Shown here piece after piece: positions 1 to 64,000 of a stretch of 64,000 nt of DNA. Position 1 is the first letter of the stretch; the number at the start of each line of letters is the position of its first letter. A program made the position numbers and the translations under genes. The stretch comes from Chitinophagaceae bacterium (GTDB lineage Bacteria; Bacteroidota; Bacteroidia; Chitinophagales; Chitinophagaceae). The notes beneath the pieces were generated by a model. It was given only the letters and a program-made list of their open reading frames with translations, was not told the DNA's origin and ran no database searches. The DNA lies in NCBI GenBank assembly GCA_014379345.1, contig JACMLY010000067.1:1-64000 (forward strand), in the 5' to 3' direction.

Positions 1-2
1 AA

Positions 3-182
3 CCAGGAACTGCCCAGTACGCTTGTGTTAAGCCCGGCATTTTTAAGGCGATCAGCGTATTGCTCATGCGGAGATTTTTTACCGAATATGCCCGGACCAG
101 AGGTTTTGCAGGAGTAGAAAAAAACAACCGAAAGGAAAAGGAAGAGTTTGAATCGCTTCGGGAAAAGATCTGGCATAAGTGA
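3..182 (+). CDS. C-terminal part of an unidentified protein (truncated by the window edge)
   Basis: An open frame runs from the window edge to a TGA at 180-182, giving 59 residues. It ends in a highly charged helix-like tail rich in Lys, Glu and Arg (for example RKEKEEFESLREKIWHK), preceded by a short hydrophobic stretch (AISVLLMRRFF). I do not recognise the family, and the start lies outside the window. The composition and the clean stop favour a real gene end over chance, but no function can be offered. Confidence 0.45.
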   Translation, partial: PGTAQYACVKPGIFKAISVLLMRRFFTEYARTRGFAGVEKNNRKEKEEFESLREKIWHK

Positions 183-314
183 TGGTTTCTAAAAGAATTG
201 TTTCAAATTCCAAGCCATGGCAGGAGAAATATTGAATATTAACCAAAAGGATCAAAAGCCCGGCATAACTTTTATATTCTTTATTCTGATAGTTTCACAG
301 TCTAATAACTTTTT

Positions 315-560
315 ATGAAAAATAAGTCAGATAAAACCCGGCAGGATGAGTCAACCGATAATGAGAAGTCGCCACAAGCGTATCAACATTTGAAAGACAA
401 AGACAAAAACACCATGGGCAACGATGTTTCTTCAGAAATTAAGATAGCCAATGCCGGGGGAGAGCTCGAAGGGGGGGATAATAAGCAATGGCATATGGAC
501 CAGGGAAATTTTGATGAGCAGGAGAAAAAGGATTTTGAGAATTGTGATGAGAAAAAATAA
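315..560 (+). CDS. Small hydrophilic hypothetical protein
   Basis: This 81-residue protein is almost entirely charged and polar (Lys, Asp, Glu, Asn, Gln), with no signal peptide, membrane segment or cysteine-based motif. It has a single central cysteine-free body and one Cys near the end (ENCDEKK). Such composition is typical of small intrinsically disordered proteins. It stands alone, 132 bp after the truncated first gene and facing a minus-strand gene. No family is recognised. Reality as a gene is plausible but unproven. Confidence 0.45.
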   Translation: MKNKSDKTRQDESTDNEKSPQAYQHLKDKDKNTMGNDVSSEIKIANAGGELEGGDNKQWHMDQGNFDEQEKKDFENCDEKK

Positions 561-809
561 TGAAGAAACAGTTGAGTCTTATTTTGGATAGCATATTTTC
601 AGTGTATATATGACATTTTCATTTTATGATTTCTCCAGACACCATTGTTTAAAGTCGCTGAACATCCCCAATCAAAATTTTTACTAATTTATCCTCAGGA
701 GTAATAGCCTTCTTCGATTTTTTGTCTCGTTTGGACCGGTATGCATTAATAGTATATAAATCGAATCACTAATTGCAAATATGATTTGGTTTTATTGGAA
801 TTTTCGCTG

Positions 810-1313
810 CTATTGCACTTTTTTAAGTCTCTGCTGAAATCGTATCTCCCATTTTTTCTCATCATAGCTTTTTTCACTGATCCGGACGACCGTTCCGTCT
901 GGCTGCGGGATGAAACCCTGTCTTGATAGATAAGTGTCCCCTTTGATGTTGAACTCTTTATAGATATACCAATGCCCATTTGCTTTTTTGGAATCCCAAA
1001 TCTGAAAAAGGGCATTTCCGCTAATCCAGACAAAACCCCATTTATTATTTGTTTTGTCCCATGAACGGAGTGCGATTGAATTCATTCCTTTCCCGGATTG
1101 CCATTCCTCAATAAAACAGGAAGGATGCACGCTACGCCTAATTTTAAAATAGGAATTGCTGTCGAGAGTATTATCCGTTTTGATCACAAACCAAGTTCCT
1201 TCCCAAAAATCGAAATATTTTGCATCCCCTTCCGGAACAAAAGCGGTTGTGTCTTGCGCCGATACAAAAAAAGTAATACATAAAAATAATAGAAGCACCG
1301 AGGCAATTTTCAT
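810..1313 (-). CDS. Secreted hypothetical protein, DUF1579-like
   Basis: The 167-residue product begins with a clear signal peptide (about residues 1-19, ending FVSAQ), so it is exported to the periplasm or beyond. The mature part has the aromatic pattern of small beta-barrel proteins of the DUF1579 type: FDFWEGTW near residue 35, then FIEEWQS, LRSWD and KWGFVWISG. That family has no firm biochemical role. The assignment is by pattern only. The gene is monocistronic in view, with 249 bp of empty sequence beyond its stop. Confidence 0.7.
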   Translation of the reverse strand: MKIASVLLLFLCITFFVSAQDTTAFVPEGDAKYFDFWEGTWFVIKTDNTLDSNSYFKIRRSVHPSCFIEEWQSGKGMNSIALRSWDKTNNKWGFVWISGNALFQIWDSKKANGHWYIYKEFNIKGDTYLSRQGFIPQPDGTVVRISEKSYDEKKWEIRFQQRLKKVQ

Positions 1314-2054
1314 AACTAGTTTTTCTAAATGTAAGTTTCGTTTTGTAATGTGTGAGGGTAAGTTGATGTAAATATTTAATCATGATAATCTAACACCACG
1401 TTGGCAAACATATAAGAAATGGGGATAGCCCAGCGGAACAAACTGAACCACCAGATTTGTAATCATATTTGTATAAGACTGTCGCTACCCTATCATTGTT
1501 AAGCGGCCAATGGATCTAAACCATTTCCCCGAATCTTCATCAAGTTCAAAATGCAGCTCACATTTACAATTTTGTGATTCGATGTCCAATGCTTCTTCGC
1601 CAGGTAGTATGAAGTGGATCATTTGTAGATTCATTACGGTCCCCTGAGAAGTGTGGCTGTGAAATGAGTTTCACGGCAAAAACGATTTGGGTGACGATGA
1701 TATCGGAATTGATTCAGAAGAGCTCACTTTTGAAGGGGGCTATTGGGCAATTCAAGCAAATGCTTCCAGGAAAGTTCCATCACCGATAAACGTGCGGTTC
1801 ATGGCTTTCTTTCAACATGAAGCCGGGAATTTTAAAATGAGGAACTTAAAAACAAGTAAGCTTCTCTCACATACTTTGTTAGGGAATTTAAAACCGCCTC
1901 AATATTCTTGAGCAACCCGAAGTTTGAAATTCGTACTGTTTCAACAAGGATAGCGATGTATATACAATTGGTGGATATTAATACGGCATATTACATTAAT
2001 TACAAAATACGCCACATTTTGTGATAGTTACATTTATTGCCATTTGTTGTACCA
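1314..2054. other. Gene-poor stretch with one small candidate gene
   Basis: No convincing long gene lies here. A 74-codon frame on the plus strand (1687-1911) has no recognisable family and no supporting ribosome binding site, and I do not call it. A 49-codon minus-strand frame (1485-1634) looks more protein-like and is listed separately. The rest shows no clear structure. Confidence 0.4.
1485..1634 (-). CDS. Possible small hypothetical protein (49 residues)
   Basis: A minus-strand frame starts at ATG 1634-1632 behind a purine-rich AGGGG about 7 nt upstream, and stops at TAG 1487-1485. The product includes FILPGEEALDIESQ and two cysteines spaced C-K-C, then an acidic stretch (ELDEDSGKW) and a basic end. 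Its composition is more natural than that of chance frames nearby. It could equally be the remnant of a larger gene, since the flanking 400 bp on the same strand show no continuation. No family is recognised. Confidence 0.35.
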   Translation of the reverse strand: MNLQMIHFILPGEEALDIESQNCKCELHFELDEDSGKWFRSIGRLTMIG

Positions 2055-2091
2055 AAGAAAAAGGCTTTCAGAGTTTATATCTGAAAGCCTT
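2055..2091 (-). terminator. Intrinsic terminator of tRNA-Phe
   Basis: A perfect 12-bp inverted repeat (AAGGCTTTCAGA at 2061-2072 and its complement at 2080-2091, 7-nt loop) is followed on the minus strand by TTTCTT. It lies 11 bp beyond the tRNA 3' end, as expected for its terminator. Confidence 0.85.
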
Positions 2092-2101
2092 ATCTGACTC
2101 G

Positions 2102-2174
2102 TGGTGTGGGGCGGGATCGAACCGCCGACACAAGGATTTTCAGTCCTTTGCTCTACCGACTGAGCTACCGCACC
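2102..2174 (-). tRNA. tRNA-Phe (anticodon GAA)
   Basis: The minus strand folds as a standard 73-nt cloverleaf: acceptor GGTGCGG, D arm GCTC...GAGC, anticodon arm with loop CTGAAAA (anticodon GAA), T arm GGCGG-TTCGATC-CCGCC, discriminator A. No 3' CCA is encoded, so it must be added after transcription. The acceptor stem has one apparent C5-A68 mismatch; the other six pairs are Watson-Crick. It has its own -7 promoter element 24 bp upstream and a strong terminator just downstream, so it is a single-gene unit. Confidence 0.95.
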
Positions 2175-2198
2175 ATCCTGATTTGATATTGAAGATTT

Positions 2199-2206
2199 CA
2201 AATTTA
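2199..2206 (-). promoter_or_regulatory. -7 element for tRNA-Phe
   Basis: Minus-strand TAAATTTG fits the Bacteroidota -7 consensus TAnnTTTG and lies 24 bp before the tRNA 5' end. No good -33 TTTG is seen at the usual distance. Confidence 0.55.
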
Positions 2207-2302
2207 TATTGATGCCTTCAGTATTATCGGGCAGCAAAAATAGGAGAATCCTGTTAGAAATCCGAAATCCAAAGCATGAAATCCGAAAAAGTTTAATTCA
2301 CG

Positions 2303-4591
2303 CTAATTGCCATAAACACTAAGGAACTTAATACGCATGATTTTAAGCTGCTCCCAGGTAAAGTTGGCCTCGGCCATTTCTTCCTGTGCTATTTGTAGGG
2401 AGGAGGTCTCACAACTCTTAAAATATTCAAGAATATCCTGCTGTTCATACTCATCGAGCATTTCATCGATGGCATAATCCAGGTTAAGTCTTGTTCCACT
2501 TGCTGCAATCGTTTCCATATCCTCGAGCAAGGCATCGATGCGCATATCTTTATTCTTCGCTATCGTTTCCAACGGGATCTTTTTATCTACCTGCTGAATG
2601 ATGTATACTTTATTCACACTCTTATTGACCACGCTCTTCATTACAAAGTCATCAGGCTTCTCTATATTGTTCTCCTCAACATGTTTTGCTATCAGTTCAA
2701 TAAAGGGCTTCCCATAACGAATCGATTTTCCCTTACTTACACCCTGACATCTCTCCAACTCCTGCAAGGTGGTAGGATACATTGTTGCCATATCCTGTAA
2801 GGACGACTCCAGGAACAATACAAAGGGAGGCAACCCTTTTTTCTTCGCTTCTTTTTGACGCAATTCTTTTAACATTTCAAAAAGCGCATCATCTGTCGCT
2901 GCTCCGGTTGATCCGCTTCCTTCTTCTTCATCATCGGCATTTGCTTCTTCGTACAGATTATTCAAAACAATGGTGAATGACTTTGGTTTCTTCGCAAAAT
3001 CATTCCCTTTCTTGGTAATTTTTAAAACTCCATATTCTTCAATATCCTTGCTCAGTAAACCTTCCAGCAACATTTGACGGATAAGGGTATGCCAATGATG
3101 GTCCGGTTGTTCATTTCCGATACCGAATTCGGAAATGCCCTCATGCCTGAACATGGTAATATTGGGCGTTAAACGACCAATCAAAATATTAACCACATAT
3201 TCTGCTGCAAAACGCTCATCCAACGCCTTTATCACCTTTAAAACTTTTACAACACTTTCTTTTGCCTCATGCTGTTCTTTCGGATGAAGGCAATTATCAC
3301 ATTCGCCACAATTCGAATCAGGATATTCTTCGCCGAAATAGTTCATTAAAATCTTCCTGCGACAAACGCCGCTTTCAGAAAAAGCAACTGTTTCGCTGAT
3401 CAGTTGTGCCCCGACTTCCCGCTCGCTTAGTGGCTTGTCGCGCATCAGGTGCTCGAGTTTAGAAACATCTTTATGGGAATAATATAAAATGCATTTGCCT
3501 TCCAGGCCATCCCGACCTGCGCGTCCGGTTTCCTGGTAATAATTTTCAATGCTTTTTGGAATATTATAATGAATAACAAACCGGATATCTGGTTTATCAA
3601 TACCCATTCCAAATGCGATGGTGGCAACAATAACGTGAACATCCTCAGCCATAAAGAGATCCTGGCGCTCTGCCCGTAGTTTTCCGTCCAACCCCGCATG
3701 GTACGCAATGGCCTTTATGCCATTAGCAACAAGAATATCAGCAAGCTCTTCGGTTGTCTTTCTGTTCAATGTATATATAATCCCGCTTTTATTTTTCATC
3801 TGGGTAATAAAGCGGACTATATTCTTAATGGTCTGATCTATCTTGATCTTCGGCTGTATTTCGTAATACAGATTGGGACGATTGAACGAAGAAATAAAAA
3901 TATTCGCATCCCGCAGTCCGAGGTTCTTAATGATATCGCTCTGAACCTTTGGGGTGGCAGTAGCCGTGAGTGCAATTACAGGAATATCCGGATTTATCTG
4001 GATCATCATTTCTTTTAATCTCCTATACTCGGGCCTGAAGTCGTGGCCCCATTCCGAGATACAATGCGCTTCATCAACTGCAAAAAAAGAAATGGTCAAA
4101 TCACTAAAGAAATCAAGATTCTCCTGCTTGGTAAGCGTTTCAGGCGCTACGTACAACATTTTTGTTTTGCCTGATAAGAGATCACTTTTAACTACAGTAA
4201 TTTGCTTTTTACTGAGCGTGGAATTCAGAAAATGTGCAATCTCATCGCTGCTGCTATAGCTTCGAACCAGGTCAACCTGGTTTTTCATCAAAGCGATCAG
4301 TGGGCTCACAATAATAGCCACTCCTTCACTGATCATGGCTGGCAACTGGTAGCAAAGACTTTTTCCACCACCGGTTGGTTTGATCACAAAAGTATCTTTT
4401 CCGCTTAGTAAGCTTTTTATAATAGCTTCCTGGTTGCCTTTAAACCTATCGAATCCGAAATTTTCCAGAAGAGCTTTGTGTAAGGCGGAATCTTTGGGAG
4501 AATTGCTGACGGCAGTAATCCTGCTTTTAGGGGCTGTATCGACTTTTCTCGCAGCTTTGGCTTTGGGTGTACCTGTTTTTGATGTTGGCAT
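2303..4591 (-). CDS. recQ: ATP-dependent DNA helicase RecQ
   Basis: A 762-residue RecQ helicase, a 3'-5' DNA unwinding enzyme acting in recombination and replication-fork repair in the cytoplasm. Visible are motif I with GGGKS (about residues 74-78), the DEAH box (173-176) followed by the RecQ signature CISEWGHDFRPEY, motif VI (QETGRAGRDG), and the RecQ zinc-binding region with paired cysteines (NCGECDNC, near 415). After these come a winged-helix part, an HRDC-like segment and a C-terminal helical HTH-like extension. The first 30 residues are a basic, disordered leader. Length is typical of long Bacteroidota RecQ proteins. It stands alone on the minus strand, upstream of the tRNA. Confidence 0.96.
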   Translation of the reverse strand: MPTSKTGTPKAKAARKVDTAPKSRITAVSNSPKDSALHKALLENFGFDRFKGNQEAIIKSLLSGKDTFVIKPTGGGKSLCYQLPAMISEGVAIIVSPLIALMKNQVDLVRSYSSSDEIAHFLNSTLSKKQITVVKSDLLSGKTKMLYVAPETLTKQENLDFFSDLTISFFAVDEAHCISEWGHDFRPEYRRLKEMMIQINPDIPVIALTATATPKVQSDIIKNLGLRDANIFISSFNRPNLYYEIQPKIKIDQTIKNIVRFITQMKNKSGIIYTLNRKTTEELADILVANGIKAIAYHAGLDGKLRAERQDLFMAEDVHVIVATIAFGMGIDKPDIRFVIHYNIPKSIENYYQETGRAGRDGLEGKCILYYSHKDVSKLEHLMRDKPLSEREVGAQLISETVAFSESGVCRRKILMNYFGEEYPDSNCGECDNCLHPKEQHEAKESVVKVLKVIKALDERFAAEYVVNILIGRLTPNITMFRHEGISEFGIGNEQPDHHWHTLIRQMLLEGLLSKDIEEYGVLKITKKGNDFAKKPKSFTIVLNNLYEEANADDEEEGSGSTGAATDDALFEMLKELRQKEAKKKGLPPFVLFLESSLQDMATMYPTTLQELERCQGVSKGKSIRYGKPFIELIAKHVEENNIEKPDDFVMKSVVNKSVNKVYIIQQVDKKIPLETIAKNKDMRIDALLEDMETIAASGTRLNLDYAIDEMLDEYEQQDILEYFKSCETSSLQIAQEEMAEANFTWEQLKIMRIKFLSVYGN

Positions 4592-4970
4592 TGGTAAAAA
4601 ATTTCCTTCTTCACAGAAAGTGAGTCAGTGTTCAAGATCCCGGTTGGTGCTGGACCTCATATGTTTATATTAAGATCAACGAAGTCAATACAACAACCTG
4701 GCATGTGTTGGAATCAGTTCATCCCATTCTTATTTAACGACAAAGGCCGGATAGGAAAAAAATGAACAACCGCAAATTTACTTCATTTAGGCTTTATCTG
4801 TAATCCCTAAAACAAATTCTCTCCAAACAGAGGGTTAAATATTTACCAGACAATGCAAAAACAACCAGTTAATAATGGCCGGAATCTCTTTCAAAACAGT
4901 TTTATCAGCATTTAAACTGGTATAATGACGCATTTTTGTGCGAACATTTTCTGTAGGTTTGCGCCTTATT
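4592..4970. other. Divergent intergenic region between recQ and kdsD
   Basis: A 379-bp gap with no gene, repeat or hairpin that I can see. Its only recognisable element is the TAGGTTTG at its right end, listed separately. Confidence 0.5.
4954..4961 (+). promoter_or_regulatory. -7 element for the arabinose-5-phosphate isomerase gene
   Basis: TAGGTTTG matches TAnnTTTG and ends only 9 nt before the chosen ATG at 4971, implying a very short leader. A TTTG at 4935-4938 is a poorly spaced (15 bp) -33 candidate. The element also argues against the upstream in-frame ATG at 4938. Confidence 0.55.
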
Positions 4971-5945
4971 ATGACAGCCCTACCTGTTACGGACGTAAAA
5001 TCTATTGCTCTTCGCACAATCAAGCTTGAGGCTGAAGCTATTGCCGGCCTTCAGGACATGATAGATGATGATTTTGAAAAAGCGATTTTGTCCATTTTAA
5101 AAGGGAAAGGAAGATTGGTAATCAGCGGTATCGGAAAAAGTGCGATCATAGCCCAAAAAATAGTGGCCACGCTGAATTCGACCGGCACTCCATCGATTTT
5201 TTTACATGCTGCCGATGCGATACATGGCGATCTTGGCATTGTACAACAGGAGGATGTGGTAATGATCATCAGTAAGAGTGGAGAATCACCGGAAATAAAA
5301 GTTTTGATACCGTTGTTGAAAAACTTTGGAAATATTTTAATCGGAATGGTCGGGAATACCGCTTCTTATCTTGCTTTGCAATCCGACATCGTATTGAACA
5401 CCACGGTTTCACAGGAAGCATGCCCCAACAATCTTGCCCCCACCAGCAGCACTACCGCGCAATTGGTGATGGGTGATGCGTTGGCGATATCGCTAATGGA
5501 AATGAAGGGTTTTGGTAGCGACGATTTTGCAAAATTCCACCCGGGTGGTGTCCTGGGAAAGAAACTTTATCTCAGGGTGGCTGATCTGTATATTCAGAAC
5601 GAAAAACCATCGGTGAAAGAAAAAGCTTCACTAAAAGAGGTCATAGTTGAAATTTCAAGGAAAAGGTTGGGTGCAACCGCTGTTGTTGATACGGATGGGA
5701 GATGTGTGGGGATAATAACGGATGGTGATTTGCGTAGGATGTTAGAGCAGAATATTTCCATTGACTCGGCAATAGCCACCGATATCATGACAAAAAACCC
5801 AAAGGCCATTAATTCGGAGCAGTTGGCTGTGGATGCTTTGGATCTTTTAAGGAAAAAAGATATTACCCAATTAATTGTACAAAAAGGTGAAGAGTATCTC
5901 GGAATTTTACATTTACACGATCTGATCAGGGAAGGCCTGATTTGA
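4971..5945 (+). CDS. kdsD: D-arabinose-5-phosphate isomerase, KpsF/GutQ family
   Basis: A 324-residue KpsF/GutQ protein that interconverts D-ribulose 5-phosphate and D-arabinose 5-phosphate, the first step towards Kdo for lipopolysaccharide. An N-terminal SIS domain (about 40-175) shows ISGIGKSAIIAQK and the SKSGESPE phosphosugar-binding loop; two CBS domains fill about 200-324 (IITDGDLRRML in the first). I took the ATG at 4971 and not 4938, because the family start (MTALPV...) fits and the -7 element lies between them. The mannose-1-phosphate guanylyltransferase gene follows after 21 bp on the same strand, which suggests one cell-surface sugar operon. Confidence 0.93.
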   Translation: MTALPVTDVKSIALRTIKLEAEAIAGLQDMIDDDFEKAILSILKGKGRLVISGIGKSAIIAQKIVATLNSTGTPSIFLHAADAIHGDLGIVQQEDVVMIISKSGESPEIKVLIPLLKNFGNILIGMVGNTASYLALQSDIVLNTTVSQEACPNNLAPTSSTTAQLVMGDALAISLMEMKGFGSDDFAKFHPGGVLGKKLYLRVADLYIQNEKPSVKEKASLKEVIVEISRKRLGATAVVDTDGRCVGIITDGDLRRMLEQNISIDSAIATDIMTKNPKAINSEQLAVDALDLLRKKDITQLIVQKGEEYLGILHLHDLIREGLI

Positions 5946-5966
5946 TATATCAAATGTTTCAGGAAC

Positions 5967-7097
5967 ATGAGTACTAAGCATAAATCAGGGGCATTTTCCA
6001 CTGGAGCAAACGGTCTTTCACAACATCATTATGTTGTGATCATGGCGGGTGGCATCGGCAGCAGGTTCTGGCCAATGAGCAGAAGTAATTTTCCCAAGCA
6101 GTTTCTCGACATTCTGAATATAGGGAAGACCCTGATCCAATCAACATATGAAAGATTTGCGGGGTTTATTCCCACGGAGAATATCTATGTTGTCACTTCC
6201 AATGAGTATGTGAATATTGTGAAGAAGCAGTTGCCGCAAATACCCTTGCAAAACATTCTGGGTGAACCATCCCGGAAAAATACCGCTCCCTGTATCGCCT
6301 ATATTTCGTTTAAACTGCAGCAACTGGATCCCAACGCTTCTTTAATTGTTGCTCCTGCAGATCATATGGTAACGGATACAGTTGCGTTTAAAAAAGTTTG
6401 CTGGGAAGCATTGAGTTTTGTGAACAAACACAATGCATTTATTACATTGGGTATAAAGCCCACCTACCCAAATACAGGCTACGGTTATATTCAATACGAA
6501 CAATACCCGGTTACGGACAATGTCTATAAAGTAAAAACCTTTACGGAAAAACCGAACCTGGAACTGGCTAAAACTTTTTTATCAAGTGGCGATTTTTTAT
6601 GGAATGCCGGCATATTTGTTTGGCAGGTAAAAAACATTATTACCGCTTTTGAAAAATTCCTGCCTGAGATGTATGATGTATTTGCCACGGAGAAAGAAAA
6701 GTTCAACACTCCCGGAGAACAGTCGGCCCTGCAGGAAATATACCCTTTGTGCACCAGTATCTCGATCGATTTTGGAATCATGGAAAAGGCCCACAATGTA
6801 TATGTGATCCCCTCATCGTTTGGCTGGAGTGACCTGGGTACGTGGAATAGCGCGTACGAAAACCTCGACCGGGATCAATTTGGAAACGCCTTTGCGGGTA
6901 AAAATGTGATGGTGCTGGATGCAAAAAATTGCATGGTTCACACGCCTGATGATAAATTGGTTGTTTTGCAGGGGTTGGAAGAGTTTATAATTGTTGACAC
7001 AAACGACGTTTTGATGATCTGCAAAAAAGACAAAGAGCAGGAAATAAAAGATTTCGTAACCGAAATAAAACGTAACCGAGGTGATAAGTACCTTTAA
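5967..7097 (+). CDS. manC: Mannose-1-phosphate guanylyltransferase
   Basis: A 376-residue nucleotidyltransferase that makes GDP-mannose from mannose 1-phosphate and GTP, feeding surface polysaccharide synthesis. The pyrophosphorylase signature MAGGIGSRFWPMSRSNFPKQ lies at about residues 27-46, and the sugar-binding FTEKPN near 193; the substrate loop SFGWSDLGTW is near 287. It lacks the C-terminal cupin phosphomannose isomerase domain of bifunctional ManC proteins, so it should be a single-function enzyme. It follows kdsD by 21 bp. Its last 30 codons are duplicated just downstream (7165-7257). The first 20 residues are not part of the fold and a later start is possible. Confidence 0.92.
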   Translation: MSTKHKSGAFSTGANGLSQHHYVVIMAGGIGSRFWPMSRSNFPKQFLDILNIGKTLIQSTYERFAGFIPTENIYVVTSNEYVNIVKKQLPQIPLQNILGEPSRKNTAPCIAYISFKLQQLDPNASLIVAPADHMVTDTVAFKKVCWEALSFVNKHNAFITLGIKPTYPNTGYGYIQYEQYPVTDNVYKVKTFTEKPNLELAKTFLSSGDFLWNAGIFVWQVKNIITAFEKFLPEMYDVFATEKEKFNTPGEQSALQEIYPLCTSISIDFGIMEKAHNVYVIPSSFGWSDLGTWNSAYENLDRDQFGNAFAGKNVMVLDAKNCMVHTPDDKLVVLQGLEEFIIVDTNDVLMICKKDKEQEIKDFVTEIKRNRGDKYL

Positions 7098-7100
7098 ACT

Positions 7101-7304
7101 GATTAGCCGATTAGCCAATTAGCTGATTAGCCAATGGTAAATTTATCAGTGTTGATGCAACTGAGTGTTGATGATCTGCAAAAAAGACAAGGAGCGGGAA
7201 ATAAAAGATTTCGTAGCTGAAATAAAACGCAGGTTGGTCGATAAGTGCCTTTACACTTCGATTAGCCCAACGGCTAATTAGCTAATCGGCCAATTGGCTA
7301 ATCG
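7101..7304. repeat. Inverted pair of GATTAGCC-type word repeats
   Basis: Right after the manC stop, the words gattagcc / aattagc repeat four times (7101-7134). The same words recur in the opposite orientation at 7271-7304 (ggctaattagctaatcgg, then ccaattggctaatcg). The 93-bp duplicated end of manC lies between the two arms. This is one of many quasi-palindromic elements in the window. Confidence 0.75.
7165..7257 (+). pseudogene. Duplicated 3' fragment of the manC gene
   Basis: These 93 bp align without gaps to 7008-7100, the last 30 codons of manC, at a constant offset of 157 bp. The frame is kept (LMICKKDKEREIKDFVAEIKR) but the stop codon has become TAC, and there is no start or upstream domain. 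Differences are about 15%, including several at third positions, so the duplication is not recent or the copy came from a homologue. It is a scar without evident function. Confidence 0.8.
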
Positions 7305-7334
7305 TTCATATAGGCATCCATTAACAAAATCATC

Positions 7335-8048
7335 ATGGTTCCCCTTCAAAATATTTTATTCCTTGATATAGAAACGGTATCGCAGTATGCCTCATTTGAA
7401 GGACTGCCTGAAGAATGGAAAGAGTTATGGTCAAAAAAAGCGGAAGTGTTGCTACGGAATAAAGAAAACCAAACGGCCGAATCCGTATACGAACGTGCCG
7501 GAATTTATGCCGAGTTTGGAAAAGTGATTTGCATCAGTTGCGGTATTCTCCAGATCAATGGTAGTAACAAAAAATTATTGATGAAGTCTTTCTCCGGGGA
7601 TGATGAAAAAGAAATATTAAGTTCTTTTTGTGATATACTCAGCAAATGGTCGGCAGAGGGAAATAAATATTTATGTGCACATAACGGAAAAGAATTTGAT
7701 TTTCCTTATCTATGCCGCCGCATGGTGATCAATGATGTTTGTGTTCCTTCGGTACTGTCTATCAGCGGTAAAAAGCCATGGGAAGTGAATCATCTTGACA
7801 CAATGGAACTTTGGAAATTCGGTGATTTTAAAAGTTATACTTCCTTGAATTTACTGGCTTGCGCATTAGGCATCCCAACTCCAAAGGATGATATCGACGG
7901 AAGTATGGTAGGCAATATATATTGGAATGATCACGACATTCCGCGGATTGTACATTATTGCCAGAAAGATGTATTGACCGCCGCGCAGATCTATTTGCGG
8001 CTAAACAGGGAGCCTTTGATATTACCTGAAAACATAGAGATCAAATAG
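7335..8048 (+). CDS. Predicted 3'-5' exonuclease, PolB-exonuclease-like (DnaQ superfamily)
   Basis: A 237-residue ribonuclease H-fold exonuclease. The DEDD-type catalytic pattern is visible: FLDIETV near residue 9 (Asp11, Glu13), HNGKEFDFPYLCRRM near 117, and YCQKDVLTA near 207, the last giving a DEDDy-like arrangement. It resembles the stand-alone exonucleases related to the proofreading domain of family B DNA polymerases (Pfam DNA_pol_B_exo2). Its substrate, DNA or RNA, cannot be told from the sequence. It is followed after 33 bp by a RidA gene on the same strand. Confidence 0.85.
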   Translation: MVPLQNILFLDIETVSQYASFEGLPEEWKELWSKKAEVLLRNKENQTAESVYERAGIYAEFGKVICISCGILQINGSNKKLLMKSFSGDDEKEILSSFCDILSKWSAEGNKYLCAHNGKEFDFPYLCRRMVINDVCVPSVLSISGKKPWEVNHLDTMELWKFGDFKSYTSLNLLACALGIPTPKDDIDGSMVGNIYWNDHDIPRIVHYCQKDVLTAAQIYLRLNREPLILPENIEIK

Positions 8049-8081
8049 ACTCCGGCTCTATCATAGAGAACATCAAACAAT

Positions 8082-8474
8082 ATGCATATGCAAAGAACGA
8101 ATTATTCATCCGGCGCTAAATGGGAAGATATTGTTGGATACAGCAGGGCGGTCAAAATAGGAAATACCATAGAGGTGACCGGCACCGTAGCCGTTGACGA
8201 GCAGGGCGAAGTTGCAGGGAAAGGCAATGCTTACGAACAAACAAAATTTATAATTGAAAAAATAGAGAAGGTGTTACAAAGGGCAGGCGCATCTTTAAAA
8301 GATGTTGTCCGTACAAGAATGTTTGTAACCGATATTTCGAAATGGGAAGAATATGGACAAGCCCATGGAGAATTTTTTAAAGACATTAAGCCATGCACGT
8401 CCATGATAGAGATAAGTGCCCTCATCGATCCTGCATACCTGATAGAGATAGAGGCTACCGCTATTATTGGGTGA
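8082..8474 (+). CDS. RidA/YjgF-family enamine/imine deaminase
   Basis: A 130-residue member of the RidA family, which hydrolyses reactive enamine and imine intermediates released by PLP enzymes. Conserved features are the early GNTIEVTGTVAVD core strand, the VVRTRMFVTDISKWEEYG segment carrying the substrate-anchoring Arg, and the end (LIEIEATAI). A second ATG two codons later is an alternative start. The next gene encodes a PLP aminotransferase, which fits the known role of RidA in clearing PLP-enzyme by-products, although that pairing is inference. Confidence 0.88.
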   Translation: MHMQRTNYSSGAKWEDIVGYSRAVKIGNTIEVTGTVAVDEQGEVAGKGNAYEQTKFIIEKIEKVLQRAGASLKDVVRTRMFVTDISKWEEYGQAHGEFFKDIKPCTSMIEISALIDPAYLIEIEATAIIG

Positions 8475-8551
8475 TGCCTGATCAATTTCAGATCACATCC
8501 TCCCTTCTGAATGCAATTTGGGAAATCCGGTTATTTTTACCGTTTAACATT

Positions 8552-9706
8552 ATGATGATCCCAACCATCCAGTCGAAGTTGCCACAAGTAGGCACAAGTA
8601 TTTTCACGGTCATGAGTGCTTTGGCGACGGAGACCGGGGCCATTAATCTCGGGCAAGGATTTCCGGATTTTCCGATGAACGCTCAGCTGATTTCACTTGT
8701 GAACCGTGCAATGAAAGATGGATACAATCAGTACGCTCCCATGCCGGGGTGGATGCCGCTGCGCGAGTCGATTGCAGAGAAGATTTATCTTTTATACGGC
8801 TCCCAGGTTCATCCCGAAACAGATATTACTATAACACCAGGAGGGACGTACGCTATCTATACCGCTTTAACGACTGTATTACAACCGGGGGATGAGGTGA
8901 TTATTTTTGAGCCCGCCTATGACAGTTACATTCCCAATGTTGAGGTAAATGGAGCTGTACCGGTTTTGATTGATTTAAAATTTCCCGGATACAAAATAGA
9001 CTGGAAGGAAGTTCGGCGTAGAATCAGTCCCAAAACCAGGATGATCATGCTCAATTCCCCGCATAACCCAACAGGAGCGATACTTGATGAAGAAGATATC
9101 AATGAGCTTCGGGCAATTGTTGAAGGGACTAATATTATTATTTTGTCGGATGAAGTGTACGAACACCTGATCTTTGATAATATCCCGCATCAATCTATCT
9201 TGCGATACCCGGACCTGATGAAAAGAAGTTTTGTATGTTTTTCGTTTGGTAAAGTATATCATTGCACCGGTTGGAAGCTCGGTTATTGCGTTTCATCTGC
9301 TGCACTCACGAAAGAGTTCAGGAAAGTTCACCAATTTAATTGTTTCAGTTGTCATACTCCTTCGCAGATTGGATTGGCAGAGTTTCTATCGGATAAGAAT
9401 TCCTACACGACACTCGGTGCTTTTTTGCAAAAGAAACGAGATTATTTCCAGGATTTGATGGGGCAGACAAAATTCACTCCTATTCCAAGTTATGGTAGCT
9501 ACTTTCAATGTTATAAATACGACCGCATCAGCGACGAGAGCGATAAGGATTTTGCGATTCGGATCACAAAGCAATATGGGGTAGCATCAATTCCCGTCTC
9601 GGCTTTTTACCATTCTGGCAAAGACAATAAGGTGATCCGTTTCTGCTTTGCAAAAAAAGAAGAAACACTGGAGCAAGCTGTTGAAAAGCTTACTAAAATA
9701 AAATAG
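8552..9706 (+). CDS. PLP-dependent aminotransferase, methionine aminotransferase (YbdL) type
   Basis: A 384-residue class I aminotransferase close in pattern to E. coli YbdL: the start IQSKLPQVGTSIFTVMSALA, then INLGQGFPDFP, NQYAPMPGW, the NSPHNPTGA motif, SDEVYEHLIF, and SFGKVYHCTGWKLGYC with the PLP-binding Lys at about residue 234. These enzymes transaminate methionine and some aromatic amino acids with 2-oxo acids. The open frame begins much further upstream, inside the RidA gene, but homology starts only at the ATG pair 8552/8555. No signal peptide; a cytoplasmic homodimer is expected. Confidence 0.92.
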   Translation: MMIPTIQSKLPQVGTSIFTVMSALATETGAINLGQGFPDFPMNAQLISLVNRAMKDGYNQYAPMPGWMPLRESIAEKIYLLYGSQVHPETDITITPGGTYAIYTALTTVLQPGDEVIIFEPAYDSYIPNVEVNGAVPVLIDLKFPGYKIDWKEVRRRISPKTRMIMLNSPHNPTGAILDEEDINELRAIVEGTNIIILSDEVYEHLIFDNIPHQSILRYPDLMKRSFVCFSFGKVYHCTGWKLGYCVSSAALTKEFRKVHQFNCFSCHTPSQIGLAEFLSDKNSYTTLGAFLQKKRDYFQDLMGQTKFTPIPSYGSYFQCYKYDRISDESDKDFAIRITKQYGVASIPVSAFYHSGKDNKVIRFCFAKKEETLEQAVEKLTKIK

Positions 9707-9750
9707 TAGCACCCTGTACAGTCGGCAGTCGATAGAGGAGAAAAAATAAA

Positions 9751-9781
9751 TTTGGAAGGACAAACCTTAATCGTATATTTG
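9751..9781 (+). promoter_or_regulatory. arsR promoter (TTTG-N19-TATATTTG)
   Basis: TTTG at 9751-9754 and TATATTTG at 9774-9781 are separated by exactly 19 bp, an excellent match to the Bacteroidota -33/-7 consensus. The start codon of arsR is 71 bp further on. The -7 box lies inside an operator-like palindrome. Confidence 0.85.
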
Positions 9782-9785
9782 CGAT
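9770..9785. promoter_or_regulatory. Upstream ArsR operator candidate overlapping the -7 box
   Basis: ATCGTATATTTGCGAT has half-sites ATCGTAT and TTGCGAT, the second differing at two positions from the perfect complement ATACGAT. It covers the -7 element, so a bound repressor would block RNA polymerase. Confidence 0.65.
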
Positions 9786-9831
9786 ATAAGATTGAAGACA
9801 GTAAAAATGTCTTTTTTTTAAGCATCAACCC

Positions 9832-9847
9832 ATCGTATAAATACGAT
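9832..9847. promoter_or_regulatory. Downstream ArsR operator candidate (perfect palindrome)
   Basis: ATCGTAT-AA-ATACGAT is a perfect 7+7 palindrome ending 5 nt before the arsR ATG. It shares its half-site with the upstream palindrome; the centres are 62 bp apart, close to six helical turns. Confidence 0.75.
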
Positions 9848-9852
9848 TAACT

Positions 9853-10188
9853 ATGGCCATTCACAAAAAAGAAGAATTTGGTATTAAAGAACAGGAGTTA
9901 GCAGATTTTGCCAAAGCCCTGGCACATCCTGCAAGGATTGCCATATTAAAATTGCTGGCACAGCGTAATGAATGTATCTGTGGAGAGCTCGTCGAAGTAT
10001 TGCCATTGGCTCAATCAACAGTTTCCCAACATCTAAAGGAATTGAAGAATGCTGGTCTGATCGATGGCGCCATTGATGGCCCACGCTCCTGCTATTGCAT
10101 CAACTGGAAAGCATTTGAGAAATTCAATAAAGAATTTTCTGAGCTTTTCAATAGACTGAAAGTGCAAAATGAAAAAGCTTGTTGCTAG
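9853..10188 (+). CDS. arsR: ArsR-family arsenic-responsive repressor
   Basis: A 111-residue winged-helix repressor that should leave DNA when it binds As(III). The fold is clear: [16 protein letters not shown], then [30 protein letters not shown] with the recognition helix. Cys41 and Cys43 (CICGEL) match the metal site at the start of the DNA-binding helix of classical ArsR proteins. Further cysteines at 80 and 82 and a terminal Cys110-Cys111 could add ligands. It opens the arsenic locus and is preceded by two matching palindromes, so it is probably autoregulated. Downstream genes (peptide, arsM, arsN2, arsC) share its strand. Confidence 0.95.
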
Positions 10189-10384
10189 ATGTTCTTTCCA
10201 GACACCGCCCTTCATGGCAGCGCAGAGATACTAGAGATTTGAGGGGCTAATTATTAAGGAACTCCGTAAAAGCCAAACTTATGAGATTCCCGGCATCTCG
10301 AAATACAAAGGATTAGAAATCAAAAGATAGTAATACGGATTTGAATCTTAACCCAAAATTTTCTTAACCATAAATAGCATAATC

Positions 10385-10477
10385 ATGAAAAACGACAATC
10401 AAATGCAGAACGATCCAGGCTGTTGTTTGCCCGGGAGCGAGTGTTGCAGCGGCATGACTGAAATAGGATGCTGCTAG
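10385..10477 (+). CDS. 30-residue Cys-pair peptide of the ars locus
   Basis: A short frame between arsR and arsM, ATG 10385 to TAG 10475-10477. It has six cysteines in three adjacent pairs (13-14, 20-21, 29-30) within a Gly/Pro/Ser-rich setting, with no membrane segment. The core PGCCLPGSECC strongly resembles the tail of ArsM in the same locus (KPCCEPGSGCC), and both end in Cys-Cys. This composition suggests soft-metal or As(III) thiolate binding, but that is inference; no named family is known to me. An A-rich segment precedes the ATG and no strong Shine-Dalgarno is seen, as is usual in this phylum. A strong terminator follows after 6 nt, which supports a defined transcript end for it. Confidence 0.7.
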   Translation: MKNDNQMQNDPGCCLPGSECCSGMTEIGCC

Positions 10478-10483
10478 AAAATT

Positions 10484-10519
10484 AGCAGGAGAACAAAAAT
10501 TGTTCTCCTGCTTTCTTTT
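10484..10519 (+). terminator. Intrinsic terminator between the Cys-pair peptide and arsM
   Basis: A perfect 11-bp stem (AGCAGGAGAAC at 10484-10494, complement at 10502-10512, 7-nt loop) is followed by TTCTTTT. It sits 18 bp before the arsM ATG, so it may end the arsR-peptide transcript or attenuate read-through into arsM. Confidence 0.85.
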
Positions 10520-10537
10520 AACATACAATCAAATATC

Positions 10538-11377
10538 ATGAAACAAAAAGATTCTGAAATTAAAGCACTGGTGAAAGAAAAATATGGCCAGATCGCGAAC
10601 CAGTCGCGGGATCAAAACCTCTCCTCCTGCTGTGGAGCTGCATCTTCCTGCGGCAATGATGCCTATGTTATTATGGCTGACGATTATTCAACCCTGGAGG
10701 GATACAACTCCGATGCCGATCTTGGGTTAGGTTGTGGACTGCCAACCGAATTTGCGAAAATAAGAGAAGGAGATACGGTGATCGATCTGGGTAGCGGAGC
10801 TGGAAATGATTGTTTTGTTGCCCGAAAATTTGTTGGGGCGAACGGAAAAGTAATCGGTATTGATTTTACGGATGCTATGATTTCAAAAGCGAGGCAGCAT
10901 GCCGAGAAGGTCGGTTTTAATAATGTAGAGTTCAGGCAAGGCGATATTGAAGAAATTCCCGCAACAGCCAATACCGCGGATGTTGTCATCAGTAATTGTG
11001 TTTTGAACCTTGTACCCGATAAGGCAAAAGTATTCAGCGAGATCTTTCGCGTACTGAAACAGAAAAAGCATTTCTCGATTTCTGATATTGTACTCGAAGG
11101 CGAACTGCCCGATAATCTGAAAGAGGTGGCGGAGTTATATGCCGGATGTATCTCGGGCGCCATTCAAAGAGAGGAATACCTGAGTATTATTAAACAGACA
11201 GGGTTCACAAACATCGATATTCAAAAAGAGAAAAAAATTTCAATTCCTGATGATATTCTGATTCAATATATTTCGCAGGACGAAATAGAACAATGGAGAA
11301 GTTCCGGTGTAGGCATCTATAGCATTACCGTGTATGCAGAAAAACCATGTTGTGAACCCGGCAGCGGCTGTTGTTAA
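10538..11377 (+). CDS. arsM: Arsenite S-adenosylmethionine methyltransferase ArsM
   Basis: A 279-residue methyltransferase that adds methyl groups from SAM to As(III), giving less retained or volatile methylarsenicals. The SAM site VIDLGSGAGND lies at about residues 81-91. Three As-ligating cysteines of the family fit Cys66 (LGLGCGLPT), Cys154 (ISNCVLNLVPD) and Cys204 (YAGCISGAI), with a further Cys31-Cys32 and Cys38 near the start. The C-terminal tail KPCCEPGSGCC is a Cys-pair extension matched by the small peptide encoded just upstream. It should act in the cytoplasm. No arsenite efflux pump is seen in the cluster, so methylation and acetylation may carry the detoxification here, unless a pump lies elsewhere. 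Confidence 0.96.
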   Translation: MKQKDSEIKALVKEKYGQIANQSRDQNLSSCCGAASSCGNDAYVIMADDYSTLEGYNSDADLGLGCGLPTEFAKIREGDTVIDLGSGAGNDCFVARKFVGANGKVIGIDFTDAMISKARQHAEKVGFNNVEFRQGDIEEIPATANTADVVISNCVLNLVPDKAKVFSEIFRVLKQKKHFSISDIVLEGELPDNLKEVAELYAGCISGAIQREEYLSIIKQTGFTNIDIQKEKKISIPDDILIQYISQDEIEQWRSSGVGIYSITVYAEKPCCEPGSGCC

Positions 11378-11390
11378 GTAGTATAACTAT

Positions 11391-11398
11391 TAATTTTG
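11391..11398 (+). promoter_or_regulatory. -7 element before arsN2
   Basis: TAATTTTG fits TAnnTTTG and ends 4 nt before the arsN2 ATG at 11403. A TTG at 11371-11373 is 17 bp upstream. An internal promoter giving an almost leaderless arsN2 message is possible. Confidence 0.4.
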
Positions 11399-11402
11399 CT
11401 TT

Positions 11403-11849
11403 ATGAATGTGATTGATCAGGCACAGGTAAGGTCCGCCACAGCAAATGACTATGAAGCGGTCGTTAAACTGTTGCAGAGCGAGAATTTGCCTGCCGAAGA
11501 TATTCCGACTGGTCTTTGTCATTTTTTTGTGATTGAGCATAATGGAAATATTGTTTCTGTGGCCGGCATTGAAGTTTATGGCCAGGAGGGTTTGCTCCGG
11601 TCAATGGTTGTTGATAAGCATTATCGCAACCAATCTCTGGCTACAACGCTATTGAATAAAATATTGGGGCATGCAATTGACCAGGGGATCGCACGCATAT
11701 ATCTGATTACAACAACGGCCGAAAAATACTTTGCAGCCAAGGGGTTTTCTGTTGTGCATAGAACTGAAGTTCCGTCGTCTATTTCTTCGTCGCAGGAGTT
11801 TAGCAAACTTTGTCCATCAACTGCTATTGTGATGACGAGAAAAACCTAA
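11403..11849 (+). CDS. arsN2: GNAT acetyltransferase of the ArsN2 type
   Basis: A 148-residue GCN5-related N-acetyltransferase. The acetyl-CoA-binding part is LLRSMVVDKHYRNQSLATTLL (residues about 62-82, where the usual Q/RxxGxG/A loop is reduced to RNQSLA), followed by the ArsN2 hallmark IYLITTTAEKYFAAKGF and the end FSKLCPSTAIVM. ArsN-type enzymes in arsenic operons acetylate organoarsenical antibiotics such as arsinothricin or related substrates; the exact substrate of this subgroup is uncertain. It lies 25 bp after arsM on the same strand and 102 bp before arsC, consistent with one locus. Confidence 0.88.
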   Translation: MNVIDQAQVRSATANDYEAVVKLLQSENLPAEDIPTGLCHFFVIEHNGNIVSVAGIEVYGQEGLLRSMVVDKHYRNQSLATTLLNKILGHAIDQGIARIYLITTTAEKYFAAKGFSVVHRTEVPSSISSSQEFSKLCPSTAIVMTRKT

Positions 11850-11951
11850 TTAATACCGTGCATTCACTTGAATTAATTTCGATGTTACAGGGAAAGGGAT
11901 GAAAGAAAAAAGGCAGACGTTTATTAGCAGAAATATAATTACTAAGTAGCG

Positions 11952-12344
11952 ATGAAAAAAAAATTATTATTTGTCTGTATAGAAAATAGCAATCGCAGCC
12001 AAATGAGCCAGGCTTTTGCAAAAATGCACGGTAAGGAAAATGTGGAAGCATATAGCGCAGGCAGCAGGCCTGGTGGTATCGTAAATCCAAAAGCAATTGC
12101 TGCCATGCGAGAACTGGGCTACGATCTTACCAGGCACGATCCGAAGTCTTTATCCGAGGTACAACAGTATGCTCCCTTCGATGTGGTAATAACCATGGGA
12201 TGCGGCGATGCCTGCCCATGGATGCCTGCAAAGCAATTCATTGACTGGGTAATTCCCGATCCGAAACAGATGGAGCCCCCAGAGTTTAACAAAGTGCGTG
12301 ACCATATCGAAGAAAAAGTAAAAGAATTGTTGAAAACTATTTAG
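11952..12344 (+). CDS. arsC: Arsenate reductase, low-molecular-weight phosphatase family
   Basis: A 130-residue LMW-PTP-fold arsenate reductase that reduces As(V) to As(III) with thiol cofactors. The catalytic loop is CIENSNRSQM, a C-x5-R motif with Cys9 and Arg15. The redox pair further on is Cys84 and Cys88 in MGCGDACPW, a closer spacing than the Cys82/Cys89 pair of thioredoxin-linked staphylococcal ArsC and nearer to the MGCGDxCP form of other branches, so the electron donor cannot be fixed from sequence. It supplies the As(III) that ArsR senses and ArsM methylates. A HAD gene follows after 23 bp. Confidence 0.93.
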   Translation: MKKKLLFVCIENSNRSQMSQAFAKMHGKENVEAYSAGSRPGGIVNPKAIAAMRELGYDLTRHDPKSLSEVQQYAPFDVVITMGCGDACPWMPAKQFIDWVIPDPKQMEPPEFNKVRDHIEEKVKELLKTI

Positions 12345-12367
12345 ACATTTGCAGCCAAATATTTTTC

Positions 12368-12982
12368 ATGCCGCAGTTTAATACAATTGTTTTTGATCTT
12401 GGTGGAGTATTGGTCGACTGGAATCCGGATTATGTGTACAAGACCATTTTTGATAAGGAAGAAGAAATGCGATGGTTTTATGAAAACATCTGTACGCACG
12501 ACTGGAACGAAAACCAGGATGCAGGAAGGAGTTTACTGGAAGCTACCGAGGAACTGGTAAAAAAATTTCCTGAACACGAGAAAAATATCCGTGTTTATTA
12601 TGACCGCTGGGAAGAAATGTTGGGTGGGCCAATCCAGGAAACAGTCGAGATTCTCCGGTATCTGAGATATAATACGAGCAATCGCCTGTACGCGCTAACC
12701 AATTGGAGCCACGAAACCTTTCCCATTGCTTTGAAACGGTATGAGTTTTTGCATTGGTTTGATGGGAGAATCGTATCCGGGGAAGAAAAAACAAGAAAGC
12801 CATTTAAAGAAATATATCAATTCCTGATTGAGCGTTTTCAGATCAATCCCATTACTGCGATTTATACGGATGATAATGTACGGAACCTGATCCCTGCTGC
12901 CGAATTGGGGTTTCATACAATACATTTTCAATCTCCCCAACAATTCAAAAAAGAGTTACAGCAATTGCAGGTTATTCCATAG
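12368..12982 (+). CDS. HAD-superfamily phosphatase (subfamily IA)
   Basis: A 204-residue HAD hydrolase. Motif I is FDLGGVLVDWN with the nucleophile Asp10 (the usual second Asp of DxD is Gly12, as in the GGV subgroup), motif II ALTNWS, a Lys near 143 in KTRKPFKEIY, and motif IV IYTDDNVRNL. It resembles the YihX/epoxide-hydrolase-N type sugar phosphatases. It follows arsC by only 23 bp and may be co-transcribed, but nothing links it to arsenic chemistry. A palindromic repeat begins right at its stop. Confidence 0.85.
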   Translation: MPQFNTIVFDLGGVLVDWNPDYVYKTIFDKEEEMRWFYENICTHDWNENQDAGRSLLEATEELVKKFPEHEKNIRVYYDRWEEMLGGPIQETVEILRYLRYNTSNRLYALTNWSHETFPIALKRYEFLHWFDGRIVSGEEKTRKPFKEIYQFLIERFQINPITAIYTDDNVRNLIPAAELGFHTIHFQSPQQFKKELQQLQVIP

Positions 12983-12983
12983 T

Positions 12984-13055
12984 GACCCGGGATGACCCGG
13001 GATGACATCCTTGCACCGATTCAATTTTTGCAATCATGAACAAGGATGTCATCCC
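12984..13055. repeat. GGGATGACATCCTT palindromic element, copy 1
   Basis: GGGATGACATCCTTG (12999-13013) is matched by its exact complement at 13041-13055, with a 27-bp loop. Just before it, GATGACCCGG is tandemly repeated (12984-13000). The same 14-bp arms occur at 63804-63862. The arm is itself nearly palindromic. Confidence 0.8.
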
Positions 13056-13162
13056 TGAATCCGATTGCAGAATTGTTAAAAGGTTGCTTATGCAACTATC
13101 TTAAGAATTCTATAACAGCATTCGCTATCTGCCATTCGTACATTAGAGTAACAAGAATTTTT

Positions 13163-14317
13163 ATGAAAAAGATAAATATCATAGGTGTGTTGCTGGCGGC
13201 ACTGGTTTTGGCCTCCTGTGGTACTTCGCAGAAGTTTCACGCGTCGGTGAGTGAAGACAAACCATTGTTCGCGGCCATTAACGAGTTGAATAAGCGACCT
13301 TCTAACGCAAAGGCTCAAAAAGACCTGCAGCACTTTTATAAAGCATCGGTCGACCGTCATGAAAACGCCATCGCTGCTTATAGGAAAAGCAATGACGAAA
13401 AGCGTTGGGACAAGATCATTAATGAGCTAAATGCTTTGCAGAATATGTATTCGGGCATTGCTGCAACACCAGGTGCATCTTCGCAAGTACAACCAAAAAA
13501 TTATTTCCAGGAATTACAAACGGTCAAAGAGGAAGCAGCGGCAGATTTCTATAGCGAAGGAAATACTTATGTAGAAAAAGAAGGAAGGGAAAATAATTTG
13601 CGTGCTTACCAGGCATTTAAAAAAGCAGATAAATATGTAAACGGGTATCGTGATGTTGAAACGCTTATCAAAGAGTCGTATGAAAAAAGCGTGGTCAATG
13701 TGGTGATCAACCCGATTGAGGACAACGACATTTTCTTTTCGGGTGCAAACGGTTGGGGCAACGATTTTAATTACAGGTCAGAAGATTACCAGCAATCATT
13801 GGCGAGGGACCTGGGAGGGAAGAACGGAAACAAAAATGCCGTGCGGTTTTTTACAGACAGGGATGCGTATCGTGAGCGGATAGATGCAGACTGGGTGGTA
13901 GATGTGAAGTGGAGAGGTATAGACCCGATGCGCTCTACGCCTCATCAATATAACCGGCAGGCTTCAAAAAATGTCCAGATCGGTTCCGACACATCCGGCA
14001 AACCCGTGTACAAAACTGTTTATGCAACGGTTTATGTAACTCAGCGGTCATATACAGTGCGGGGCGACCTTGACTATAGAATTGCTGATGTACAAACAAA
14101 GAACAATATTGATTATGGGGTGATCAGGGATGATGTTAGCTGGACAGAAAGCAGGGCTACTTATTCCGGTGATTCAAGGGCGTTAGGCCAGGAAGACTGG
14201 TATCTGATCAACAACAGAAATGATTTCAACAATCCTTCAAGGGGAGATATTCTTAATAGCCTGATGCGAAAAATGTATCCTGATCTCAGGAGAAGGATAC
14301 AGCAGGCAACAGATTAA
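13163..14317 (+). CDS. Outer-membrane-type lipoprotein of unknown function
   Basis: A 384-residue lipoprotein: MKKINIIGVLLAALVLASC carries a lipobox with lipidated Cys19. I chose the ATG at 13163, because the longer open frame starts within the upstream repeat and would bury the signal peptide. The N-terminal half is helical and charged with tetratricopeptide-like spacing (FYKASVDRHENAIAAYRKS, EGNTYVEKEGRENNLRAYQAFKKADKY); the C-terminal half is rich in aromatic beta segments (TVYATVYVTQRSYTVRGDLDYRI). No named family is recognised. A terminator lies 40 bp beyond its stop, inside the end of the convergent gene. Confidence 0.8.
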   Translation: MKKINIIGVLLAALVLASCGTSQKFHASVSEDKPLFAAINELNKRPSNAKAQKDLQHFYKASVDRHENAIAAYRKSNDEKRWDKIINELNALQNMYSGIAATPGASSQVQPKNYFQELQTVKEEAAADFYSEGNTYVEKEGRENNLRAYQAFKKADKYVNGYRDVETLIKESYEKSVVNVVINPIEDNDIFFSGANGWGNDFNYRSEDYQQSLARDLGGKNGNKNAVRFFTDRDAYRERIDADWVVDVKWRGIDPMRSTPHQYNRQASKNVQIGSDTSGKPVYKTVYATVYVTQRSYTVRGDLDYRIADVQTKNNIDYGVIRDDVSWTESRATYSGDSRALGQEDWYLINNRNDFNNPSRGDILNSLMRKMYPDLRRRIQQATD

Positions 14318-14330
14318 TAAGTTCGGACGG

Positions 14331-15071
14331 TTATTTGGTTTGGGATTTGGATAGAAGAGGGCCTTTTTCGGGGCTCTCTTTTTTTGTGCGAAAAAGCATT
14401 AAATCGGGAGCGATCTCCACGAACTCACGGTGAAAGCTGAGATCTTCCGAAGTTTCCGGCACCTTGTTGATGACCTTTTGTACAATTCCCGAAACAGGTA
14501 TATTCCCGGAAGTCTTAACATTCAACGACAAATTTCCGGTCTTATAAATTTGATTGGATAAATGAACGTTCAATCCATCAGACCGCCGTTTGCTAACATA
14601 ATAGCCTGCAAAAATATCGGGTTTTCTTATCTCGAAAGAAGGGTTGAATACCTCCAGCTGTTTCCATTTTCCCGGCTGCTCTTCGATGTAAAAATTCACA
14701 TCATCGAAATAGTAATCTCCATTTCCATTCACAGACGAATAAAATAATAGTTTATAGGCCTCATCCTGTACCTGACCGGCAATTGTATAAATCGTCCATT
14801 CCTGTTCAATACGCGACTCAATTGCAAAATTGCTTTTAATAAAGTCTTCCTTCCCTTTACCCGAAGCTATCCCATGAACCCTGATCTTTGAAAAGCTGTC
14901 TGTGGGGTTTGATCTCACGGCAATTTCGTACCGGAACTGTTTACCCTTGTAATTGGAAACGGAGATCTCCTTAACAAAATAAAACTCTTCGGCAAAATGA
15001 TATCGGGTAGACTGGGCAAATGATATTATGCAAAAAAATAAAAATAGGGGAAAAAGCAGGGTCTTTTTCAT
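14331..15071 (-). CDS. Secreted hypothetical protein
   Basis: The 246-residue product has a signal peptide (MKKTLLFPLFLFFCIISFAQ). The mature part is beta-rich, with the pattern of a carbohydrate-binding-like sandwich (NGDYYFDDVNFYIEE, LEVFNPSFEIRKP, TGNLSLNVKTSG), and a basic disordered end. Similar jelly-roll segments occur in many exported Bacteroidota proteins; I cannot name a family. It lies 62 bp downstream of feoB on the same strand. Its last codons overlap a plus-strand terminator for the convergent lipoprotein gene. Confidence 0.7.
   Translation of the reverse strand: MKKTLLFPLFLFFCIISFAQSTRYHFAEEFYFVKEISVSNYKGKQFRYEIAVRSNPTDSFSKIRVHGIASGKGKEDFIKSNFAIESRIEQEWTIYTIAGQVQDEAYKLLFYSSVNGNGDYYFDDVNFYIEEQPGKWKQLEVFNPSFEIRKPDIFAGYYVSKRRSDGLNVHLSNQIYKTGNLSLNVKTSGNIPVSGIVQKVINKVPETSEDLSFHREFVEIAPDLMLFRTKKESPEKGPLLSKSQTK
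14357..14385 (+). terminator. Terminator of the lipoprotein gene, inside the convergent gene
   Basis: GAGGGCC (14357-14363) pairs with GGCTCTC (14372-14378), one G-T wobble, then seven T. It lies within the last 20 codons of the minus-strand gene 14331-15071. Confidence 0.65.
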
Positions 15072-15133
15072 AAGGAGGATTTACGGTTTCTAAAACGGTA
15101 AAATAAGGCGGATGTTGCATGAATCCAAATTCC

Positions 15134-17266
15134 CTACTTAAACAATTGATATGCAATAAAACTCATCAGGTAGGCGAGGCCGGTCATATAGACCAATTGA
15201 ATAATAGGCCATTTCCAGGACCTTGTTTCCCGCTTCACTACTGCAAGAGTGCTCATGCATTGCATGGCAAATACATAAAATATCATGAGCGATAATCCGG
15301 TAGCAAGCGTATATACTTTTGATCCGTCGCGTCGTTTTGCCTGTTGCATTTTTTCGCGAAGCAACAGGCTGTTCTCTTCCTCATCTTCACCCACGCTGTA
15401 TAAAGTAGCCATTGTTCCAACAAAAACCTCGCGCGCAGCAAAGGATGTGATCAACGCAATTCCAATTTTCCAATCGTAACCCAATGGCCTGATTAATGGT
15501 TCAATACTACTGCCAAGTAAACCGGCATAAGAGTTCTGAAGTAATTCTGTATTTTTTTGTTTGGTTAGGGAAGCTGCTTCCGCAGGATTTTGCCGGATCA
15601 ACTGATCATAACGTCCGGCAACTGTATCCATTCTTTCCTTAGGGCCATAAAAGCTCAGGGCCCACAGTATCAGGCTGATCACCATTATCACTTTACCAGC
15701 ATCAAATACGAATATCTTAGCCTTACTCACCATTGTTACTAAAACATTCTTCCACCTCGGCGATCTGTATATCGGTAGTTCCAGAATAAAAAAACTTTTT
15801 TCCCGGATTTTAATAAACCATTTTGCCACGTAGGAGACGATCAATGCCATTACCAGGCCGAGAAGGTACAAGCCCATCATCACCAAACCCTGTAAGCCGA
15901 TAAAACCAAGAACGCTCTCTTTGGGGATAACAAGGCCTATCAATATAGTATAAACAGGTAGTCTTGCCGAGCAACTCATTAAAGGCGTAATAAGAATGGT
16001 GAGGAGTCTTTCTTTTTTATTCTCAATATTCCTGGCGCTCATGATAGCAGGTACCGCACAGGCAAAACCGCTGATCATGGGCATCACGCTTTTTCCGTTC
16101 AAACCAACTTTACGCATTAATTTATCGGTGAGAAAACTGATGCGGGCCATATAGCCGGTATCTTCTAAAATGGTAATTAAGCCGAAAAGGATCATGATCT
16201 GTGGTACGAACACGAGTATCCCGCTTAATCCTGCAATAATGCCATTAACAAAAAGATCTGCCCACCAACTATCAGGCAAAACCTGGTGAAACCAGGAACC
16301 TGTTTTGGCGAAACCCCATTCAATGAACATCATTGGGTACTCAGCCATCCAAAATACACTTTGAAATAATAAGAATAATACAACCACTAAAATCAGGTAG
16401 CCCCATTTTCTGTGCAATAAAACGTCATCGAGCTTTTCGGTAAACATTGTTCGTTGCAATGGCGTTGGCTCGGCTACCGATTGCTTCATGATACTGCCGA
16501 TGCGTTGGTACCGTTGTAAAATTTCTTCGGCCTGTATTTTAGTGTGGTTGAAAGTATTTTTTAATTCAATTTTCTCGATCGTATTCTGCGTATCCCCATT
16601 CAACCTGAAATGTTCATGATTGATCAGGTAATGAATGGCCTTATAATCGCTAAGATCCGGAAACAATTCTTTTACCTCGGCGATGGCATTTGTTGCAAGG
16701 CCCCGGTTATTAATAAAATCCCTGACAGGCGATTTGTACAAATTCTGTGCGGTGTATTCAATCGCTTTCTTTAAGGGTACAATACCTTTATTTTTTCTAG
16801 GATTGATCGGGATCACCGGAACACCTAATTCCCGTTCCAATTCTGCTACATCAATGGTAATATCTTTTTGCCTGGCGATATCGAGCATAGTGAGCGCAAC
16901 AACCATGGGTATTTTCAGATCGATTATCTGAGACACAAATAATAGATTCCGTTTCAGATTGCTGGCATCGGCCACCAGTACAACAATATCGGGCTGTACC
17001 TCCGTATCCTGCTGTAGTAAAACTTTGTAAGAAACCCATTCATCTTCACGCCGCGGGTACAAACTGTAAGTACCCGGAAGGTCTATAATATTGGCGCTCG
17101 AAGTTTCCGAAAGCCGGCAATCACCCATTTTTTTATCGACGGTTACGCCCGGAAAATTGCCTACTTTCTGGTTAAGACCGGTTAATACATTGAACAAGGA
17201 ACTTTTTCCACTATTCGGATTGCCAACCAATGCAATATGTATCTTCTTTACCGGCACAACTGTCAA
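15134..17266 (-). CDS. feoB: Ferrous iron transport protein B
   Basis: A 710-residue FeoB, the inner-membrane Fe(II) transporter. The N-terminal GTPase domain shows GNPNSGKSS (G1, near residue 15), NFPGVTVDK (G2) and DLPGTYSLYP (G3); an NFeoB helical spacer follows; then two Gate-type membrane halves, with the conserved ALITSFAAREVFVGTM near residue 610 and GFACAVPAIMSAR near 395. No FeoA gene or FeoA domain is seen nearby, and there is no FeoC. The given start is a TTG that overlaps a good -7 box; the GTG at 17257-17255, three codons on, is at least as likely. Confidence 0.95.
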   Translation of the reverse strand: MTVVPVKKIHIALVGNPNSGKSSLFNVLTGLNQKVGNFPGVTVDKKMGDCRLSETSSANIIDLPGTYSLYPRREDEWVSYKVLLQQDTEVQPDIVVLVADASNLKRNLLFVSQIIDLKIPMVVALTMLDIARQKDITIDVAELERELGVPVIPINPRKNKGIVPLKKAIEYTAQNLYKSPVRDFINNRGLATNAIAEVKELFPDLSDYKAIHYLINHEHFRLNGDTQNTIEKIELKNTFNHTKIQAEEILQRYQRIGSIMKQSVAEPTPLQRTMFTEKLDDVLLHRKWGYLILVVVLFLLFQSVFWMAEYPMMFIEWGFAKTGSWFHQVLPDSWWADLFVNGIIAGLSGILVFVPQIMILFGLITILEDTGYMARISFLTDKLMRKVGLNGKSVMPMISGFACAVPAIMSARNIENKKERLLTILITPLMSCSARLPVYTILIGLVIPKESVLGFIGLQGLVMMGLYLLGLVMALIVSYVAKWFIKIREKSFFILELPIYRSPRWKNVLVTMVSKAKIFVFDAGKVIMVISLILWALSFYGPKERMDTVAGRYDQLIRQNPAEAASLTKQKNTELLQNSYAGLLGSSIEPLIRPLGYDWKIGIALITSFAAREVFVGTMATLYSVGEDEEENSLLLREKMQQAKRRDGSKVYTLATGLSLMIFYVFAMQCMSTLAVVKRETRSWKWPIIQLVYMTGLAYLMSFIAYQLFK

Positions 17267-17271
17267 AAATA
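17264..17271 (-). promoter_or_regulatory. -7 element at the feoB start
   Basis: Minus-strand TATTTTTG fits TAnnTTTG and includes the TTG at 17266-17264. If used, the message begins near the GTG at 17257, which would then be the true start. Confidence 0.45.
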
Positions 17272-17388
17272 GGGTTTACGCCTAGGGGGAAGTTACGATA
17301 TGGGTAAATTAAATTGACGCATCAGGAAAAATTGAATTTTGCGCAATTCGTACCATTTTTCCGGTCGTATGTATATGCTCTTAGGAAT

Positions 17389-17396
17389 TATCTTTG
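17389..17396 (+). promoter_or_regulatory. -7 element for asnS
   Basis: TATCTTTG fits TAnnTTTG, 20 nt before the asnS ATG. No clear -33 TTTG was found at 19-21 bp. Confidence 0.5.
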
Positions 17397-17416
17397 CCGC
17401 ACTTTAAAACAGGTTT

Positions 17417-18856
17417 ATGTTCAATAAAAGAGTGAAGATTAAAGAATTATTATCCTGGGATGCTGTCAACCAGGAGGTGATCGTAATGGGATGGGTACGC
17501 ACATTCCGCAACAATCAATTTGTTGCTTTGAATGACGGCTCCACGAATACGAACCTGCAGGTGGTCATTGCCCTGGATCAATATGATGATGAATTTTTAA
17601 AACGTATTACCACCAGCTCTTCATTAAAAGTGCAGGGTGTCATCATCCCTTCTCTTGGGAAAGGACAAAAGCTTGAATTAAAAGCGAACCATATTGAAAT
17701 CCTGGGCGATTCGGATGCAGAGAAATACCCTCTTCAACCTAAAAAACATAGTCTCGAATTCCTGAGAGAAAAAGCACACCTGCGATTCCGTACCAACACC
17801 TTCGGATCGGTATTCCGTGTACGCCATTCACTTGCCTATGCAGTACATAAATTCTTTAATGATAAGGGATTTGTTTACATGCACACCCCGATCGTTACGG
17901 CCAGCGATGCAGAAGGTGCCGGCGAAATGTTTAAGGTGACCACATTACCATTCGAAAATACCCCACGCAATGAAGATGGCAGCATTAATTTTAAAGAAGA
18001 TTTTTTTGGACGCGCCACCAACCTAACAGTTAGCGGTCAGCTAGAGGGAGAGTTGGGAGCAACGGCATTCGGAGAGATATATACCTTCGGTCCCACATTC
18101 CGCGCGGAGAATTCGAATACTGCAAGGCATCTTGCTGAATTCTGGATGATTGAGCCGGAAATGGCTTTCAGCGATCTGGAAGACAACATGAACCTCGCCG
18201 AAGAATTCATCAAATACATTATCAGGCATGTTATTGAAAATAACCGCGAAGACCTGGAGTTTTTAGCACAACGTTTGGCCGAGGAGGAAAAACAAAAACC
18301 GCAACAGGAACGCAGCGAAATGGGCCTGATTGAAAAACTGGAATTCGTGCTGAGCAATGATTTTGAACGGCTGACATATACAGAAGCCATTCAGATTTTA
18401 AAAGATAGCAGTCATAATAAGAAAAAGAAATTTCAATACCTGGTTGAAGAATGGGGTGTTGATCTTCAAAGTGAACACGAAAGATATTTGGTGGAAAAAC
18501 ATTTTAAGAAACCTGTGATCCTGACCAACTATCCCAAACAGATCAAAGCATTTTACATGCGGCAAAACGAGGATGGAAAAACGGTGGCTGCCATGGATAT
18601 CCTTGCTCCAGGCATTGGAGAAATTGTGGGTGGTTCGCAACGTGAAGAAAGACTGGACAAGCTCGAGGAGCGAATGAAAGAAATGAATATTCCCGCCGAA
18701 GAATTGTGGTGGTATTTGGATACCCGCCGTTTTGGAACGGTGCCCCATGCCGGTTTTGGATTGGGTTTTGAAAGGATGGTGCAGTTTGTGACCGGGATGA
18801 CCAATATTCGGGATGTGATTGCTTTTCCTCGCACACCAAAAAATGCAGACTTCTAA
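17417..18856 (+). CDS. asnS: Asparaginyl-tRNA synthetase
   Basis: A 479-residue class IIb synthetase that charges tRNA-Asn in the cytoplasm. The N-terminal OB-fold anticodon-binding domain (about 1-110) carries [20 protein letters not shown]. In the catalytic domain, motif 2 is [20 protein letters not shown], the [10 protein letters not shown] element lies near 207, and motif 3 is [15 protein letters not shown] near residue 450. It contains the roughly 80-residue insert between motifs 2 and 3 common in bacterial AsnRS. Its own -7 element precedes it. The following intergenic region holds a word-repeat element. Confidence 0.97.
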
Positions 18857-18879
18857 ATGCGAATAAGCGCTGATTGGGG

Positions 18880-18986
18880 CGCGAATGAACGCGAATGGTT
18901 TTAGAGACGCAGGGTTGTTTTTTTTGTGGAATGTTATATACGGTTGAATCTACGTAAGGAGCCAATTAGTATTCATTCGCGTCTTA
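18880..18986. repeat. Inverted GCGAATGAA word repeat
   Basis: gcgcgaatgaacgcgaatg (18880-18898) repeats GCGAAT in one orientation, and attcattcgcgtct (18971-18984) gives the same words inverted, 72 bp later, just before the ExbD gene. Confidence 0.5.
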
Positions 18987-18996
18987 AATTTTTTTT

Positions 18997-19542
18997 ATGG
19001 CAGAAGTTAACGATAGTGCCTGGGCCGACCGGCACAAGGGATTCGCATGCTCGAAAAAGTTATCTACCCGTGTAGATCTGACCCCGATGGTTGACCTCGG
19101 ATTTTTATTGATTACATTTTTCATTTTTACTTATCACATGTCAAAACCACAGGTGATGGATCTGTATATGCCGACGGAAAAAGGCGATAGTTCAACTGTA
19201 GGAGAAAGCACAGCACTCACAATTATCCCGGGCAATGCCAATAAAATATTCTATTATCATGGATCTCTTAACATTGCTTTGCAAAAAAATTTGTTTGGAT
19301 TCACGAATTATTCTTTTCGTGGAGGCATTGGAGATATTATCCGGGAAAAGCAATGGGAGATGGATAAAACCAAGCCTGGATTTAGGAGCGAACTCATGCT
19401 TATAATAAAACCAGCTGAAGATTCCAGATATGAAAATCTGGTTAATGTTCTTGATGAAGTCATGATCAATGCTGTTCCTCATTACGCCATCGTTGATCTA
19501 AGCGGTGCAGAAAAAATCGCCATATCAATGGCAAAGAATTGA
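18997..19542 (+). CDS. ExbD/TolR-family biopolymer transport protein
   Basis: A 181-residue ExbD-type protein: a short cytoplasmic start, one membrane segment (MVDLGFLLITFFIFTYHM, about residues 28-45) containing the conserved Asp of the proton channel in TPMVDLGF, and a periplasmic domain ending LVNVLDEVMINAVPHYAIVDL. ExbD works with ExbB and TonB to energise outer-membrane receptors. No exbB or tonB lies in the window, and the protein is longer than a 140-residue ExbD because of an insert around residues 85-115. A specialised partner elsewhere is likely. Confidence 0.85.
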   Translation: MAEVNDSAWADRHKGFACSKKLSTRVDLTPMVDLGFLLITFFIFTYHMSKPQVMDLYMPTEKGDSSTVGESTALTIIPGNANKIFYYHGSLNIALQKNLFGFTNYSFRGGIGDIIREKQWEMDKTKPGFRSELMLIIKPAEDSRYENLVNVLDEVMINAVPHYAIVDLSGAEKIAISMAKN

Positions 19543-19566
19543 TTAAAAAATTTTCCCCGCAACTCA

Positions 19567-20586
19567 TCAATCTCTAATTTTAAAAGCGTCTACACGCTGA
19601 CGCAGATTTTCCCTGATGTTTAAATAGAAAAAATTGATATCTGCAACATGATAGTTTTTCATCCGGAGAAAAAAGCTTCCAGGGAATTCTGGTTTGCTGA
19701 TCCATAATATTCCTTTATTTATTCTGGCATCTGCTACATGGTAGTACACCTTATTAAAATTCCTTAGAACAGCCCCTTTATTTTTATTTTTTAATGCAGG
19801 TGTTTCTTCGGTGGTCCAGGTTAATGGGTTTACTACCAACCCGGTTTCGATTTCTTTTTTTACAAAAGAAGGGATATAGCCGCTTTGATAACTTCTCCAC
19901 GCACATACACAACCCACCTGAACAGGATCTTTGCAGGTTCTCAGAGTTGTAAAATAAGTATTGGGGATGTACATTCCGATAAGGTAGGCAGCAACTAATT
20001 TATTTGAGAGAGGCTTGTTCTCAAAAAACTCTTTCAGTAACCGCATGGCGTGAGTGGTGCCCTGGCTATGGCTGGCAATAATTATTGGGTGGTTATTATT
20101 ATAGTTCGCTAAATAATAGATAAAGGCATTTCTTACATCTTCGTAGGCTGTATCAAAAGCATTAGAGGCAACTTTGCCGGCAGAATAATAGGAACGAAGA
20201 TGTGCCTGCCGGTAACGCGGCGCAAATACTCTGTATTCATTAAAGGCACTCGCCTGGTAAAGGATGGTACTGTAATCTGTTTTTGCATTCAGACCGGGAT
20301 CATTCATTGCAGCATTCCATGAACTTTGATTTTTTTGAGTAAAGGTAGTAGGGTGCAAAAAGAAAACATCCACAGTTGAATCATACCTGTAAAATGATCT
20401 TATTGGTTCAGGCAAACTATCGGAAGGATCGTGTTTACCGGGATGGGCGGCCCAATAATTGTGATCAGCGTAGACGGACTGAACTCCATCTGCCAGCGGA
20501 TAGTTAGCTGTATATGGACTATACCTGGGAGCACAGGACTGCAAAAAGTAAATCGCAATCAGGACCAATAAAAAATTTCTTTGCAT
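19567..20586 (-). CDS. DUF3089 family lipoprotein, alpha/beta-hydrolase-like
   Basis: A 339-residue lipoprotein with lipobox FLQSC (Cys18). The DUF3089 pattern is clear: VDVFFLHPTTF, the exit LYQASAFNEYRVFAPRYRQA, and a nucleophile elbow IASHSQGTTHAMRLL near residue 170 with Ser in the S-H-S-Q-G form. DUF3089 proteins have a lipase-like fold but no settled substrate. It is divergently transcribed from the 2OG oxygenase gene, sharing a 62-bp intergenic space that contains TAAATTTA-like sequences but no consensus promoter. Confidence 0.87.
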   Translation of the reverse strand: MQRNFLLVLIAIYFLQSCAPRYSPYTANYPLADGVQSVYADHNYWAAHPGKHDPSDSLPEPIRSFYRYDSTVDVFFLHPTTFTQKNQSSWNAAMNDPGLNAKTDYSTILYQASAFNEYRVFAPRYRQAHLRSYYSAGKVASNAFDTAYEDVRNAFIYYLANYNNNHPIIIASHSQGTTHAMRLLKEFFENKPLSNKLVAAYLIGMYIPNTYFTTLRTCKDPVQVGCVCAWRSYQSGYIPSFVKKEIETGLVVNPLTWTTEETPALKNKNKGAVLRNFNKVYYHVADARINKGILWISKPEFPGSFFLRMKNYHVADINFFYLNIRENLRQRVDAFKIRD

Positions 20587-20648
20587 TAAATATTCTAAAT
20601 TTACCCGGTAAATCTAATCACTATTCATTAATCGAAAACGCTTGCTGT

Positions 20649-21593
20649 ATGGCTATTCCAGTAGTTGACCTGGCAGATTTTTTATCCGGAGATCAGAAGC
20701 GCAAACAATCCTTTGTGCAAGAATTGGGAAAGGCGTATGAAGATGTTGGATTTGTTGCCGTTAAAAATCATGGCATTCCCGATGATCTTATTGCAGATCT
20801 CTATAAATATGTTCAGCAATTTTTTTCTCTTCCTTCAGATGCAAAAAAAAGATATGAAGTTCCCGGTCTGGCGGGACAAAGAGGTTATACCTCTTTCGGT
20901 AAAGAACATGCTAAAGGAAGTGACGCGCCGGATCTGAAAGAATTTTTTCAGTATGGGCAAAAAGTGGATGATAGCGATCCTATTGAGAAAGAGTATCCTG
21001 GGAATGTTCAGGTAAATGATATCTCTCAGTTCAATCCCACATTTCAAAAGGCGTATCGCGCATTTGAAAAATCAGGGAAAGCATTGTTACAGGCAATTGC
21101 TTTGTACCTGGGCCTGGATGAAGATTATTTTGACGAGCATATTCACAATGGTAATTCCATCCTGAGAGCTATTCACTATCCGCCTATTACTTCTGAGCCT
21201 AAATCTGCCATAAGAGCCGAGCAGCATGAAGACATTAATTTGATTACATTATTAGTAGGGGCCTCCGCCGATGGCCTGCAGATCCTCACCAAACAAAACG
21301 AATGGGTAGGGGTGACTTCATTGCCGGAACAAATCGTGGTGAACGTAGGGGATATGCTGCAAAGGCTAACTAATAATCGATTGAAGTCCACCACACATAG
21401 AGTAGTGAACCCGGCAAGAGAAATGTGGCATACATCGCGGTTTTCGATCCCGTTCTTCCTTCATCCTAAAAGCAAGATGGATCTGACCTGTTTGGAGGGT
21501 TGTATCGATAACCAGCACCCAAAAGCATATTCCAACGCTACGGCTGGTGAATATCTTGATGAGAGGTTGAGGGAAATCGGACTGAAAAAATAA
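20649..21593 (+). CDS. 2-oxoglutarate/Fe(II)-dependent oxygenase, isopenicillin N synthase family
   Basis: A 314-residue non-haem iron oxygenase. The N-terminal DIOX_N region starts IPVVDLADFL and includes FVAVKNHGIPDDLI. The iron triad is His193 and Asp195 (EQHEDINLITLL) with distal His250 (STTHRVV), and the 2-oxoglutarate-anchoring Arg is near 264 in RFSIPFF. The substrate cannot be read from the sequence; bacterial relatives act on small molecules. I took the ATG at 20649, because the open frame upstream overlaps the divergent lipoprotein gene. A terminator follows its stop after 19 bp. Confidence 0.9.
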   Translation: MAIPVVDLADFLSGDQKRKQSFVQELGKAYEDVGFVAVKNHGIPDDLIADLYKYVQQFFSLPSDAKKRYEVPGLAGQRGYTSFGKEHAKGSDAPDLKEFFQYGQKVDDSDPIEKEYPGNVQVNDISQFNPTFQKAYRAFEKSGKALLQAIALYLGLDEDYFDEHIHNGNSILRAIHYPPITSEPKSAIRAEQHEDINLITLLVGASADGLQILTKQNEWVGVTSLPEQIVVNVGDMLQRLTNNRLKSTTHRVVNPAREMWHTSRFSIPFFLHPKSKMDLTCLEGCIDNQHPKAYSNATAGEYLDERLREIGLKK

Positions 21594-21612
21594 TCTTAGC
21601 GCATCAATGTAG

Positions 21613-21639
21613 GCGAAGTCGTCCCGGCTTCGCTTTTTT
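21613..21639 (+). terminator. Terminator of the 2OG oxygenase gene
   Basis: GCGAAGTC (21613-21620) pairs with GGCTTCGC (21626-21633), one wobble, 5-nt loop, then six T. Confidence 0.85.
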
Positions 21640-21781
21640 ATCCCTCTATTTTACCGTTTATACAAAGTATAAAAAATTAAACCACTTCCTTCATTCACTA
21701 CGAATTGAGGCCTGTACTGCATTTCATGCAAAACTCATTAGCAGTTTATGGGAATTACCTTTATTTGTTTGGTACTTTGTG

Positions 21782-21812
21782 TTGCATAGTACTAAATAAC
21801 TCCATATATTTG
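21782..21812 (+). promoter_or_regulatory. padR promoter (TTG-N20-TATATTTG)
   Basis: TTG at 21782-21784 and TATATTTG at 21805-21812 with 20 bp between. It lies 54 bp before the padR ATG. Confidence 0.7.
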
Positions 21813-21866
21813 TGTCAGGGATAAAATAAATCTCAAAAATCTCATTAATTAATAACCATCCCAGTT

Positions 21867-22262
21867 ATGAACATCGAAAATACACAGAGCCAGATGCGAA
21901 AAGGGATTTTGGAATTCTGCATTCTGTCTATTATTCGCCGGGGAGAAGCTTATCCCAGTGATATAGTAGATGAAATGAGGGGGGCCAATCTTCAAATATT
22001 AGAAGGAACACTTTACCCTTTGCTTACCCGATTGAAAAATGCAGATATGTTAACCTATCGATGGGTCGAAAGCAATTCGGGCCCTCCCCGTAAGTATTTT
22101 TCACTCACAACTAAAGGCGAAGACTTTTATAAGGAGTTAGAAGCTACCTGGAATGAGTTGGCGAATGCTGTTAATACCCTGGCTAACAAGAAAGAATCTC
22201 TTATATCTACCGTAAATGAGAACAGTTCGATAGACCCTAAACCCGAAACCAACATCAACTAA
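21867..22262 (+). CDS. PadR-family transcriptional regulator
   Basis: A 131-residue PadR regulator with the winged-helix core KGILEFCILSIIRRGEAYPSDIVDEM and the wing EGTLYPLLTRLKNADMLTYRW, followed by GPPRKYFSLTTKGEDF, then a short helix and a disordered end. PadR proteins are repressors released by small ligands or stress. The gene is followed after 23 bp by a PspC-domain gene, a pairing common in Bacteroidota, so regulation of the envelope-stress-like protein by this PadR is likely. Confidence 0.93.
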   Translation: MNIENTQSQMRKGILEFCILSIIRRGEAYPSDIVDEMRGANLQILEGTLYPLLTRLKNADMLTYRWVESNSGPPRKYFSLTTKGEDFYKELEATWNELANAVNTLANKKESLISTVNENSSIDPKPETNIN

Positions 22263-22285
22263 CTTCAACCGTCAAATTTTATACA

Positions 22286-24517
22286 ATGAAAAAGGTCATC
22301 AATATAAACTTTCAAGGCAGGGTGGTTCCTATTGAAGAAACTGCGTATGAATTATTGAAACAGTATATAGAAAGTTTGCGTAAATATTTTGTCAATGAGG
22401 AAGGCAGGGATGAGATCATCAATGATATAGAGAGCCGCATTGCTGAATTGTTTTCTGAGCGCCTGAAAAAGGGAGTTACCTGTATTACGGATGAAGACGT
22501 CAATGCTGTTATTGCTGGAATGGGGCGTCCTGAAGATTTTGAAGCGCAGGAAGCGGAGCCGGTTATTTCTACCAGCCAACAAAAAACCTATTCGCAACAG
22601 GAATCACAAAGCAGTTATACGTATACCACTTCAACCCCTGGTCGTGGGAGATTGTACAGAAATGCCGATGATAAAATCTTAGGGGGCGTATGTAGCGGAC
22701 TGGCAAATTACCTGGGAATAGATCCAGTGATAATGAGGATCGTGTTTGTACTCCTGATCGCCCCGCTGTTCTGGGTATACATTTTATTGTGGATCATTGT
22801 GCCATCAAAATCTGTTCAGTCAAATATCACCAAAAGACTTTACCGGAGTACAGATGACAAAGTCATTGGAGGTGTGTGCGGCGGGCTGGCTGTATATTTT
22901 AATATAAGTCCCTGGATACCTCGTTTGATTTTCGCATTGCCGCTGATCATCGGATTAATTTCAGGCCCCTTTAATTTTTGGTGGAATGATATGGATTTCT
23001 GGTGGGGTCCTAAAATTATAACGGGTTCTCTTGGCAGCACCTTATTCATAACGTATATCATTCTCTGGATATCGGTACCTATTGCTACCACTGCCGCTGA
23101 AAAATTAGAAATGCGCGGAGAGAAAGTCGACCTCAATTCTATTCGCAATACTGTGAAAGAGGATATGCAAAGCTTCAAATCGAAGGCGCAGAACTGGGGT
23201 TCTGAAGTGAAACAAACTGCTCAGCAATGGGGAGAAAAAGCAAAAGACTTTGGTCAGTCTGCCGGATCAACCGCCAAAACATACGCAGAAGAAGCCGGTC
23301 CGGCATTCAGGCAAACACGAAGCGGCTGTGGACATATAATCGGGGTACTGTTCAAGGCTTTCTTTCTTTTCATTGCGGGTGTGATCGCGCTCAGTTTATT
23401 CGGTGTATTCATAGGTTTATTGTTCGGCGGGTTTGCTGTTTTTCCTTTAAAGAATTTTGTATTGGAAGGTTTCTGGCAGAATACCCTGGCATGGTCTACA
23501 CTTTTTCTATTCTTTGGTGTACCGATCGTCGCACTGATTACATGGTTGATCAGACGCATTATGGGAGTACGGTCAAAAAATCATTACCTGGGTTATGTGT
23601 TTGGAAGTCTTTGGGTGATCGGCCTGGTGAGTGCCATTATACTTGGCGGATTATTCGCCCGTAATTTTAAAACCAAATCGGGTATTGAAGAACAAATGAG
23701 TACGTTGGTTCAACCGGTACTGGGAAAATTATATTTAGACGTTGCTTCAAGTCCGATCAGATATTATGGCGGAGATTGGTTTGGTTTCGAAGGGAACGAT
23801 GACTGGCCTGTATATGGCATTAACCAGGATACATTGATGTTAAACAACGTGAGAGTGAACGTAGTGAAAAGTAAGGATTCTTTGTTCCATATTTTCAAGG
23901 TCAGCTTTAGCCGTGGAAATAATCCGGATGTTGCAAGAACCCTGGCTGAACGGATCCGGTTCAATATTGATCAGAAAGACAGTGTGGTTATTTTGCCAAA
24001 AGGATTTCCCATCAGCCGCAATGATAAATTTCGCAATCAGCAGGTATTGGTAGTTATTGAAGTACCTGTTGGCAAACGCGTTCAGATAGATAGAAGCATC
24101 GACAATTTTGAATGGTTCAATATAGATTTCAACCGCAGGCGAGGCTGGAATTTTGATTGGGATGAAAATTGGGACCATACTTTTCATTGGGAAAGTAATA
24201 AAGAATACATCATGACACCTGACGGGCTGGAAAGGGTTGACAGGCTTGACCAGCGCGAACTAAAAAATGGAAGGTTCAAACTGAAACTCAAAGATGGCGA
24301 AGTTAATATGGAGGTAGAAGGGGAATTCAATAATGATTCACAATACAGATACCAGGAAAACAGAAATGACAGAAAAATTAAAGATTCTGTTTCAATAAAA
24401 TCTCAAAATCCCGGAGCCGATAACGGCAACGAAAATGAACCCGCCGATTCAGGCATTAAAAGAGTTTCTGCAGAAATAAGCGCTCCGCTAACTATTTTTT
24501 ACGGGTTGTTCCAATAG
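22286..24517 (+). CDS. PspC-domain membrane protein, two PspC domains
   Basis: A 743-residue inner-membrane protein. The start is a cytoplasmic region with a two-helix DUF1700-like part (IINDIESRIAELFSERL). Two PspC domains follow, the first at about 125-180 (RLYRNADDKILGGVCSGLANYLG) and the second at about 185-270 (RLYRSTDDKVIGGVCGGLAVYF). An Ala/Gln-rich amphipathic stretch (about 290-345), further membrane segments near 355-470, and a large C-terminal domain rich in Trp and Asp follow. PspC proteins sense envelope stress in enterobacteria; in Bacteroidota the PadR-PspC pair is uncharacterised. The C-terminal domain is not recognised. Confidence 0.9.
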   Translation: MKKVININFQGRVVPIEETAYELLKQYIESLRKYFVNEEGRDEIINDIESRIAELFSERLKKGVTCITDEDVNAVIAGMGRPEDFEAQEAEPVISTSQQKTYSQQESQSSYTYTTSTPGRGRLYRNADDKILGGVCSGLANYLGIDPVIMRIVFVLLIAPLFWVYILLWIIVPSKSVQSNITKRLYRSTDDKVIGGVCGGLAVYFNISPWIPRLIFALPLIIGLISGPFNFWWNDMDFWWGPKIITGSLGSTLFITYIILWISVPIATTAAEKLEMRGEKVDLNSIRNTVKEDMQSFKSKAQNWGSEVKQTAQQWGEKAKDFGQSAGSTAKTYAEEAGPAFRQTRSGCGHIIGVLFKAFFLFIAGVIALSLFGVFIGLLFGGFAVFPLKNFVLEGFWQNTLAWSTLFLFFGVPIVALITWLIRRIMGVRSKNHYLGYVFGSLWVIGLVSAIILGGLFARNFKTKSGIEEQMSTLVQPVLGKLYLDVASSPIRYYGGDWFGFEGNDDWPVYGINQDTLMLNNVRVNVVKSKDSLFHIFKVSFSRGNNPDVARTLAERIRFNIDQKDSVVILPKGFPISRNDKFRNQQVLVVIEVPVGKRVQIDRSIDNFEWFNIDFNRRRGWNFDWDENWDHTFHWESNKEYIMTPDGLERVDRLDQRELKNGRFKLKLKDGEVNMEVEGEFNNDSQYRYQENRNDRKIKDSVSIKSQNPGADNGNENEPADSGIKRVSAEISAPLTIFYGLFQ

Positions 24518-24572
24518 CTTTTTCCCCGAGTCATTGTTCATACAGGCTGATACCGGGTTGAAGTTGGAACAA

Positions 24573-24607
24573 AGGGGTCCTGATCGAAAGAGATGGGCCT
24601 CTTTTTT
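24573..24607 (+). terminator. Terminator of the padR-pspC operon
   Basis: AGGGGTCC (24573-24580) pairs with GGGCCTCT (24595-24602), two wobbles, 14-nt loop, then TTTTTT. Confidence 0.7.
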
Positions 24608-25576
24608 ACTGTGATGATTCGCCAACCTGCCTGCCGGTAGGCAAGTATGCCGATCTGTAACGAAAAGGAACCATGATAACACCATTTTCAAATTGCAATT
24701 TGCAACTCAGAATCAGCAGATTTGCGAAGACGCAAATATTCCAACATACTGATGTGTAAAGAACAGAATTTATAAAAGTCTGCAGGGTTATTTCTACAAA
24801 GAGCAGATACCTGAATAACCGTTAGTCAAGAAGATTTGTCCGGTAAAGGAATGAATTTGAACACCCCACGGGGGTGTAATCTTTGTATGTTGTTTGTACG
24901 GGGATTAAATGCCTGAAAGACCTGCTAAATCAACAAAATTCTCCAGGTTAAAAAGCAGATTTACAACACCCCATCGGGGTGTAATCTTTGTAGACAAATT
25001 CATCCCTTGGGATGAGCTCCGTAGGAGCACCATCTTTCCTACAGGAATGTCTCAAATTGGAAATCTTTTGAAATCGATTTTGACCAAATATTTATTTGAC
25101 ATGTATGATTAAAAGATGCCGCTCCTACGGAGCGGATCGAAGGCTAAGATGTATTTTCTACAAAGATTAAACTCCTGACGGAGTTTTTTTTTGGCCGATG
25201 GTAAAATCTGGTTTTTAAGAACGCCTGCCATGCCTTCTGCAGATTTGTTTCTACTAGGATCAGATGCCTGGATAACCGCTAAAATTAACAAAATTTTCCC
25301 GCTAACATTGAATTTAAACACCCCATCGGGGTGTAATCTTTGTAGACAAATTCATCCTTTGGCATGTGCTACGTAGGAGCACCAACTTTGTTGCGGAAAC
25401 TGCTGACGCAGTTTTTGTGGACCGATAGTGAAATCTGCTTTTAAGAAGAACTCCTGCCTTCATCATTTCACATTTGCTAATTTTCGCATTTTTGTAATTG
25501 CTGCTTTTCACATCAGAATAGCAAATCAGCATACTTGCCTATGGGCAGACAGGTTAGCTAATTAGCACATTAACCT
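24608..25576. other. Gene-free repeat-filled region
   Basis: Nearly 1 kb without a credible gene between the padR-pspC terminator and the gcvT promoter. It holds three copies of an ACACCCC hairpin followed by AATCTTTGTA, related hairpins in the opposite orientation, CCTGCCTGCCGG-type palindromes (near 24627-24648 and 25528-25555) and AATTTGC word repeats. The one open frame on the plus strand (24909-25112) runs through repeats and is rejected. Confidence 0.75.
24861..25412. repeat. Cluster of hairpin-ATCTTTGTAG repeats
   Basis: ACACCCC-loop-GGGGTGT followed by AATCTTTGTA occurs at 24861-24887, 24966-24993 and 25318-25345. Copies two and three continue alike for another 50 bp (GACAAATTCATCC... 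then CGTAGGAGCACCA). Opposite-orientation relatives are CTACAAAGATTAAACTCC-TGA-CGGAGTTT (near 25159-25192) and CCGCTCC-TAC-GGAGCGG (25119-25135). Spacing is irregular and there are no unique spacers of equal length, so this is not a CRISPR array. Confidence 0.85.
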
Positions 25577-25584
25577 TACTTTTG
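25577..25584 (+). promoter_or_regulatory. -7 element for gcvT
   Basis: TACTTTTG fits TAnnTTTG, 16 nt before the gcvT ATG. The -33 position lies in word-repeat sequence and shows no TTTG. Confidence 0.5.
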
Positions 25585-25600
25585 CTCCTCAATTTTTATT

Positions 25601-26686
25601 ATGAAGAATACATCTTTTACAAATATGCATATTGCTCTTGGGGCTAAGATGGCGGAGTTTGCCGGGTGCAATATGCCAATTTCTTATGCCGGCATTAATG
25701 AAGAGCATCACACTGTACGGACTAATGCAGGCGTGTTTGATGTAAGTCATATGGGTGAGTTCATTGTAAAAGGAGAGCATGCACTGGAGCTGATACAGCG
25801 CCTTACTACCAACGATGCATCAAAATTAAAAAAAGGTCAGGCTCAATACAGCTGCTTTACAAATGACAAGGGGGGAATTGTTGATGACCTGCTGGTATAT
25901 TGTATCGAAGAAAACAAAGTATACATGCTGGTAGTAAATGCCTCTAATATCGAAAAAGATTGGAATTGGCTGACACTGCACAACACGAACAAAGCCGAGA
26001 TGCATAATATATCTGACAAAACCTGCTTATTAGCCATTCAAGGCCCTAATGCAACAAAAATTTTGCAGCCATTAACGGCTATTAATATCCTGAATCTGAA
26101 ATATTACACCTTTGAAAAAGGACTTTTTGCCGGAGTGGAGAATGTTTTGATCAGCGCGACGGGGTACACAGGCGCGGGAGGGGTGGAAATTTATTTCGAA
26201 GACAAGGACGGTGCAGCAGAAAAAATTTGGAATGCTATTTTCAAGATAGGACATCCAGATGGATTAAAACCGATAGGACTGGCTGCGCGCGATACGCTTC
26301 GATTGGAAATGGGATATTGCTTATATGGCAATGACATCGATGATACCACAACACCGCTTGAGGCAGGACTTGGATGGATCACAAAATTCACAAAAGAGTT
26401 TACTTCGAAAGATATACTTGAAAAGCAAAAAGCAGAAGGCATAACGCGTAAGCTTATCGGTTTTGAAATGATGGAAAAGGGAATCCCGCGGCACAACTAT
26501 GATATCAAGGATTTTGAAGGAGAGGTAATAGGAAGAGTAACTTCCGGAACCCAATCTCCAAGCTTAAAAAAAGCAATAGGAATGGGGTATGTGGATATTA
26601 ATTATTCGAACCTGGATACGAGTATTTATATCCGGGTCAGAGATAAATTGTTACAGGCCAGAGTGGTAAAATTTCCTTTTAGTTAA
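25601..26686 (+). CDS. gcvT: Glycine cleavage system aminomethyltransferase (T protein)
   Basis: A 361-residue GcvT, which transfers the methylene unit from the aminomethyl group on H protein to tetrahydrofolate and releases ammonia. Seen are the N-terminal [30 protein letters not shown] with the catalytic Asp region, [30 protein letters not shown], and the C-terminal barrel ending [22 protein letters not shown]. Length matches the family. The partner genes gcvH and gcvP are not in the window, so the system is split across the genome. The promoter element sits just upstream. Confidence 0.96.
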
Positions 26687-26759
26687 GGGTTATGTTGTAA
26701 AATCAAAAAAATCCTTGCTTAAAAGAGAAATGGGGCAAAGTTTTTGATTCAATTTTTAG

Positions 26760-27245
26760 ATGCCAGCTCCTATGCCCAATATTCATCTCACTACCTTTAT
26801 TGCTGCCCCCATTGAAAGAGTTTTTGATTTAAGCCGGAATCTTACTATTTATAAAGTACTGATGCAGGGCAGGAAGGAAAAATTTTCTTCCGGAGCTGCC
26901 TCTAACCTCATGAACCACGGAGAAACCATAACCTTTCACGCAAAGCATTTTGGCAAGACAAGATTGGTTACAACCAGGGTCACTGACCTGAAAAAACCAT
27001 TGTCCTTTGTGCAGGAACAGGTCAAAGGCGACCTGCTGCATTTTAAACATGAACATCACTTTAAAGCAGTAGAAAATGGAACTATTCTGATCGATATGAT
27101 AGATTTTGAAGGTCCACGTGATGTAATAGGCAAGGTGATGGGTAGATTGTATTTAAAACATTATCTGGAAAAGTACCTAAGCAAGCGAAACATACTTATT
27201 CAGCAATACGCCGAAACTGAAAAATGGCGTGCGGTTCTTTCATAA
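26760..27245 (+). CDS. SRPBCC-fold (cyclase/dehydrase-like) protein
   Basis: A 161-residue START/SRPBCC-type protein: the opening strand IHLTTFIAAPIERVFDLSRN, then a beta-rich middle with TFHAKHFGKTRLVTTRVTDL and a C-terminal helix MGRLYLKHYLEKYLSKRN. The fold binds hydrophobic ligands in polyketide cyclases and coenzyme Q-binding proteins; the ligand here is unknown. An ATG four codons downstream is an alternative start. It lies 73 bp after gcvT and 65 bp before comB on the same strand. Confidence 0.82.
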   Translation: MPAPMPNIHLTTFIAAPIERVFDLSRNLTIYKVLMQGRKEKFSSGAASNLMNHGETITFHAKHFGKTRLVTTRVTDLKKPLSFVQEQVKGDLLHFKHEHHFKAVENGTILIDMIDFEGPRDVIGKVMGRLYLKHYLEKYLSKRNILIQQYAETEKWRAVLS

Positions 27246-27288
27246 TAACTTTTATTGTAGTCCAACTGATCCGTACGGCTCAATCCCC

Positions 27289-27296
27289 TACTTTTG
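27289..27296 (+). promoter_or_regulatory. -7 element for comB
   Basis: TACTTTTG fits TAnnTTTG, 14 nt before the ATG at 27311, and supports that start over the longer frame. Confidence 0.5.
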
Positions 27297-27310
27297 CGCT
27301 TTGTTTTTTT

Positions 27311-28060
27311 ATGAGCCCACTGAAACCCACTTTATTTACCTGCTTATCCCCTGCTTTATTGCACCTGTATCGGGTGAATCATGCCGTAGTTGTGATCATC
27401 GATGTTCTCCGTGCAACATCAACGATTGCAACCGCATTATTCAATGGTGCTAAATGTGTTGTTCCGGTTGACAACATTCCACGGTGCATTGAGTTGGGAA
27501 AGGCCATTGATAGTATAACTGCCGGTGAACGTGATGGCCAGATCGCAGAAGGTTTGCAATATGGTAATTCGCCTTTTGAATATCCGCGTGAGTTTGTAGC
27601 AGGTAAAACCCTGGTATTAACAACCACCAATGGTACCAGGCTTCTTCACATGGCATTGGAAAAAGGAGCCAGCCATATTGTGACAGGATCATTTCCCAAC
27701 CTGACTGCTGTGTGTGAGTATATTGTTTCAACGCAGCAGCACGTGATCCTCGCTTGTGCTGCCTGGAAAGACCGAATTAACCTCGAGGATACACTTTTCG
27801 CCGGGGCCGTTGTTTCAAGAATAAAAGATCATTTTAGTATTAATTGTGATTCGTCACAGATTGCTGAAACCATATACGATCAGGCGAAGCCAGATCTTTT
27901 TGATTTTTTAAAACAGAAAGAAGCGACGCATTACCAGCGGTTGATGAATTATGGGTTGGAAACCGATCTGAGATATTGTTTATCTGCAGATCTGGCTAAT
28001 GTTTTGCCATTTTACGAGAATGGCAAATTATCAATTCATAATTCAATCCGAAGTGTATAG
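27311..28060 (+). CDS. comB: 2-phosphosulfolactate phosphatase family protein
   Basis: A 249-residue ComB-family protein. Conserved blocks are VVVIIDVLRATSTIATALFNGAK in two parts near the start, GERDGQIAEGLQYGNSPFE, TTTNGTRLL, and HVILACAAWKDRINLEDTLFAGAV in part. ComB dephosphorylates (R)-2-phospho-3-sulfolactate on the coenzyme M route in methanogens; many bacteria without coenzyme M carry homologues for sulfolactate or an unknown phosphate ester, so the true substrate here is open. The start at 27311 is chosen because family homology begins there and a -7 element lies 14 nt before it. Confidence 0.88.
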   Translation: MSPLKPTLFTCLSPALLHLYRVNHAVVVIIDVLRATSTIATALFNGAKCVVPVDNIPRCIELGKAIDSITAGERDGQIAEGLQYGNSPFEYPREFVAGKTLVLTTTNGTRLLHMALEKGASHIVTGSFPNLTAVCEYIVSTQQHVILACAAWKDRINLEDTLFAGAVVSRIKDHFSINCDSSQIAETIYDQAKPDLFDFLKQKEATHYQRLMNYGLETDLRYCLSADLANVLPFYENGKLSIHNSIRSV

Positions 28061-28343
28061 ATGCAATCACTTAGGTTTTGACGGATGGAACGAAGGATCA
28101 ATGGCCTAAAAGGCAGGCTGAATCCTATTTTTCAAGCGATCTGAAGCAAGTATAACAAGCTAAAATTTTTGCTTTTTACAAATTTGCCGTATTATTGTGT
28201 TGGAATAAGACTGATAAGTCACCCTTGAAACTCACATGCCTGTCAGTTTTAATCGTTCCAGTCAATATAAACTCAATTCAAAAGTTTTTTTCAACGGACC
28301 AAGTTGGTTGTTTTGATCAAGTGATAAACTCTCAAGTTTTTTT

Positions 28344-30044
28344 ATGTACGACATTCTGCAATTGAACGACATGCTCGTTCCAGAGCTGCTCGATATAGCC
28401 GAGCAGTTAAAAATCCCTAATTCCAAAAAAATGGATAAACAGGATATCATCTATAAAATCCTGGATAAACAAGCAGTTCTTGCCAGCTCCGGAAAAGCTG
28501 CTCCTGCTGATGATAAAGGCAAACGTAAACGCATTATTAAAACCACCACGGCAAATACCACTGAAGAGGCTGTTGTTGAAAGTGGTGAAGAAGATAAACC
28601 TGAAGACAAGAATAAAAAGGAAGTGAAAAAAGAAATCCAAAAGAAGAAAGCTCCTGAAAAAACGCCTGAAAAAGCGGTAGAAAGAGTTTCTGAAAGACCT
28701 GCTCCTCCGGCTCAAAAAAAATCACGTCGGAAACAGGAAGAGGAACAGCCATCAGAAATGGAAATGTCTTCATCTGAAGAAAATGGAATGAATCTTTCTC
28801 AACAGGAAAATGAAACTGAAATACAGGATGAAGAAACGCAGCAACAACCTGAAACAACCTCACCTTCAACCGCCGATCAGCATCCCAAATCATATCCCAC
28901 ACGACGCGATACGGTTTTCAATATAGAATTCGATGGTGTGATCATGGCTGAAGGCGTTCTGGAAATGATGCCGGATGGATACGGTTTTTTACGGAGCAGC
29001 GATTATAATTATCTCAGCTCGCCAGATGATATTTATGTTTCTCCCTCGCAGATAAAACTGTTTGGTCTTAAAACCGGAGATTCGGTTTACGGAGCTGTTA
29101 GACCTCCCAAAGAAGGAGAGAAATATTTTGCGTTGTTAAAAGTAGAATCGATCAATAGCAAAAGCCCTGAAGATGTACGTGACCGTGTTCCATTCGATTA
29201 CTTAACGCCGTTATTTCCATTTGAAAAGCTGAATCTTTTTACCACTCCCGGCCAGTATAGTACGCGGATCATGGATTTGTTTACACCTATCGGTAAAGGA
29301 CAACGGGGATTGATTGTTGCTCAGCCAAAAACCGGTAAAACGGTGTTGCTGAAAGAAGTTGCCAATGCGATTGCAGCAAATCATCCCGAATGTTATTTGA
29401 TGGTTGTGCTTGTTGATGAAAGGCCGGAAGAAGTTACCGATATGGAAAGAAGTGTAAAGGCCGAAGTAATTGCATCTACTTTCGATGAGCCAGCTGAAAA
29501 GCATGTAAAGGTCTCGATCATCGCATTACAAAAGGCCAAGCGCCTTGTAGAGTGCGGCCATGATGTTGTGATCCTGCTCGATTCTATTACCCGGTTAGCC
29601 CGTGCGCACAATACCGTTGCGCCTGCATCGGGAAAGGTATTGTCGGGTGGAGTCGAAGCGAATGCCATGCAAAAGCCAAAGCAGTTTTTTGGGGCCGCGA
29701 GAAAAATTGAAAATGGAGGCTCGCTGACTATTCTTGCTACCGCTTTGATCGATACGGGCTCAAAAATGGATGAGGTGATCTTTGAAGAATTCAAAGGAAC
29801 CGGTAATATGGAATTGCAATTAGACCGCCGTTTGGCAAACAGACGTGTATTCCCGGCCATTGATCTGGTAGCGTCCTCAACACGCAGAGACGATTTATTA
29901 TTGGATCGTGATGTTCTCCAACGAATGAATTTGTTGAGAGTATATCTAACAGATATGAATACTGAAGAAGCCATGAATGAACTACTCAAACGTATGCGGG
30001 GTACAAAAAGTAATGAAGAATTCCTGGCCAGCATGAATGGCTGA
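28344..30044 (+). CDS. rho: Transcription termination factor Rho
   Basis: A 566-residue Rho, the hexameric RNA-dependent ATPase that ends transcription. The Rho_N helical domain is at about residues 1-45 ([19 protein letters not shown]). A highly charged, disordered insert of about 145 residues follows (Lys, Glu, Pro, Gln rich). The RNA-binding cold-shock domain (about 195-265) has [16 protein letters not shown]. The ATPase core has Walker [14 protein letters not shown] near 326 and Walker [17 protein letters not shown] near 410, and the Q-loop region [17 protein letters not shown]. Such inserts are frequent in Bacteroidota and Actinobacteria. It stands alone, with a 283-bp leader region. Confidence 0.97.
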
Positions 30045-30171
30045 TAATTACAATCTCATATCGGAAATTTTACTAACACGCCAGCATACCCTGACTGCCG
30101 GCAGGCAGGTCAGACAATCAGCACATGAATGATGGCATGATTTTTTTCAATAGTTTCCGAAAGGAAATACC

Positions 30172-30405
30172 ATGAAAAGTCTATTTGTTTTATTTTCTGC
30201 CGCCGTTCTCACTATTTCATCCTGCGCCGATGAAGGAAATCCATCGAAAGATGGCGAAGAACAGGTTCCTCAGCCTGTAGAGAACAGTGGCGCCAACACA
30301 GAGGGAGAACGCGCTGTGGAAGCGACAGTAAATGATTCCACAAAATCAGATAAAAGCGATAGTGCGAATAGACCAGAGAAAAAAGACAGCACTAAAAACA
30401 GGTAG
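30172..30405 (+). CDS. Small hydrophilic lipoprotein
   Basis: A 77-residue lipoprotein: MKSLFVLFSAAVLTISSC is a signal peptide with lipobox ISSC. The mature peptide is disordered and acidic, then ends in a Lys/Asp/Ser-rich tail. No family is recognised. It lies 127 bp after rho on the same strand, with a CTGCCGGCAGGCAG-type palindrome between (30093-30112). Confidence 0.65.
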   Translation: MKSLFVLFSAAVLTISSCADEGNPSKDGEEQVPQPVENSGANTEGERAVEATVNDSTKSDKSDSANRPEKKDSTKNR

Positions 30406-30603
30406 CGATTGTTTACAACTTTAAAACAGGCGTTTTTTTCCGAACTCAGTTTGTATAAAATCTATGTTACTGCTATGTTCTTATGTTGTAAATCACCGGC
30501 GCATAGCAGTTTCAAAACTATTCAAGATTTTTTACCACATAGGAACATAGAAGGAATAATAGGATAAATATTTCCCTACAGTTCATTGTAAAGCCCAACT
30601 ATC

Positions 30604-31290
30604 CTAAAGTATTTGCCTCAATCTTTCTTTTCTCCAGCTTGATAACTGTCCTCCAATAACCGTATCCGCAGACTCGTACACATGAAATGTTTTTGTAGGA
30701 ACGTGGTATCTCCAGATAACTGCTGTTTTCATCCTGGTTGTATCTCTTTCTCTGTAGCCAATTAAGACAACTGTATTATTGTCGATCCAGGCGCCATCTT
30801 CCACACCGTTTCCAGGACCCAGGAATACAAGCCGTGTTTTCTTCTTATCATCGAGGTTAATCAGGCTTACTTCAGTGTCTGGTCCATTCTCAATAGAAGT
30901 GAACCGGCCGGTTTTATCTTTCTGGATTTCTATGTTATAGCTGTCTAAGTCAATGAACATGGAACTATCCGGAGAATATTTTAATAATCGTCCATATTCT
31001 TCATAGTATAAATTATCCGGTTGAAATGCGGAAACTAATAATGAGTCTTCGTGAGAGCTTGTTACCATTCTGAATTTTCTCCAATCAACCGGCGCGCCCA
31101 GTGAGCCGGCATATTTAGAGAAATTTAATTGTTGCAGGAATGCGTTGTCTTTCTCCGAGAATACTGTATCTAATTTTTCTGTGGAATCAACGGTGGCAAC
31201 AGAATCTGCCGGTTGTTCTTCAGAACTGTTATTCCTGCATGACAATGCAAATACAATTACACAAAAAATGACTACGGGCAAATGTTTCAT
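30604..31290 (-). CDS. Lipoprotein of unknown function
   Basis: A 228-residue lipoprotein starting MKHLPVVIFCVIVFALSC with a lipobox (ALSC). I chose this internal ATG, since the frame's first ATG adds 12 residues before the signal peptide. The mature protein is beta-rich, with repeated short blades such as SSMFIDLDSYNIEI, TRLVFLGPGNGVEDGAWIDN and VVLIGYRERD, suggesting a small propeller- or WG-like fold; this is a guess. It is divergent from selU. Confidence 0.72.
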   Translation of the reverse strand: MKHLPVVIFCVIVFALSCRNNSSEEQPADSVATVDSTEKLDTVFSEKDNAFLQQLNFSKYAGSLGAPVDWRKFRMVTSSHEDSLLVSAFQPDNLYYEEYGRLLKYSPDSSMFIDLDSYNIEIQKDKTGRFTSIENGPDTEVSLINLDDKKKTRLVFLGPGNGVEDGAWIDNNTVVLIGYRERDTTRMKTAVIWRYHVPTKTFHVYESADTVIGGQLSSWRKERLRQIL

Positions 31291-31366
31291 GGGCTTAATC
31301 TTGTACGACAAGTTACAGAATATCATAATGGTTTGTGGTAATTTGCGTAAGCCTTAACATGATTTA

Positions 31367-32521
31367 ATGCCGATTGAAAAAATACATATAGAACAATTCA
31401 CAGAACTTGCGGATCTCTGTCCTGTTCTTGATGTCAGGAGTCCTTCGGAATATAATCACGCCCATATTCCCGGGGCATTCAGCCTGCCTCTTTTTACAGA
31501 TGAAGAAAGAAAGATCGTTGGAACTACCTATAAACAAAAAAGCCGGGAGGCAGCGATCAAAACCGGCCTCGATCTTTTTGGTCCCAAGATGCGTAAGATG
31601 CTGGAAGAAGCAGAGGCGATGGTTAGCAATTGGAAGTCAGCAGTGAGCGATAGCCGAACTGTTGACAAAATAGAAAACAGTCAACAGCTCGACAACCGCT
31701 CCCTGCCAACAGTTCGGTCATCGCTCACTGCTAAATGCGTACTGGTTCACTGTTGGCGCGGCGGCATGAGAAGTGCGGGGGTTGCCTGGCTGCTTGATTT
31801 GTATGGCTTCAAAGTATATACATTGATTGGCGGATATAAAGCCTACCGTAATCATGTGCTGCAAACTTTTAATAAATCTTATAATTTTAATATCCTTGGT
31901 GGATATACAGGCTCCGGGAAAACGATTGTATTAAAAGAATTGGAAAAAAGTGGAGAACAGATGATTGACCTGGAAGCCCTTGCTTCACATAAAGGTTCTG
32001 CATTTGGGGCCATTGCACAGCCGGCGCAACCTTCGCAGGAGATGTTCGAAAATTTACTTGGTTATGAATTAAGAAAAAAATCAGCTGTTTTTGCAAACAA
32101 TGCCTCTCCCGGTTCTATCTGGCTGGAAGATGAAAGCCAACGTATTGGGCTCATCAATGCTCCTCAATCTTTTTGGGAGAAAATGCGGCGTTCGCCAGTT
32201 TATTTTATGGAGATTCCTTTTGAAAAACGGCTCATATATGTGGTAGATTGTTATGGTAAACTCGACAAAGAGAAGATGGTAAATGCAATCATCAGAATCA
32301 GGAAACGCCTGGGAGGGCTTGAGACCAAAACAGCCATTAATTTTTTATTGGAAAATAATATTGAAGAATGTTTCAGGATTTTACTGAAATACTACGATAA
32401 ATATTATTTGAAAGGATTGAATGGCCGCGAGGATTTACACACTCTAATCAATACTATTGTTTGTGAAGACATATGTGCAGTGGCAAATGCACAGGCGATC
32501 CTTGCATACAAAAAGCCTTAA
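31367..32521 (+). CDS. selU: tRNA 2-selenouridine synthase
   Basis: A 384-residue SelU (MnmH), which replaces sulfur by selenium at the wobble 2-thiouridine of some tRNAs, using selenophosphate. The N-terminal rhodanese domain carries VLDVRSPSEYNHAHIPGA and the catalytic VHCWRGGMRS with Cys129; the C-terminal P-loop domain starts GGYTGSGKTIVLKEL. In E. coli the catalytic Cys is recalled as Cys97, so about 31 extra residues precede it here. These are encoded by a 94-bp quasi-palindrome (31639-31732) inserted in frame in the rhodanese domain. selD follows after 22 bp, which supports the assignment. Confidence 0.94.
   Translation: MPIEKIHIEQFTELADLCPVLDVRSPSEYNHAHIPGAFSLPLFTDEERKIVGTTYKQKSREAAIKTGLDLFGPKMRKMLEEAEAMVSNWKSAVSDSRTVDKIENSQQLDNRSLPTVRSSLTAKCVLVHCWRGGMRSAGVAWLLDLYGFKVYTLIGGYKAYRNHVLQTFNKSYNFNILGGYTGSGKTIVLKELEKSGEQMIDLEALASHKGSAFGAIAQPAQPSQEMFENLLGYELRKKSAVFANNASPGSIWLEDESQRIGLINAPQSFWEKMRRSPVYFMEIPFEKRLIYVVDCYGKLDKEKMVNAIIRIRKRLGGLETKTAINFLLENNIEECFRILLKYYDKYYLKGLNGREDLHTLINTIVCEDICAVANAQAILAYKKP
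31639..31732. repeat. Quasi-palindromic element inserted in frame in selU
   Basis: The left arm (31639-31664, beginning AGCAGTGAGCGATAGCC) and right arm (31707-31732, ending ATCGCTCACTGCT) are 26-bp inverted repeats with two adjacent mismatches, separated by 42 bp. The element is 94 bp long and keeps the reading frame, coding for a polar Ser/Arg/Asp-rich insert. Confidence 0.88.
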
Positions 32522-32543
32522 GTAGGTTCAAAATTTTTAAATA

Positions 32544-33593
32544 ATGAATGATACATTGACTGTTAAGCTTACCCGGTATTCGCATGGTGCAGGTTGCGGG
32601 TGTAAGATCGCGCCGAAAATCCTGGATGAGATATTAAAGAGTAATATATCTATTCCTGATAATGACAAATTACTTGTAGGCAATCACAGTAAAGATGATG
32701 CCGCTGTGTTGGATATTGGGAATGGAATGGCGCTGATTTCTACCACGGATTTTTTTATGCCGATCGTTGATGATCCATATGAATTTGGCCGTATCGCTGC
32801 GGCTAATGCTATCAGTGACATATATGCCATGGGTGGAAAACCAGTATTGGCTATTGCAATTCTGGGTTGGCCGGTTAACACCTTATCACCGGGCATTGCA
32901 CAACGAGTGATTGAAGGAGGAAGGAGTATTTGCATGGAGGCAGGAATTACCCTGGCCGGTGGCCATAGCATCGATTCGCCTGAACCGATCTTTGGATTGG
33001 CAGTAAATGGATTAGTGCCTGTTAAAAACCTTAAACAGAACAATACGGCTCAACAAGGCAATATAATCTATCTCACAAAGCCATTAGGTGTTGGGATATT
33101 AACGACGGCTGAAAAAAAAGGCATTCTGAAAGCTGAGCATACAGGTGTTGCTTCCAGGCAAATGATGCAGCTGAATAAAGTGGGTGAAGCAATGGGAAAA
33201 CTGGATGAGGTTACGGCTATCACAGACGTGACCGGTTTTGGCTTGTTAGGACATCTCGTAGAAATGGCCGAAGGCAGTGCTCTTTCAGCTGAAATAAATT
33301 TTGAAAATATTCCATTAATCACAACAGACCTTGGCTACTATATCGATCAAAAGTCTGTTCCCGGAGGAACGGCTAGAAACTGGGATAGTTACGGCCATAA
33401 AATTGCCGGAGTAAATGAATATAGTCAGGAAATTCTTTCCGATCCTCAAACCAGTGGGGGGCTATTAATTGCTGTGAAAAGTTCCGGTGCCGCAGTTGTT
33501 GAAGCAATACTGACACAATTCGGGCTCAAAAAGCATCTTGTACCTATCGGTCATTTTATTTCGAAGCAAACCTTTGCTGTTTCCGTTAAATAA
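32544..33593 (+). CDS. selD: Selenide, water dikinase (selenophosphate synthase)
   Basis: A 349-residue SelD that makes selenophosphate from selenide and ATP. The active-site start YSHGAGCGCKIAPKIL contains Cys18, Cys20 and Lys21, with Cys rather than selenocysteine at the catalytic position. The ATP-binding glycine-rich parts include STTDFFMPIVDDPYEFGRIA, LAGGHSIDSPEPIFG, TDVTGFGLLGHL and SDPQTSGGLL. It lies 22 bp after selU. No selA, selB or selenocysteine tRNA is seen in the window, so the visible use of selenium is tRNA modification. Confidence 0.97.
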   Translation: MNDTLTVKLTRYSHGAGCGCKIAPKILDEILKSNISIPDNDKLLVGNHSKDDAAVLDIGNGMALISTTDFFMPIVDDPYEFGRIAAANAISDIYAMGGKPVLAIAILGWPVNTLSPGIAQRVIEGGRSICMEAGITLAGGHSIDSPEPIFGLAVNGLVPVKNLKQNNTAQQGNIIYLTKPLGVGILTTAEKKGILKAEHTGVASRQMMQLNKVGEAMGKLDEVTAITDVTGFGLLGHLVEMAEGSALSAEINFENIPLITTDLGYYIDQKSVPGGTARNWDSYGHKIAGVNEYSQEILSDPQTSGGLLIAVKSSGAAVVEAILTQFGLKKHLVPIGHFISKQTFAVSVK

Positions 33594-33630
33594 TTTAATC
33601 GGATGCATTTACCCTTTAAAAAAGTAAGTC

Positions 33631-33957
33631 ATGAATTGGATCATTCTGATCATAGCGGGGTTTTTTGAAGTAGGTTTTGCCGCATGCCTGGCGAAGGCTA
33701 AAGAAACGACAGGAACCACCTCAACAATTTGGGTGATCGGCTTCTTTATTACCTTATCCATCAGCATGTTTTTATTATATAAGGCTACTCAAACGCTACC
33801 TATAGGTACCTCGTATGCAGTATGGACAGGCATTGGGGCTGTTGGTACAGTGCTTGTGGGAATAATATTTTTTAAAGAATCCGCAGATTTCTGGCGGTTG
33901 TTTTTTCTCTCAACTCTTATAGGATCGATTATTGGATTAAAGTTTGTTTCGAATTAA
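33631..33957 (+). CDS. Small multidrug resistance (SMR) family transporter, SugE/Gdx-like
   Basis: A 108-residue, four-helix inner-membrane exporter. The essential membrane Glu is in AGFFEVGFAACL (residue 13). The segment LPIGTSYAVWTGIGAVGTVL and the end GLKFVSN match the SugE/Gdx branch, which exports guanidinium, more than the EmrE drug-export branch, although a Lys-containing loop after helix 1 is unlike classical Gdx. A paired subunit gene is not adjacent, so a homodimer is expected. No guanidine riboswitch can be accommodated in the 37-bp gap after selD. Confidence 0.9.
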   Translation: MNWIILIIAGFFEVGFAACLAKAKETTGTTSTIWVIGFFITLSISMFLLYKATQTLPIGTSYAVWTGIGAVGTVLVGIIFFKESADFWRLFFLSTLIGSIIGLKFVSN

Positions 33958-33964
33958 TTTCCTA

Positions 33965-34070
33965 TGTGCGCCAACTCCATTGCCTCTGGGGTTAAAGTTG
34001 GTCTTGCACATACGCCTCTAATAATGCAAGAGTTTTTTCTACCACAGGGGTCACGGAGGCGGCGCACAGA
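33965..34070. repeat. Inverted CACAGAGG-type word repeat
   Basis: TGTGCGCC (33965-33972) pairs with GGCGCACA (34061-34068), with looser complementarity inside (CCTCTGGGGTTAA against CCACAGGGGTCACGGAGG). The stretch ATGCAAGAGTTTTTT then CCACAGGGG (34024-34050) recurs at 47812-47836. Confidence 0.65.
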
Positions 34071-34089
34071 GCGGAGGTATGAGTTGATG

Positions 34090-34323
34090 CTATGGCACCA
34101 ATGCATCTATTTTTTTTGCCAGTTTACGATCTTTTTCGGTAATAGTATCACCGGCATCATGTGTTGACAACCACATTTCTACTGTATTGTAAACATTTGT
34201 CCAGAGAGGATGATGATCCATTTTTTCAGCCTGTAAAGCTACCCTTGTCATAAAAGCGAAGGCTTCGGAAAAATCTTTAAACTGAAATTTCCGGTATAGT
34301 TTGTTGTTTTCTTCTTTCCACAT
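34090..34323 (-). CDS. 4a-hydroxytetrahydrobiopterin dehydratase (pterin-4a-carbinolamine dehydratase)
   Basis: A 77-residue PCD/DCoH-family protein, which dehydrates 4a-hydroxytetrahydrobiopterin to regenerate the cofactor of aromatic amino acid hydroxylases. Conserved blocks are [20 protein letters not shown], then [17 protein letters not shown] with the active-site His pair, and [14 protein letters not shown] started at the ATG at 34323, since the frame upstream adds 18 residues unlike the family. No aromatic hydroxylase is nearby; some bacteria carry PCD with other roles. It is followed upstream on the minus strand by the IPExxxVDY gene. Confidence 0.93.
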
Positions 34324-34390
34324 ATTATTAAATTGAAATTTGAGAATTTGATCCCACCATAGCGGGAGAAGGTGCATGTTTTTTATTCTT

Positions 34391-34825
34391 TTAAAATATT
34401 AAATGTCCCCTGTTACGAATTTTTTCATTGGTTAATTCCATCACCAGTTGAATACCATTGATGGTTCTGATTGCCTGCATGATGGATTGCAAGGTTTCTT
34501 CCTCAACAGGATCGCCCTTCAATAGCCATAAAAAATCGAGGTGCTTGAATTCTGGTAATAAATATTCACCATCAAACTGGTTATTGTACAGGTAGTGAGC
34601 AAGCGAATTATTTTTTTCACGGAACTCGAAAACAGAAAAGAAATAATCGCGCTTTTTTTTATTGAGCTGGATCTCAATCTCATTATTGTTTCTGAAATCG
34701 AATCGCAGCAGATGATTTAAATGCCAGCAGAACTGGTAATCTTTCAGTGGTGCTACGATACCTATCAGGCGGGTATCCGAGAAAAAATCATCGGCAAGAT
34801 CTTCGAAGTCGAGTTTGAGTTTCAT
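34391..34825 (-). CDS. IPExxxVDY family protein
   Basis: A 144-residue protein of the Bacteroidota-restricted IPExxxVDY family. The family signature appears in variant form as [17 protein letters not shown] near residue 88. The N-terminal [25 protein letters not shown] is also typical. Function is unknown. It sits between the M28 peptidase (28 bp upstream on the same strand) and the pterin dehydratase (67 bp downstream), suggesting one transcript. Confidence 0.85.
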
Positions 34826-34853
34826 GTGAGACTTTTAATCGTACAGGAAGATA

Positions 34854-36509
34854 TTAAAATTGCACTTCTGTCTCAGCAACATCATTTCCTCTTTTATATT
34901 TCACTTTTGCCTTATCTCCTTTTTTAAATTTGGAAAGGGCCTGCATATATGCTTCCATGGAAGAAGTATTGTGTTCGCCTAACTGAATGATAACGTCTCC
35001 CGTCTGGAGACCGGCTTTTTGTGCTGGCCGTCCTTCAGAGATCCCATCGACCTTTATACCGCTGCCACTAAATGTATAATCTGGCATAATGCCCATTGTA
35101 ACGCCGAATCTGGCCGATGTGCTCATCTGTTGTTCGCGGGTTTTAGCAAACGCCAGTTTGCCGGTTTTGGCGGAAGCATCGATGATGCTCAGAATATATT
35201 TTAGAATTTGCAGCTCCCCCGTATAATTAATCTTGTTAAAATCATCTGAAGGTTTATGATAATCTGTATGAAGGCCGGTAAAAAAGAAAAGCACAGGAAT
35301 ATCTTTCCTGTAAAACGAACTGTGATCACTCGGTCCGGTACCACTGGAATCAAATTTTACATTGAAAGATTTTTTTTTGTCAGTTGCCTTGAATATTTGC
35401 GACCATGAAGGGGAGGTTCCGATACCTCCGACGGTAATAGTTTTGCTGCTATCGTTTAAGCGGCCCACCATGTCCATATTAATCATGTAGTTGACCGTTT
35501 TCAGATCAATCGGCGAATGCTCCGTAAAATATTTCGAGCCGTTCAAGCCCAGTTCTTCTCCGGAAAATGCTATAAAAAGATAATTGTTGGTTTTGCTTTT
35601 TACCGTTTTAAGTTGGCTGGCCAATTCTATGAGGGCGGCAGTGCCGCTGGCATTATCATCTGCCCCGTTATGGATGGACCTTTCATTGGTGCGATGCAGG
35701 GAATTGCCATCCTCACCATAACCAAGATGATCATAATGCGCGCCCAGGATCACAGTGTTGGCCGCACCGTTGTCGATATATCCCACCACATTGCTTCCCG
35801 TTCTTTGCTTATTCCCGATATCTACTTTTAGTTTAATATCCATCGTAGCCGATTCATCGGATAAATATTTTTTTCTTGCATCTCCTGTAAGAAAAATGAC
35901 TGGAATTTTAACACTCTCCAATTTATTCTTCCCGCTGAATTGCAGGTTATCGGGAACCTGCGACGAGTTAAAGAACATGAGCGCGGATGCTCCTTTTGCA
36001 GCTCCTGCTTCAGCTTTCTTAATAATTGCCTGGTCGAGATCAAAATGGGGGTTGTCTTTATTTTCTTCCAATACATCCTTAAGGTCTATAAACCAGGGAG
36101 CGCCACCTTCTAACAATGCCATGGTCACGGCAGCTTCTATACTCTTGTTGGCACTATATGAAAGGGGAAAATATTCTGAATTGAGTTTTAGATCGTTTCC
36201 ATTTATGATCAGGTGGGTAGCAGAATTTACCTGCTTACCATCATAGATTTCGAATGACTGCAACCAGGTATTATTATCGCCTTTTGGTTGAATGCCTGCT
36301 TTCTTAAATTGCTGGCTAATGTATTCGGCAGCCAGCTTTTCGCCATTGGTACCCGCCCTTCTGCCTTCCAGTTTGTCATCGGCAAGAAAAGAAACATGCG
36401 CCTGGAGATTAGCCACTACTGCCTTATCTGCTTTTTTTAGTTTTTGGGAAAAAACAAATGAAGAGATGGATAAAATCAATAATAGTGAAAACGAACGGCG
36501 GGTAAACAT
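34854..36509 (-). CDS. Secreted M28-family metallopeptidase with PA and PDZ domains
   Basis: A 551-residue exported zinc aminopeptidase-type enzyme. Signal peptide MFTRRSFSLLLILSISSFVFSQ; a PA insert (about 110-230); the M28 domain with zinc ligands in GAHYDHLGYG, HNGADDNASGTAAL, SGEELGLNGS, INMDMVGRL and LHTDYHKPSDD; a C-terminal PDZ domain (about 465-551) with GISEGRPAQKAGLQTGDVII. The substrate is probably extracellular or periplasmic peptides. Its promoter, TTG-N19-TACCTTTG, is listed upstream. Confidence 0.93.
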   Translation of the reverse strand: MFTRRSFSLLLILSISSFVFSQKLKKADKAVVANLQAHVSFLADDKLEGRRAGTNGEKLAAEYISQQFKKAGIQPKGDNNTWLQSFEIYDGKQVNSATHLIINGNDLKLNSEYFPLSYSANKSIEAAVTMALLEGGAPWFIDLKDVLEENKDNPHFDLDQAIIKKAEAGAAKGASALMFFNSSQVPDNLQFSGKNKLESVKIPVIFLTGDARKKYLSDESATMDIKLKVDIGNKQRTGSNVVGYIDNGAANTVILGAHYDHLGYGEDGNSLHRTNERSIHNGADDNASGTAALIELASQLKTVKSKTNNYLFIAFSGEELGLNGSKYFTEHSPIDLKTVNYMINMDMVGRLNDSSKTITVGGIGTSPSWSQIFKATDKKKSFNVKFDSSGTGPSDHSSFYRKDIPVLFFFTGLHTDYHKPSDDFNKINYTGELQILKYILSIIDASAKTGKLAFAKTREQQMSTSARFGVTMGIMPDYTFSGSGIKVDGISEGRPAQKAGLQTGDVIIQLGEHNTSSMEAYMQALSKFKKGDKAKVKYKRGNDVAETEVQF

Positions 36510-36549
36510 ATATTCAGTTTAGACATTTATTCAGACAGATGATCGAATG

Positions 36550-36579
36550 CAAAGGTATAGGCCGCAAAGCCTATACCAA
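36550..36579 (-). promoter_or_regulatory. Promoter of the M28 peptidase gene
   Basis: On the minus strand, TTG (36579-36577) and TACCTTTG (36557-36550) are 19 bp apart, about 40 bp before the ATG. Confidence 0.7.
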
Positions 36580-36670
36580 TCGTTGTTAAAAGATTTTACG
36601 AATAATATGATTGCTCATTAAGTTGAGATGAAGAAAGGAATTTGAACCTGTTTACTCAGCATTTTTCCTT

Positions 36671-36678
36671 TACTTTTG
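36671..36678 (+). promoter_or_regulatory. -7 element for the SNF2 helicase gene
   Basis: TACTTTTG fits TAnnTTTG. It lies 135 bp before the chosen ATG, and an inverted word repeat occupies the leader between them. Confidence 0.5.
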
Positions 36679-36700
36679 CAGATTGCCCTTTTGGCAACAG

Positions 36701-36790
36701 TAGGCAATTTGCAATTGACAGTTTGCAGTTTGCACTTCGGGTTTTCAGTTAGCCTATTACTTACTGCAAACTGCGATTTGCTAATTGCCA
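36701..36790. repeat. Inverted AATTTGCAGTTTGC word repeat in the helicase leader
   Basis: taggcaatttgcaatt...gcagtttgca (36701-36733) is matched in inverse by tgcaaactgcgatttgctaa (36764-36783) and the following ttgcca. About 21 of 26 positions pair. If transcription starts at the TACTTTTG upstream, this hairpin is in the 5' untranslated region. Confidence 0.7.
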
Positions 36791-36813
36791 ACTTTAACCA
36801 GGAAACCAATAAA

Positions 36814-39800
36814 ATGGCTTTACCACATCTTATCAAATATATCTATACCAATGGAACGGATGAAGTGATTCGGAGAGGAAAAAAAATTCATGCCATAGGA
36901 TATGTAGAATTAATAGAGTACGATGTGCTCCTTGACTCAGTCGCTTTCCGGGTTAAAGATGATAGTTATTCCACCTACTACAAGGTAAATATTCAAAAGT
37001 TTAAAGACCCAAAAACGCTTTCAGTTCGTTGCGCCTGCCCATATAACCTCGGTGATATATGCAGGCATGAAGCCGCTGCTTTGATACAACTGCAGGAAAT
37101 GCTCGATAAAAACCAACTGAAGGCAGAGGATGTTGAATACGATCAGCGCCACACTGTGGTTAAGATGAAGGTGATAGATCAGCGCACCATCCGGCTGCTA
37201 TGTTCACCCGACACACATCTGGCCGCAGAATCCTACCTGAAAAGCCAGAAAGCGACTATTATTTCGGCCAAGGATGAAATGGTCAAAGCAACTGTAGATC
37301 TGGACGGCACTTTCTACAATGTTGTTATCAGGAAAAATGAAGAGAGAAATTTTGATACGAGTTGTGAATATGAAGACAGGCACCATCCCTTATGTTTGCC
37401 AAAAGTGATCGTATTACTTCAGTTATTGAATGCACACGGCCCTTATTATTTTGATACGATCCGGAACTGGGATAAGGAAAAAAACAAGCTGCTGGAAATG
37501 TATGGCTATACGCTGGATGATGATTTGAAAGGAAAGTTTGAATTCACTTACAAAGATGGCAAACCGTTTCTGCGTGTACTCGACCCTTCCATTAAACGAA
37601 TTACCCCCCAGGATTCATTGCGAAAAGAAAGGTTCCTGCCCGTTGAGACAGAAACGGCCGTTATTGATACAGAAGCGGATAAAATTGAAAGAAGCGGCCA
37701 AACGCTGGGAGTTGTTTTCAATTTTAACCAGGATGGATATCCAGGATTTTTCATTGATGCGGTTACCGGTGAGTCGGATGAGAGCCAAACCGCATTTACA
37801 GGCAAGGTAGAGAAGCTCGATCTCAGCAAGTTTGTAAATATTGATCAATTGAATGAAAGTGATAAACAACTGGTGCCGGCTCTGCGCAAGTTTCAATCGG
37901 CTGAAATCACCAAATATCTAAATCGCAATTCACCATTCAGCGGTATTTGGGAGAATATCATTCATCATGAAGAGGATGATCTGCCGGAAGAGACCAAATC
38001 GTTGATAGTAGAATACCTGCATCCCAAGCTTAAAAAATTATTGACAGATATAGCATCTAATCCATTTATTTTTTATCTCAGTAATAAAAAAGCATTCAGA
38101 ACTGAGAATTTACAAACAGTAGGGGTTGTACCGGATTTCATATGTCCTTACTTTAAAGTGTCGGTAAACGGAAATGCATTTGAAGTGGCGTGTTGGGTAA
38201 AACTGAGTGGCCAGCACTTATCCGTGACCGATAATTCCATTAACAGCAGCGTTTTGTTCTTCCATAACCAGAATCTTTATCTGTGGGATAAGCCCGAGGA
38301 TTCAAAACTGGTAGATCGTTTTCTTTCCAAAGGAAAGCTAAGTTTTACAAAAGCAGAATGGCCGGAACAACTCAGGCAATTTATTTTGCCGCTTACCAAA
38401 GACTATCATGTTGAATTTGATCCGGCATTGATCAGCCAGGTAAAAGACGGGGAGCCTGAAAAAAGAGTGGTACTACAAGAGAAAGGGGATTACCTTGTTT
38501 TTCAGCCATTGTTTTCTTACAAAGGGTTCGAAACAAAACCTGGTGGCAAAGACGAACTCGTTATTCCTGATGGTGAAAAAGTTTGGATCGTTCATCGCAA
38601 TAAAGAAAAGGAAAAAGATTTCTTTCAGAAGATAGAAATGCTTCATTCCAATTTTATTCGCCCGGAAGGGGGTCAACAACTCGCGTTGAAAGGAAATGAT
38701 GTTCTGAAGAACAACTGGTTTTTTCTTTTCGTAGATGCGATGAAGGAAATGAAAATACCGGTTTACGGTTTCGAAGCGTTAAAGAATTTCCGTTTCAATA
38801 CTGCCAAACCTCAAACTAAGATTCATATCAGCAGCAATACTGATTGGTTTGACGCAAGAGTGGATATTGTTTTTGGGGAGCAGAAAGTTACCATTGCCGA
38901 TGTAAAAAAAGCACTGGCAAACCGGCAACAGTTCGTTCCGCTGAATGACGGTACTCTGGGAATATTACCCGAAGAATGGATTAAAAAATATTCACTACTC
39001 TTCAGGGTTGGAGAAGGAAAGCAAAATCAGATGCGGTTGTCGAAATACCATGTAAGCGTGATCGATGAACTGTACGATAATCGTAGTGAGGAAGAATTGA
39101 TTGTGAGGCTTGAAGAGAAATATGAACAGCTCCGGGATTTTAAGCAAATAAAAGAGATTCCCATTCCTGAGCATTTGAGAAATATTTTGCGCCCTTACCA
39201 GGAACATGGCTATTACTGGCTGAACTATTTAAGCGAGATCGGTTGGGGTGGAATTTTGGCGGATGACATGGGCCTCGGTAAAACCGTACAGGCATTGTCG
39301 TTCCTGCACTATTACCGTCACCATCACCAGAAGTTACAGGCATTGGTAGTATGTCCTACAACGCTGATGTTCAACTGGGAAAATGAAATTAAAAAATTTA
39401 CACCCAGCCTCACTTACCATATTCACCATGGTGGCGAACGCGGAAGAAATAAGGAATTGTTTGCCGGCAAAGACATCATCATTACTACTTATGGTACCCT
39501 GCGAAGTGATATCAAACTGATGGTTGATATTCCTTTTGACTATGTAGTGCTCGACGAATCGCAGGCAATCAAAAATCCATCAAGTAAAGTTACCAGGGCT
39601 GCGGGTTTGCTGCGGGCAAAAAATCGGCTGTGCCTAAGCGGTACACCTCTTCAAAACAACACGTTCGACATTTTTGCTCAAATGAATTTTTTGAATCCCG
39701 GCATGCTGGGTAGTATAGAGTTTTTCAGGCAGGAATTCTCTATACCCATCGATAAGTTTGGAGAAGCCGACCGGAAAGATCATTTACGAAAGCTATTATA

Positions 39801-40575
39801 TCCGTTCATTCTTCGCCGTACAAAAGAACAAGTAGCAAAAGACCTTCCCGATAAAACGGAAACAATTCTGTATTGTGAAATGGAAGATGAGCAACGTAAT
39901 ATATACGACGCATACAGAAATGATTTCCGTGATAAGATACTGGGTACTATTGAGCAACAGGGAATTCAACGATCTCAACTTACGATTCTTCAGGGCCTGA
40001 TGAAGCTTCGCCAGATCTGTGACTCACCGGCCATCCTGAATGAAACAGAAAAATTTCCCAATCATTCAATTAAGCTGGATGAGCTGGGCAGGGAGATCAC
40101 AGAAAATATCAGTAACCATAAGGCGCTTGTATTTTCTCAATTTCTCGGAATGCTGGCGTTGATCAAGGAAAAGCTGAAAGAATTGGAAGTGGATTTTGAA
40201 TATTTCGACGGAAGTACTTCTGCGGTGGATCGGGAGAAGGCGATTCAGCGTTTTCAGAATGAGGAGAACTGCCGGGTATTCCTGATATCATTAAAAGCGG
40301 GTGGCGTTGGATTGAACCTCACAGCCGCCGATTATGTATATATTGTTGATCCGTGGTGGAATCCTGCCGTTGAACAACAAGCTATCGACCGCACTCACCG
40401 CATCGGGCAAACCAAAAATATTTTTGCGTATAGAATGATCTGTAAAGACACCATTGAAGATAAAATATTACAACTCCAGGATAAGAAACGGATCCTGGCA
40501 AAAGACCTAATCTCGGATGATGAAGGATTTGTGAAATCGCTGACCAGAGAAGATGTGGAATACCTGTTTAGTTAG
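36814..40575 (+). CDS. SNF2-family DEAD/DEAH helicase with an N-terminal SWIM zinc finger
   Basis: A 1253-residue SWI2/SNF2 ATPase. An N-terminal SWIM zinc finger shows Cys73-x-Cys75 ... Cys83-x-His85 (CACPYNLGDICRHE). A large middle region (about 100-780) has no clear motif. The ATPase core holds Walker A DDMGLGKTVQAL near 817, the DESQ box VVLDESQAIKN near 914, LSGTPLQNNTFDIF, and the C-terminal helicase lobe with SLKAGGVGLNLTAADYV and DRTHRIGQT. Such proteins remodel protein-DNA complexes; SWIM-SNF2 proteins are common in bacteria but mostly unassigned. I took the ATG at 36814, because the longer frame runs through the word repeat. Confidence 0.94.
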   Translation: MALPHLIKYIYTNGTDEVIRRGKKIHAIGYVELIEYDVLLDSVAFRVKDDSYSTYYKVNIQKFKDPKTLSVRCACPYNLGDICRHEAAALIQLQEMLDKNQLKAEDVEYDQRHTVVKMKVIDQRTIRLLCSPDTHLAAESYLKSQKATIISAKDEMVKATVDLDGTFYNVVIRKNEERNFDTSCEYEDRHHPLCLPKVIVLLQLLNAHGPYYFDTIRNWDKEKNKLLEMYGYTLDDDLKGKFEFTYKDGKPFLRVLDPSIKRITPQDSLRKERFLPVETETAVIDTEADKIERSGQTLGVVFNFNQDGYPGFFIDAVTGESDESQTAFTGKVEKLDLSKFVNIDQLNESDKQLVPALRKFQSAEITKYLNRNSPFSGIWENIIHHEEDDLPEETKSLIVEYLHPKLKKLLTDIASNPFIFYLSNKKAFRTENLQTVGVVPDFICPYFKVSVNGNAFEVACWVKLSGQHLSVTDNSINSSVLFFHNQNLYLWDKPEDSKLVDRFLSKGKLSFTKAEWPEQLRQFILPLTKDYHVEFDPALISQVKDGEPEKRVVLQEKGDYLVFQPLFSYKGFETKPGGKDELVIPDGEKVWIVHRNKEKEKDFFQKIEMLHSNFIRPEGGQQLALKGNDVLKNNWFFLFVDAMKEMKIPVYGFEALKNFRFNTAKPQTKIHISSNTDWFDARVDIVFGEQKVTIADVKKALANRQQFVPLNDGTLGILPEEWIKKYSLLFRVGEGKQNQMRLSKYHVSVIDELYDNRSEEELIVRLEEKYEQLRDFKQIKEIPIPEHLRNILRPYQEHGYYWLNYLSEIGWGGILADDMGLGKTVQALSFLHYYRHHHQKLQALVVCPTTLMFNWENEIKKFTPSLTYHIHHGGERGRNKELFAGKDIIITTYGTLRSDIKLMVDIPFDYVVLDESQAIKNPSSKVTRAAGLLRAKNRLCLSGTPLQNNTFDIFAQMNFLNPGMLGSIEFFRQEFSIPIDKFGEADRKDHLRKLLYPFILRRTKEQVAKDLPDKTETILYCEMEDEQRNIYDAYRNDFRDKILGTIEQQGIQRSQLTILQGLMKLRQICDSPAILNETEKFPNHSIKLDELGREITENISNHKALVFSQFLGMLALIKEKLKELEVDFEYFDGSTSAVDREKAIQRFQNEENCRVFLISLKAGGVGLNLTAADYVYIVDPWWNPAVEQQAIDRTHRIGQTKNIFAYRMICKDTIEDKILQLQDKKRILAKDLISDDEGFVKSLTREDVEYLFS

Positions 40576-40588
40576 AAGGCTGTATTGA

Positions 40589-40727
40589 AGCTCCGCGCCC
40601 TCTGCGCCTTCACTCCTTTACCTGTGGTTAACTTTGATCTTACAATACAATTAGGAAGTTTCCGAATGCGAGGAAATTTAACCGCAGAGGTACAGGAGGT
40701 AAGGCACAGAGTGGCACAGAAGCGCAG
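40589..40727. repeat. Inverted CCGCAGAGG / GGCACAGAG word repeat
   Basis: ctccgcgccctctgcgcctt...acctgtggttaa (40591-40632) is inverted at 40678-40725 (ttaaccgcagaggtacagga, ggtaaggcacagagtggcac). The same family of words occurs at 33965-34070 and 47741-47866. Confidence 0.75.
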
Positions 40728-40853
40728 TATGTGCAAGATTTGACCTCTCAACATTGGTTCAGATTTTGGAGAAATTTGCGACTCCTTACTATTCCTCTAC
40801 GTCGCACAAGTTTGATACCTCTTGGGCGTCTAAACCAGTTATAGCCCCGGTTT

Positions 40854-43778
40854 ATGAGAAAATCGTTTTGTTTTTTTGTTGTAATGTTTTGGGCCACAGT
40901 AACGGTTTTAGCTCAAAGCAAAACCGGGGTTGTAAAGGGAATATTAGCCGACACCTTATTTAAGGAATCGCTCGCTGAGGCCACTGTTTCGGTTTTAAGC
41001 GTTGCCGATTCTTCAGTGATCGCCTTTTCCTTGGCAAATGCAAAAGGTGAATTTGAAATAAAGGGGATCGACACAGGATCCTACCGGTTGCTCATCACGT
41101 TCCAGGGTTATCAGACCCTTTCCAGGAATATACAGGTTTCAGTATCCCGAACAGTTGTTGATCTCGGCACTATATATCTCGATAAAAAAAGCACAATGCT
41201 GGACGAGGTCATTGTCGAAGCTCCTCCGATACAGGTTAAAAAGGATACCGTTGAATTTAATGCAGGTTCATTCAAAACAAAGCCTAACTCTACAGCCGAA
41301 GATTTACTGAAAAAATTGCCGGGAGTTGAAGTAGATAAAGACGGAAATGTAAAGGCCCAGGGAGAGGACATTCCAAAAATATATGTTGATGGTAAGGAAT
41401 TTTTCGGAAATGATCCTAAAATGGCTACGAAGAATATTACTGCTGACATGATCGCATCTGTTCAGGTGTTCGATGACATGAGTGACCAGGCTAAATTTTC
41501 GCGTATTGATGACGGAAGCCGAACAAAAGCTATAAACATCAAGCTGAAGAAAGACAAACGCAAGGGATATTTTGGCCGGGGAACCGCTGGAGCAGGAACA
41601 GATGGGCGTTATCTGGGCAGCCTTACTGCAAATCGCTTCAATGATACACGACGGATCTCTATTGTAGCAGGATTTAATAATTTAAACAGGCAGGCATTTA
41701 GCTTTAATGATATCGTAACAAATATGGGTGGTTTTGGCGGTGGTGGCCAGGGTGGCGGCAATGCTGGTAATCGGGGCGGTGGTGGAAACAACGGGGGTGT
41801 GGGATTTGGCGGCGGAGGCAATGGTTTGACCCGGACAAGTTCGGCAGGAATAAATTATACAGATAAAATCGGAAATAAGCTCGATGTGACAGCCAGCTAT
41901 TTTTACTCAGAAACCGATAATCAGAATACCCAGGCAAGTGCAAGACAAACATTTTTTCCCAACGATTCTGTTACTTATTTATCCGAATTAAGCCAATCGC
42001 GAACTAAGAATCAAAATCACCGGGTCAATCTTCGAATGGAGTATTATATCGATTCAATGAATTCTATCATGTACACGCCAAGTTTGACTTTTCAGAATTC
42101 CTCCAGGAATAATTATAGTACTACTTCCACCCGCACAACCCAGCCGGGGATCGACTATGTAGCGATTACAGGCATAAATGATAACTTAAATCAGCGCGAA
42201 GGGATCAGCCTGAATAATAATTTGTTGTACCGGCGAAAATTCAGAATGCGCGGAAGAACGCTAACGTTGGGTTGGAGCAATGCCATTAATAACAGTGATG
42301 GAAATGGGAAAAATTATTCGCCATTGACTTTTTATAACCCTGATGGCTCCGTTGACAATATACGGAACAGGGATTTTATAAGTTCGCAGGAAACAGGATC
42401 CAATAACAATGTATTAAGTACTTCATTTACGGAGCCGTTTGGAAAAAATAAGATTCTCGAATTTAATTATGCATATACAAACAATAGCAGCAATTCAGAC
42501 CGCAAGGCATCTAATTATAACCCGGTAACAAAAGAGTACGATAGTATAAATCTTCAACAGACCAATTATTTTGAAAATGATTTTCTCGCACATCGGCTGG
42601 GTCTGAATTTTCGGATTCAAAACCTGAAATACGGTTTTCAGATTGGCGCTGCCACGCAGAATTCTACTTTGGAAAGTAAAAGTATAAGAGGCATTTATCG
42701 CGTCAATGGCAAAGATTCAGCGGTTATGTATAAACAGAACTTTACCAATTTTTTCCCCACCGCCAATTTCAATTACATTTTCAGCAGAAATAAGAATTTT
42801 CGATTCAATTACCGCGGGCGCACGAACCAGCCCGCTGTTAATCAATTACAGGATGTGAGGGATGAAACCAATGCGTTGCGCACAGTTCTGGGAAATCCTT
42901 CTCTAAAGCAGGAGTTTTCAAATAATGTTAATGCGAGCTATAACAGCTTCAACCCGGTAACATTTAAGTATCTCAATGTAAATGTCAATTATAACCAGAC
43001 CTCCAACCGGATTGTAAACAGCATTGATTTTGATACCGCCAGGGGGAAAGGTGTACAATTGATCCGGCCTGTAAACCTGAATGGATCATTTAACTCATCT
43101 TCGTCAGTAACTGTAGGGATTCCATTACGCAAAAATCTAAAGGGGAGTAGCATTAATTTCAGCAACTCTATTAATTACAATCGCGATGTAAGCTTGTTGT
43201 ACAATCAGAAGAACACTACGAATAGCATTAGTATAAGACAGCGGGTTGGATTAAATATGGATATTAAGGAGAAACTTAATTTTGAGATCCGGGCAAGCGT
43301 ATCTTATAATAATGTTCTTTACAAAGGAAGTCAGAACCTTGGTGCCAGCATCAAACAACAGAATGCAGACAATGAGTATTTCACTCAAACGTATTCAACA
43401 GAGTTCAATTATTTTATTACAAAATCCCTGATCATATCTACCGATTTTGATTACCTGGTGAATACTGGCCGCGCTGCGGGATTTAACCAGAACATTCCGT
43501 TATGGAATGGCAGTTTAGCCCATCAATTATTCAAAAAGAAAAACGGAGAGATCAAATTATCAGTAAATGATATCCTGGATCAAAATCAGAGCATCGCCAG
43601 AAATATTGGGGATAATTATATTGAAGATACCCGGACTGTTGTATTAAAACGGTACTTCATGCTGACGTTTACATACAATTTAAACCGGGTAGGTGCAGGG
43701 AGTCAGAACCAGCGAAGGAATATGCAGGGCGGCCAGCAGGAGATGAGGCAAAGACAGCGGCCAGGCGACTCATTTTAG
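40854..43778 (+). CDS. Outer-membrane beta-barrel protein with CarboxypepD_reg-like and plug domains
   Basis: A 974-residue outer-membrane protein. Signal peptide of 21 residues (ends TVLAQ); a carboxypeptidase-regulatory-like beta-sandwich (about 25-105); a plug-like domain with EFNAGSFKTKPNSTAEDLLK and LPGVEVDKDG and VDGKEFFGNDPK (about 130-190); then a TonB-dependent-receptor-like barrel (OMP_b-brl_3 type). A Gly/Asn-rich loop lies at about 292-323. The C-terminal tail is Gln/Arg rich. Substrate unknown. A close paralogue lies downstream at 44892-47720, and GLPGLI and two-component genes follow, forming a likely envelope cluster. Confidence 0.92.
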   Translation: MRKSFCFFVVMFWATVTVLAQSKTGVVKGILADTLFKESLAEATVSVLSVADSSVIAFSLANAKGEFEIKGIDTGSYRLLITFQGYQTLSRNIQVSVSRTVVDLGTIYLDKKSTMLDEVIVEAPPIQVKKDTVEFNAGSFKTKPNSTAEDLLKKLPGVEVDKDGNVKAQGEDIPKIYVDGKEFFGNDPKMATKNITADMIASVQVFDDMSDQAKFSRIDDGSRTKAINIKLKKDKRKGYFGRGTAGAGTDGRYLGSLTANRFNDTRRISIVAGFNNLNRQAFSFNDIVTNMGGFGGGGQGGGNAGNRGGGGNNGGVGFGGGGNGLTRTSSAGINYTDKIGNKLDVTASYFYSETDNQNTQASARQTFFPNDSVTYLSELSQSRTKNQNHRVNLRMEYYIDSMNSIMYTPSLTFQNSSRNNYSTTSTRTTQPGIDYVAITGINDNLNQREGISLNNNLLYRRKFRMRGRTLTLGWSNAINNSDGNGKNYSPLTFYNPDGSVDNIRNRDFISSQETGSNNNVLSTSFTEPFGKNKILEFNYAYTNNSSNSDRKASNYNPVTKEYDSINLQQTNYFENDFLAHRLGLNFRIQNLKYGFQIGAATQNSTLESKSIRGIYRVNGKDSAVMYKQNFTNFFPTANFNYIFSRNKNFRFNYRGRTNQPAVNQLQDVRDETNALRTVLGNPSLKQEFSNNVNASYNSFNPVTFKYLNVNVNYNQTSNRIVNSIDFDTARGKGVQLIRPVNLNGSFNSSSSVTVGIPLRKNLKGSSINFSNSINYNRDVSLLYNQKNTTNSISIRQRVGLNMDIKEKLNFEIRASVSYNNVLYKGSQNLGASIKQQNADNEYFTQTYSTEFNYFITKSLIISTDFDYLVNTGRAAGFNQNIPLWNGSLAHQLFKKKNGEIKLSVNDILDQNQSIARNIGDNYIEDTRTVVLKRYFMLTFTYNLNRVGAGSQNQRRNMQGGQQEMRQRQRPGDSF

Positions 43779-43812
43779 AATTTCTCAGCCAAATTGGGTG
43801 CCCCGTAAAAGA

Positions 43813-43842
43813 CAAAAAAATACCCCCACGGTTACGCGGGGG
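43813..43842 (-). terminator. Leftward intrinsic terminator
   Basis: CCCCCACG (43823-43830) pairs with CGCGGGGG (43835-43842), one A-C mismatch, GTTA loop. On the minus strand the stem is followed by TATTTTTTT. On the plus strand the nearest T-run is 10 nt away, so it should act on minus-strand transcripts. Confidence 0.7.
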
Positions 43843-43903
43843 CCAGCACATACTTTTTGTGGTTTCAGAGGTAAGTGCTATTCGTTATAGTAAGTAGAAA
43901 CTA

Positions 43904-44158
43904 TTAATGCATTTTTCTCCTGGAATAGGATGATTTGCTGATCGGGGATTCGCCGATCATTAAAACCGCACAAATACTTTTGATAAATCTGAATAAATTC
44001 GGCGAGGGTTTGTAAATCTCTTTGCAGATTTTTGTACGGTTTGTATTGTAATACATATGGTTCTTTTCCATCTTAAATATTGGATTTAGGAGTGATTTAA
44101 TGGTAAATAACGTTTGATCATTAAAATTATTGCAATTATCAGCACGTAGATTTCCCAT
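43904..44158 (-). CDS. Possible small hypothetical protein or small RNA gene
   Basis: An 84-codon minus-strand frame that ends 61 bp before a strong leftward terminator. The residues are basic, with one hydrophobic patch (FIKSICAVLMIGE) and a basic tail. In-frame ATGs at 44071 and 44056 offer shorter forms. No promoter of the TAnnTTTG type was found upstream. I do not recognise it; the terminator is the main support, and the unit could be an RNA instead of a gene. Confidence 0.3.
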   Translation of the reverse strand: MGNLRADNCNNFNDQTLFTIKSLLNPIFKMEKNHMYYNTNRTKICKEIYKPSPNLFRFIKSICAVLMIGESPISKSSYSRRKMH

Positions 44159-44205
44159 TTTAAAATTTAGATTTTCTTTATACTTTGTAAGTCAAATCCG
44201 TGCTT

Positions 44206-44781
44206 ATGAAAAGTATAATTACACTTGTAATAGGATTCAATCTATTGGTTGCTGGGTTCTCGCAGGGAGTTTTTACGAATGATGTGAATGCCGCTCTTCA
44301 GAGAGTAATTCAAGATTATCCCAATCATTTCGCAAATCTAAAAGGCGCCCAGGTTACAGGCAATCCACGAACCGTGCAGTACCATTCAATTGTGGAGGTT
44401 CCGGGCTCGCTGAACTGCGTGCTCACCCAACACAGTGCTACCAATAAAGAATTGTATAGCTGGAAGTGCGTGATGCTCGAATCTGAAAAATTTGTAGATG
44501 CAAAGAGCAAGTTCACAGAGCTATATAATCAGATCCGAAATACAATTGTTAAAATGGAAGGTGAAAAACCTTTCATTCTGAACGGCAAATATGAAACGCC
44601 GACCGACGAAAGGAAATTCACAACAATTGTTTTTCAATTGTTGCCTGCTACTGGCGATATGCAAAAGCTAAAAGTGGAACTTACTTTACAACAGTATATA
44701 AACGATTGGAAAGTAATTCTGACTGTGTATGATGATGAACGCAAAAATGACGAACAACTTGATCTTACCGATCGTTATTAA
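44206..44781 (+). CDS. Secreted hypothetical protein
   Basis: A 191-residue exported protein (signal peptide about 1-22, MKSIITLVIGFNLLVAGFSQ). The mature part shows the pattern of a small alpha/beta domain (QRVIQDYPNHFANLKGAQV, YNQIRNTIVKMEGEKPF, ATGDMQKLKVELTLQQYIND). No family is recognised. I took ATG 44206 over a GTG two codons upstream. It lies between two paralogous barrel genes, so a link to them is possible but unproven. Confidence 0.72.
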   Translation: MKSIITLVIGFNLLVAGFSQGVFTNDVNAALQRVIQDYPNHFANLKGAQVTGNPRTVQYHSIVEVPGSLNCVLTQHSATNKELYSWKCVMLESEKFVDAKSKFTELYNQIRNTIVKMEGEKPFILNGKYETPTDERKFTTIVFQLLPATGDMQKLKVELTLQQYINDWKVILTVYDDERKNDEQLDLTDRY

Positions 44782-44891
44782 ACGCTTCATTATTCTTTAA
44801 CCTTCATTAACATTAAAGCAAGCCTTATTAACCTCTGTTTTATGCCGGTTTGAATACTTTGCAGGAATCCCTGACAAAAAATTCAACTGGT

Positions 44892-47720
44892 ATGAGAAAT
44901 CTTTTCGGCTGCGCGTTGTTTCTATGTTTTGCCGCCACTTCGTTTGCACAGAATAATGGAAGTATTCGGGGAAATCTTGTCGATACTGCATTAAAACAAT
45001 CTATACCGGATGTTACTATTACCATTCTCCATGCAAATGATTCATCATTGGTAACTTTTGGGCGGTCGGACAAAACCGGCTTTTTCAATATTAGATATTT
45101 GTCAAAGGGTAATTATCGCCTGCTTGCAACGCATATTGGTTATCGTCACTACTCAAAATATTTTGAGATTACCGATGATAAAAAAGAGATCGATGCCGGA
45201 TTTATATCCCTCAACAATAAGACGTCGTTTCTTGAAGAAGTTACTATAAACCGGGAAAAACCCCCTGTTGTGTTCAAGAACGATACAATTGAATTCAATG
45301 CAGGTTCTTTTAAAACGAAGCCGAATTCGGTTGTTGAGGATTTGCTCAAAAAACTTCCGGGCGTACAGGTTGACAAAGATGGAAAGATCAAGGCTAATGG
45401 GGAAGAGGTGAAGAAAATACTGGTTGATGGAAAGGAATTTTTTGGGAATGATCCCAAGGTCGCCTCAAAAAATCTTCCTGCCGATGCAATTGAAAAAGTG
45501 CAGGTATTTGACAAAAAATCTGATCAAAGCCAATTTACCGGTTTCGATGACGGTAACAGTGAGAAGACCATCAACCTGACCCTGAAACCGGATAAAAAAA
45601 ATGGACTGTTTGGAAGAGCTTCAGCAGGTGGTGGAACAAAGGACAGATACCAGGGAAATTTCAATCTTAATTCATTTAAAGGCGAACGCCAGGTTTCTGC
45701 GCTTGGAATGGCCAACAACACCAACAAGCAGGGCTTTTCTTTTCTAGATATGCTCAATTTCACTGGTGGTCTGGGCGGCCCCGGGGGCAGAGGCGGGGGT
45801 ATGGTTGAAATGAACAACGCAGGTTTGCCATTACAGGGATTGGATAATGCAAACAACACAATAACAACCACCTGGGCAGGAGGAATCAATTTCAATGATA
45901 ACTGGACTAAGAACCTGTTGGTGAATGGCAGTTATTTTTATAGCCGCCTGCAGGATGCTATTGAACAGAAAAGCAACAGGAAGTATCTTCTGAAAAATAA
46001 TTCCTTTACAAGAATACAGGCTGCGGTCATCAATAAAGAAAATCAAAATCACCGGTTTAACATCGCAACCGATTACACCATCGACTCTTCGAATTCTATA
46101 AAACTTACTTCTACTGCTAACATTCAGAATTCTGCTTCAAACAGTAATAGCATTTACAATTCCATATCAGATAGAGGATACACACTAAATAACGGATACG
46201 CCTCGGTTCAAAGCAAATCTGATGGGTATAATTGGAATAATAACCTATTGTGGAGACATAAATTTTCCAGGAAAGGAAGAACAGTATCCGCAAATTTTAA
46301 TTTGGGTTTAAACAATGCAGAGAATGATGTATTACTTCAATCTCAAAATTCATATTTCAATCCTGATGGATCGAAGAACTTGTCAGATACTTTGGACCAA
46401 TTAAGCGATCAGAAAAACGAAGGAGTTAATTATGGCATTTCTCTTTCCTACACGGAACCGTTGTCAAAAAAATCTTTATTGGAAGCAAATTATAATTTCA
46501 ACAGGAATAGCAGCCTATCCGACAAACAAACTTTTGATGTTGATAAGGTAACCCGCAAGTACGGCCTCCTCAATGATATGCTATCGAGTGATTTTAACAA
46601 TCAGTACGATTATCACCGTGGCGGCCTGAACTGGCGTTACCAGCAGAAGAAATTTAATTTTTCCGTCGGGTCTTCCATTCAACGGGCCTCTCTTGAAAGT
46701 CAATTTCATTTTCTTGGCGATGATAGCATGATTCGCAGGTCCTTCGTAAATCTGTTACCCAATGCCCGGATGCAGTACAATATCAATAAATTCAAAAATT
46801 TCAGGTTCAGTTATAATACGTATACACGACAGCCTAATGCAGTACAGCTGAATCCGATTATTGATAATTCCGATCCCCTGAATATCAGGATAGGGAATGC
46901 AGATCTTGACCAGGAGTACAATCACCGGCTGCAGTTCAATTATATGTCTTTCGACCCTTTCAGACGAACAAGTTTTTTTTCAATGATCAATTTTACAGGC
47001 AAACAAAACAGCATTGTAAATGATGACCGGTTCAATTCACAGGGGGTACGTACTTCCAGGTCCGTAAATGCCAAAGGGATGTATACTCTGACCGGTACCT
47101 TGAGTTGGGGGCTTCCGGTAAGGAAAATTAAAAGCAACCTGAACCTGAACACGGATTTCTCACAGCAGCGCTCGATGAATTTTATTAATGGAATGCGTAA
47201 TAACATACTTAACCGCAGCCTAACCCAACAGGTGAATCTCAATTTTGTACAGAAGGACTTATTGGATATTACTGCAGGATTCAATCTTAGCTACAACAAT
47301 GTTCAATATTCTATAGCATCTGAACAAAATACAAACTACTGGAATCAGGAATATACTCTTGACGCCAATATCTATCTGCCCAGGGGATTTAGTATTGCGA
47401 GCGAATTTACTTTCACGCGAAATACAGGCTATGCAAACGGGTTCAATACCAATATTGCTCTCTGGAATGGGGGGCTTGCGAAACAGCTATTCCGAAATAA
47501 GAAAGGAGAGATCAAATTGCAGTTATTCGACATACTTAACCAGAATGCAGGCGTGTCACGAAATGCCAATCAAAATTATATTGAAAACGTGTACTCGAAA
47601 ATTCTCAACAGGTATTTGTTGGTCAGCTTCACTTATAATATAAGTCGCTTTGCGGGAAAGGGTGCACCGGTACAGAAGGGTGGAAATATAAGAGTTGTTG
47701 GTGAGAGGAGTAGAATGTGA
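44892..47720 (+). CDS. Outer-membrane beta-barrel protein, paralogue of 40854-43778
   Basis: A 942-residue outer-membrane protein starting MRNLFGCALFLCFAATSFAQ (signal peptide). The layout is the same as in its neighbour: carboxypeptidase-regulatory-like sandwich, plug region with EFNAGSFKTKPNSVVEDLLK, LPGVQVDKDG and VDGKEFFGNDPKVASKNL, then the barrel with a Gly-rich loop (GGLGGPGGRGGG). The shared plug sequence shows a tandem duplication separated by one small secreted gene. The longer open frame adds 14 residues before the signal peptide and is less likely. Substrate unknown. Confidence 0.92.
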   Translation: MRNLFGCALFLCFAATSFAQNNGSIRGNLVDTALKQSIPDVTITILHANDSSLVTFGRSDKTGFFNIRYLSKGNYRLLATHIGYRHYSKYFEITDDKKEIDAGFISLNNKTSFLEEVTINREKPPVVFKNDTIEFNAGSFKTKPNSVVEDLLKKLPGVQVDKDGKIKANGEEVKKILVDGKEFFGNDPKVASKNLPADAIEKVQVFDKKSDQSQFTGFDDGNSEKTINLTLKPDKKNGLFGRASAGGGTKDRYQGNFNLNSFKGERQVSALGMANNTNKQGFSFLDMLNFTGGLGGPGGRGGGMVEMNNAGLPLQGLDNANNTITTTWAGGINFNDNWTKNLLVNGSYFYSRLQDAIEQKSNRKYLLKNNSFTRIQAAVINKENQNHRFNIATDYTIDSSNSIKLTSTANIQNSASNSNSIYNSISDRGYTLNNGYASVQSKSDGYNWNNNLLWRHKFSRKGRTVSANFNLGLNNAENDVLLQSQNSYFNPDGSKNLSDTLDQLSDQKNEGVNYGISLSYTEPLSKKSLLEANYNFNRNSSLSDKQTFDVDKVTRKYGLLNDMLSSDFNNQYDYHRGGLNWRYQQKKFNFSVGSSIQRASLESQFHFLGDDSMIRRSFVNLLPNARMQYNINKFKNFRFSYNTYTRQPNAVQLNPIIDNSDPLNIRIGNADLDQEYNHRLQFNYMSFDPFRRTSFFSMINFTGKQNSIVNDDRFNSQGVRTSRSVNAKGMYTLTGTLSWGLPVRKIKSNLNLNTDFSQQRSMNFINGMRNNILNRSLTQQVNLNFVQKDLLDITAGFNLSYNNVQYSIASEQNTNYWNQEYTLDANIYLPRGFSIASEFTFTRNTGYANGFNTNIALWNGGLAKQLFRNKKGEIKLQLFDILNQNAGVSRNANQNYIENVYSKILNRYLLVSFTYNISRFAGKGAPVQKGGNIRVVGERSRM

Positions 47721-47740
47721 GGCAATATTCTAAATTTAAA

Positions 47741-47866
47741 TACCTGTGCCGCTCTGTGCATTACCTCCTGCACCTCTGTGGTTAAATTGTGATGCACCTA
47801 AGCGCCCAACGATGCAAGAGTTTTTTAACCACAGGGGGGACAGGAGGCAGGCACAGAAGGGTACAG
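47741..47866. repeat. Inverted CACAGAGG-type word repeat
   Basis: tacctgtgccgctctgtgca...cacctctgtggttaa (47741-47785) is inverted at 47825-47866 (ttaaccacaggggggacagg, aggcaggcacagaagggtac). A relative of the elements at 33965 and 40589. Confidence 0.75.
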
Positions 47867-47895
47867 TTGTTAAGGTTTCGAATGAGTATTCAATA

Positions 47896-48636
47896 TCAAT
47901 TTCTCATAATGCGTATCACGGGGCCGCCACCTGAGGCTGATTCTCCAAATTGTTCTTCCAGCATTTTCTGAAATTCTTTGCGTGTAATTTTTTTACCATT
48001 TGTCGGCGCTTTCACTAGTTTCTGATCTGCGCTGTTCAAAATTTCAAGCGGGGTGAAGACAATCTCTCCATCTGCAATATTTAATTCCAGGATCATCCCC
48101 GGCAGGCCGCCGAAAATTTCAGGACCGCTGGTACAAACGATCTGATCGGTGTACCAGGCCAGGATATCTAATCCCTGTGGGTTTTTAGCAGTCGCTTTTT
48201 TGCAGGTATAGCCTTTGATGGTTTTCGTGTCTGCTTCATCGAGCTTCCATTCTAATAAGCGGATACTGTCTTCGATAATGTATTTTTTAGGTCCCAGTTC
48301 GCGCAATTCAATGACTTTCCCTATACCATAATTTTTATACACCTCGTTATCTCCTCCCATGCGTACGACCGTTCGGTCTTCTTCGGCCCCTCCTGCCTGT
48401 TCACGGATATCCTCTTCTTCTTCCATTTTTTTGAAAATTGATTCATGATCCGAAAACAATAATTGCATTTTTCCAGTCGTGAATTCAGGAACCATATTCC
48501 TCATGCTTTCCTGATCTCCAGTCAGTCTTTTATGCATATTCACTTTTCGTTCATAGATGATTTTTCCTTGCTTTAACTGGGCTGAGGACAGTTGTGCGAG
48601 TATACATGCTCCGGCGATAAATAGTATTCTTTTCAT
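47896..48636 (-). CDS. GLPGLI family protein
   Basis: A 246-residue exported protein of the Bacteroidota GLPGLI family. Signal peptide MKRILFIAGACILAQLSSAQ; then KIIYERKVNM typical of the family start, and the family motif as GLPGMILEL near residue 190. Genes of this family often sit beside large outer-membrane barrel proteins, as here; function is unknown. I chose the ATG at 48636, because the frame's first ATG adds 33 residues before the signal peptide and overlaps the divergent kinase gene. It is convergent to the barrel gene and divergent from the two-component operon. Confidence 0.9.
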   Translation of the reverse strand: MKRILFIAGACILAQLSSAQLKQGKIIYERKVNMHKRLTGDQESMRNMVPEFTTGKMQLLFSDHESIFKKMEEEEDIREQAGGAEEDRTVVRMGGDNEVYKNYGIGKVIELRELGPKKYIIEDSIRLLEWKLDEADTKTIKGYTCKKATAKNPQGLDILAWYTDQIVCTSGPEIFGGLPGMILELNIADGEIVFTPLEILNSADQKLVKAPTNGKKITRKEFQKMLEEQFGESASGGGPVIRIMRN

Positions 48637-48748
48637 GTCAGTTTTTTTATCAAACAAACCTATTTTAAGGTCGCGGAAATACAGGTTAATGCACCTTTGT
48701 TTAATGTTAATTAAGGTTAATGGTTGAAAGATCAAGAAATCAAACGTT

Positions 48749-48756
48749 TATTTTTG
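48749..48756 (+). promoter_or_regulatory. -7 element for the histidine kinase gene
   Basis: TATTTTTG fits TAnnTTTG and ends 6 nt before the ATG at 48763. TTG at 48724-48726 lies 22 bp upstream. Confidence 0.5.
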
Positions 48757-48762
48757 TTTGAG

Positions 48763-50271
48763 ATGAACAGACAACGCCATTCGATCTCCATCCTGTTGAT
48801 GATCATTGCGATCATAGCTGTCATCTCTTTTCAGGCATACTGGCTGTACAAAAATTACCAGGAGGAGAAACAAAACCTCCGGGTGCAAACCAATATTCTT
48901 TTCAGGGAGGCGGTGTACCAATGCCAGGCTAAGAAAATGAATCTGGACACTTTAATAAAATTCAGGCATGCATCTGCAGGTCCGATCAGGGTGTTTACTG
49001 CATTGCAAAATAGGCTACGGGATACTTTTCTCGCCAAACCTTCAATCGATTCCAGGGTCATCATTGCGCGGGATAAAGAGGTCCTTGAGGGAACAAAAGA
49101 TTCGTTTCATGTAGAAATAGATTCAGGGCAGATCCGAAAGTTGTATACTTCTTCTCCGGGCCGTGAAAAAAATGTAATGCAGATCTTAGAAACGGCCGAA
49201 GCATCTCACGATTCGATCACGACCCGGGAGATAGAAGAGCAATATAGAAAAATGCTTGCGAGGGAAAATATTCAGTTGCCATTTTCAGTTTCCAGGTTTC
49301 AGGGTGTTCGCAGAGATGAGTTCATACCTCCGGATCTTGAAGAAGCCAATGAAGTATCCATCGGATTATTAAAACCGATAACATTTCGTGTAAATATTAA
49401 TGATGCGACCGGATATATAATCCGTAAAATGTTCCCGGGTATACTTGTCTCGTTTTTACTGATAGCATTAATGATTCTTTCATTTTTATTGTTGGTTCGC
49501 AACCTGTCGCGACAAAGAAAACTCACACAATTGAAGAATGATTTTATCAGCAATATTACACATGAACTAAAAACACCAATAGCAACGGTAAGCGTTGCTA
49601 TTGAAGCCATGAAGAATTTCAACGCACTCGATGATCCGCAGCGAACGCAGGAATACCTGAATATTTCCGCCAACGAATTGCAGCGCTTGTCATTGCTGGT
49701 AGATAAAGTGCTTCGTCTTTCAATGTTTGAAAAGAAAGAGATCGAATTTAAAAAAGAATCATTCGACCTGCTACAACTAGTCAAAGACGTGACGGATTCA
49801 ATGAAACTTCAATTTGAGAACCAAAAAGCAAGTGTTACATTTGAATCAACCGGTAATAATTTTATTATCGAAGCCGATAAAAGGCATCTCACAAGCGTGA
49901 TCTATAATCTGCTAGACAATGCCCTCAAATACAGTTATGACGATCCCCGGATCAACATTCATATCATAGACCGGTCAGATTTTTTGGAATTTCGCGTATG
50001 CGATAATGGTATTGGAATTCCACTGGAGTATAAGAACAGGATATTTGAACAGTTCTTCCGTGTGCCCAGCGGTGACAGGCACAACACTAAGGGCTATGGG
50101 TTGGGCCTGAGTTATGTGAATCATATTGTGCGTAGCCACATGGGATTCATTGAAGTTGAAACCGAACCAGGCAAAGGAAGCACATTTATTATTAAGCTGC
50201 CGTTTGCAGAAGCTCCCGTTATTTATTATGATCAAAATCGCCGCATTATGAAACAAACCTTCAAGCTATGA
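48763..50271 (+). CDS. Membrane sensor histidine kinase
   Basis: A 502-residue sensor kinase. Two membrane segments (about 10-28 and 225-248) flank a periplasmic sensing region of about 190 residues that has no family I recognise. The HisKA domain has FISNITHELKTPIATVSVA with phospho-acceptor His267; the HATPase_c domain has N box YNLLDNALKYS, G1 DNGIGIP and G2 GYGLGLSYV. The ATG at 48763 is chosen over a TTG 13 codons upstream, since the -7 element lies between. Its stop overlaps the response-regulator start by 4 bp (ATGA), showing translational coupling. Confidence 0.93.
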   Translation: MNRQRHSISILLMIIAIIAVISFQAYWLYKNYQEEKQNLRVQTNILFREAVYQCQAKKMNLDTLIKFRHASAGPIRVFTALQNRLRDTFLAKPSIDSRVIIARDKEVLEGTKDSFHVEIDSGQIRKLYTSSPGREKNVMQILETAEASHDSITTREIEEQYRKMLARENIQLPFSVSRFQGVRRDEFIPPDLEEANEVSIGLLKPITFRVNINDATGYIIRKMFPGILVSFLLIALMILSFLLLVRNLSRQRKLTQLKNDFISNITHELKTPIATVSVAIEAMKNFNALDDPQRTQEYLNISANELQRLSLLVDKVLRLSMFEKKEIEFKKESFDLLQLVKDVTDSMKLQFENQKASVTFESTGNNFIIEADKRHLTSVIYNLLDNALKYSYDDPRINIHIIDRSDFLEFRVCDNGIGIPLEYKNRIFEQFFRVPSGDRHNTKGYGLGLSYVNHIVRSHMGFIEVETEPGKGSTFIIKLPFAEAPVIYYDQNRRIMKQTFKL

Positions 50272-50957
50272 GCATTAAGATCTTGTATGTTGAAGACGAA
50301 TTATTTCTTGGGAAGATCGTCAAAGAAAGTTTGCAAAGCCGGGGTTTTGACGTGACGATGGAGAATGATGGCGGCCGGGTGTTGACTCGATTTAGGCAAC
50401 TGAAACCCGATGTATGTGTGCTTGATGTAATGCTGCCAAATAAGGACGGGTTTGAAATTGCCCAGGAAATCCGGACCGAGAATAATACCATTCCGATTAT
50501 TTTTCTTACTGCTAAAACACAAACGGAGGATCTTGTAAAAGGATTTTCTTTGGGCGGCAATGATTATATCCGGAAGCCATTCAGCATGGAAGAATTAATT
50601 GTCAGGATTGAGAATGCAATGCGTCATAAGAGTGAATCAATACCGGGCACCGGTAATACCGACGAAGTAACACTTGGCAAATTTCAGTTTCATATCATGA
50701 AGCAAACGCTGGTTTTTGATAAGCAGGAGCGCAGGCTTTCTTTCCGCGAAGCGGAATTATTAAGACTTTTGTACGAGAACAGGAATAAGATTATTGAAAG
50801 AAAAGATATTCTGAATTTTCTGTGGGGAAACGATTCCTTCTTTAACTCACGAAACCTTGATGTGTATATAACAAAACTCAGGAGTTATCTAAAAGAAGAT
50901 GGATCGCTGAACTTAATTACAATAAAAGGAATAGGGTACAGATTTATAATTACTTAA
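50268..50957 (+). CDS. OmpR-family response regulator
   Basis: A 229-residue regulator with a receiver domain (1-120; phospho-acceptor Asp53 in VLDVMLPNKDG, Thr and Lys of FLTAK near 84) and a C-terminal winged-helix DNA-binding domain (about 130-229, with LTFREAELLRLL-like segment LSFREAELLRLL and NLDVYITKLRSYLKEDG). It pairs with the upstream kinase through a 4-bp ATGA overlap. Likely targets are the neighbouring barrel and GLPGLI genes, by position only. Its stop overlaps that of the convergent small membrane gene. Confidence 0.95.
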   Translation: MSIKILYVEDELFLGKIVKESLQSRGFDVTMENDGGRVLTRFRQLKPDVCVLDVMLPNKDGFEIAQEIRTENNTIPIIFLTAKTQTEDLVKGFSLGGNDYIRKPFSMEELIVRIENAMRHKSESIPGTGNTDEVTLGKFQFHIMKQTLVFDKQERRLSFREAELLRLLYENRNKIIERKDILNFLWGNDSFFNSRNLDVYITKLRSYLKEDGSLNLITIKGIGYRFIIT

Positions 50958-51289
50958 ACATTGCTCAGGTTCATGGTTGTGTTCGCATGATTGCCTGTGC
51001 GGTAGGCAGGCTTACGAAAGGCCTGCCAGATCCAGGTAAGGGTAAAGGTCGGAATGAAATCAAGGCCCGGAAGAATTTCCTCCACAAAATTGAACATACC
51101 GCCAAAAGCCCCTTTCCATCCGCCAAAAGTTCTGAAAAATATAAAGGCGGATATCGGTGCCCACAGTAAATCGCCAAACTCACCGAGAACCGGAATTGCA
51201 TAACTGGCATAACCGATCAGGTCCATAACTATACAAAACAACAAAGAAGGTGTTTTTTGAACAGCCCTTAGAGTTGACAGACTTTTCAT
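50954..51289 (-). CDS. Small conserved-looking membrane protein
   Basis: A 111-residue protein with two or three hydrophobic segments (LLFCIVMDLIGYASYAIPVL, DLLWAPISAFIFFRTFG and IPTFTLTWIW). The start at 51289 (MKSLSTLRAVQ) is preferred; the longer frame runs through a GTGAGCGG-type word repeat. The family is not recognised with certainty. Its stop overlaps by 4 bp the stop of the response-regulator gene on the other strand, so the two genes are convergent with no gap. Confidence 0.75.
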   Translation of the reverse strand: MKSLSTLRAVQKTPSLLFCIVMDLIGYASYAIPVLGEFGDLLWAPISAFIFFRTFGGWKGAFGGMFNFVEEILPGLDFIPTFTLTWIWQAFRKPAYRTGNHANTTMNLSNV

Positions 51290-51398
51290 AATTACACCAG
51301 ACGGAGAAGTTTGAAAGATGGTTGCAGTGAATGGTGAGCGGTCAGTGGTGAATCGTGATGGCAAGTTTACACGCTGTGTTATGCACTCACCACACCGC

Positions 51399-54300
51399 CT
51401 AGTTAAAATTGATTTTATTTTTCAACACCGACTCAATTTCTTCCAGCCTGAAAGGCTTTGAGACATAGCTGTTCATGCCCGCTTCGATACATCTTTCTTT
51501 ATCGCCCTGCATGGCATCGGCGGTTAATGCTATAATGGGTATACTCCTGTGCGGTTCGGGCATTTGACGGATAAGCCGCGTAGTTGCAAAGCCGTCAAGT
51601 TCTGGCATGTTCACGTCCATGAATATCAGTTCTGGCTGATGATGAGGCAAAATCTCTAGTGCTTTTTTTCCGTTTTCTGCCCTGATGATCTCAAATCCCA
51701 TCTTTCTCAAAACTTCTGTGATCAGCAACATATTGATCGGGTCATCTTCTACAACCATTACCAGGCTGGCATCCCCAAATTTCTTAATAACGGGAATAGC
51801 AACCGAAGCTTTACCCAGCTGCTTCTCTTTCATAAATAGTGAACAAAGCAACCCATAAAGCTCATATAATTTTACAGGCTTTGTAAGTATATGGTAAATA
51901 CCGGTCTTGTCGGCTTCGTGTTGAAACAGGCTTTTTTCAAGCGCCGACAGCATTAACACAATCGGATGTTCGATCGTGAATAATTTTTTTCGAATTTCTT
52001 TTGAGAGTTGTACTCCGTCCATTTGGGGCATATGGTAATCCGTAATAACGAGATCAAAAGGCTTTGCAGCGGCTTTGCCTGCCTCCAGCATTTTTATTGC
52101 ATCCGAGGCGCTACCGGCTATTTCATTTTTGATTCCGAAATAATTGAAAATCCCTTGTATCTGCCAGCTACTGGTTTCATTATCATCAACGATCAAAACC
52201 CTCTTGATTGGGAGTTTGTTCTTTGAAGAGATCTGTGGATGCTCATTGACCACCTCAAGCGGCAGATGTAATGTGAATATGCTTCCGCTTCCACTTTCAC
52301 TTTGCACTGATAGGTTTCCAGTCATCAGTTCGGCAATGCTTTTTGAAATAGTTAATCCGAGTCCTGTACCTCCATATTTCCTGGTGGTCGATGAGTCTGC
52401 CTGCGTAAAACTTTCAAATATTTTTACAAGTTTTTCTTTCGAAATGCCTATACCTGTGTCTTTGACCGATAATTCTATATCCAGGTATTTTTTGTCGTTT
52501 TTTATGTATATGCTCCCTGCCTTGCTGAGTGAAACGAGTATTTCACCGCCTTGTGTAAACTTGATGGCATTACCCAATAGGTTTACTAAAACCTGGCGCA
52601 CCCGCACAGGGTCACCATTAAATTGCGAAGGCATGCCCGGCTCAACATAGCATATCATTTCCAGGTTTTTTTCAAATGCCTTTACGGTTAAAATATCCAT
52701 TGTCTCTTCAACCAGCTCATCAAGCCTGAACAATGTTCTATCGATAAGAAGTTTTCCTGCTTCAATCTTGGAAAAATCCAGTACATCATTGATAATGTCG
52801 AGCAGGCCGTAAGCCGATTTTTTTACATTGCTTAAATATTCGCGTTGCGATTTTTGCAATTCTGTTGTCAATACCAGATCCGTGAATCCGATAATACCAT
52901 TCATGGGTGTCCTTAGCTCATGGCTCATATTGGCAAGGAATTCACTCTTTGCGATGTTAGCCAGCTCGGCCATATCCTTTGCCTGGATCAGTTCCTCCTC
53001 CATCTGCTTGCGCTCAATAGCAGCAGCCAGTGTAGAAGCGAACGATTGCAGAATGGAAAATTCTGTGATGGTCCATTCCCGTTCGGAGGTACAGTCGCTG
53101 AAACTAACGAAACCCCAAAAATGATGCAGTGTGAAAATAGGTATTACTGCCAGCGACCTGATATGCATTTTTTCACAATACTCCCGCAAAGAATCTTCTT
53201 TAATATTCTTTACATGCGAGTAATAAAGATCTTCCTTGAGAAGTGATTCAACAATTTCAGAATCTTCCTCGAGTGGAAAACTTTGCTCCTGGTTTGCCTG
53301 TGTATCTTCTGCGGAAATGTCCCAATGACTGATGCGGTTGTTATACCATTGCTGCCCGGTTATATCCAAAATATTTTTGTATACGTTTACGGTGTCTACC
53401 TGCATTTTAATTCCCAATAACTGGATCGACTCGCCAATAGCATCCTCCAAATTATTATTGATGATCAGCTGATGAGTAGCTTCGGCTACAGCTTGTAGCA
53501 ATTGATCCTTTCTACGCAGACTATCTTCTACCTTTTTTAATTCGGTAATATTATGTACAAACCCAAGCACACCCCATATATTTCCTTCAGCATCACGTAA
53601 AGGAACTTTAACAACGCTCAATACCTGCGGTATCCCGTCTATCAGCGAAGGTTCGTCGGGAATAAATTTCGCTTTTCCGGTTTGCATCACCTCACGGTCA
53701 TCATTCCAAAACCCACGGATGCCCTTTACCGAATTGCCTTTAACCAGCTCTTCGGGAAAGCCTATGTCAAGGTCATCCTTTCCAACAAATTCCTGGGCGC
53801 TCATATGCATGGAATCAGCATAAGCCTGGTTCACCAACAGGTAACGGAAACCCAGGTCTTTGATATAGATCCAGTCTGGTGTTGAATTGATAACACTTCG
53901 CAATAATTCTTCCGATTGTTGCATTTCCTGGATCAATTGCTCTCTTTCTGATTCAACTTTTTTCCGTTCAGTAATGTTTCTTGATGTAGAGATCAGCTTT
54001 ATGATAGTATCATCTTCCCTTACAGGTTTTATGATACTTTCCAGCCAGATATAATCCTCATCTTTTTTACGTATCCGGTACCTTAAAGTAAGTACGTCAG
54101 ATTCGGGAAAAATAAATTTACCATAATCGGGAAGAGAATTGTTCAGATCGTTATTATCAAGAAAATTCATGATCTGGTTCACAAGTACTTCTTCAGGTTG
54201 ATATCCCAACACCTTTTGAACGGAAGGCGAAATATATTGAACGCTCCCGTCGGGCAGATGTTCTGTAATAATATCTTCCGAATGTTCAGCCAGTAAACGG

Positions 54301-55769
54301 AATGTCTGCTCACTTTTAAGGAGGGCCTGCTCGGCTTCTTTTTGAGAAGTGATATCCTGAGATATCCCGAAACCGCTCACATCATCAATCAATTTTCCCT
54401 TGGTAAAAACGTAGCGGAGGTTTCCTTTCGCAGTGATCAACCGGTATGAAAAGTTCGCTTCGTAGCTTTTGTCGGATTGATTATGAAGTGCTTTTGTAAG
54501 TTCTTCTATTACAATTGGCCGGTCTTCGAGAACCACATGTTTATCAAGATATTCATCTAATGGAATTGATGCAGATTGTTGCTCATCGATTTCCAGAATG
54601 CCTAATAACTCTTTGCTAAGCTCCAGCTGGCGTGTTGTAAAATTTAATTTCCAGCTTCCCATCCGTGCATAGGTCATCGCATACGATGAGGTTAACATGA
54701 CCTCCTCTTTCAATTGTTCGGCAATTACCCGTTCGCTTACATCTGCACCAATACCCTGTATCTCGGCAATCATTCCCGAATCGTTCAGGATGGCTATAAA
54801 TTCCCACTCCGTCCATAAATAGTCTGCCGAATTGTTGACCGGTTTACGGATCAACAATTTGTATATAACACCGGGATGATCCCTGCATTCATCAATGATC
54901 TCGTGCCAAAGAAAACGGTCTTTCGGAAAAATACTCATTGAATAGGGCGTCCCCAATAGCGATTTTTCTTCGTACCTGAATGTTTTTAAAAACTGCGGGT
55001 TGGCATATTTAAAATTGCCTGCCCTGTCAATGCGAATCACATAATTGGTTTGCGAGTGCAAAATGGAGGCGAGGTATTTCTGTTCCTGTATTAATTCATT
55101 TCTTGCTTCCTGCAGTTCTTTGTAATTTTTGCGATTGCTTTTGAATAAGGGCTCCAATACCAATAATGTCAAAAGGGATAGGGCAATTACAAGAGAAATG
55201 AATTTGCCGGTGTTGATGGTTGAGGCCTCGTCGAGCCGGGATTCGATAATATGAGAGTATTCCCGGGCCGTTGCATCCATTAGGGGTAAAAATTTGGATT
55301 CGTTGTAAAGCAATTCGTTGATATACATCATTCCATTTAACCTCAACATCAATGAATCCCCATGAAGCACTTCTTTTACCACTGCCAGGATGGTCTTTGA
55401 ATGTGTTTTAGCCTTGCTCAGTAATTTTTTTGTTTCAAAATTGTTAGGCGGTGCGGGTATGCCATCGATCTTTATTTCACCACGAAAAAATTTATCGTTT
55501 CTTTCAAACTCAAGAAGAGCGTCCTGAAGATTGTTTTTTATTTTTTGTCTATGTGTGGGATTCTGAACAGGGTTACAAAGCAGCACCGCATTCTTTGAGA
55601 GGGACTGGCTAAGCATTCTTTGCTGGCCGGCAATAGAAATAATATCTACAAGTTTTTCGTTTTCCTGCGACTTGATGTAAATGAAATAATAGCCAAAAAA
55701 GTTAAAAAGTAACGCAAATGACAATAACACGATAGCTATGCGCACCAGTTTACGGAGGGGGCTCTTCAT
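51399..55769 (-). CDS. Multi-PAS hybrid sensor histidine kinase with two receiver domains
   Basis: A 1456-residue hybrid kinase. TM1 (about 13-33); a periplasmic PilJ/nitrate-sensor-like helical domain (SIAGQQRMLSQSLSKNAVLL near 45-65); TM2 (about 190-210); several PAS domains with PAC segments between about 225 and 760; a GAF domain (about 770-920); HisKA with FLANMSHELRTPMNGIIGF near 940; HATPase_c with NLLGNAIKFT and GTGLGLTISKS; REC1 from about 1188 (LIVDDNETS, VITDYHMPQMDG); REC2 from about 1333 (MVVEDDPIN, IFMDVNMPELDG). It has no DNA-binding output domain; partners must be elsewhere. Inner-membrane, monocistronic. Confidence 0.95.
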   Translation of the reverse strand: MKSPLRKLVRIAIVLLSFALLFNFFGYYFIYIKSQENEKLVDIISIAGQQRMLSQSLSKNAVLLCNPVQNPTHRQKIKNNLQDALLEFERNDKFFRGEIKIDGIPAPPNNFETKKLLSKAKTHSKTILAVVKEVLHGDSLMLRLNGMMYINELLYNESKFLPLMDATAREYSHIIESRLDEASTINTGKFISLVIALSLLTLLVLEPLFKSNRKNYKELQEARNELIQEQKYLASILHSQTNYVIRIDRAGNFKYANPQFLKTFRYEEKSLLGTPYSMSIFPKDRFLWHEIIDECRDHPGVIYKLLIRKPVNNSADYLWTEWEFIAILNDSGMIAEIQGIGADVSERVIAEQLKEEVMLTSSYAMTYARMGSWKLNFTTRQLELSKELLGILEIDEQQSASIPLDEYLDKHVVLEDRPIVIEELTKALHNQSDKSYEANFSYRLITAKGNLRYVFTKGKLIDDVSGFGISQDITSQKEAEQALLKSEQTFRLLAEHSEDIITEHLPDGSVQYISPSVQKVLGYQPEEVLVNQIMNFLDNNDLNNSLPDYGKFIFPESDVLTLRYRIRKKDEDYIWLESIIKPVREDDTIIKLISTSRNITERKKVESEREQLIQEMQQSEELLRSVINSTPDWIYIKDLGFRYLLVNQAYADSMHMSAQEFVGKDDLDIGFPEELVKGNSVKGIRGFWNDDREVMQTGKAKFIPDEPSLIDGIPQVLSVVKVPLRDAEGNIWGVLGFVHNITELKKVEDSLRRKDQLLQAVAEATHQLIINNNLEDAIGESIQLLGIKMQVDTVNVYKNILDITGQQWYNNRISHWDISAEDTQANQEQSFPLEEDSEIVESLLKEDLYYSHVKNIKEDSLREYCEKMHIRSLAVIPIFTLHHFWGFVSFSDCTSEREWTITEFSILQSFASTLAAAIERKQMEEELIQAKDMAELANIAKSEFLANMSHELRTPMNGIIGFTDLVLTTELQKSQREYLSNVKKSAYGLLDIINDVLDFSKIEAGKLLIDRTLFRLDELVEETMDILTVKAFEKNLEMICYVEPGMPSQFNGDPVRVRQVLVNLLGNAIKFTQGGEILVSLSKAGSIYIKNDKKYLDIELSVKDTGIGISKEKLVKIFESFTQADSSTTRKYGGTGLGLTISKSIAELMTGNLSVQSESGSGSIFTLHLPLEVVNEHPQISSKNKLPIKRVLIVDDNETSSWQIQGIFNYFGIKNEIAGSASDAIKMLEAGKAAAKPFDLVITDYHMPQMDGVQLSKEIRKKLFTIEHPIVLMLSALEKSLFQHEADKTGIYHILTKPVKLYELYGLLCSLFMKEKQLGKASVAIPVIKKFGDASLVMVVEDDPINMLLITEVLRKMGFEIIRAENGKKALEILPHHQPELIFMDVNMPELDGFATTRLIRQMPEPHRSIPIIALTADAMQGDKERCIEAGMNSYVSKPFRLEEIESVLKNKINFN

Positions 55770-55881
55770 GGTCTTTCAAAGGATTTACCTCCCTAAATAA
55801 CTCAAAATCAGGTTTTCTATTGAATAAGTGTAAAAGTTTATTAATTAAGTAAGGGTTTACTCGAATGCCAGTCGCTTAATT

Positions 55882-57006
55882 CTAATAGTTTACCACCTGT
55901 TCTTCGATTGTTTCAGGAATTTCGCGCCAGTCGTACTGCTGATTTCTGAGTTTTGGCTCAAAACCGGCTTCCCGAATGGCCGCCTGGATGGTTTTATAGG
56001 TAAACCGGTGGGGTGCTCCGGCCGCACTAACTACGTTTTCTTCGATCATGATGCTGCCAAAATCGTTCGCCCCCGCATGTAAACAGATCTGCGCAGTCTG
56101 TTTTCCCACCGTAAGCCAGGAAGCCTGAATATTTTTTACGTTGGGCAACATGATGCGGCTGATCGCAATCATCCGAATATATTCTTCAGGAGTAGAAAGA
56201 TTTTGCACTCCACGGATCCTCGATAAAAGCGTATCAACATCCTGAAAGGTCCAGGGTATAAATGCAAGAAATCCCTTTGCTTCTGCAGGTTTCCTGTGTT
56301 GAACTTCTCTGATTTTTACCAGGTGTTCAAACCTTTCTTGAATGGTTTCAACGTGGCCGAACATCATGGTTGCAGATGTTGTGATATTCTGCCGGTGAGC
56401 TTCCTGCATAATGTCCAACCACTCCTGAGCTCCACATTTGCCCTTACTGATCAAACGTCGAACCCTATCAACCAGGATCTCAGCCCCGGCACCTGGCAGA
56501 GAATCCATGCCGGCCTCTTTTAAGGCCTGTAATACTTCTCTGTGAGTTGATTTTTCAAGTTTGGTTATATGCGCTACCTCGGGGGGTCCCAGGGCATGTA
56601 GTTTCAGGGTTGGATATTCTTTCTTTAACTGGCGGAAGATCTTGGTATAAAAGTCAAGGCCAAGCTCTGGATGGTGTCCACCCTGTAAAAGCAACTGATC
56701 GCCGCCGTATTTAAAAGTTTCTTCAATCTTGCGTCGGTAAACAGGAAGATCGGTGATATAAGCTTCCGCGTGCCCCGGAATACGGTAGAAATTGCAGAAT
56801 TTACAATTGGCAATACAAACGTTGGTCGTATTCACATTTCTATCAATCTGCCAGGTTACTTTGCCGTGTGGCACCTGCTGTTTGCGAAGCTCATTTGCGA
56901 TAAACATTAATTCTGTTAAAGGGGCTTCCTTAAAAAGAAGAACACCCTCATCAACAGTAAGAGATTGAAAGTTCAGGGCCTTTTGATACAATTCTTCCAC
57001 GTTCAT
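55882..57006 (-). CDS. mqnC: Cyclic dehypoxanthinyl futalosine synthase
   Basis: A 374-residue radical SAM enzyme of the futalosine route to menaquinone, closing the spiro ring of dehypoxanthine futalosine. The iron-sulfur motif is CIANCKFCNF (C-x3-C-x2-C). MqnC signatures include GGDQLLLQGGHHPELGLDFY, HALGPPEVAHI, GAGAEILVDRVRR, TTSATMMFGHVE in part, and GANDFGSIMIEENVVSAAG. The start at 57006 is favoured because the frame's first ATG at 57024 lies inside the -7 element. Other mqn genes are not in view. Confidence 0.95.
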   Translation of the reverse strand: MNVEELYQKALNFQSLTVDEGVLLFKEAPLTELMFIANELRKQQVPHGKVTWQIDRNVNTTNVCIANCKFCNFYRIPGHAEAYITDLPVYRRKIEETFKYGGDQLLLQGGHHPELGLDFYTKIFRQLKKEYPTLKLHALGPPEVAHITKLEKSTHREVLQALKEAGMDSLPGAGAEILVDRVRRLISKGKCGAQEWLDIMQEAHRQNITTSATMMFGHVETIQERFEHLVKIREVQHRKPAEAKGFLAFIPWTFQDVDTLLSRIRGVQNLSTPEEYIRMIAISRIMLPNVKNIQASWLTVGKQTAQICLHAGANDFGSIMIEENVVSAAGAPHRFTYKTIQAAIREAGFEPKLRNQQYDWREIPETIEEQVVNY

Positions 57007-57021
57007 AATTCTATTATTCCA

Positions 57022-57029
57022 CAAAAGTA
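57022..57029 (-). promoter_or_regulatory. -7 element for mqnC
   Basis: Minus-strand TACTTTTG fits TAnnTTTG, 15 nt before the ATG at 57006. It overlaps the alternative ATG at 57024, deciding the start. Confidence 0.55.
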
Positions 57030-57184
57030 CTAAAGGATCGTCTGTCCATACTAAATGAACATCTGTCTGTATTAAATATTCATACGTCCCATATTGGTTG
57101 AATCATTTATATCAGAGGTCAGCGAAAGCTGATAAAATGGGCTAACTTATTGTAAATTTACGCATCAACGATTTGCTTAAAACG

Positions 57185-57318
57185 GTTTAAAGTTTAAGGT
57201 TTAAGGTTTAAAGTTTTTTTGAAAGGTCTAAGTATTAGATCAATATGGAAAATCTGGGTGTGGGTTAATTATTATATTGTATGACAACCTTAAACTTTAA
57301 ACATTAAACTTTAAACCT
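57185..57318. repeat. Inverted GTTTAAAGTTTAAGG word repeat
   Basis: gtttaaagtttaaggtttaa and its continuation (57185-57220) are inverted at 57285-57318 (aaccttaaactttaaacatt, aaactttaaacc), 64 bp apart. The same words flank the gene start at 61203-61291. Confidence 0.8.
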
Positions 57319-57341
57319 GTAAAAAGCCATAAAATTAGCGC

Positions 57342-58538
57342 ATGGGATGGGGTAGGATTTTAATTGTCTTTTTCATATTTACAAGTAGTATAGGCAGGGC
57401 ACAGGAAGAGTTTGTACCGGCTCCTGCAAAACATATTACGAGTTTTTCCTTTCGTATGCTCTCCGGCGGGATTATTGTCATGAAGGCGAAATTGAGCCAG
57501 TTTCCCGATTCACTAAATTTCATCTTCGATACAGGTAGCGGGGGAATATCCCTTGATTCAATGACAACAATAACGCTTGGTATCAAGGGTTCGCTGAGTG
57601 ATAAAACCATCCGGGGAATAGCCGGCATCAGGCAGGTCAAATTTGCTTATAACCAGAAACTTCATTTACCTGGCCTCACGGTTGACAGTCTCAATTTTCA
57701 CATCAATGATTATGAAGTTCTCACCAGTGCATACGGAGAAAAAATAGATGGCATTATTGGGTATAGTTTTATAAACCGGTATATTTTAAGGATCGATTAC
57801 GATAGCTCGAAAATGCATGTATATACCAAAGGCACATTTAAATATCCACGGGGGGGATTTCTTCTTCGCCCACTGCTTACCAGTTTGCCTGTAATGACGG
57901 CCGACGTGAAAGATGACAGGGAAGTAAGAAGCAGGTTTTATTTCGATACGGGTGCGGGAATGTGTTTGTTGCTATCAAATGATTTTGCTTCAGACAGTGC
58001 ATTCACAAAGCCTAAAAGAAAATGGTTTGTTACACAGGCCGAAGGATTGGGCGGAAAGGCGCCCATGAAACAGGGCGTGATCAAACAAATTAAGATAGGT
58101 CCGTATAAGTTCAGAAATGTTCCGACTTATATTTTTGACGATCAGTACAATGTAACTTCTTACCCATACCTCGGCGGCCTGATAGGCAATGATCTGCTGC
58201 GACGATTTAATCTTATTATTAATTATGAAAAGCGTGACATTTACATGATACCCAATACACATTTTAAAGATGTGTTTGACTATTCGTACACAGGGATCGG
58301 CATGTATGTGATAGATGGAGAGATCCGCATCATTGATGTGATGCCAGGTTCGCCGGCACAGGAAGCAGGATTTAAACCGGAAGATATCATCATGGCGGTA
58401 GAAAATAATTTCAGCCAAAGTATACAGGCCTATAAAAATCTCATGCAATCGCCCGGTCAGAAAATTAAGATACTGGTTCTGCGTGAAGGAGAACCCATCA
58501 TACTCACCCTGAGAGTGAAAAGCATTCTTGGCCGTTGA
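57342..58538 (+). CDS. Exported retropepsin-like aspartyl protease with PDZ domain
   Basis: A 398-residue exported protein (signal peptide about 1-20, FFIFTSSIGRAQ). Two pepsin-like half-domains each carry an Asp motif: FIFDTGSGGISLD near residue 66 and FYFDTGAGMCLLL near 205. Each half also has a hydrophobic-hydrophobic-Gly strand (IDGIIGYSFINRY, LGGLIGNDLLRRF). A C-terminal PDZ domain (about 310-398) has VMPGSPAQEAGFKPEDIIMAV. It should be a periplasmic or surface aspartic peptidase that acts as a single chain with both Asp residues. The M16 gene follows 110 bp on. Confidence 0.9.
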   Translation: MGWGRILIVFFIFTSSIGRAQEEFVPAPAKHITSFSFRMLSGGIIVMKAKLSQFPDSLNFIFDTGSGGISLDSMTTITLGIKGSLSDKTIRGIAGIRQVKFAYNQKLHLPGLTVDSLNFHINDYEVLTSAYGEKIDGIIGYSFINRYILRIDYDSSKMHVYTKGTFKYPRGGFLLRPLLTSLPVMTADVKDDREVRSRFYFDTGAGMCLLLSNDFASDSAFTKPKRKWFVTQAEGLGGKAPMKQGVIKQIKIGPYKFRNVPTYIFDDQYNVTSYPYLGGLIGNDLLRRFNLIINYEKRDIYMIPNTHFKDVFDYSYTGIGMYVIDGEIRIIDVMPGSPAQEAGFKPEDIIMAVENNFSQSIQAYKNLMQSPGQKIKILVLREGEPIILTLRVKSILGR

Positions 58539-58648
58539 TAAGATTGGCCACCTGAATTGTTAAAATGTTTTCACAAGGATTTGCATTTTCTTTTTTCTCT
58601 TTACATCTGAACTTGTCGTTAATTTGCGATTCGCACCAATTGGAAATT

Positions 58649-59887
58649 ATGATACAATTTGAAAAATTTACACTGGAAAACGGGTTACGTGTTGTAGTTC
58701 ATGAAGACCCCGCCACGCCTATGGCCGTGCTGAATGTTATGTATGATGTGGGGTCAAAGGATGAAGATCCAAATAAAACAGGATTCGCTCATTTGTTCGA
58801 ACACCTTATGTTTGGAGGAAGCGTTAATATTAAAGATTTTGAAACGCCTCTTCAAATGGCAGGAGGAGAGAATAATGCTTACACCAGTAATGATGTAACC
58901 AATTACTATATCCAGATTCCGGCTGAAAATATAGAAACCGCCTTCTGGCTCGAAAGCGACCGGATGCTCTCCCTGGCTTTCAGTAAAAAGGCGTTGGATG
59001 TTCAGCGTAAGGTAGTGTGTGAAGAATTCAAAGAGCATTATATTAATAAACCTTATGGGGATGTATGGTTCCGGATGCGGGAAATGGCCTACAAAAAACA
59101 TCCGTATCAATGGATGACAATTGGCAAAGAATTGAGCCATGTTGAAAATGCGCAGCTCGAAGATGTAAAGAATTTCTTTTTCAGGCATTACCGCCCGGTA
59201 AATGCCATATTGGTAGTAGGTGGCAACGTGAAAACAGAACAGGTAAAACAACTGGCAGAAAAATGGTTTGGGAATATTGCAGCCGGAGAAAAATACATAC
59301 GTCCTGATTTTTCAGAACCAAAGCAAACAACGCCGCGAAGTATGGAACTCAAAGCGAAAGTTCCTTTAGATGCATTGTATAAGTGCTGGCATATGGATAG
59401 CCGCCTCGAACATGGCTACTATGTGGCCGATCTGATCACTGAAGTACTGGGCGGAGGGGGATCTTCGCGTTTGTACCAAAGCCTGGTGAAGGAAAAACAA
59501 CTTTTCAGCAATATTGAATGTTTTCATTTCGGTTCTGTAGACAATGGCTTGTTCACGATTGAAGGAAAACTGGTGAAAGGAGTACAGATGGATATTGCAG
59601 AAAAGGCAGTAGAAGATGAAATTGTACGACTGACATTGGAAGGAATCAACGATAAAGAGCTCACAAAAATTAAAAATAAAACTGAATCGGCCATTGCATT
59701 TGAAGACATGAACCTGATGGCACGCTGTAACAGTCTTGCCTTTTACGAATTGCTGGGAGATGCTGCCTTGTTCAATTCCGACAGGGAAAAATATTTTTCA
59801 GTAACGGCAGATGATATATTGCAATACAGTCGCACCATCCTTGATGTAAACAACTCAAATACCTTGCGTTACTATAGCGAAAATTAA
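58649..59887 (+). CDS. M16-family zinc metallopeptidase, catalytic subunit
   Basis: A 412-residue M16 peptidase. The inverted zinc motif HLFEH is present with His48, Glu51 and His52 (GFAHLFEHLMFGG), and the downstream Glu is in CEEFKEHYINKPYGD. The C-terminal half carries the family's second fold (VLGGGGSSRLYQSLVKEKQL). No signal peptide is seen from the chosen ATG at 58649; the longer frame (from 58565) adds a hydrophobic start that could serve as one, so location is uncertain. The non-catalytic partner gene follows after 3 bp; the two should form a heterodimer. Confidence 0.93.
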   Translation: MIQFEKFTLENGLRVVVHEDPATPMAVLNVMYDVGSKDEDPNKTGFAHLFEHLMFGGSVNIKDFETPLQMAGGENNAYTSNDVTNYYIQIPAENIETAFWLESDRMLSLAFSKKALDVQRKVVCEEFKEHYINKPYGDVWFRMREMAYKKHPYQWMTIGKELSHVENAQLEDVKNFFFRHYRPVNAILVVGGNVKTEQVKQLAEKWFGNIAAGEKYIRPDFSEPKQTTPRSMELKAKVPLDALYKCWHMDSRLEHGYYVADLITEVLGGGGSSRLYQSLVKEKQLFSNIECFHFGSVDNGLFTIEGKLVKGVQMDIAEKAVEDEIVRLTLEGINDKELTKIKNKTESAIAFEDMNLMARCNSLAFYELLGDAALFNSDREKYFSVTADDILQYSRTILDVNNSNTLRYYSEN

Positions 59888-59890
59888 AAT

Positions 59891-61201
59891 ATGCAGACAG
59901 CAGAAAAAAGATCGATGACAGAAAGGACGAAAGTGCCCAAGATAAAACTTCCCGTTGAGTTCAATGTTCAATTGCCACCTTGTACAAGATATACTTTATC
60001 AAACGGAGTGGAAGTATTTGCCATTGACATGGGTGGCGAAGATACCCTGATGCTGAATTGGGTTTTTTATGCCGGGAATTGGTTTGAGAAGAAGAAAATG
60101 TCGGCATCTGCCGCCAACTATCTATTGAAGAACGGCACATCGAAATTAACGGCCTTTGGTGTTAATGAGCATTTTGAATATTATGGATCATACCTCAACC
60201 GTAGCTGTTATAACGAAACGGCGGAGCTGACCCTGCATTGCCTCAATAAGCATGTGAATGAATTGGTTCCTGTAGTTGCTGAAATCATCACTGATTCCGT
60301 TTTTGCGGAAGAGGAATTGTCCATTTACAAACAAAATGCCCAACAGCGATTGAAGGTAAGCATGCAGAAATGCGAGTTTGTGGCCGGTCAGTTGATCGAC
60401 GCTTATCTGTTTGGTGAAGACCATCCTTACGGGAAATACAGCCGGCTGGAAGATTATGAGGCATTGCAAAGAGACGAGATCGTAGAGTTCTATAAAACAT
60501 ATTATCAACAGGGCAGATGTGTGATTTTTGCGGCGGGCAAGCTGCCGGCAGATCTGCCTGCCCAGTTAGAACAATATTTTGGCAAGCTGCCGCTTCGGCC
60601 ACATACGAGTACTGATCTCATTGTAAAGCATCCGGTGTTGCCGGCAACAGAAAAAAAGCAGCATGTAACGATTGATCCGCAGGGTGTACAATCCGCCATA
60701 CGCATCGCCCGACCTTTCCCCAACCGGCACCATCCTGATTTTCAGAAAGCGATGGTGTTGAACAATGTTTATGGGGGCTTCTTCGGTTCAAGATTAATGG
60801 CAAATATCCGTGAAGAGAAAGGATATACTTATGGTATTTACAGCTATCTCATGAACCATGTTGATCAGAGTGGATGGATGATCAGCACCGAGGCTGGCCG
60901 GGATGTAACTGAGGCTACGGTTAATGAAATATACAAAGAAATGAAACTGATCAGGGAGGAATTGATTGATGAAGATGAATTGATGGTAACAAGAAACTAC
61001 ATGATTGGAACCATACTCGGCGATCTGGATGGTCCCTTCCAGGTAGCCGCGAGATGGAAGAACCTTATTCTGAATGATCTCAATGAATCTTATTTTTACC
61101 AGGGCATTGAAACAATAAAAAAGGTAACTCCCCGCGAGCTTCAGGAGATTGCAGAAAAATACCTTAATGCTGAGGAGTTTTATGAATTGCTTGTTGTGTA
61201 G
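59891..61201 (+). CDS. M16-family peptidase-like protein, non-catalytic partner
   Basis: A 436-residue M16-fold protein that starts 3 bp after the catalytic subunit's stop. At the place of HxxEH it has AANYLLKNGT, so the zinc site is lost, as in the inactive subunits of processing-peptidase-like pairs. The C-terminal substrate-grasping part keeps the typical VLNNVYGGFFGSRLMANIREEKGYTYG spread over two blocks, with the catalytic-domain partner's R/Y pair present (GFFGSRL, EKGYTYGIYSYL). It should act only with the first subunit. Confidence 0.92.
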   Translation: MQTAEKRSMTERTKVPKIKLPVEFNVQLPPCTRYTLSNGVEVFAIDMGGEDTLMLNWVFYAGNWFEKKKMSASAANYLLKNGTSKLTAFGVNEHFEYYGSYLNRSCYNETAELTLHCLNKHVNELVPVVAEIITDSVFAEEELSIYKQNAQQRLKVSMQKCEFVAGQLIDAYLFGEDHPYGKYSRLEDYEALQRDEIVEFYKTYYQQGRCVIFAAGKLPADLPAQLEQYFGKLPLRPHTSTDLIVKHPVLPATEKKQHVTIDPQGVQSAIRIARPFPNRHHPDFQKAMVLNNVYGGFFGSRLMANIREEKGYTYGIYSYLMNHVDQSGWMISTEAGRDVTEATVNEIYKEMKLIREELIDEDELMVTRNYMIGTILGDLDGPFQVAARWKNLILNDLNESYFYQGIETIKKVTPRELQEIAEKYLNAEEFYELLVV

Positions 61202-61202
61202 A

Positions 61203-61291
61203 AGTTTAAAGTTTAAGGTTTAAAGTTTTTTGAGGCTGTTACCTCTCTATTTATTTTCAACAACCAACAACCAACTTTAAACCTTAAACTT
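61203..61291. repeat. Inverted GTTTAAGGTTTAAAG word repeat
   Basis: gtttaaagtttaaggtttaa (61204-61223, extended to about 61231) is inverted at 61273-61291 (actttaaaccttaaacttc), ending just before the ATG of the next gene. It is the same family as 57185-57318. Confidence 0.75.
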
Positions 61292-61293
61292 CC

Positions 61294-61641
61294 ATGAATC
61301 TCCTAATGCGCATCATCGTCACATCTATCGTTGCTTTCGGTTTATCTTATCTGCTTCAAGGAATTAAATTCGATTCTTTCTGGACGGCAATCCTTGTTGC
61401 GATCGTGTTGGCCATTTTAAACGCCATTGTAAAACCGATTCTTATACTTATCACTTTACCGATCACCCTTGTTACTCTGGGCCTTTTTCTTTTTGTAATA
61501 AATGCGCTGATTATATTACTGGCTGCCAAACTGGTAAATGGTTTTTCAGTGGATGGTTTCTGGTGGGCTTTACTGTTTAGCCTTTTGCTGTCCTTGTTAA
61601 CTTCCTTACTGTACAAAGAGAAAAAAGAAAAAACGACCTGA
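61294..61641 (+). CDS. Phage-holin-family (mycobacterial 4 TMS) membrane protein
   Basis: A 115-residue integral membrane protein with four hydrophobic segments: about 5-22, 28-50, 55-78 and 85-105. NAIVKPILILITLPITLVTLG is the typical stretch of this widespread family (Phage_holin_4_2/YvlD-like). Despite the name, most members are chromosomal with unknown function. It stands alone; a word repeat supplies its immediate 5' region. Confidence 0.88.
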   Translation: MNLLMRIIVTSIVAFGLSYLLQGIKFDSFWTAILVAIVLAILNAIVKPILILITLPITLVTLGLFLFVINALIILLAAKLVNGFSVDGFWWALLFSLLLSLLTSLLYKEKKEKTT

Positions 61642-61647
61642 TTTTTT

Positions 61648-61730
61648 TTAGCCACGAATTCATCGACAGGCTCAGAACACGAATTACCACGAATAAAGCA
61701 TTCGTGGTAATTCGTGCAATTCGTGGCTAA
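61648..61730. repeat. Nested perfect palindromes built of CACGAATT words
   Basis: The inner stem is 17 bp and perfect (CACGAATTACCACGAAT at 61678-61694, complement 61700-61716, loop AAAGC). An outer 13-bp stem TTAGCCACGAATT (61648-61660) pairs perfectly with 61718-61730. A 17-bp segment (CATCGACAGGCTCAGAA) interrupts the left arm. Confidence 0.9.
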
Positions 61731-61795
61731 GAGATTCTTGATTTCGGTACCTTCATGCCTCAATGCAACTGTCACCTACCAATTCCAAATGAGTT

Positions 61796-63784
61796 ATGCA
61801 TTTTGAAAGAAAAGATCTGTCCGACGAACAGCTCATTCATTTTTATAAAAATATTTTATTACCCAGGCTGATAGAAGAAAAAATGCTGGTGCTGCTGCGT
61901 CAGGGTCGTATTAGCAAATGGTTTAGCGGCATTGGACAGGAAGCGATTGCTGTTGGGGCCACTCTTGCTTTAGAGCCTGATGAATGGATCATGCCTCTTC
62001 ACCGGAACCTTGGCGTTTTTACCACACGCAAAATGCCGCTCCAGAAACTTTTTGTACAATGGCAGGGTGGCAGGGAAGGATATAGCAAAGGCCGCGAAAG
62101 AAGTTTTCATTTTGGAAGCAGGGAACATCATATCTGCGGCATGATCTCTCACCTCGGCCCCCAGTTGGCCATCGCGGATGGTACGGCACTAGGGGCTAAA
62201 CTCCGGAAAGAAAATAAAATATCGCTGGCCTTTACCGGCGAAGGTGGTACGAGCGAAGGAGATTTTCATGAAGCGCTGAATGTTGCCGCCGTTTGGGACC
62301 TGCCCGTAATTTTTATTATTGAGAATAATGGATACGGTTTAAGTACGCCCGCTAATGAACAGTACCGTTGCGATAGTTTGATAGACCGGGCGAGAGGTTA
62401 TGGGATGGGGGGCGTAAAGATCGATGGCAATAACCTGTTGACGGTATATAACACGATCAAAGGAGTACGGGAATATTGCATTGAACACCAGAAACCCTAT
62501 TTGATCGAGTGTTCCACTTTTCGTATGCGCGGGCACGAAGAAGCCAGCGGAACAAAATATATTCCTAAATATTTGTTTGAATTGTGGGAACACAAAGACC
62601 CCGTGATGAATTTTGAAAATTTTTTACAGGACGAGGGGATATTGACAGAAGAAAAAAAAGAGGCGATCAGGTTACAGATCAAAGAGGAAATTGAATCGGA
62701 CATAAAAAGCGGTTTGGATGCGAAATCCATAATACCCAATACAGCTGAGGAAGTGAATGATGTGTATGCGCTTCAGTCGACGGTCGACCGACCACCGTCG
62801 ACCGTCGACCGCCGGCCATCGACCGAAAAACGTTTCATTGATGCCATCAGCGAAGGATTGAAACAGTCGATGATTCAACATCCAAACCTTATTTTAATGG
62901 GCCAGGATATTGCAGAATATGGCGGGGCCTTTAAAATAACAGAAGGTTTTTTGCAGGAGTTTGGCAAAGACCGGGTCAGAAATACACCGCTTTGCGAGAG
63001 TGCTATCATTGGTACGGCACTGGGCTTAAGCCTGGAAGGTTTTAAGAGCATGATGGAAATGCAGTTCGCCGATTTTGCAACAGTTGGTTTCAACCAGATC
63101 ATCAATAACCTGGCTAAGATCCATTATCGATGGGGACAAAATGCTGATGTGGTTGTGAGGATGCCAACCGGCGGCGGCGTTGGCGCAGGGCCATTCCATA
63201 GCCAGAGCAATGAAGCATGGTTTGCACATACCCCCGGATTGAAAGTAGTATATCCATCCACCCCCATGGATGCAAAAGGATTGATGATCGCCGCCATTAA
63301 TGACCCCAATCCGGTGATGTATTTTGAGCACAAGGCATTGTATAGAAGTGTCAGCGGGCCCGTGCCGGACGAGTACTATGAAATCGCGATCGGTAAAGCA
63401 AGACTTGTACAGGAAGGAGAAGAGATCAGCATCATCACTTATGGAAGCGGAGTCCATTGGGCCGAAGACTATGCCGCAGAACATCCTGAAATATCCGTTG
63501 ATATTCTTGACCTTCGAACTTTATTACCATTGGATTATGAAGCCATCCGTTCGGCCGTTCAAAGAACAGGCAAAGTGTTATTGCTGCATGAAGACAGCCT
63601 GATCGGCGGAATTGGGGGAGAGATTGCAGCATGGATTGCTGAAAACTGTTTTGATTGCCTGGATGCGCCTGTTATGCGATGTGCATCCCTGGATACGCCA
63701 ATTCCATTTAATATAGAACTGGAAAAAAATTTTATGGCGAATTCGAGATTGCATCAAAAGGTTGAATCGCTGCTGAATTATTAA
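61796..63784 (+). CDS. 2-oxoacid dehydrogenase E1 component, fused alpha and beta subunits
   Basis: A 662-residue thiamine-diphosphate enzyme with alpha (about 1-320) and beta (about 335-662) halves in one chain. The alpha half shows the TPP-binding stretch from FTGEGGTSEGDFHEALNVAA to FIIENNGYG, and RMRGHEEASGTKYIP. The beta half shows MGQDIAEYGGAFK, PLCESAIIGTALG, MEMQFADFATVGFNQI and FEHKALYRS. This fits a branched-chain 2-oxoacid or pyruvate dehydrogenase E1; which one cannot be told. The linker (about 320-340) contains an in-frame GTCGAC palindrome (62776-62809). E2 and E3 genes are not in view. Confidence 0.92.
   Translation: MHFERKDLSDEQLIHFYKNILLPRLIEEKMLVLLRQGRISKWFSGIGQEAIAVGATLALEPDEWIMPLHRNLGVFTTRKMPLQKLFVQWQGGREGYSKGRERSFHFGSREHHICGMISHLGPQLAIADGTALGAKLRKENKISLAFTGEGGTSEGDFHEALNVAAVWDLPVIFIIENNGYGLSTPANEQYRCDSLIDRARGYGMGGVKIDGNNLLTVYNTIKGVREYCIEHQKPYLIECSTFRMRGHEEASGTKYIPKYLFELWEHKDPVMNFENFLQDEGILTEEKKEAIRLQIKEEIESDIKSGLDAKSIIPNTAEEVNDVYALQSTVDRPPSTVDRRPSTEKRFIDAISEGLKQSMIQHPNLILMGQDIAEYGGAFKITEGFLQEFGKDRVRNTPLCESAIIGTALGLSLEGFKSMMEMQFADFATVGFNQIINNLAKIHYRWGQNADVVVRMPTGGGVGAGPFHSQSNEAWFAHTPGLKVVYPSTPMDAKGLMIAAINDPNPVMYFEHKALYRSVSGPVPDEYYEIAIGKARLVQEGEEISIITYGSGVHWAEDYAAEHPEISVDILDLRTLLPLDYEAIRSAVQRTGKVLLLHEDSLIGGIGGEIAAWIAENCFDCLDAPVMRCASLDTPIPFNIELEKNFMANSRLHQKVESLLNY
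62776..62809. repeat. GTCGAC palindrome in frame in the E1 linker
   Basis: GTCGACGGTCGAC (62776-62788) is a perfect 13-bp inverted match to 62797-62809, 8-nt loop CGACCACC, followed by further CGACCG words to about 62826. It codes for a Ser/Thr/Asp/Arg/Pro-rich linker segment (STVDRPPSTVDRRPST). Confidence 0.85.
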
Positions 63785-63803
63785 CCTAAAGCTAAAAACA
63801 TAA

Positions 63804-63862
63804 GGGATGACATCCTTGCTCATGGTGATGCGGGTAGTCATGCGTTTGAAGGATGTCATCCC
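63804..63862. repeat. GGGATGACATCCTT palindromic element, copy 2
   Basis: GGGATGACATCCTTG (63804-63818) is matched by AAGGATGTCATCCC at 63849-63862. The arms are identical to those at 12999-13055, while the loops differ. Confidence 0.85.
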
Positions 63863-63874
63863 TCGTAAAAGCAA

Positions 63875-64000
63875 TTAATTCTTTGAGCCCCTTTTCTTAG
63901 TCTTTGTAGTTAAGAAATTCATGTATGCTAAACTGCGGGGTACCTGTTCCATCGATCTGGAGGATTCATCTTCGATGAAATAATGTTTAATGCGCGATTT
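63875..64000 (-). CDS. C-terminal part of an unidentified protein (truncated by the window edge)
   Basis: A minus-strand frame is open from the window edge to a TAA at 63877-63875, giving 41 residues. It ends in a basic tail (NFLTTKTKKRGSKN) after a polar stretch (FIEDESSRSMEQVPR). It lies just beyond the palindromic element and is convergent with the E1 gene. The family is not recognisable from this fragment. Confidence 0.4.
   Translation of the reverse strand, partial: KSRIKHYFIEDESSRSMEQVPRSLAYMNFLTTKTKKRGSKN

Follow-up and report, generated by a model that had tools for sequence, protein, structure and literature searches.

Bacterial metallothioneins of the SmtA type are small, Cys-rich proteins that belong to a metal-responsive regulon of the ArsR/SmtB family and are about double the length of the peptide described here. 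Vicinal Cys pairs occur in ArsD (PF06953), an arsenic metallochaperone and regulator encoded in ars operons. In the ArsD of R773, two such pairs (Cys112-113 and Cys119-120) form a C-terminal CC-x5-CC arrangement that is tied to a regulatory role, and the N-terminal residues Cys12, Cys13 and Cys18 are reported to be essential (PMC4562236). As(III) takes three thiolates and methylarsenite two, and intracellular arsenic chelation is credited to eukaryotes (PMC11868830). The arsRMC operon of Arsenicibacter rosenii is reported to be induced 158- to 351-fold by As(III); its repressor, ArArsR, carries cysteines at positions 41, 43, 80, 82, 107 and 108, the C-terminal pair being described as dispensable for sensing (PMC11868830). 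In Bacillus sp. CDB3, the ars1 operon contains an internal terminator-like hairpin and yields a short and a long transcript, and the long transcript increased more than one fold when the hairpin was removed (PMC4562236).

The gene characterized here lies in a window of 64,000 nucleotides, the whole stretch of Chitinophagaceae DNA that was analyzed, and it is a real small gene, under selection, that belongs to the arsenic-resistance operons of one bacterial family. Like ArsD, its product carries vicinal Cys pairs, including a CC-x5-CC, and is encoded in ars operons; unlike ArsD, which has a 123-position profile and needs its N-terminal Cys residues, the peptide is 16 to 32 residues long, and PF06953 matches neither the window peptide nor any of 21 members. 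It shares small size and Cys richness with the SmtA-type metallothioneins, but its Cys residues lie almost only in vicinal pairs and most members have no histidine. No metallothionein profile in Pfam or NCBIfam matches any of the 21 members, which return no NCBIfam match of any kind and a single unrelated hit in Pfam (one member of the 21, E 0.2).

The CC-x5-CC arrangement, present in 23 of 23 three-pair members (a set chosen by spacing) and in 21 of 21 profile rows, with a further CC behind it in the peptide, also closes several longer proteins. The ArsM tail of Bacteroidota shares the core CC-x-P-G-S-x-CC, often in the same operon, and 21 of 25 parsed ArsM tails end in CC-x5-CC; unlike these tails, the peptide is a free-standing gene with its own start, an N-terminal Q-[KN]-D-P, a further CC pair and its own hairpin, and it occurs where arsM is absent. 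An ArsI/CadI-family protein of Cupriavidus respiraculi (L103:4974-5471, NF041414 over cut-off) has a CC-rich tail ending NDPACCGPRSSCC, and a DUF6428 protein from another family of the order (L068:1075-1545, PF20001) ends KGCCTPNSGCC; in both, unlike in the peptide, the motif is the tail of a longer protein. The ArsI/CadI-family gene precedes an arsC-like gene, and the frame behind the DUF6428 gene is presumably phosphatase-like. Judged by its motif, the peptide is a free-standing version of an element otherwise seen as a protein tail (ArsD, ArsM, ArsI/CadI, DUF6428). It would work like a small metalloid-binding protein, and the profiles do not support its membership in the ArsD or metallothionein families.

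The peptide gene and its ars locus

The peptide gene translates to MKNDNQMQNDPGCCLPGSECCSGMTEIGCC followed by a stop, its six Cys residues forming three pairs with spacings x5 and x7, and it is located with arsR on one side and arsM on the other (Table 1). The preliminary description had given this frame and the ArsM ending KPCCEPGSGCC, and both were confirmed. No signal peptide is apparent by eye. The frame is the only ATG-started one of at most 40 residues with at least three CC pairs on either strand of the whole window, and 100 dinucleotide shuffles contained none; with at least two CC pairs, the window again holds one such frame, against a mean of 0.19 in the shuffles. A chance frame is ruled out by these shuffles, by the relatives found in profile searches and by codon-level constraint. 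The window peptide belongs to no named protein family in Pfam or NCBIfam, Rfam gives no match over 8000-13500 at E<=1, and, judging by titles and abstract openings, no paper brought up by literature searches describes such a peptide.

The six Cys residues of the window ArsR correspond to those of ArArsR (PMC11868830). The window genome (about 98% complete) encodes one ArsM, plus ArsC, and has no match to Acr3, ArsB, MIP or ArsD. Elsewhere in the window, positions 7165-7281 partly repeat the 3' end of the gene before them (5967-7097, which we take to be mannose-1-phosphate guanylyltransferase-like), with LMICKKDKEREIKDFVAEIKR against LMICKKDKEQEIKDFVTEIKR, and are a tandem duplication remnant. 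An intergenic stretch at about 12984-13055, located behind a presumably HAD-like gene and before the next one, contains short direct repeats TGACCCGGGA and an inverted repeat GGATGACATCCTTG / CAAGGATGTCATCC.

Table 1. Features of the ars locus in the window
Feature	Coordinates	Strand	Evidence
ArsR-operator-like palindrome ATCGTATATTTGCGATATAAGAT, upstream of arsR	9770..9792	+	sole window match at 3 or fewer mismatches; none in 100 shuffles
arsR, ArsR/SmtB repressor, Cys 41, 43, 80, 82, 110, 111	9853..10188	+	NF033788, 72.5 bits, cut-off 55
small Cys-pair peptide gene, 30 aa, CC-x5-CC-x7-CC-stop	10385..10477	+	translation, family searches, coding constraint, shuffle test
intrinsic-terminator-like hairpin (stem-loop 10484-10512) with T-rich tail, directly after the peptide stop	10484..10519	+	hairpin scan, hairpin test
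arsM, arsenite methyltransferase, ending CCEPGSGCC	10538..11377	+	NF008823, 357 bits, cut-off 263
CC-x5-CC tail of ArsM, look-alike of the peptide core	11348..11374	+	sequence comparison
arsN2, arsenic-resistance N-acetyltransferase	11403..11849	+	NF040501, 157.7 bits, cut-off 125
arsC, LMWP-type arsenate reductase	11952..12344	+	PF01451 over cut-off; arsenate reductase models below theirs

Family distribution and coding constraint

A search with the single peptide identified a first relative in another genus (G007, 55% identity, E 2.7e-4), which is syntenic, with the order arsR, peptide, arsN2 and arsM absent from the stretch. Profiles of 2, 13 and 21 members were run against, respectively, 394 genomes of the window's family, a phylum sample (395 genomes) together with an order sample (396 genomes), and 369 genomes of the family. 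The preliminary description had proposed looking for short CC-pair frames between arsR and arsM, or near arsM, in other Bacteroidota, and such frames exist: 30 distinct intact genes were collected, all 30 of them beside ars genes and probably all in Chitinophagaceae, sharing the unannotated pattern Q-[KN]-D-P-G-CC-x5-CC-x(n)-CC-stop. This count leaves out G111 (in-frame TGA), G280 (found later) and a remnant in G116. In the phylum sample, 7 of 395 genomes matched at E<=0.01; G000 and G007 hold real members, and four ars queries matched nothing in the stretch fetched for each of the 5 others. Of the 396 genomes in the order sample, 14 matched, 10 of them real; the 4 others comprise an ArsM tail (L070), the DUF6428 tail (L068) and two loci without ars matches (L069, L071). 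The real members of both samples all fall within the window's own family. A fixed DNA pattern searched over 84,980 species returned 33 loci, 13 being the peptide in ars loci labelled Chitinophagaceae, Chitinophagales or Bacteroidetes; the remaining 20 were one ArsI/CadI-family protein tail and 19 loci without a match to four ars queries. No plasmid copies of the gene were found.

Within the family, the distribution is patchy. The 21-member profile matched 23 of 369 genomes, 19 of which carry the peptide gene by context (including G111), the others being ArsM tails judged by position (G081, G212, G287) and a match far from ArsM whose locus has no match to six ars queries (G249, L112). Since 19 of 369 family genomes carry the peptide against 248 of 369 with ArsM, the peptide is dispensable. 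Among the best 30 ArsM loci fetched, 11 have the peptide (counting L143, which is G111 with its in-frame TGA) and 19 have none; divergent forms in these loci show two pairs (L138), a mixed form (L139) or four pairs (L123, L130, L141). Four-pair forms, for example MKNQMQVSNCCDTTNDCCGGNTDCCEGMGCC, are located between arsR and arsM in L123, L130, L141, L161, L162 and L184, where arsR is of a different type with 52-55% identity to that of the window. The number of CC pairs therefore varies, with two in L150, L165, L113 and L163 and four in L161, L130 and L162, and the closing CC is kept.

Absence of the frame from close relatives, which the preliminary description named as evidence against it, was found in part. 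The same-genus genomes G001-G003 give no match to the 21-member profile, but in another genus the gene is kept in 6 of 6 ArsM-bearing genomes of the sample. Because the sole ArsM match among G001-G003 (in G001) lies in a locus with a different arsR type, where no peptide is seen, the result points to absence of the locus type more than to loss. Two imperfect copies were also observed. In G111 (L035 / L160), an in-frame TGA stands before the last ..SCC, where several relatives have W, indicating a decaying copy or a sequence error. In G116 (L168), a decayed remnant MRSNIQKQKGGGRC with its hairpin retained adjoins arsR-arsM-acr3-arsC.

The Cys pairs are the most conserved part of the peptide; outside them, D and P are nearly invariant and Q, K/N and G are frequent. 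Coding constraint was measured in 23 three-pair members, a set chosen by spacing, from which 7 of the 30 are omitted because they have two or four pairs or are spaced differently. All six Cys residues are invariant in this set, TGT and TGC are both used at every Cys position, and mismatches by codon position amount to 0.24, 0.26 and 0.54. All 253 pairs show pS>pN, and the pooled dN/dS over 11 disjoint pairs is about 0.15, a value biased downward because most members were found by protein profile. In a genus set that removes this bias only partly (6 genomes and one related contig), the pooled pN/pS is 0.22, its pairs not being independent; two of these six genomes (L150, L165) have a peptide with two CC pairs only. 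The comparison of synonymous with non-synonymous change suggested in the preliminary description accordingly identifies the peptide as a coding gene under purifying selection.

Operator-like palindrome, hairpin and gene order

The palindrome upstream of arsR and the hairpin behind the peptide stop were both absent from the preliminary description. In 22 of 30 loci, a scan of 3.5 kb on the strand of the gene yields a single palindrome like ATCTTATATTTGCGATATAAGAT (up to 6 mismatches), and its position is upstream in every case. For five of the eight others (L066, L094, L159, L098, L113) the stored stretch ends before the region upstream of arsR, and the other three are the four-pair loci L161, L130 and L162, which have GCAATATTGCAATAA just upstream of the peptide's ATG instead. 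By eye, the palindrome of the window type and GCAATATTGCAATAA resemble the DNase I footprint published for ArArsR (PMC11868830).

The window hairpin has a 13-bp stem starting 6 bases past the stop, followed by TTCTTTT. A terminator-like hairpin with a T-rich tail begins 0-8 bases past the stop of 27 of 30 peptide genes (exceptions L153, L158 and L075), or 26 of 30 before the loop limit was relaxed from 10 to 14 after inspecting the data. The same test at other stops of these loci gave 0/28 for arsR, 0/28 for arsM, 0/11 for arsN2, 2/20 for arsC, 0/7 for acr3 and 0/3 for aqpS, and it was met in 4 of 600 simple shuffles. Because the stem sequences are unrelated between groups, it is the structure that is kept and not the sequence. 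Where ars genes come behind it, the hairpin would yield an abundant short and a rarer long transcript. Bacillus CDB3 ars1 resembles the peptide loci in having a terminator-like hairpin within an ars operon; unlike in the peptide loci, that hairpin lies between arsC and arsD, and the accessible text of the report mentions no Cys peptide (PMC4562236).

Of the 30 intact genes, 22 lie directly after arsM, 5 (the window among them) between arsR and arsM, and 3 after arsR with no arsM in the stretch (L146, L152 and L113/L114; G015 read from two short contigs). The constant partner is arsR, wherever the stretch is long enough to show it. One group of five loci (L147-L150 and L098) has the peptide gene in last place, facing a convergent gene. 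Either acr3 or aqpS is present in L146, L151, L154, L161, L162, L164, L090, L091, L094 and L130, and the neighbouring frames read in L152, L153, L155, L157 and L163 show no known arsenic pump, the permease of G344 being the one frame among them that was scanned against profiles. The 94% complete draft genome G344 has an arsR-peptide-arsC locus, no match to ArsM or Acr3 at E<=1e-5, and an EamA-like permease gene upstream of arsR (L152:3209-4108, PF00892). Look-alikes of this permease were seen by eye upstream of arsR in L153, L157, L163 and L100. A PAP2-superfamily protein of 305-322 residues with a secretion-like start is encoded in the ars operon directly after arsR in two genera (L147:6681-7595 and L158:5592-6557, both on the minus strand), and the acr3 match in L091 (2260-3100) is interrupted, its two pieces lying either side of a gap of about 60 residues.

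Proposed arsenic binding and its alternatives

The explanation that we favor, with a probability of roughly 0.6, is that the peptide gene is part of the arsR regulon, is induced by arsenite as the last segment of a hairpin-ended transcript, and encodes a cytosolic peptide that binds and buffers trivalent arsenic. Arsenite would cause ArsR to leave its operator, and transcription would then proceed through arsR, and in most relatives also through arsM, before reaching the peptide gene. The hairpin directly after the peptide would end or thin the transcript, so that the peptide gene would occupy the abundant 3' end of a short mRNA made on induction. Remaining in the cytosol, the peptide would bind trivalent arsenic through its Cys pairs, with three thiolates per As(III) or one pair per methylarsenite, and would buffer arsenic, whether produced by ArsC or coming from outside the cell, until methylation, export or plain retention. 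In short, the peptide probably soaks up arsenite inside the cell.

Thiol chemistry and the ars setting together are the grounds on which we infer arsenic binding, and because the Cys pairs are the most conserved part of the molecule, an arsenic-binding, metallothionein-like peptide is the best available interpretation. The preliminary description had proposed a metallothionein-like peptide that binds or delivers arsenic; the binding half is favored by a selected coding gene, by ars genes beside all members and by the conserved pairs, and delivery to ArsM has been weakened. A ligand peptide suits the family better than a fold, since members differ in how many CC pairs they have, from two to four, yet keep such pairs and the closing CC. 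Arsenic binding is also consistent with loci short of a known sink, namely G344 and the window genome, and with an operator-like palindrome resembling the ArArsR footprint, whose operon is described as As(III)-induced (PMC11868830). A buffering or chelating role would fit loci with and without known pumps. Against binding stand the patchy distribution, with its blank in G001-G003 and the decayed remnant in G116, and the fact that paired Cys bind other soft metals too; the permease gene of G344 weighs against the argument from missing pumps. A search of solved structures with the profile gave six weak matches, all granulin peptides (best E 0.0043), which we take as paired-Cys look-alikes, and which caution that CC patterns can also stem from disulfide bonding. 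A more far-reaching proposal is an ArsR-induced, genetically fixed arsenic chelator that would itself be the arsenic sink in arsR-peptide-arsC loci such as that of G344, and whose CC pairs would be binding modules subject to gain and loss; we hold it to be possible but doubtful, less likely because G344 has the EamA-like permease gene.

If the peptide were instead a detached ArsM tail, it would hand arsenite or methylarsenite to or from ArsM, as its core, so like the ArsM ending CCEPGSGCC, and its position directly after arsM in 22 of 30 loci might suggest. Such a role is unlikely: in three of the 30 loci the stretch contains arsR and the peptide gene but no arsM, 19 of the best 30 ArsM loci fetched lack the peptide, and a tie to ArsM is argued against because G344 has its arsR-peptide-arsC locus without an ArsM or Acr3 match. 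The related proposal in the preliminary description, that the gene arose by copying the 3' end of arsM, is weak as well, the core being only slightly closer to the tail of its own locus (8.56 mismatches of 27) than to those of other loci (9.20; permutation P 0.028 over 18 loci, with a statistic that ignores kinship). A peptide that competes with ArsR for arsenite and so sets the level of induction, in the manner of ArsD, would explain why arsR is the constant partner and would echo the regulatory CC-x5-CC of ArsD; this is quite improbable, given that the peptide is too small for a DNA-binding domain, that Pfam scans show no ArsD homology, and that any arsenite-binding peptide would compete as a side effect.

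The hairpin invites a different explanation, in which the frame is the leader peptide of an attenuator: slow translation of its Cys codons, under a thiol or Cys shortage caused by arsenite, would block the adjacent hairpin so that downstream genes are read. Six Cys codons, the last two adjoining the stop, a stem 0-8 bases further on in 27 of 30 genes, ars genes behind the peptide in many loci and the intra-operon hairpin reported for Bacillus CDB3 ars1 (PMC4562236) would all suit this model. Its likelihood is nonetheless small, because in L147-L150 and L098 nothing is left to attenuate, even if genes do come behind the peptide in most other loci; residues other than Cys are conserved, and inspection by eye of the window and some relatives revealed no conserved antiterminator. 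The window does contain a weak partial alternative hairpin at 10471-10488 (minus strand), not seen by eye in relatives. Among short Cys-rich peptides RiPP precursors are frequent, and a strong hairpin comes next here, so the frame might encode a modified peptide product or be a chance frame in a non-coding element. Both are very improbable: the neighbouring frames of 16 loci, most of these frames being unannotated, show no evident maturation gene, and third codon positions mismatch twice as often as the others, which would not be expected of non-coding DNA.

Arsenic operons rank among the best catalogued bacterial gene sets, and frames of this size are nevertheless missed by gene callers. As the source of an arsenic-binding product, a selected Cys-pair gene of 16-32 residues that has its own hairpin would bring chelation into bacterial arsenic resistance as a further step, and the peptide could account for operons in which arsenate is reduced although no arsenic pump is evident. 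It would also be a minimal arsenic-binding module for use in sensors and clean-up. Were the peptide itself the arsenic sink of loci such as that of G344, it would be a bacterial counterpart of the intracellular arsenic chelation of eukaryotes.
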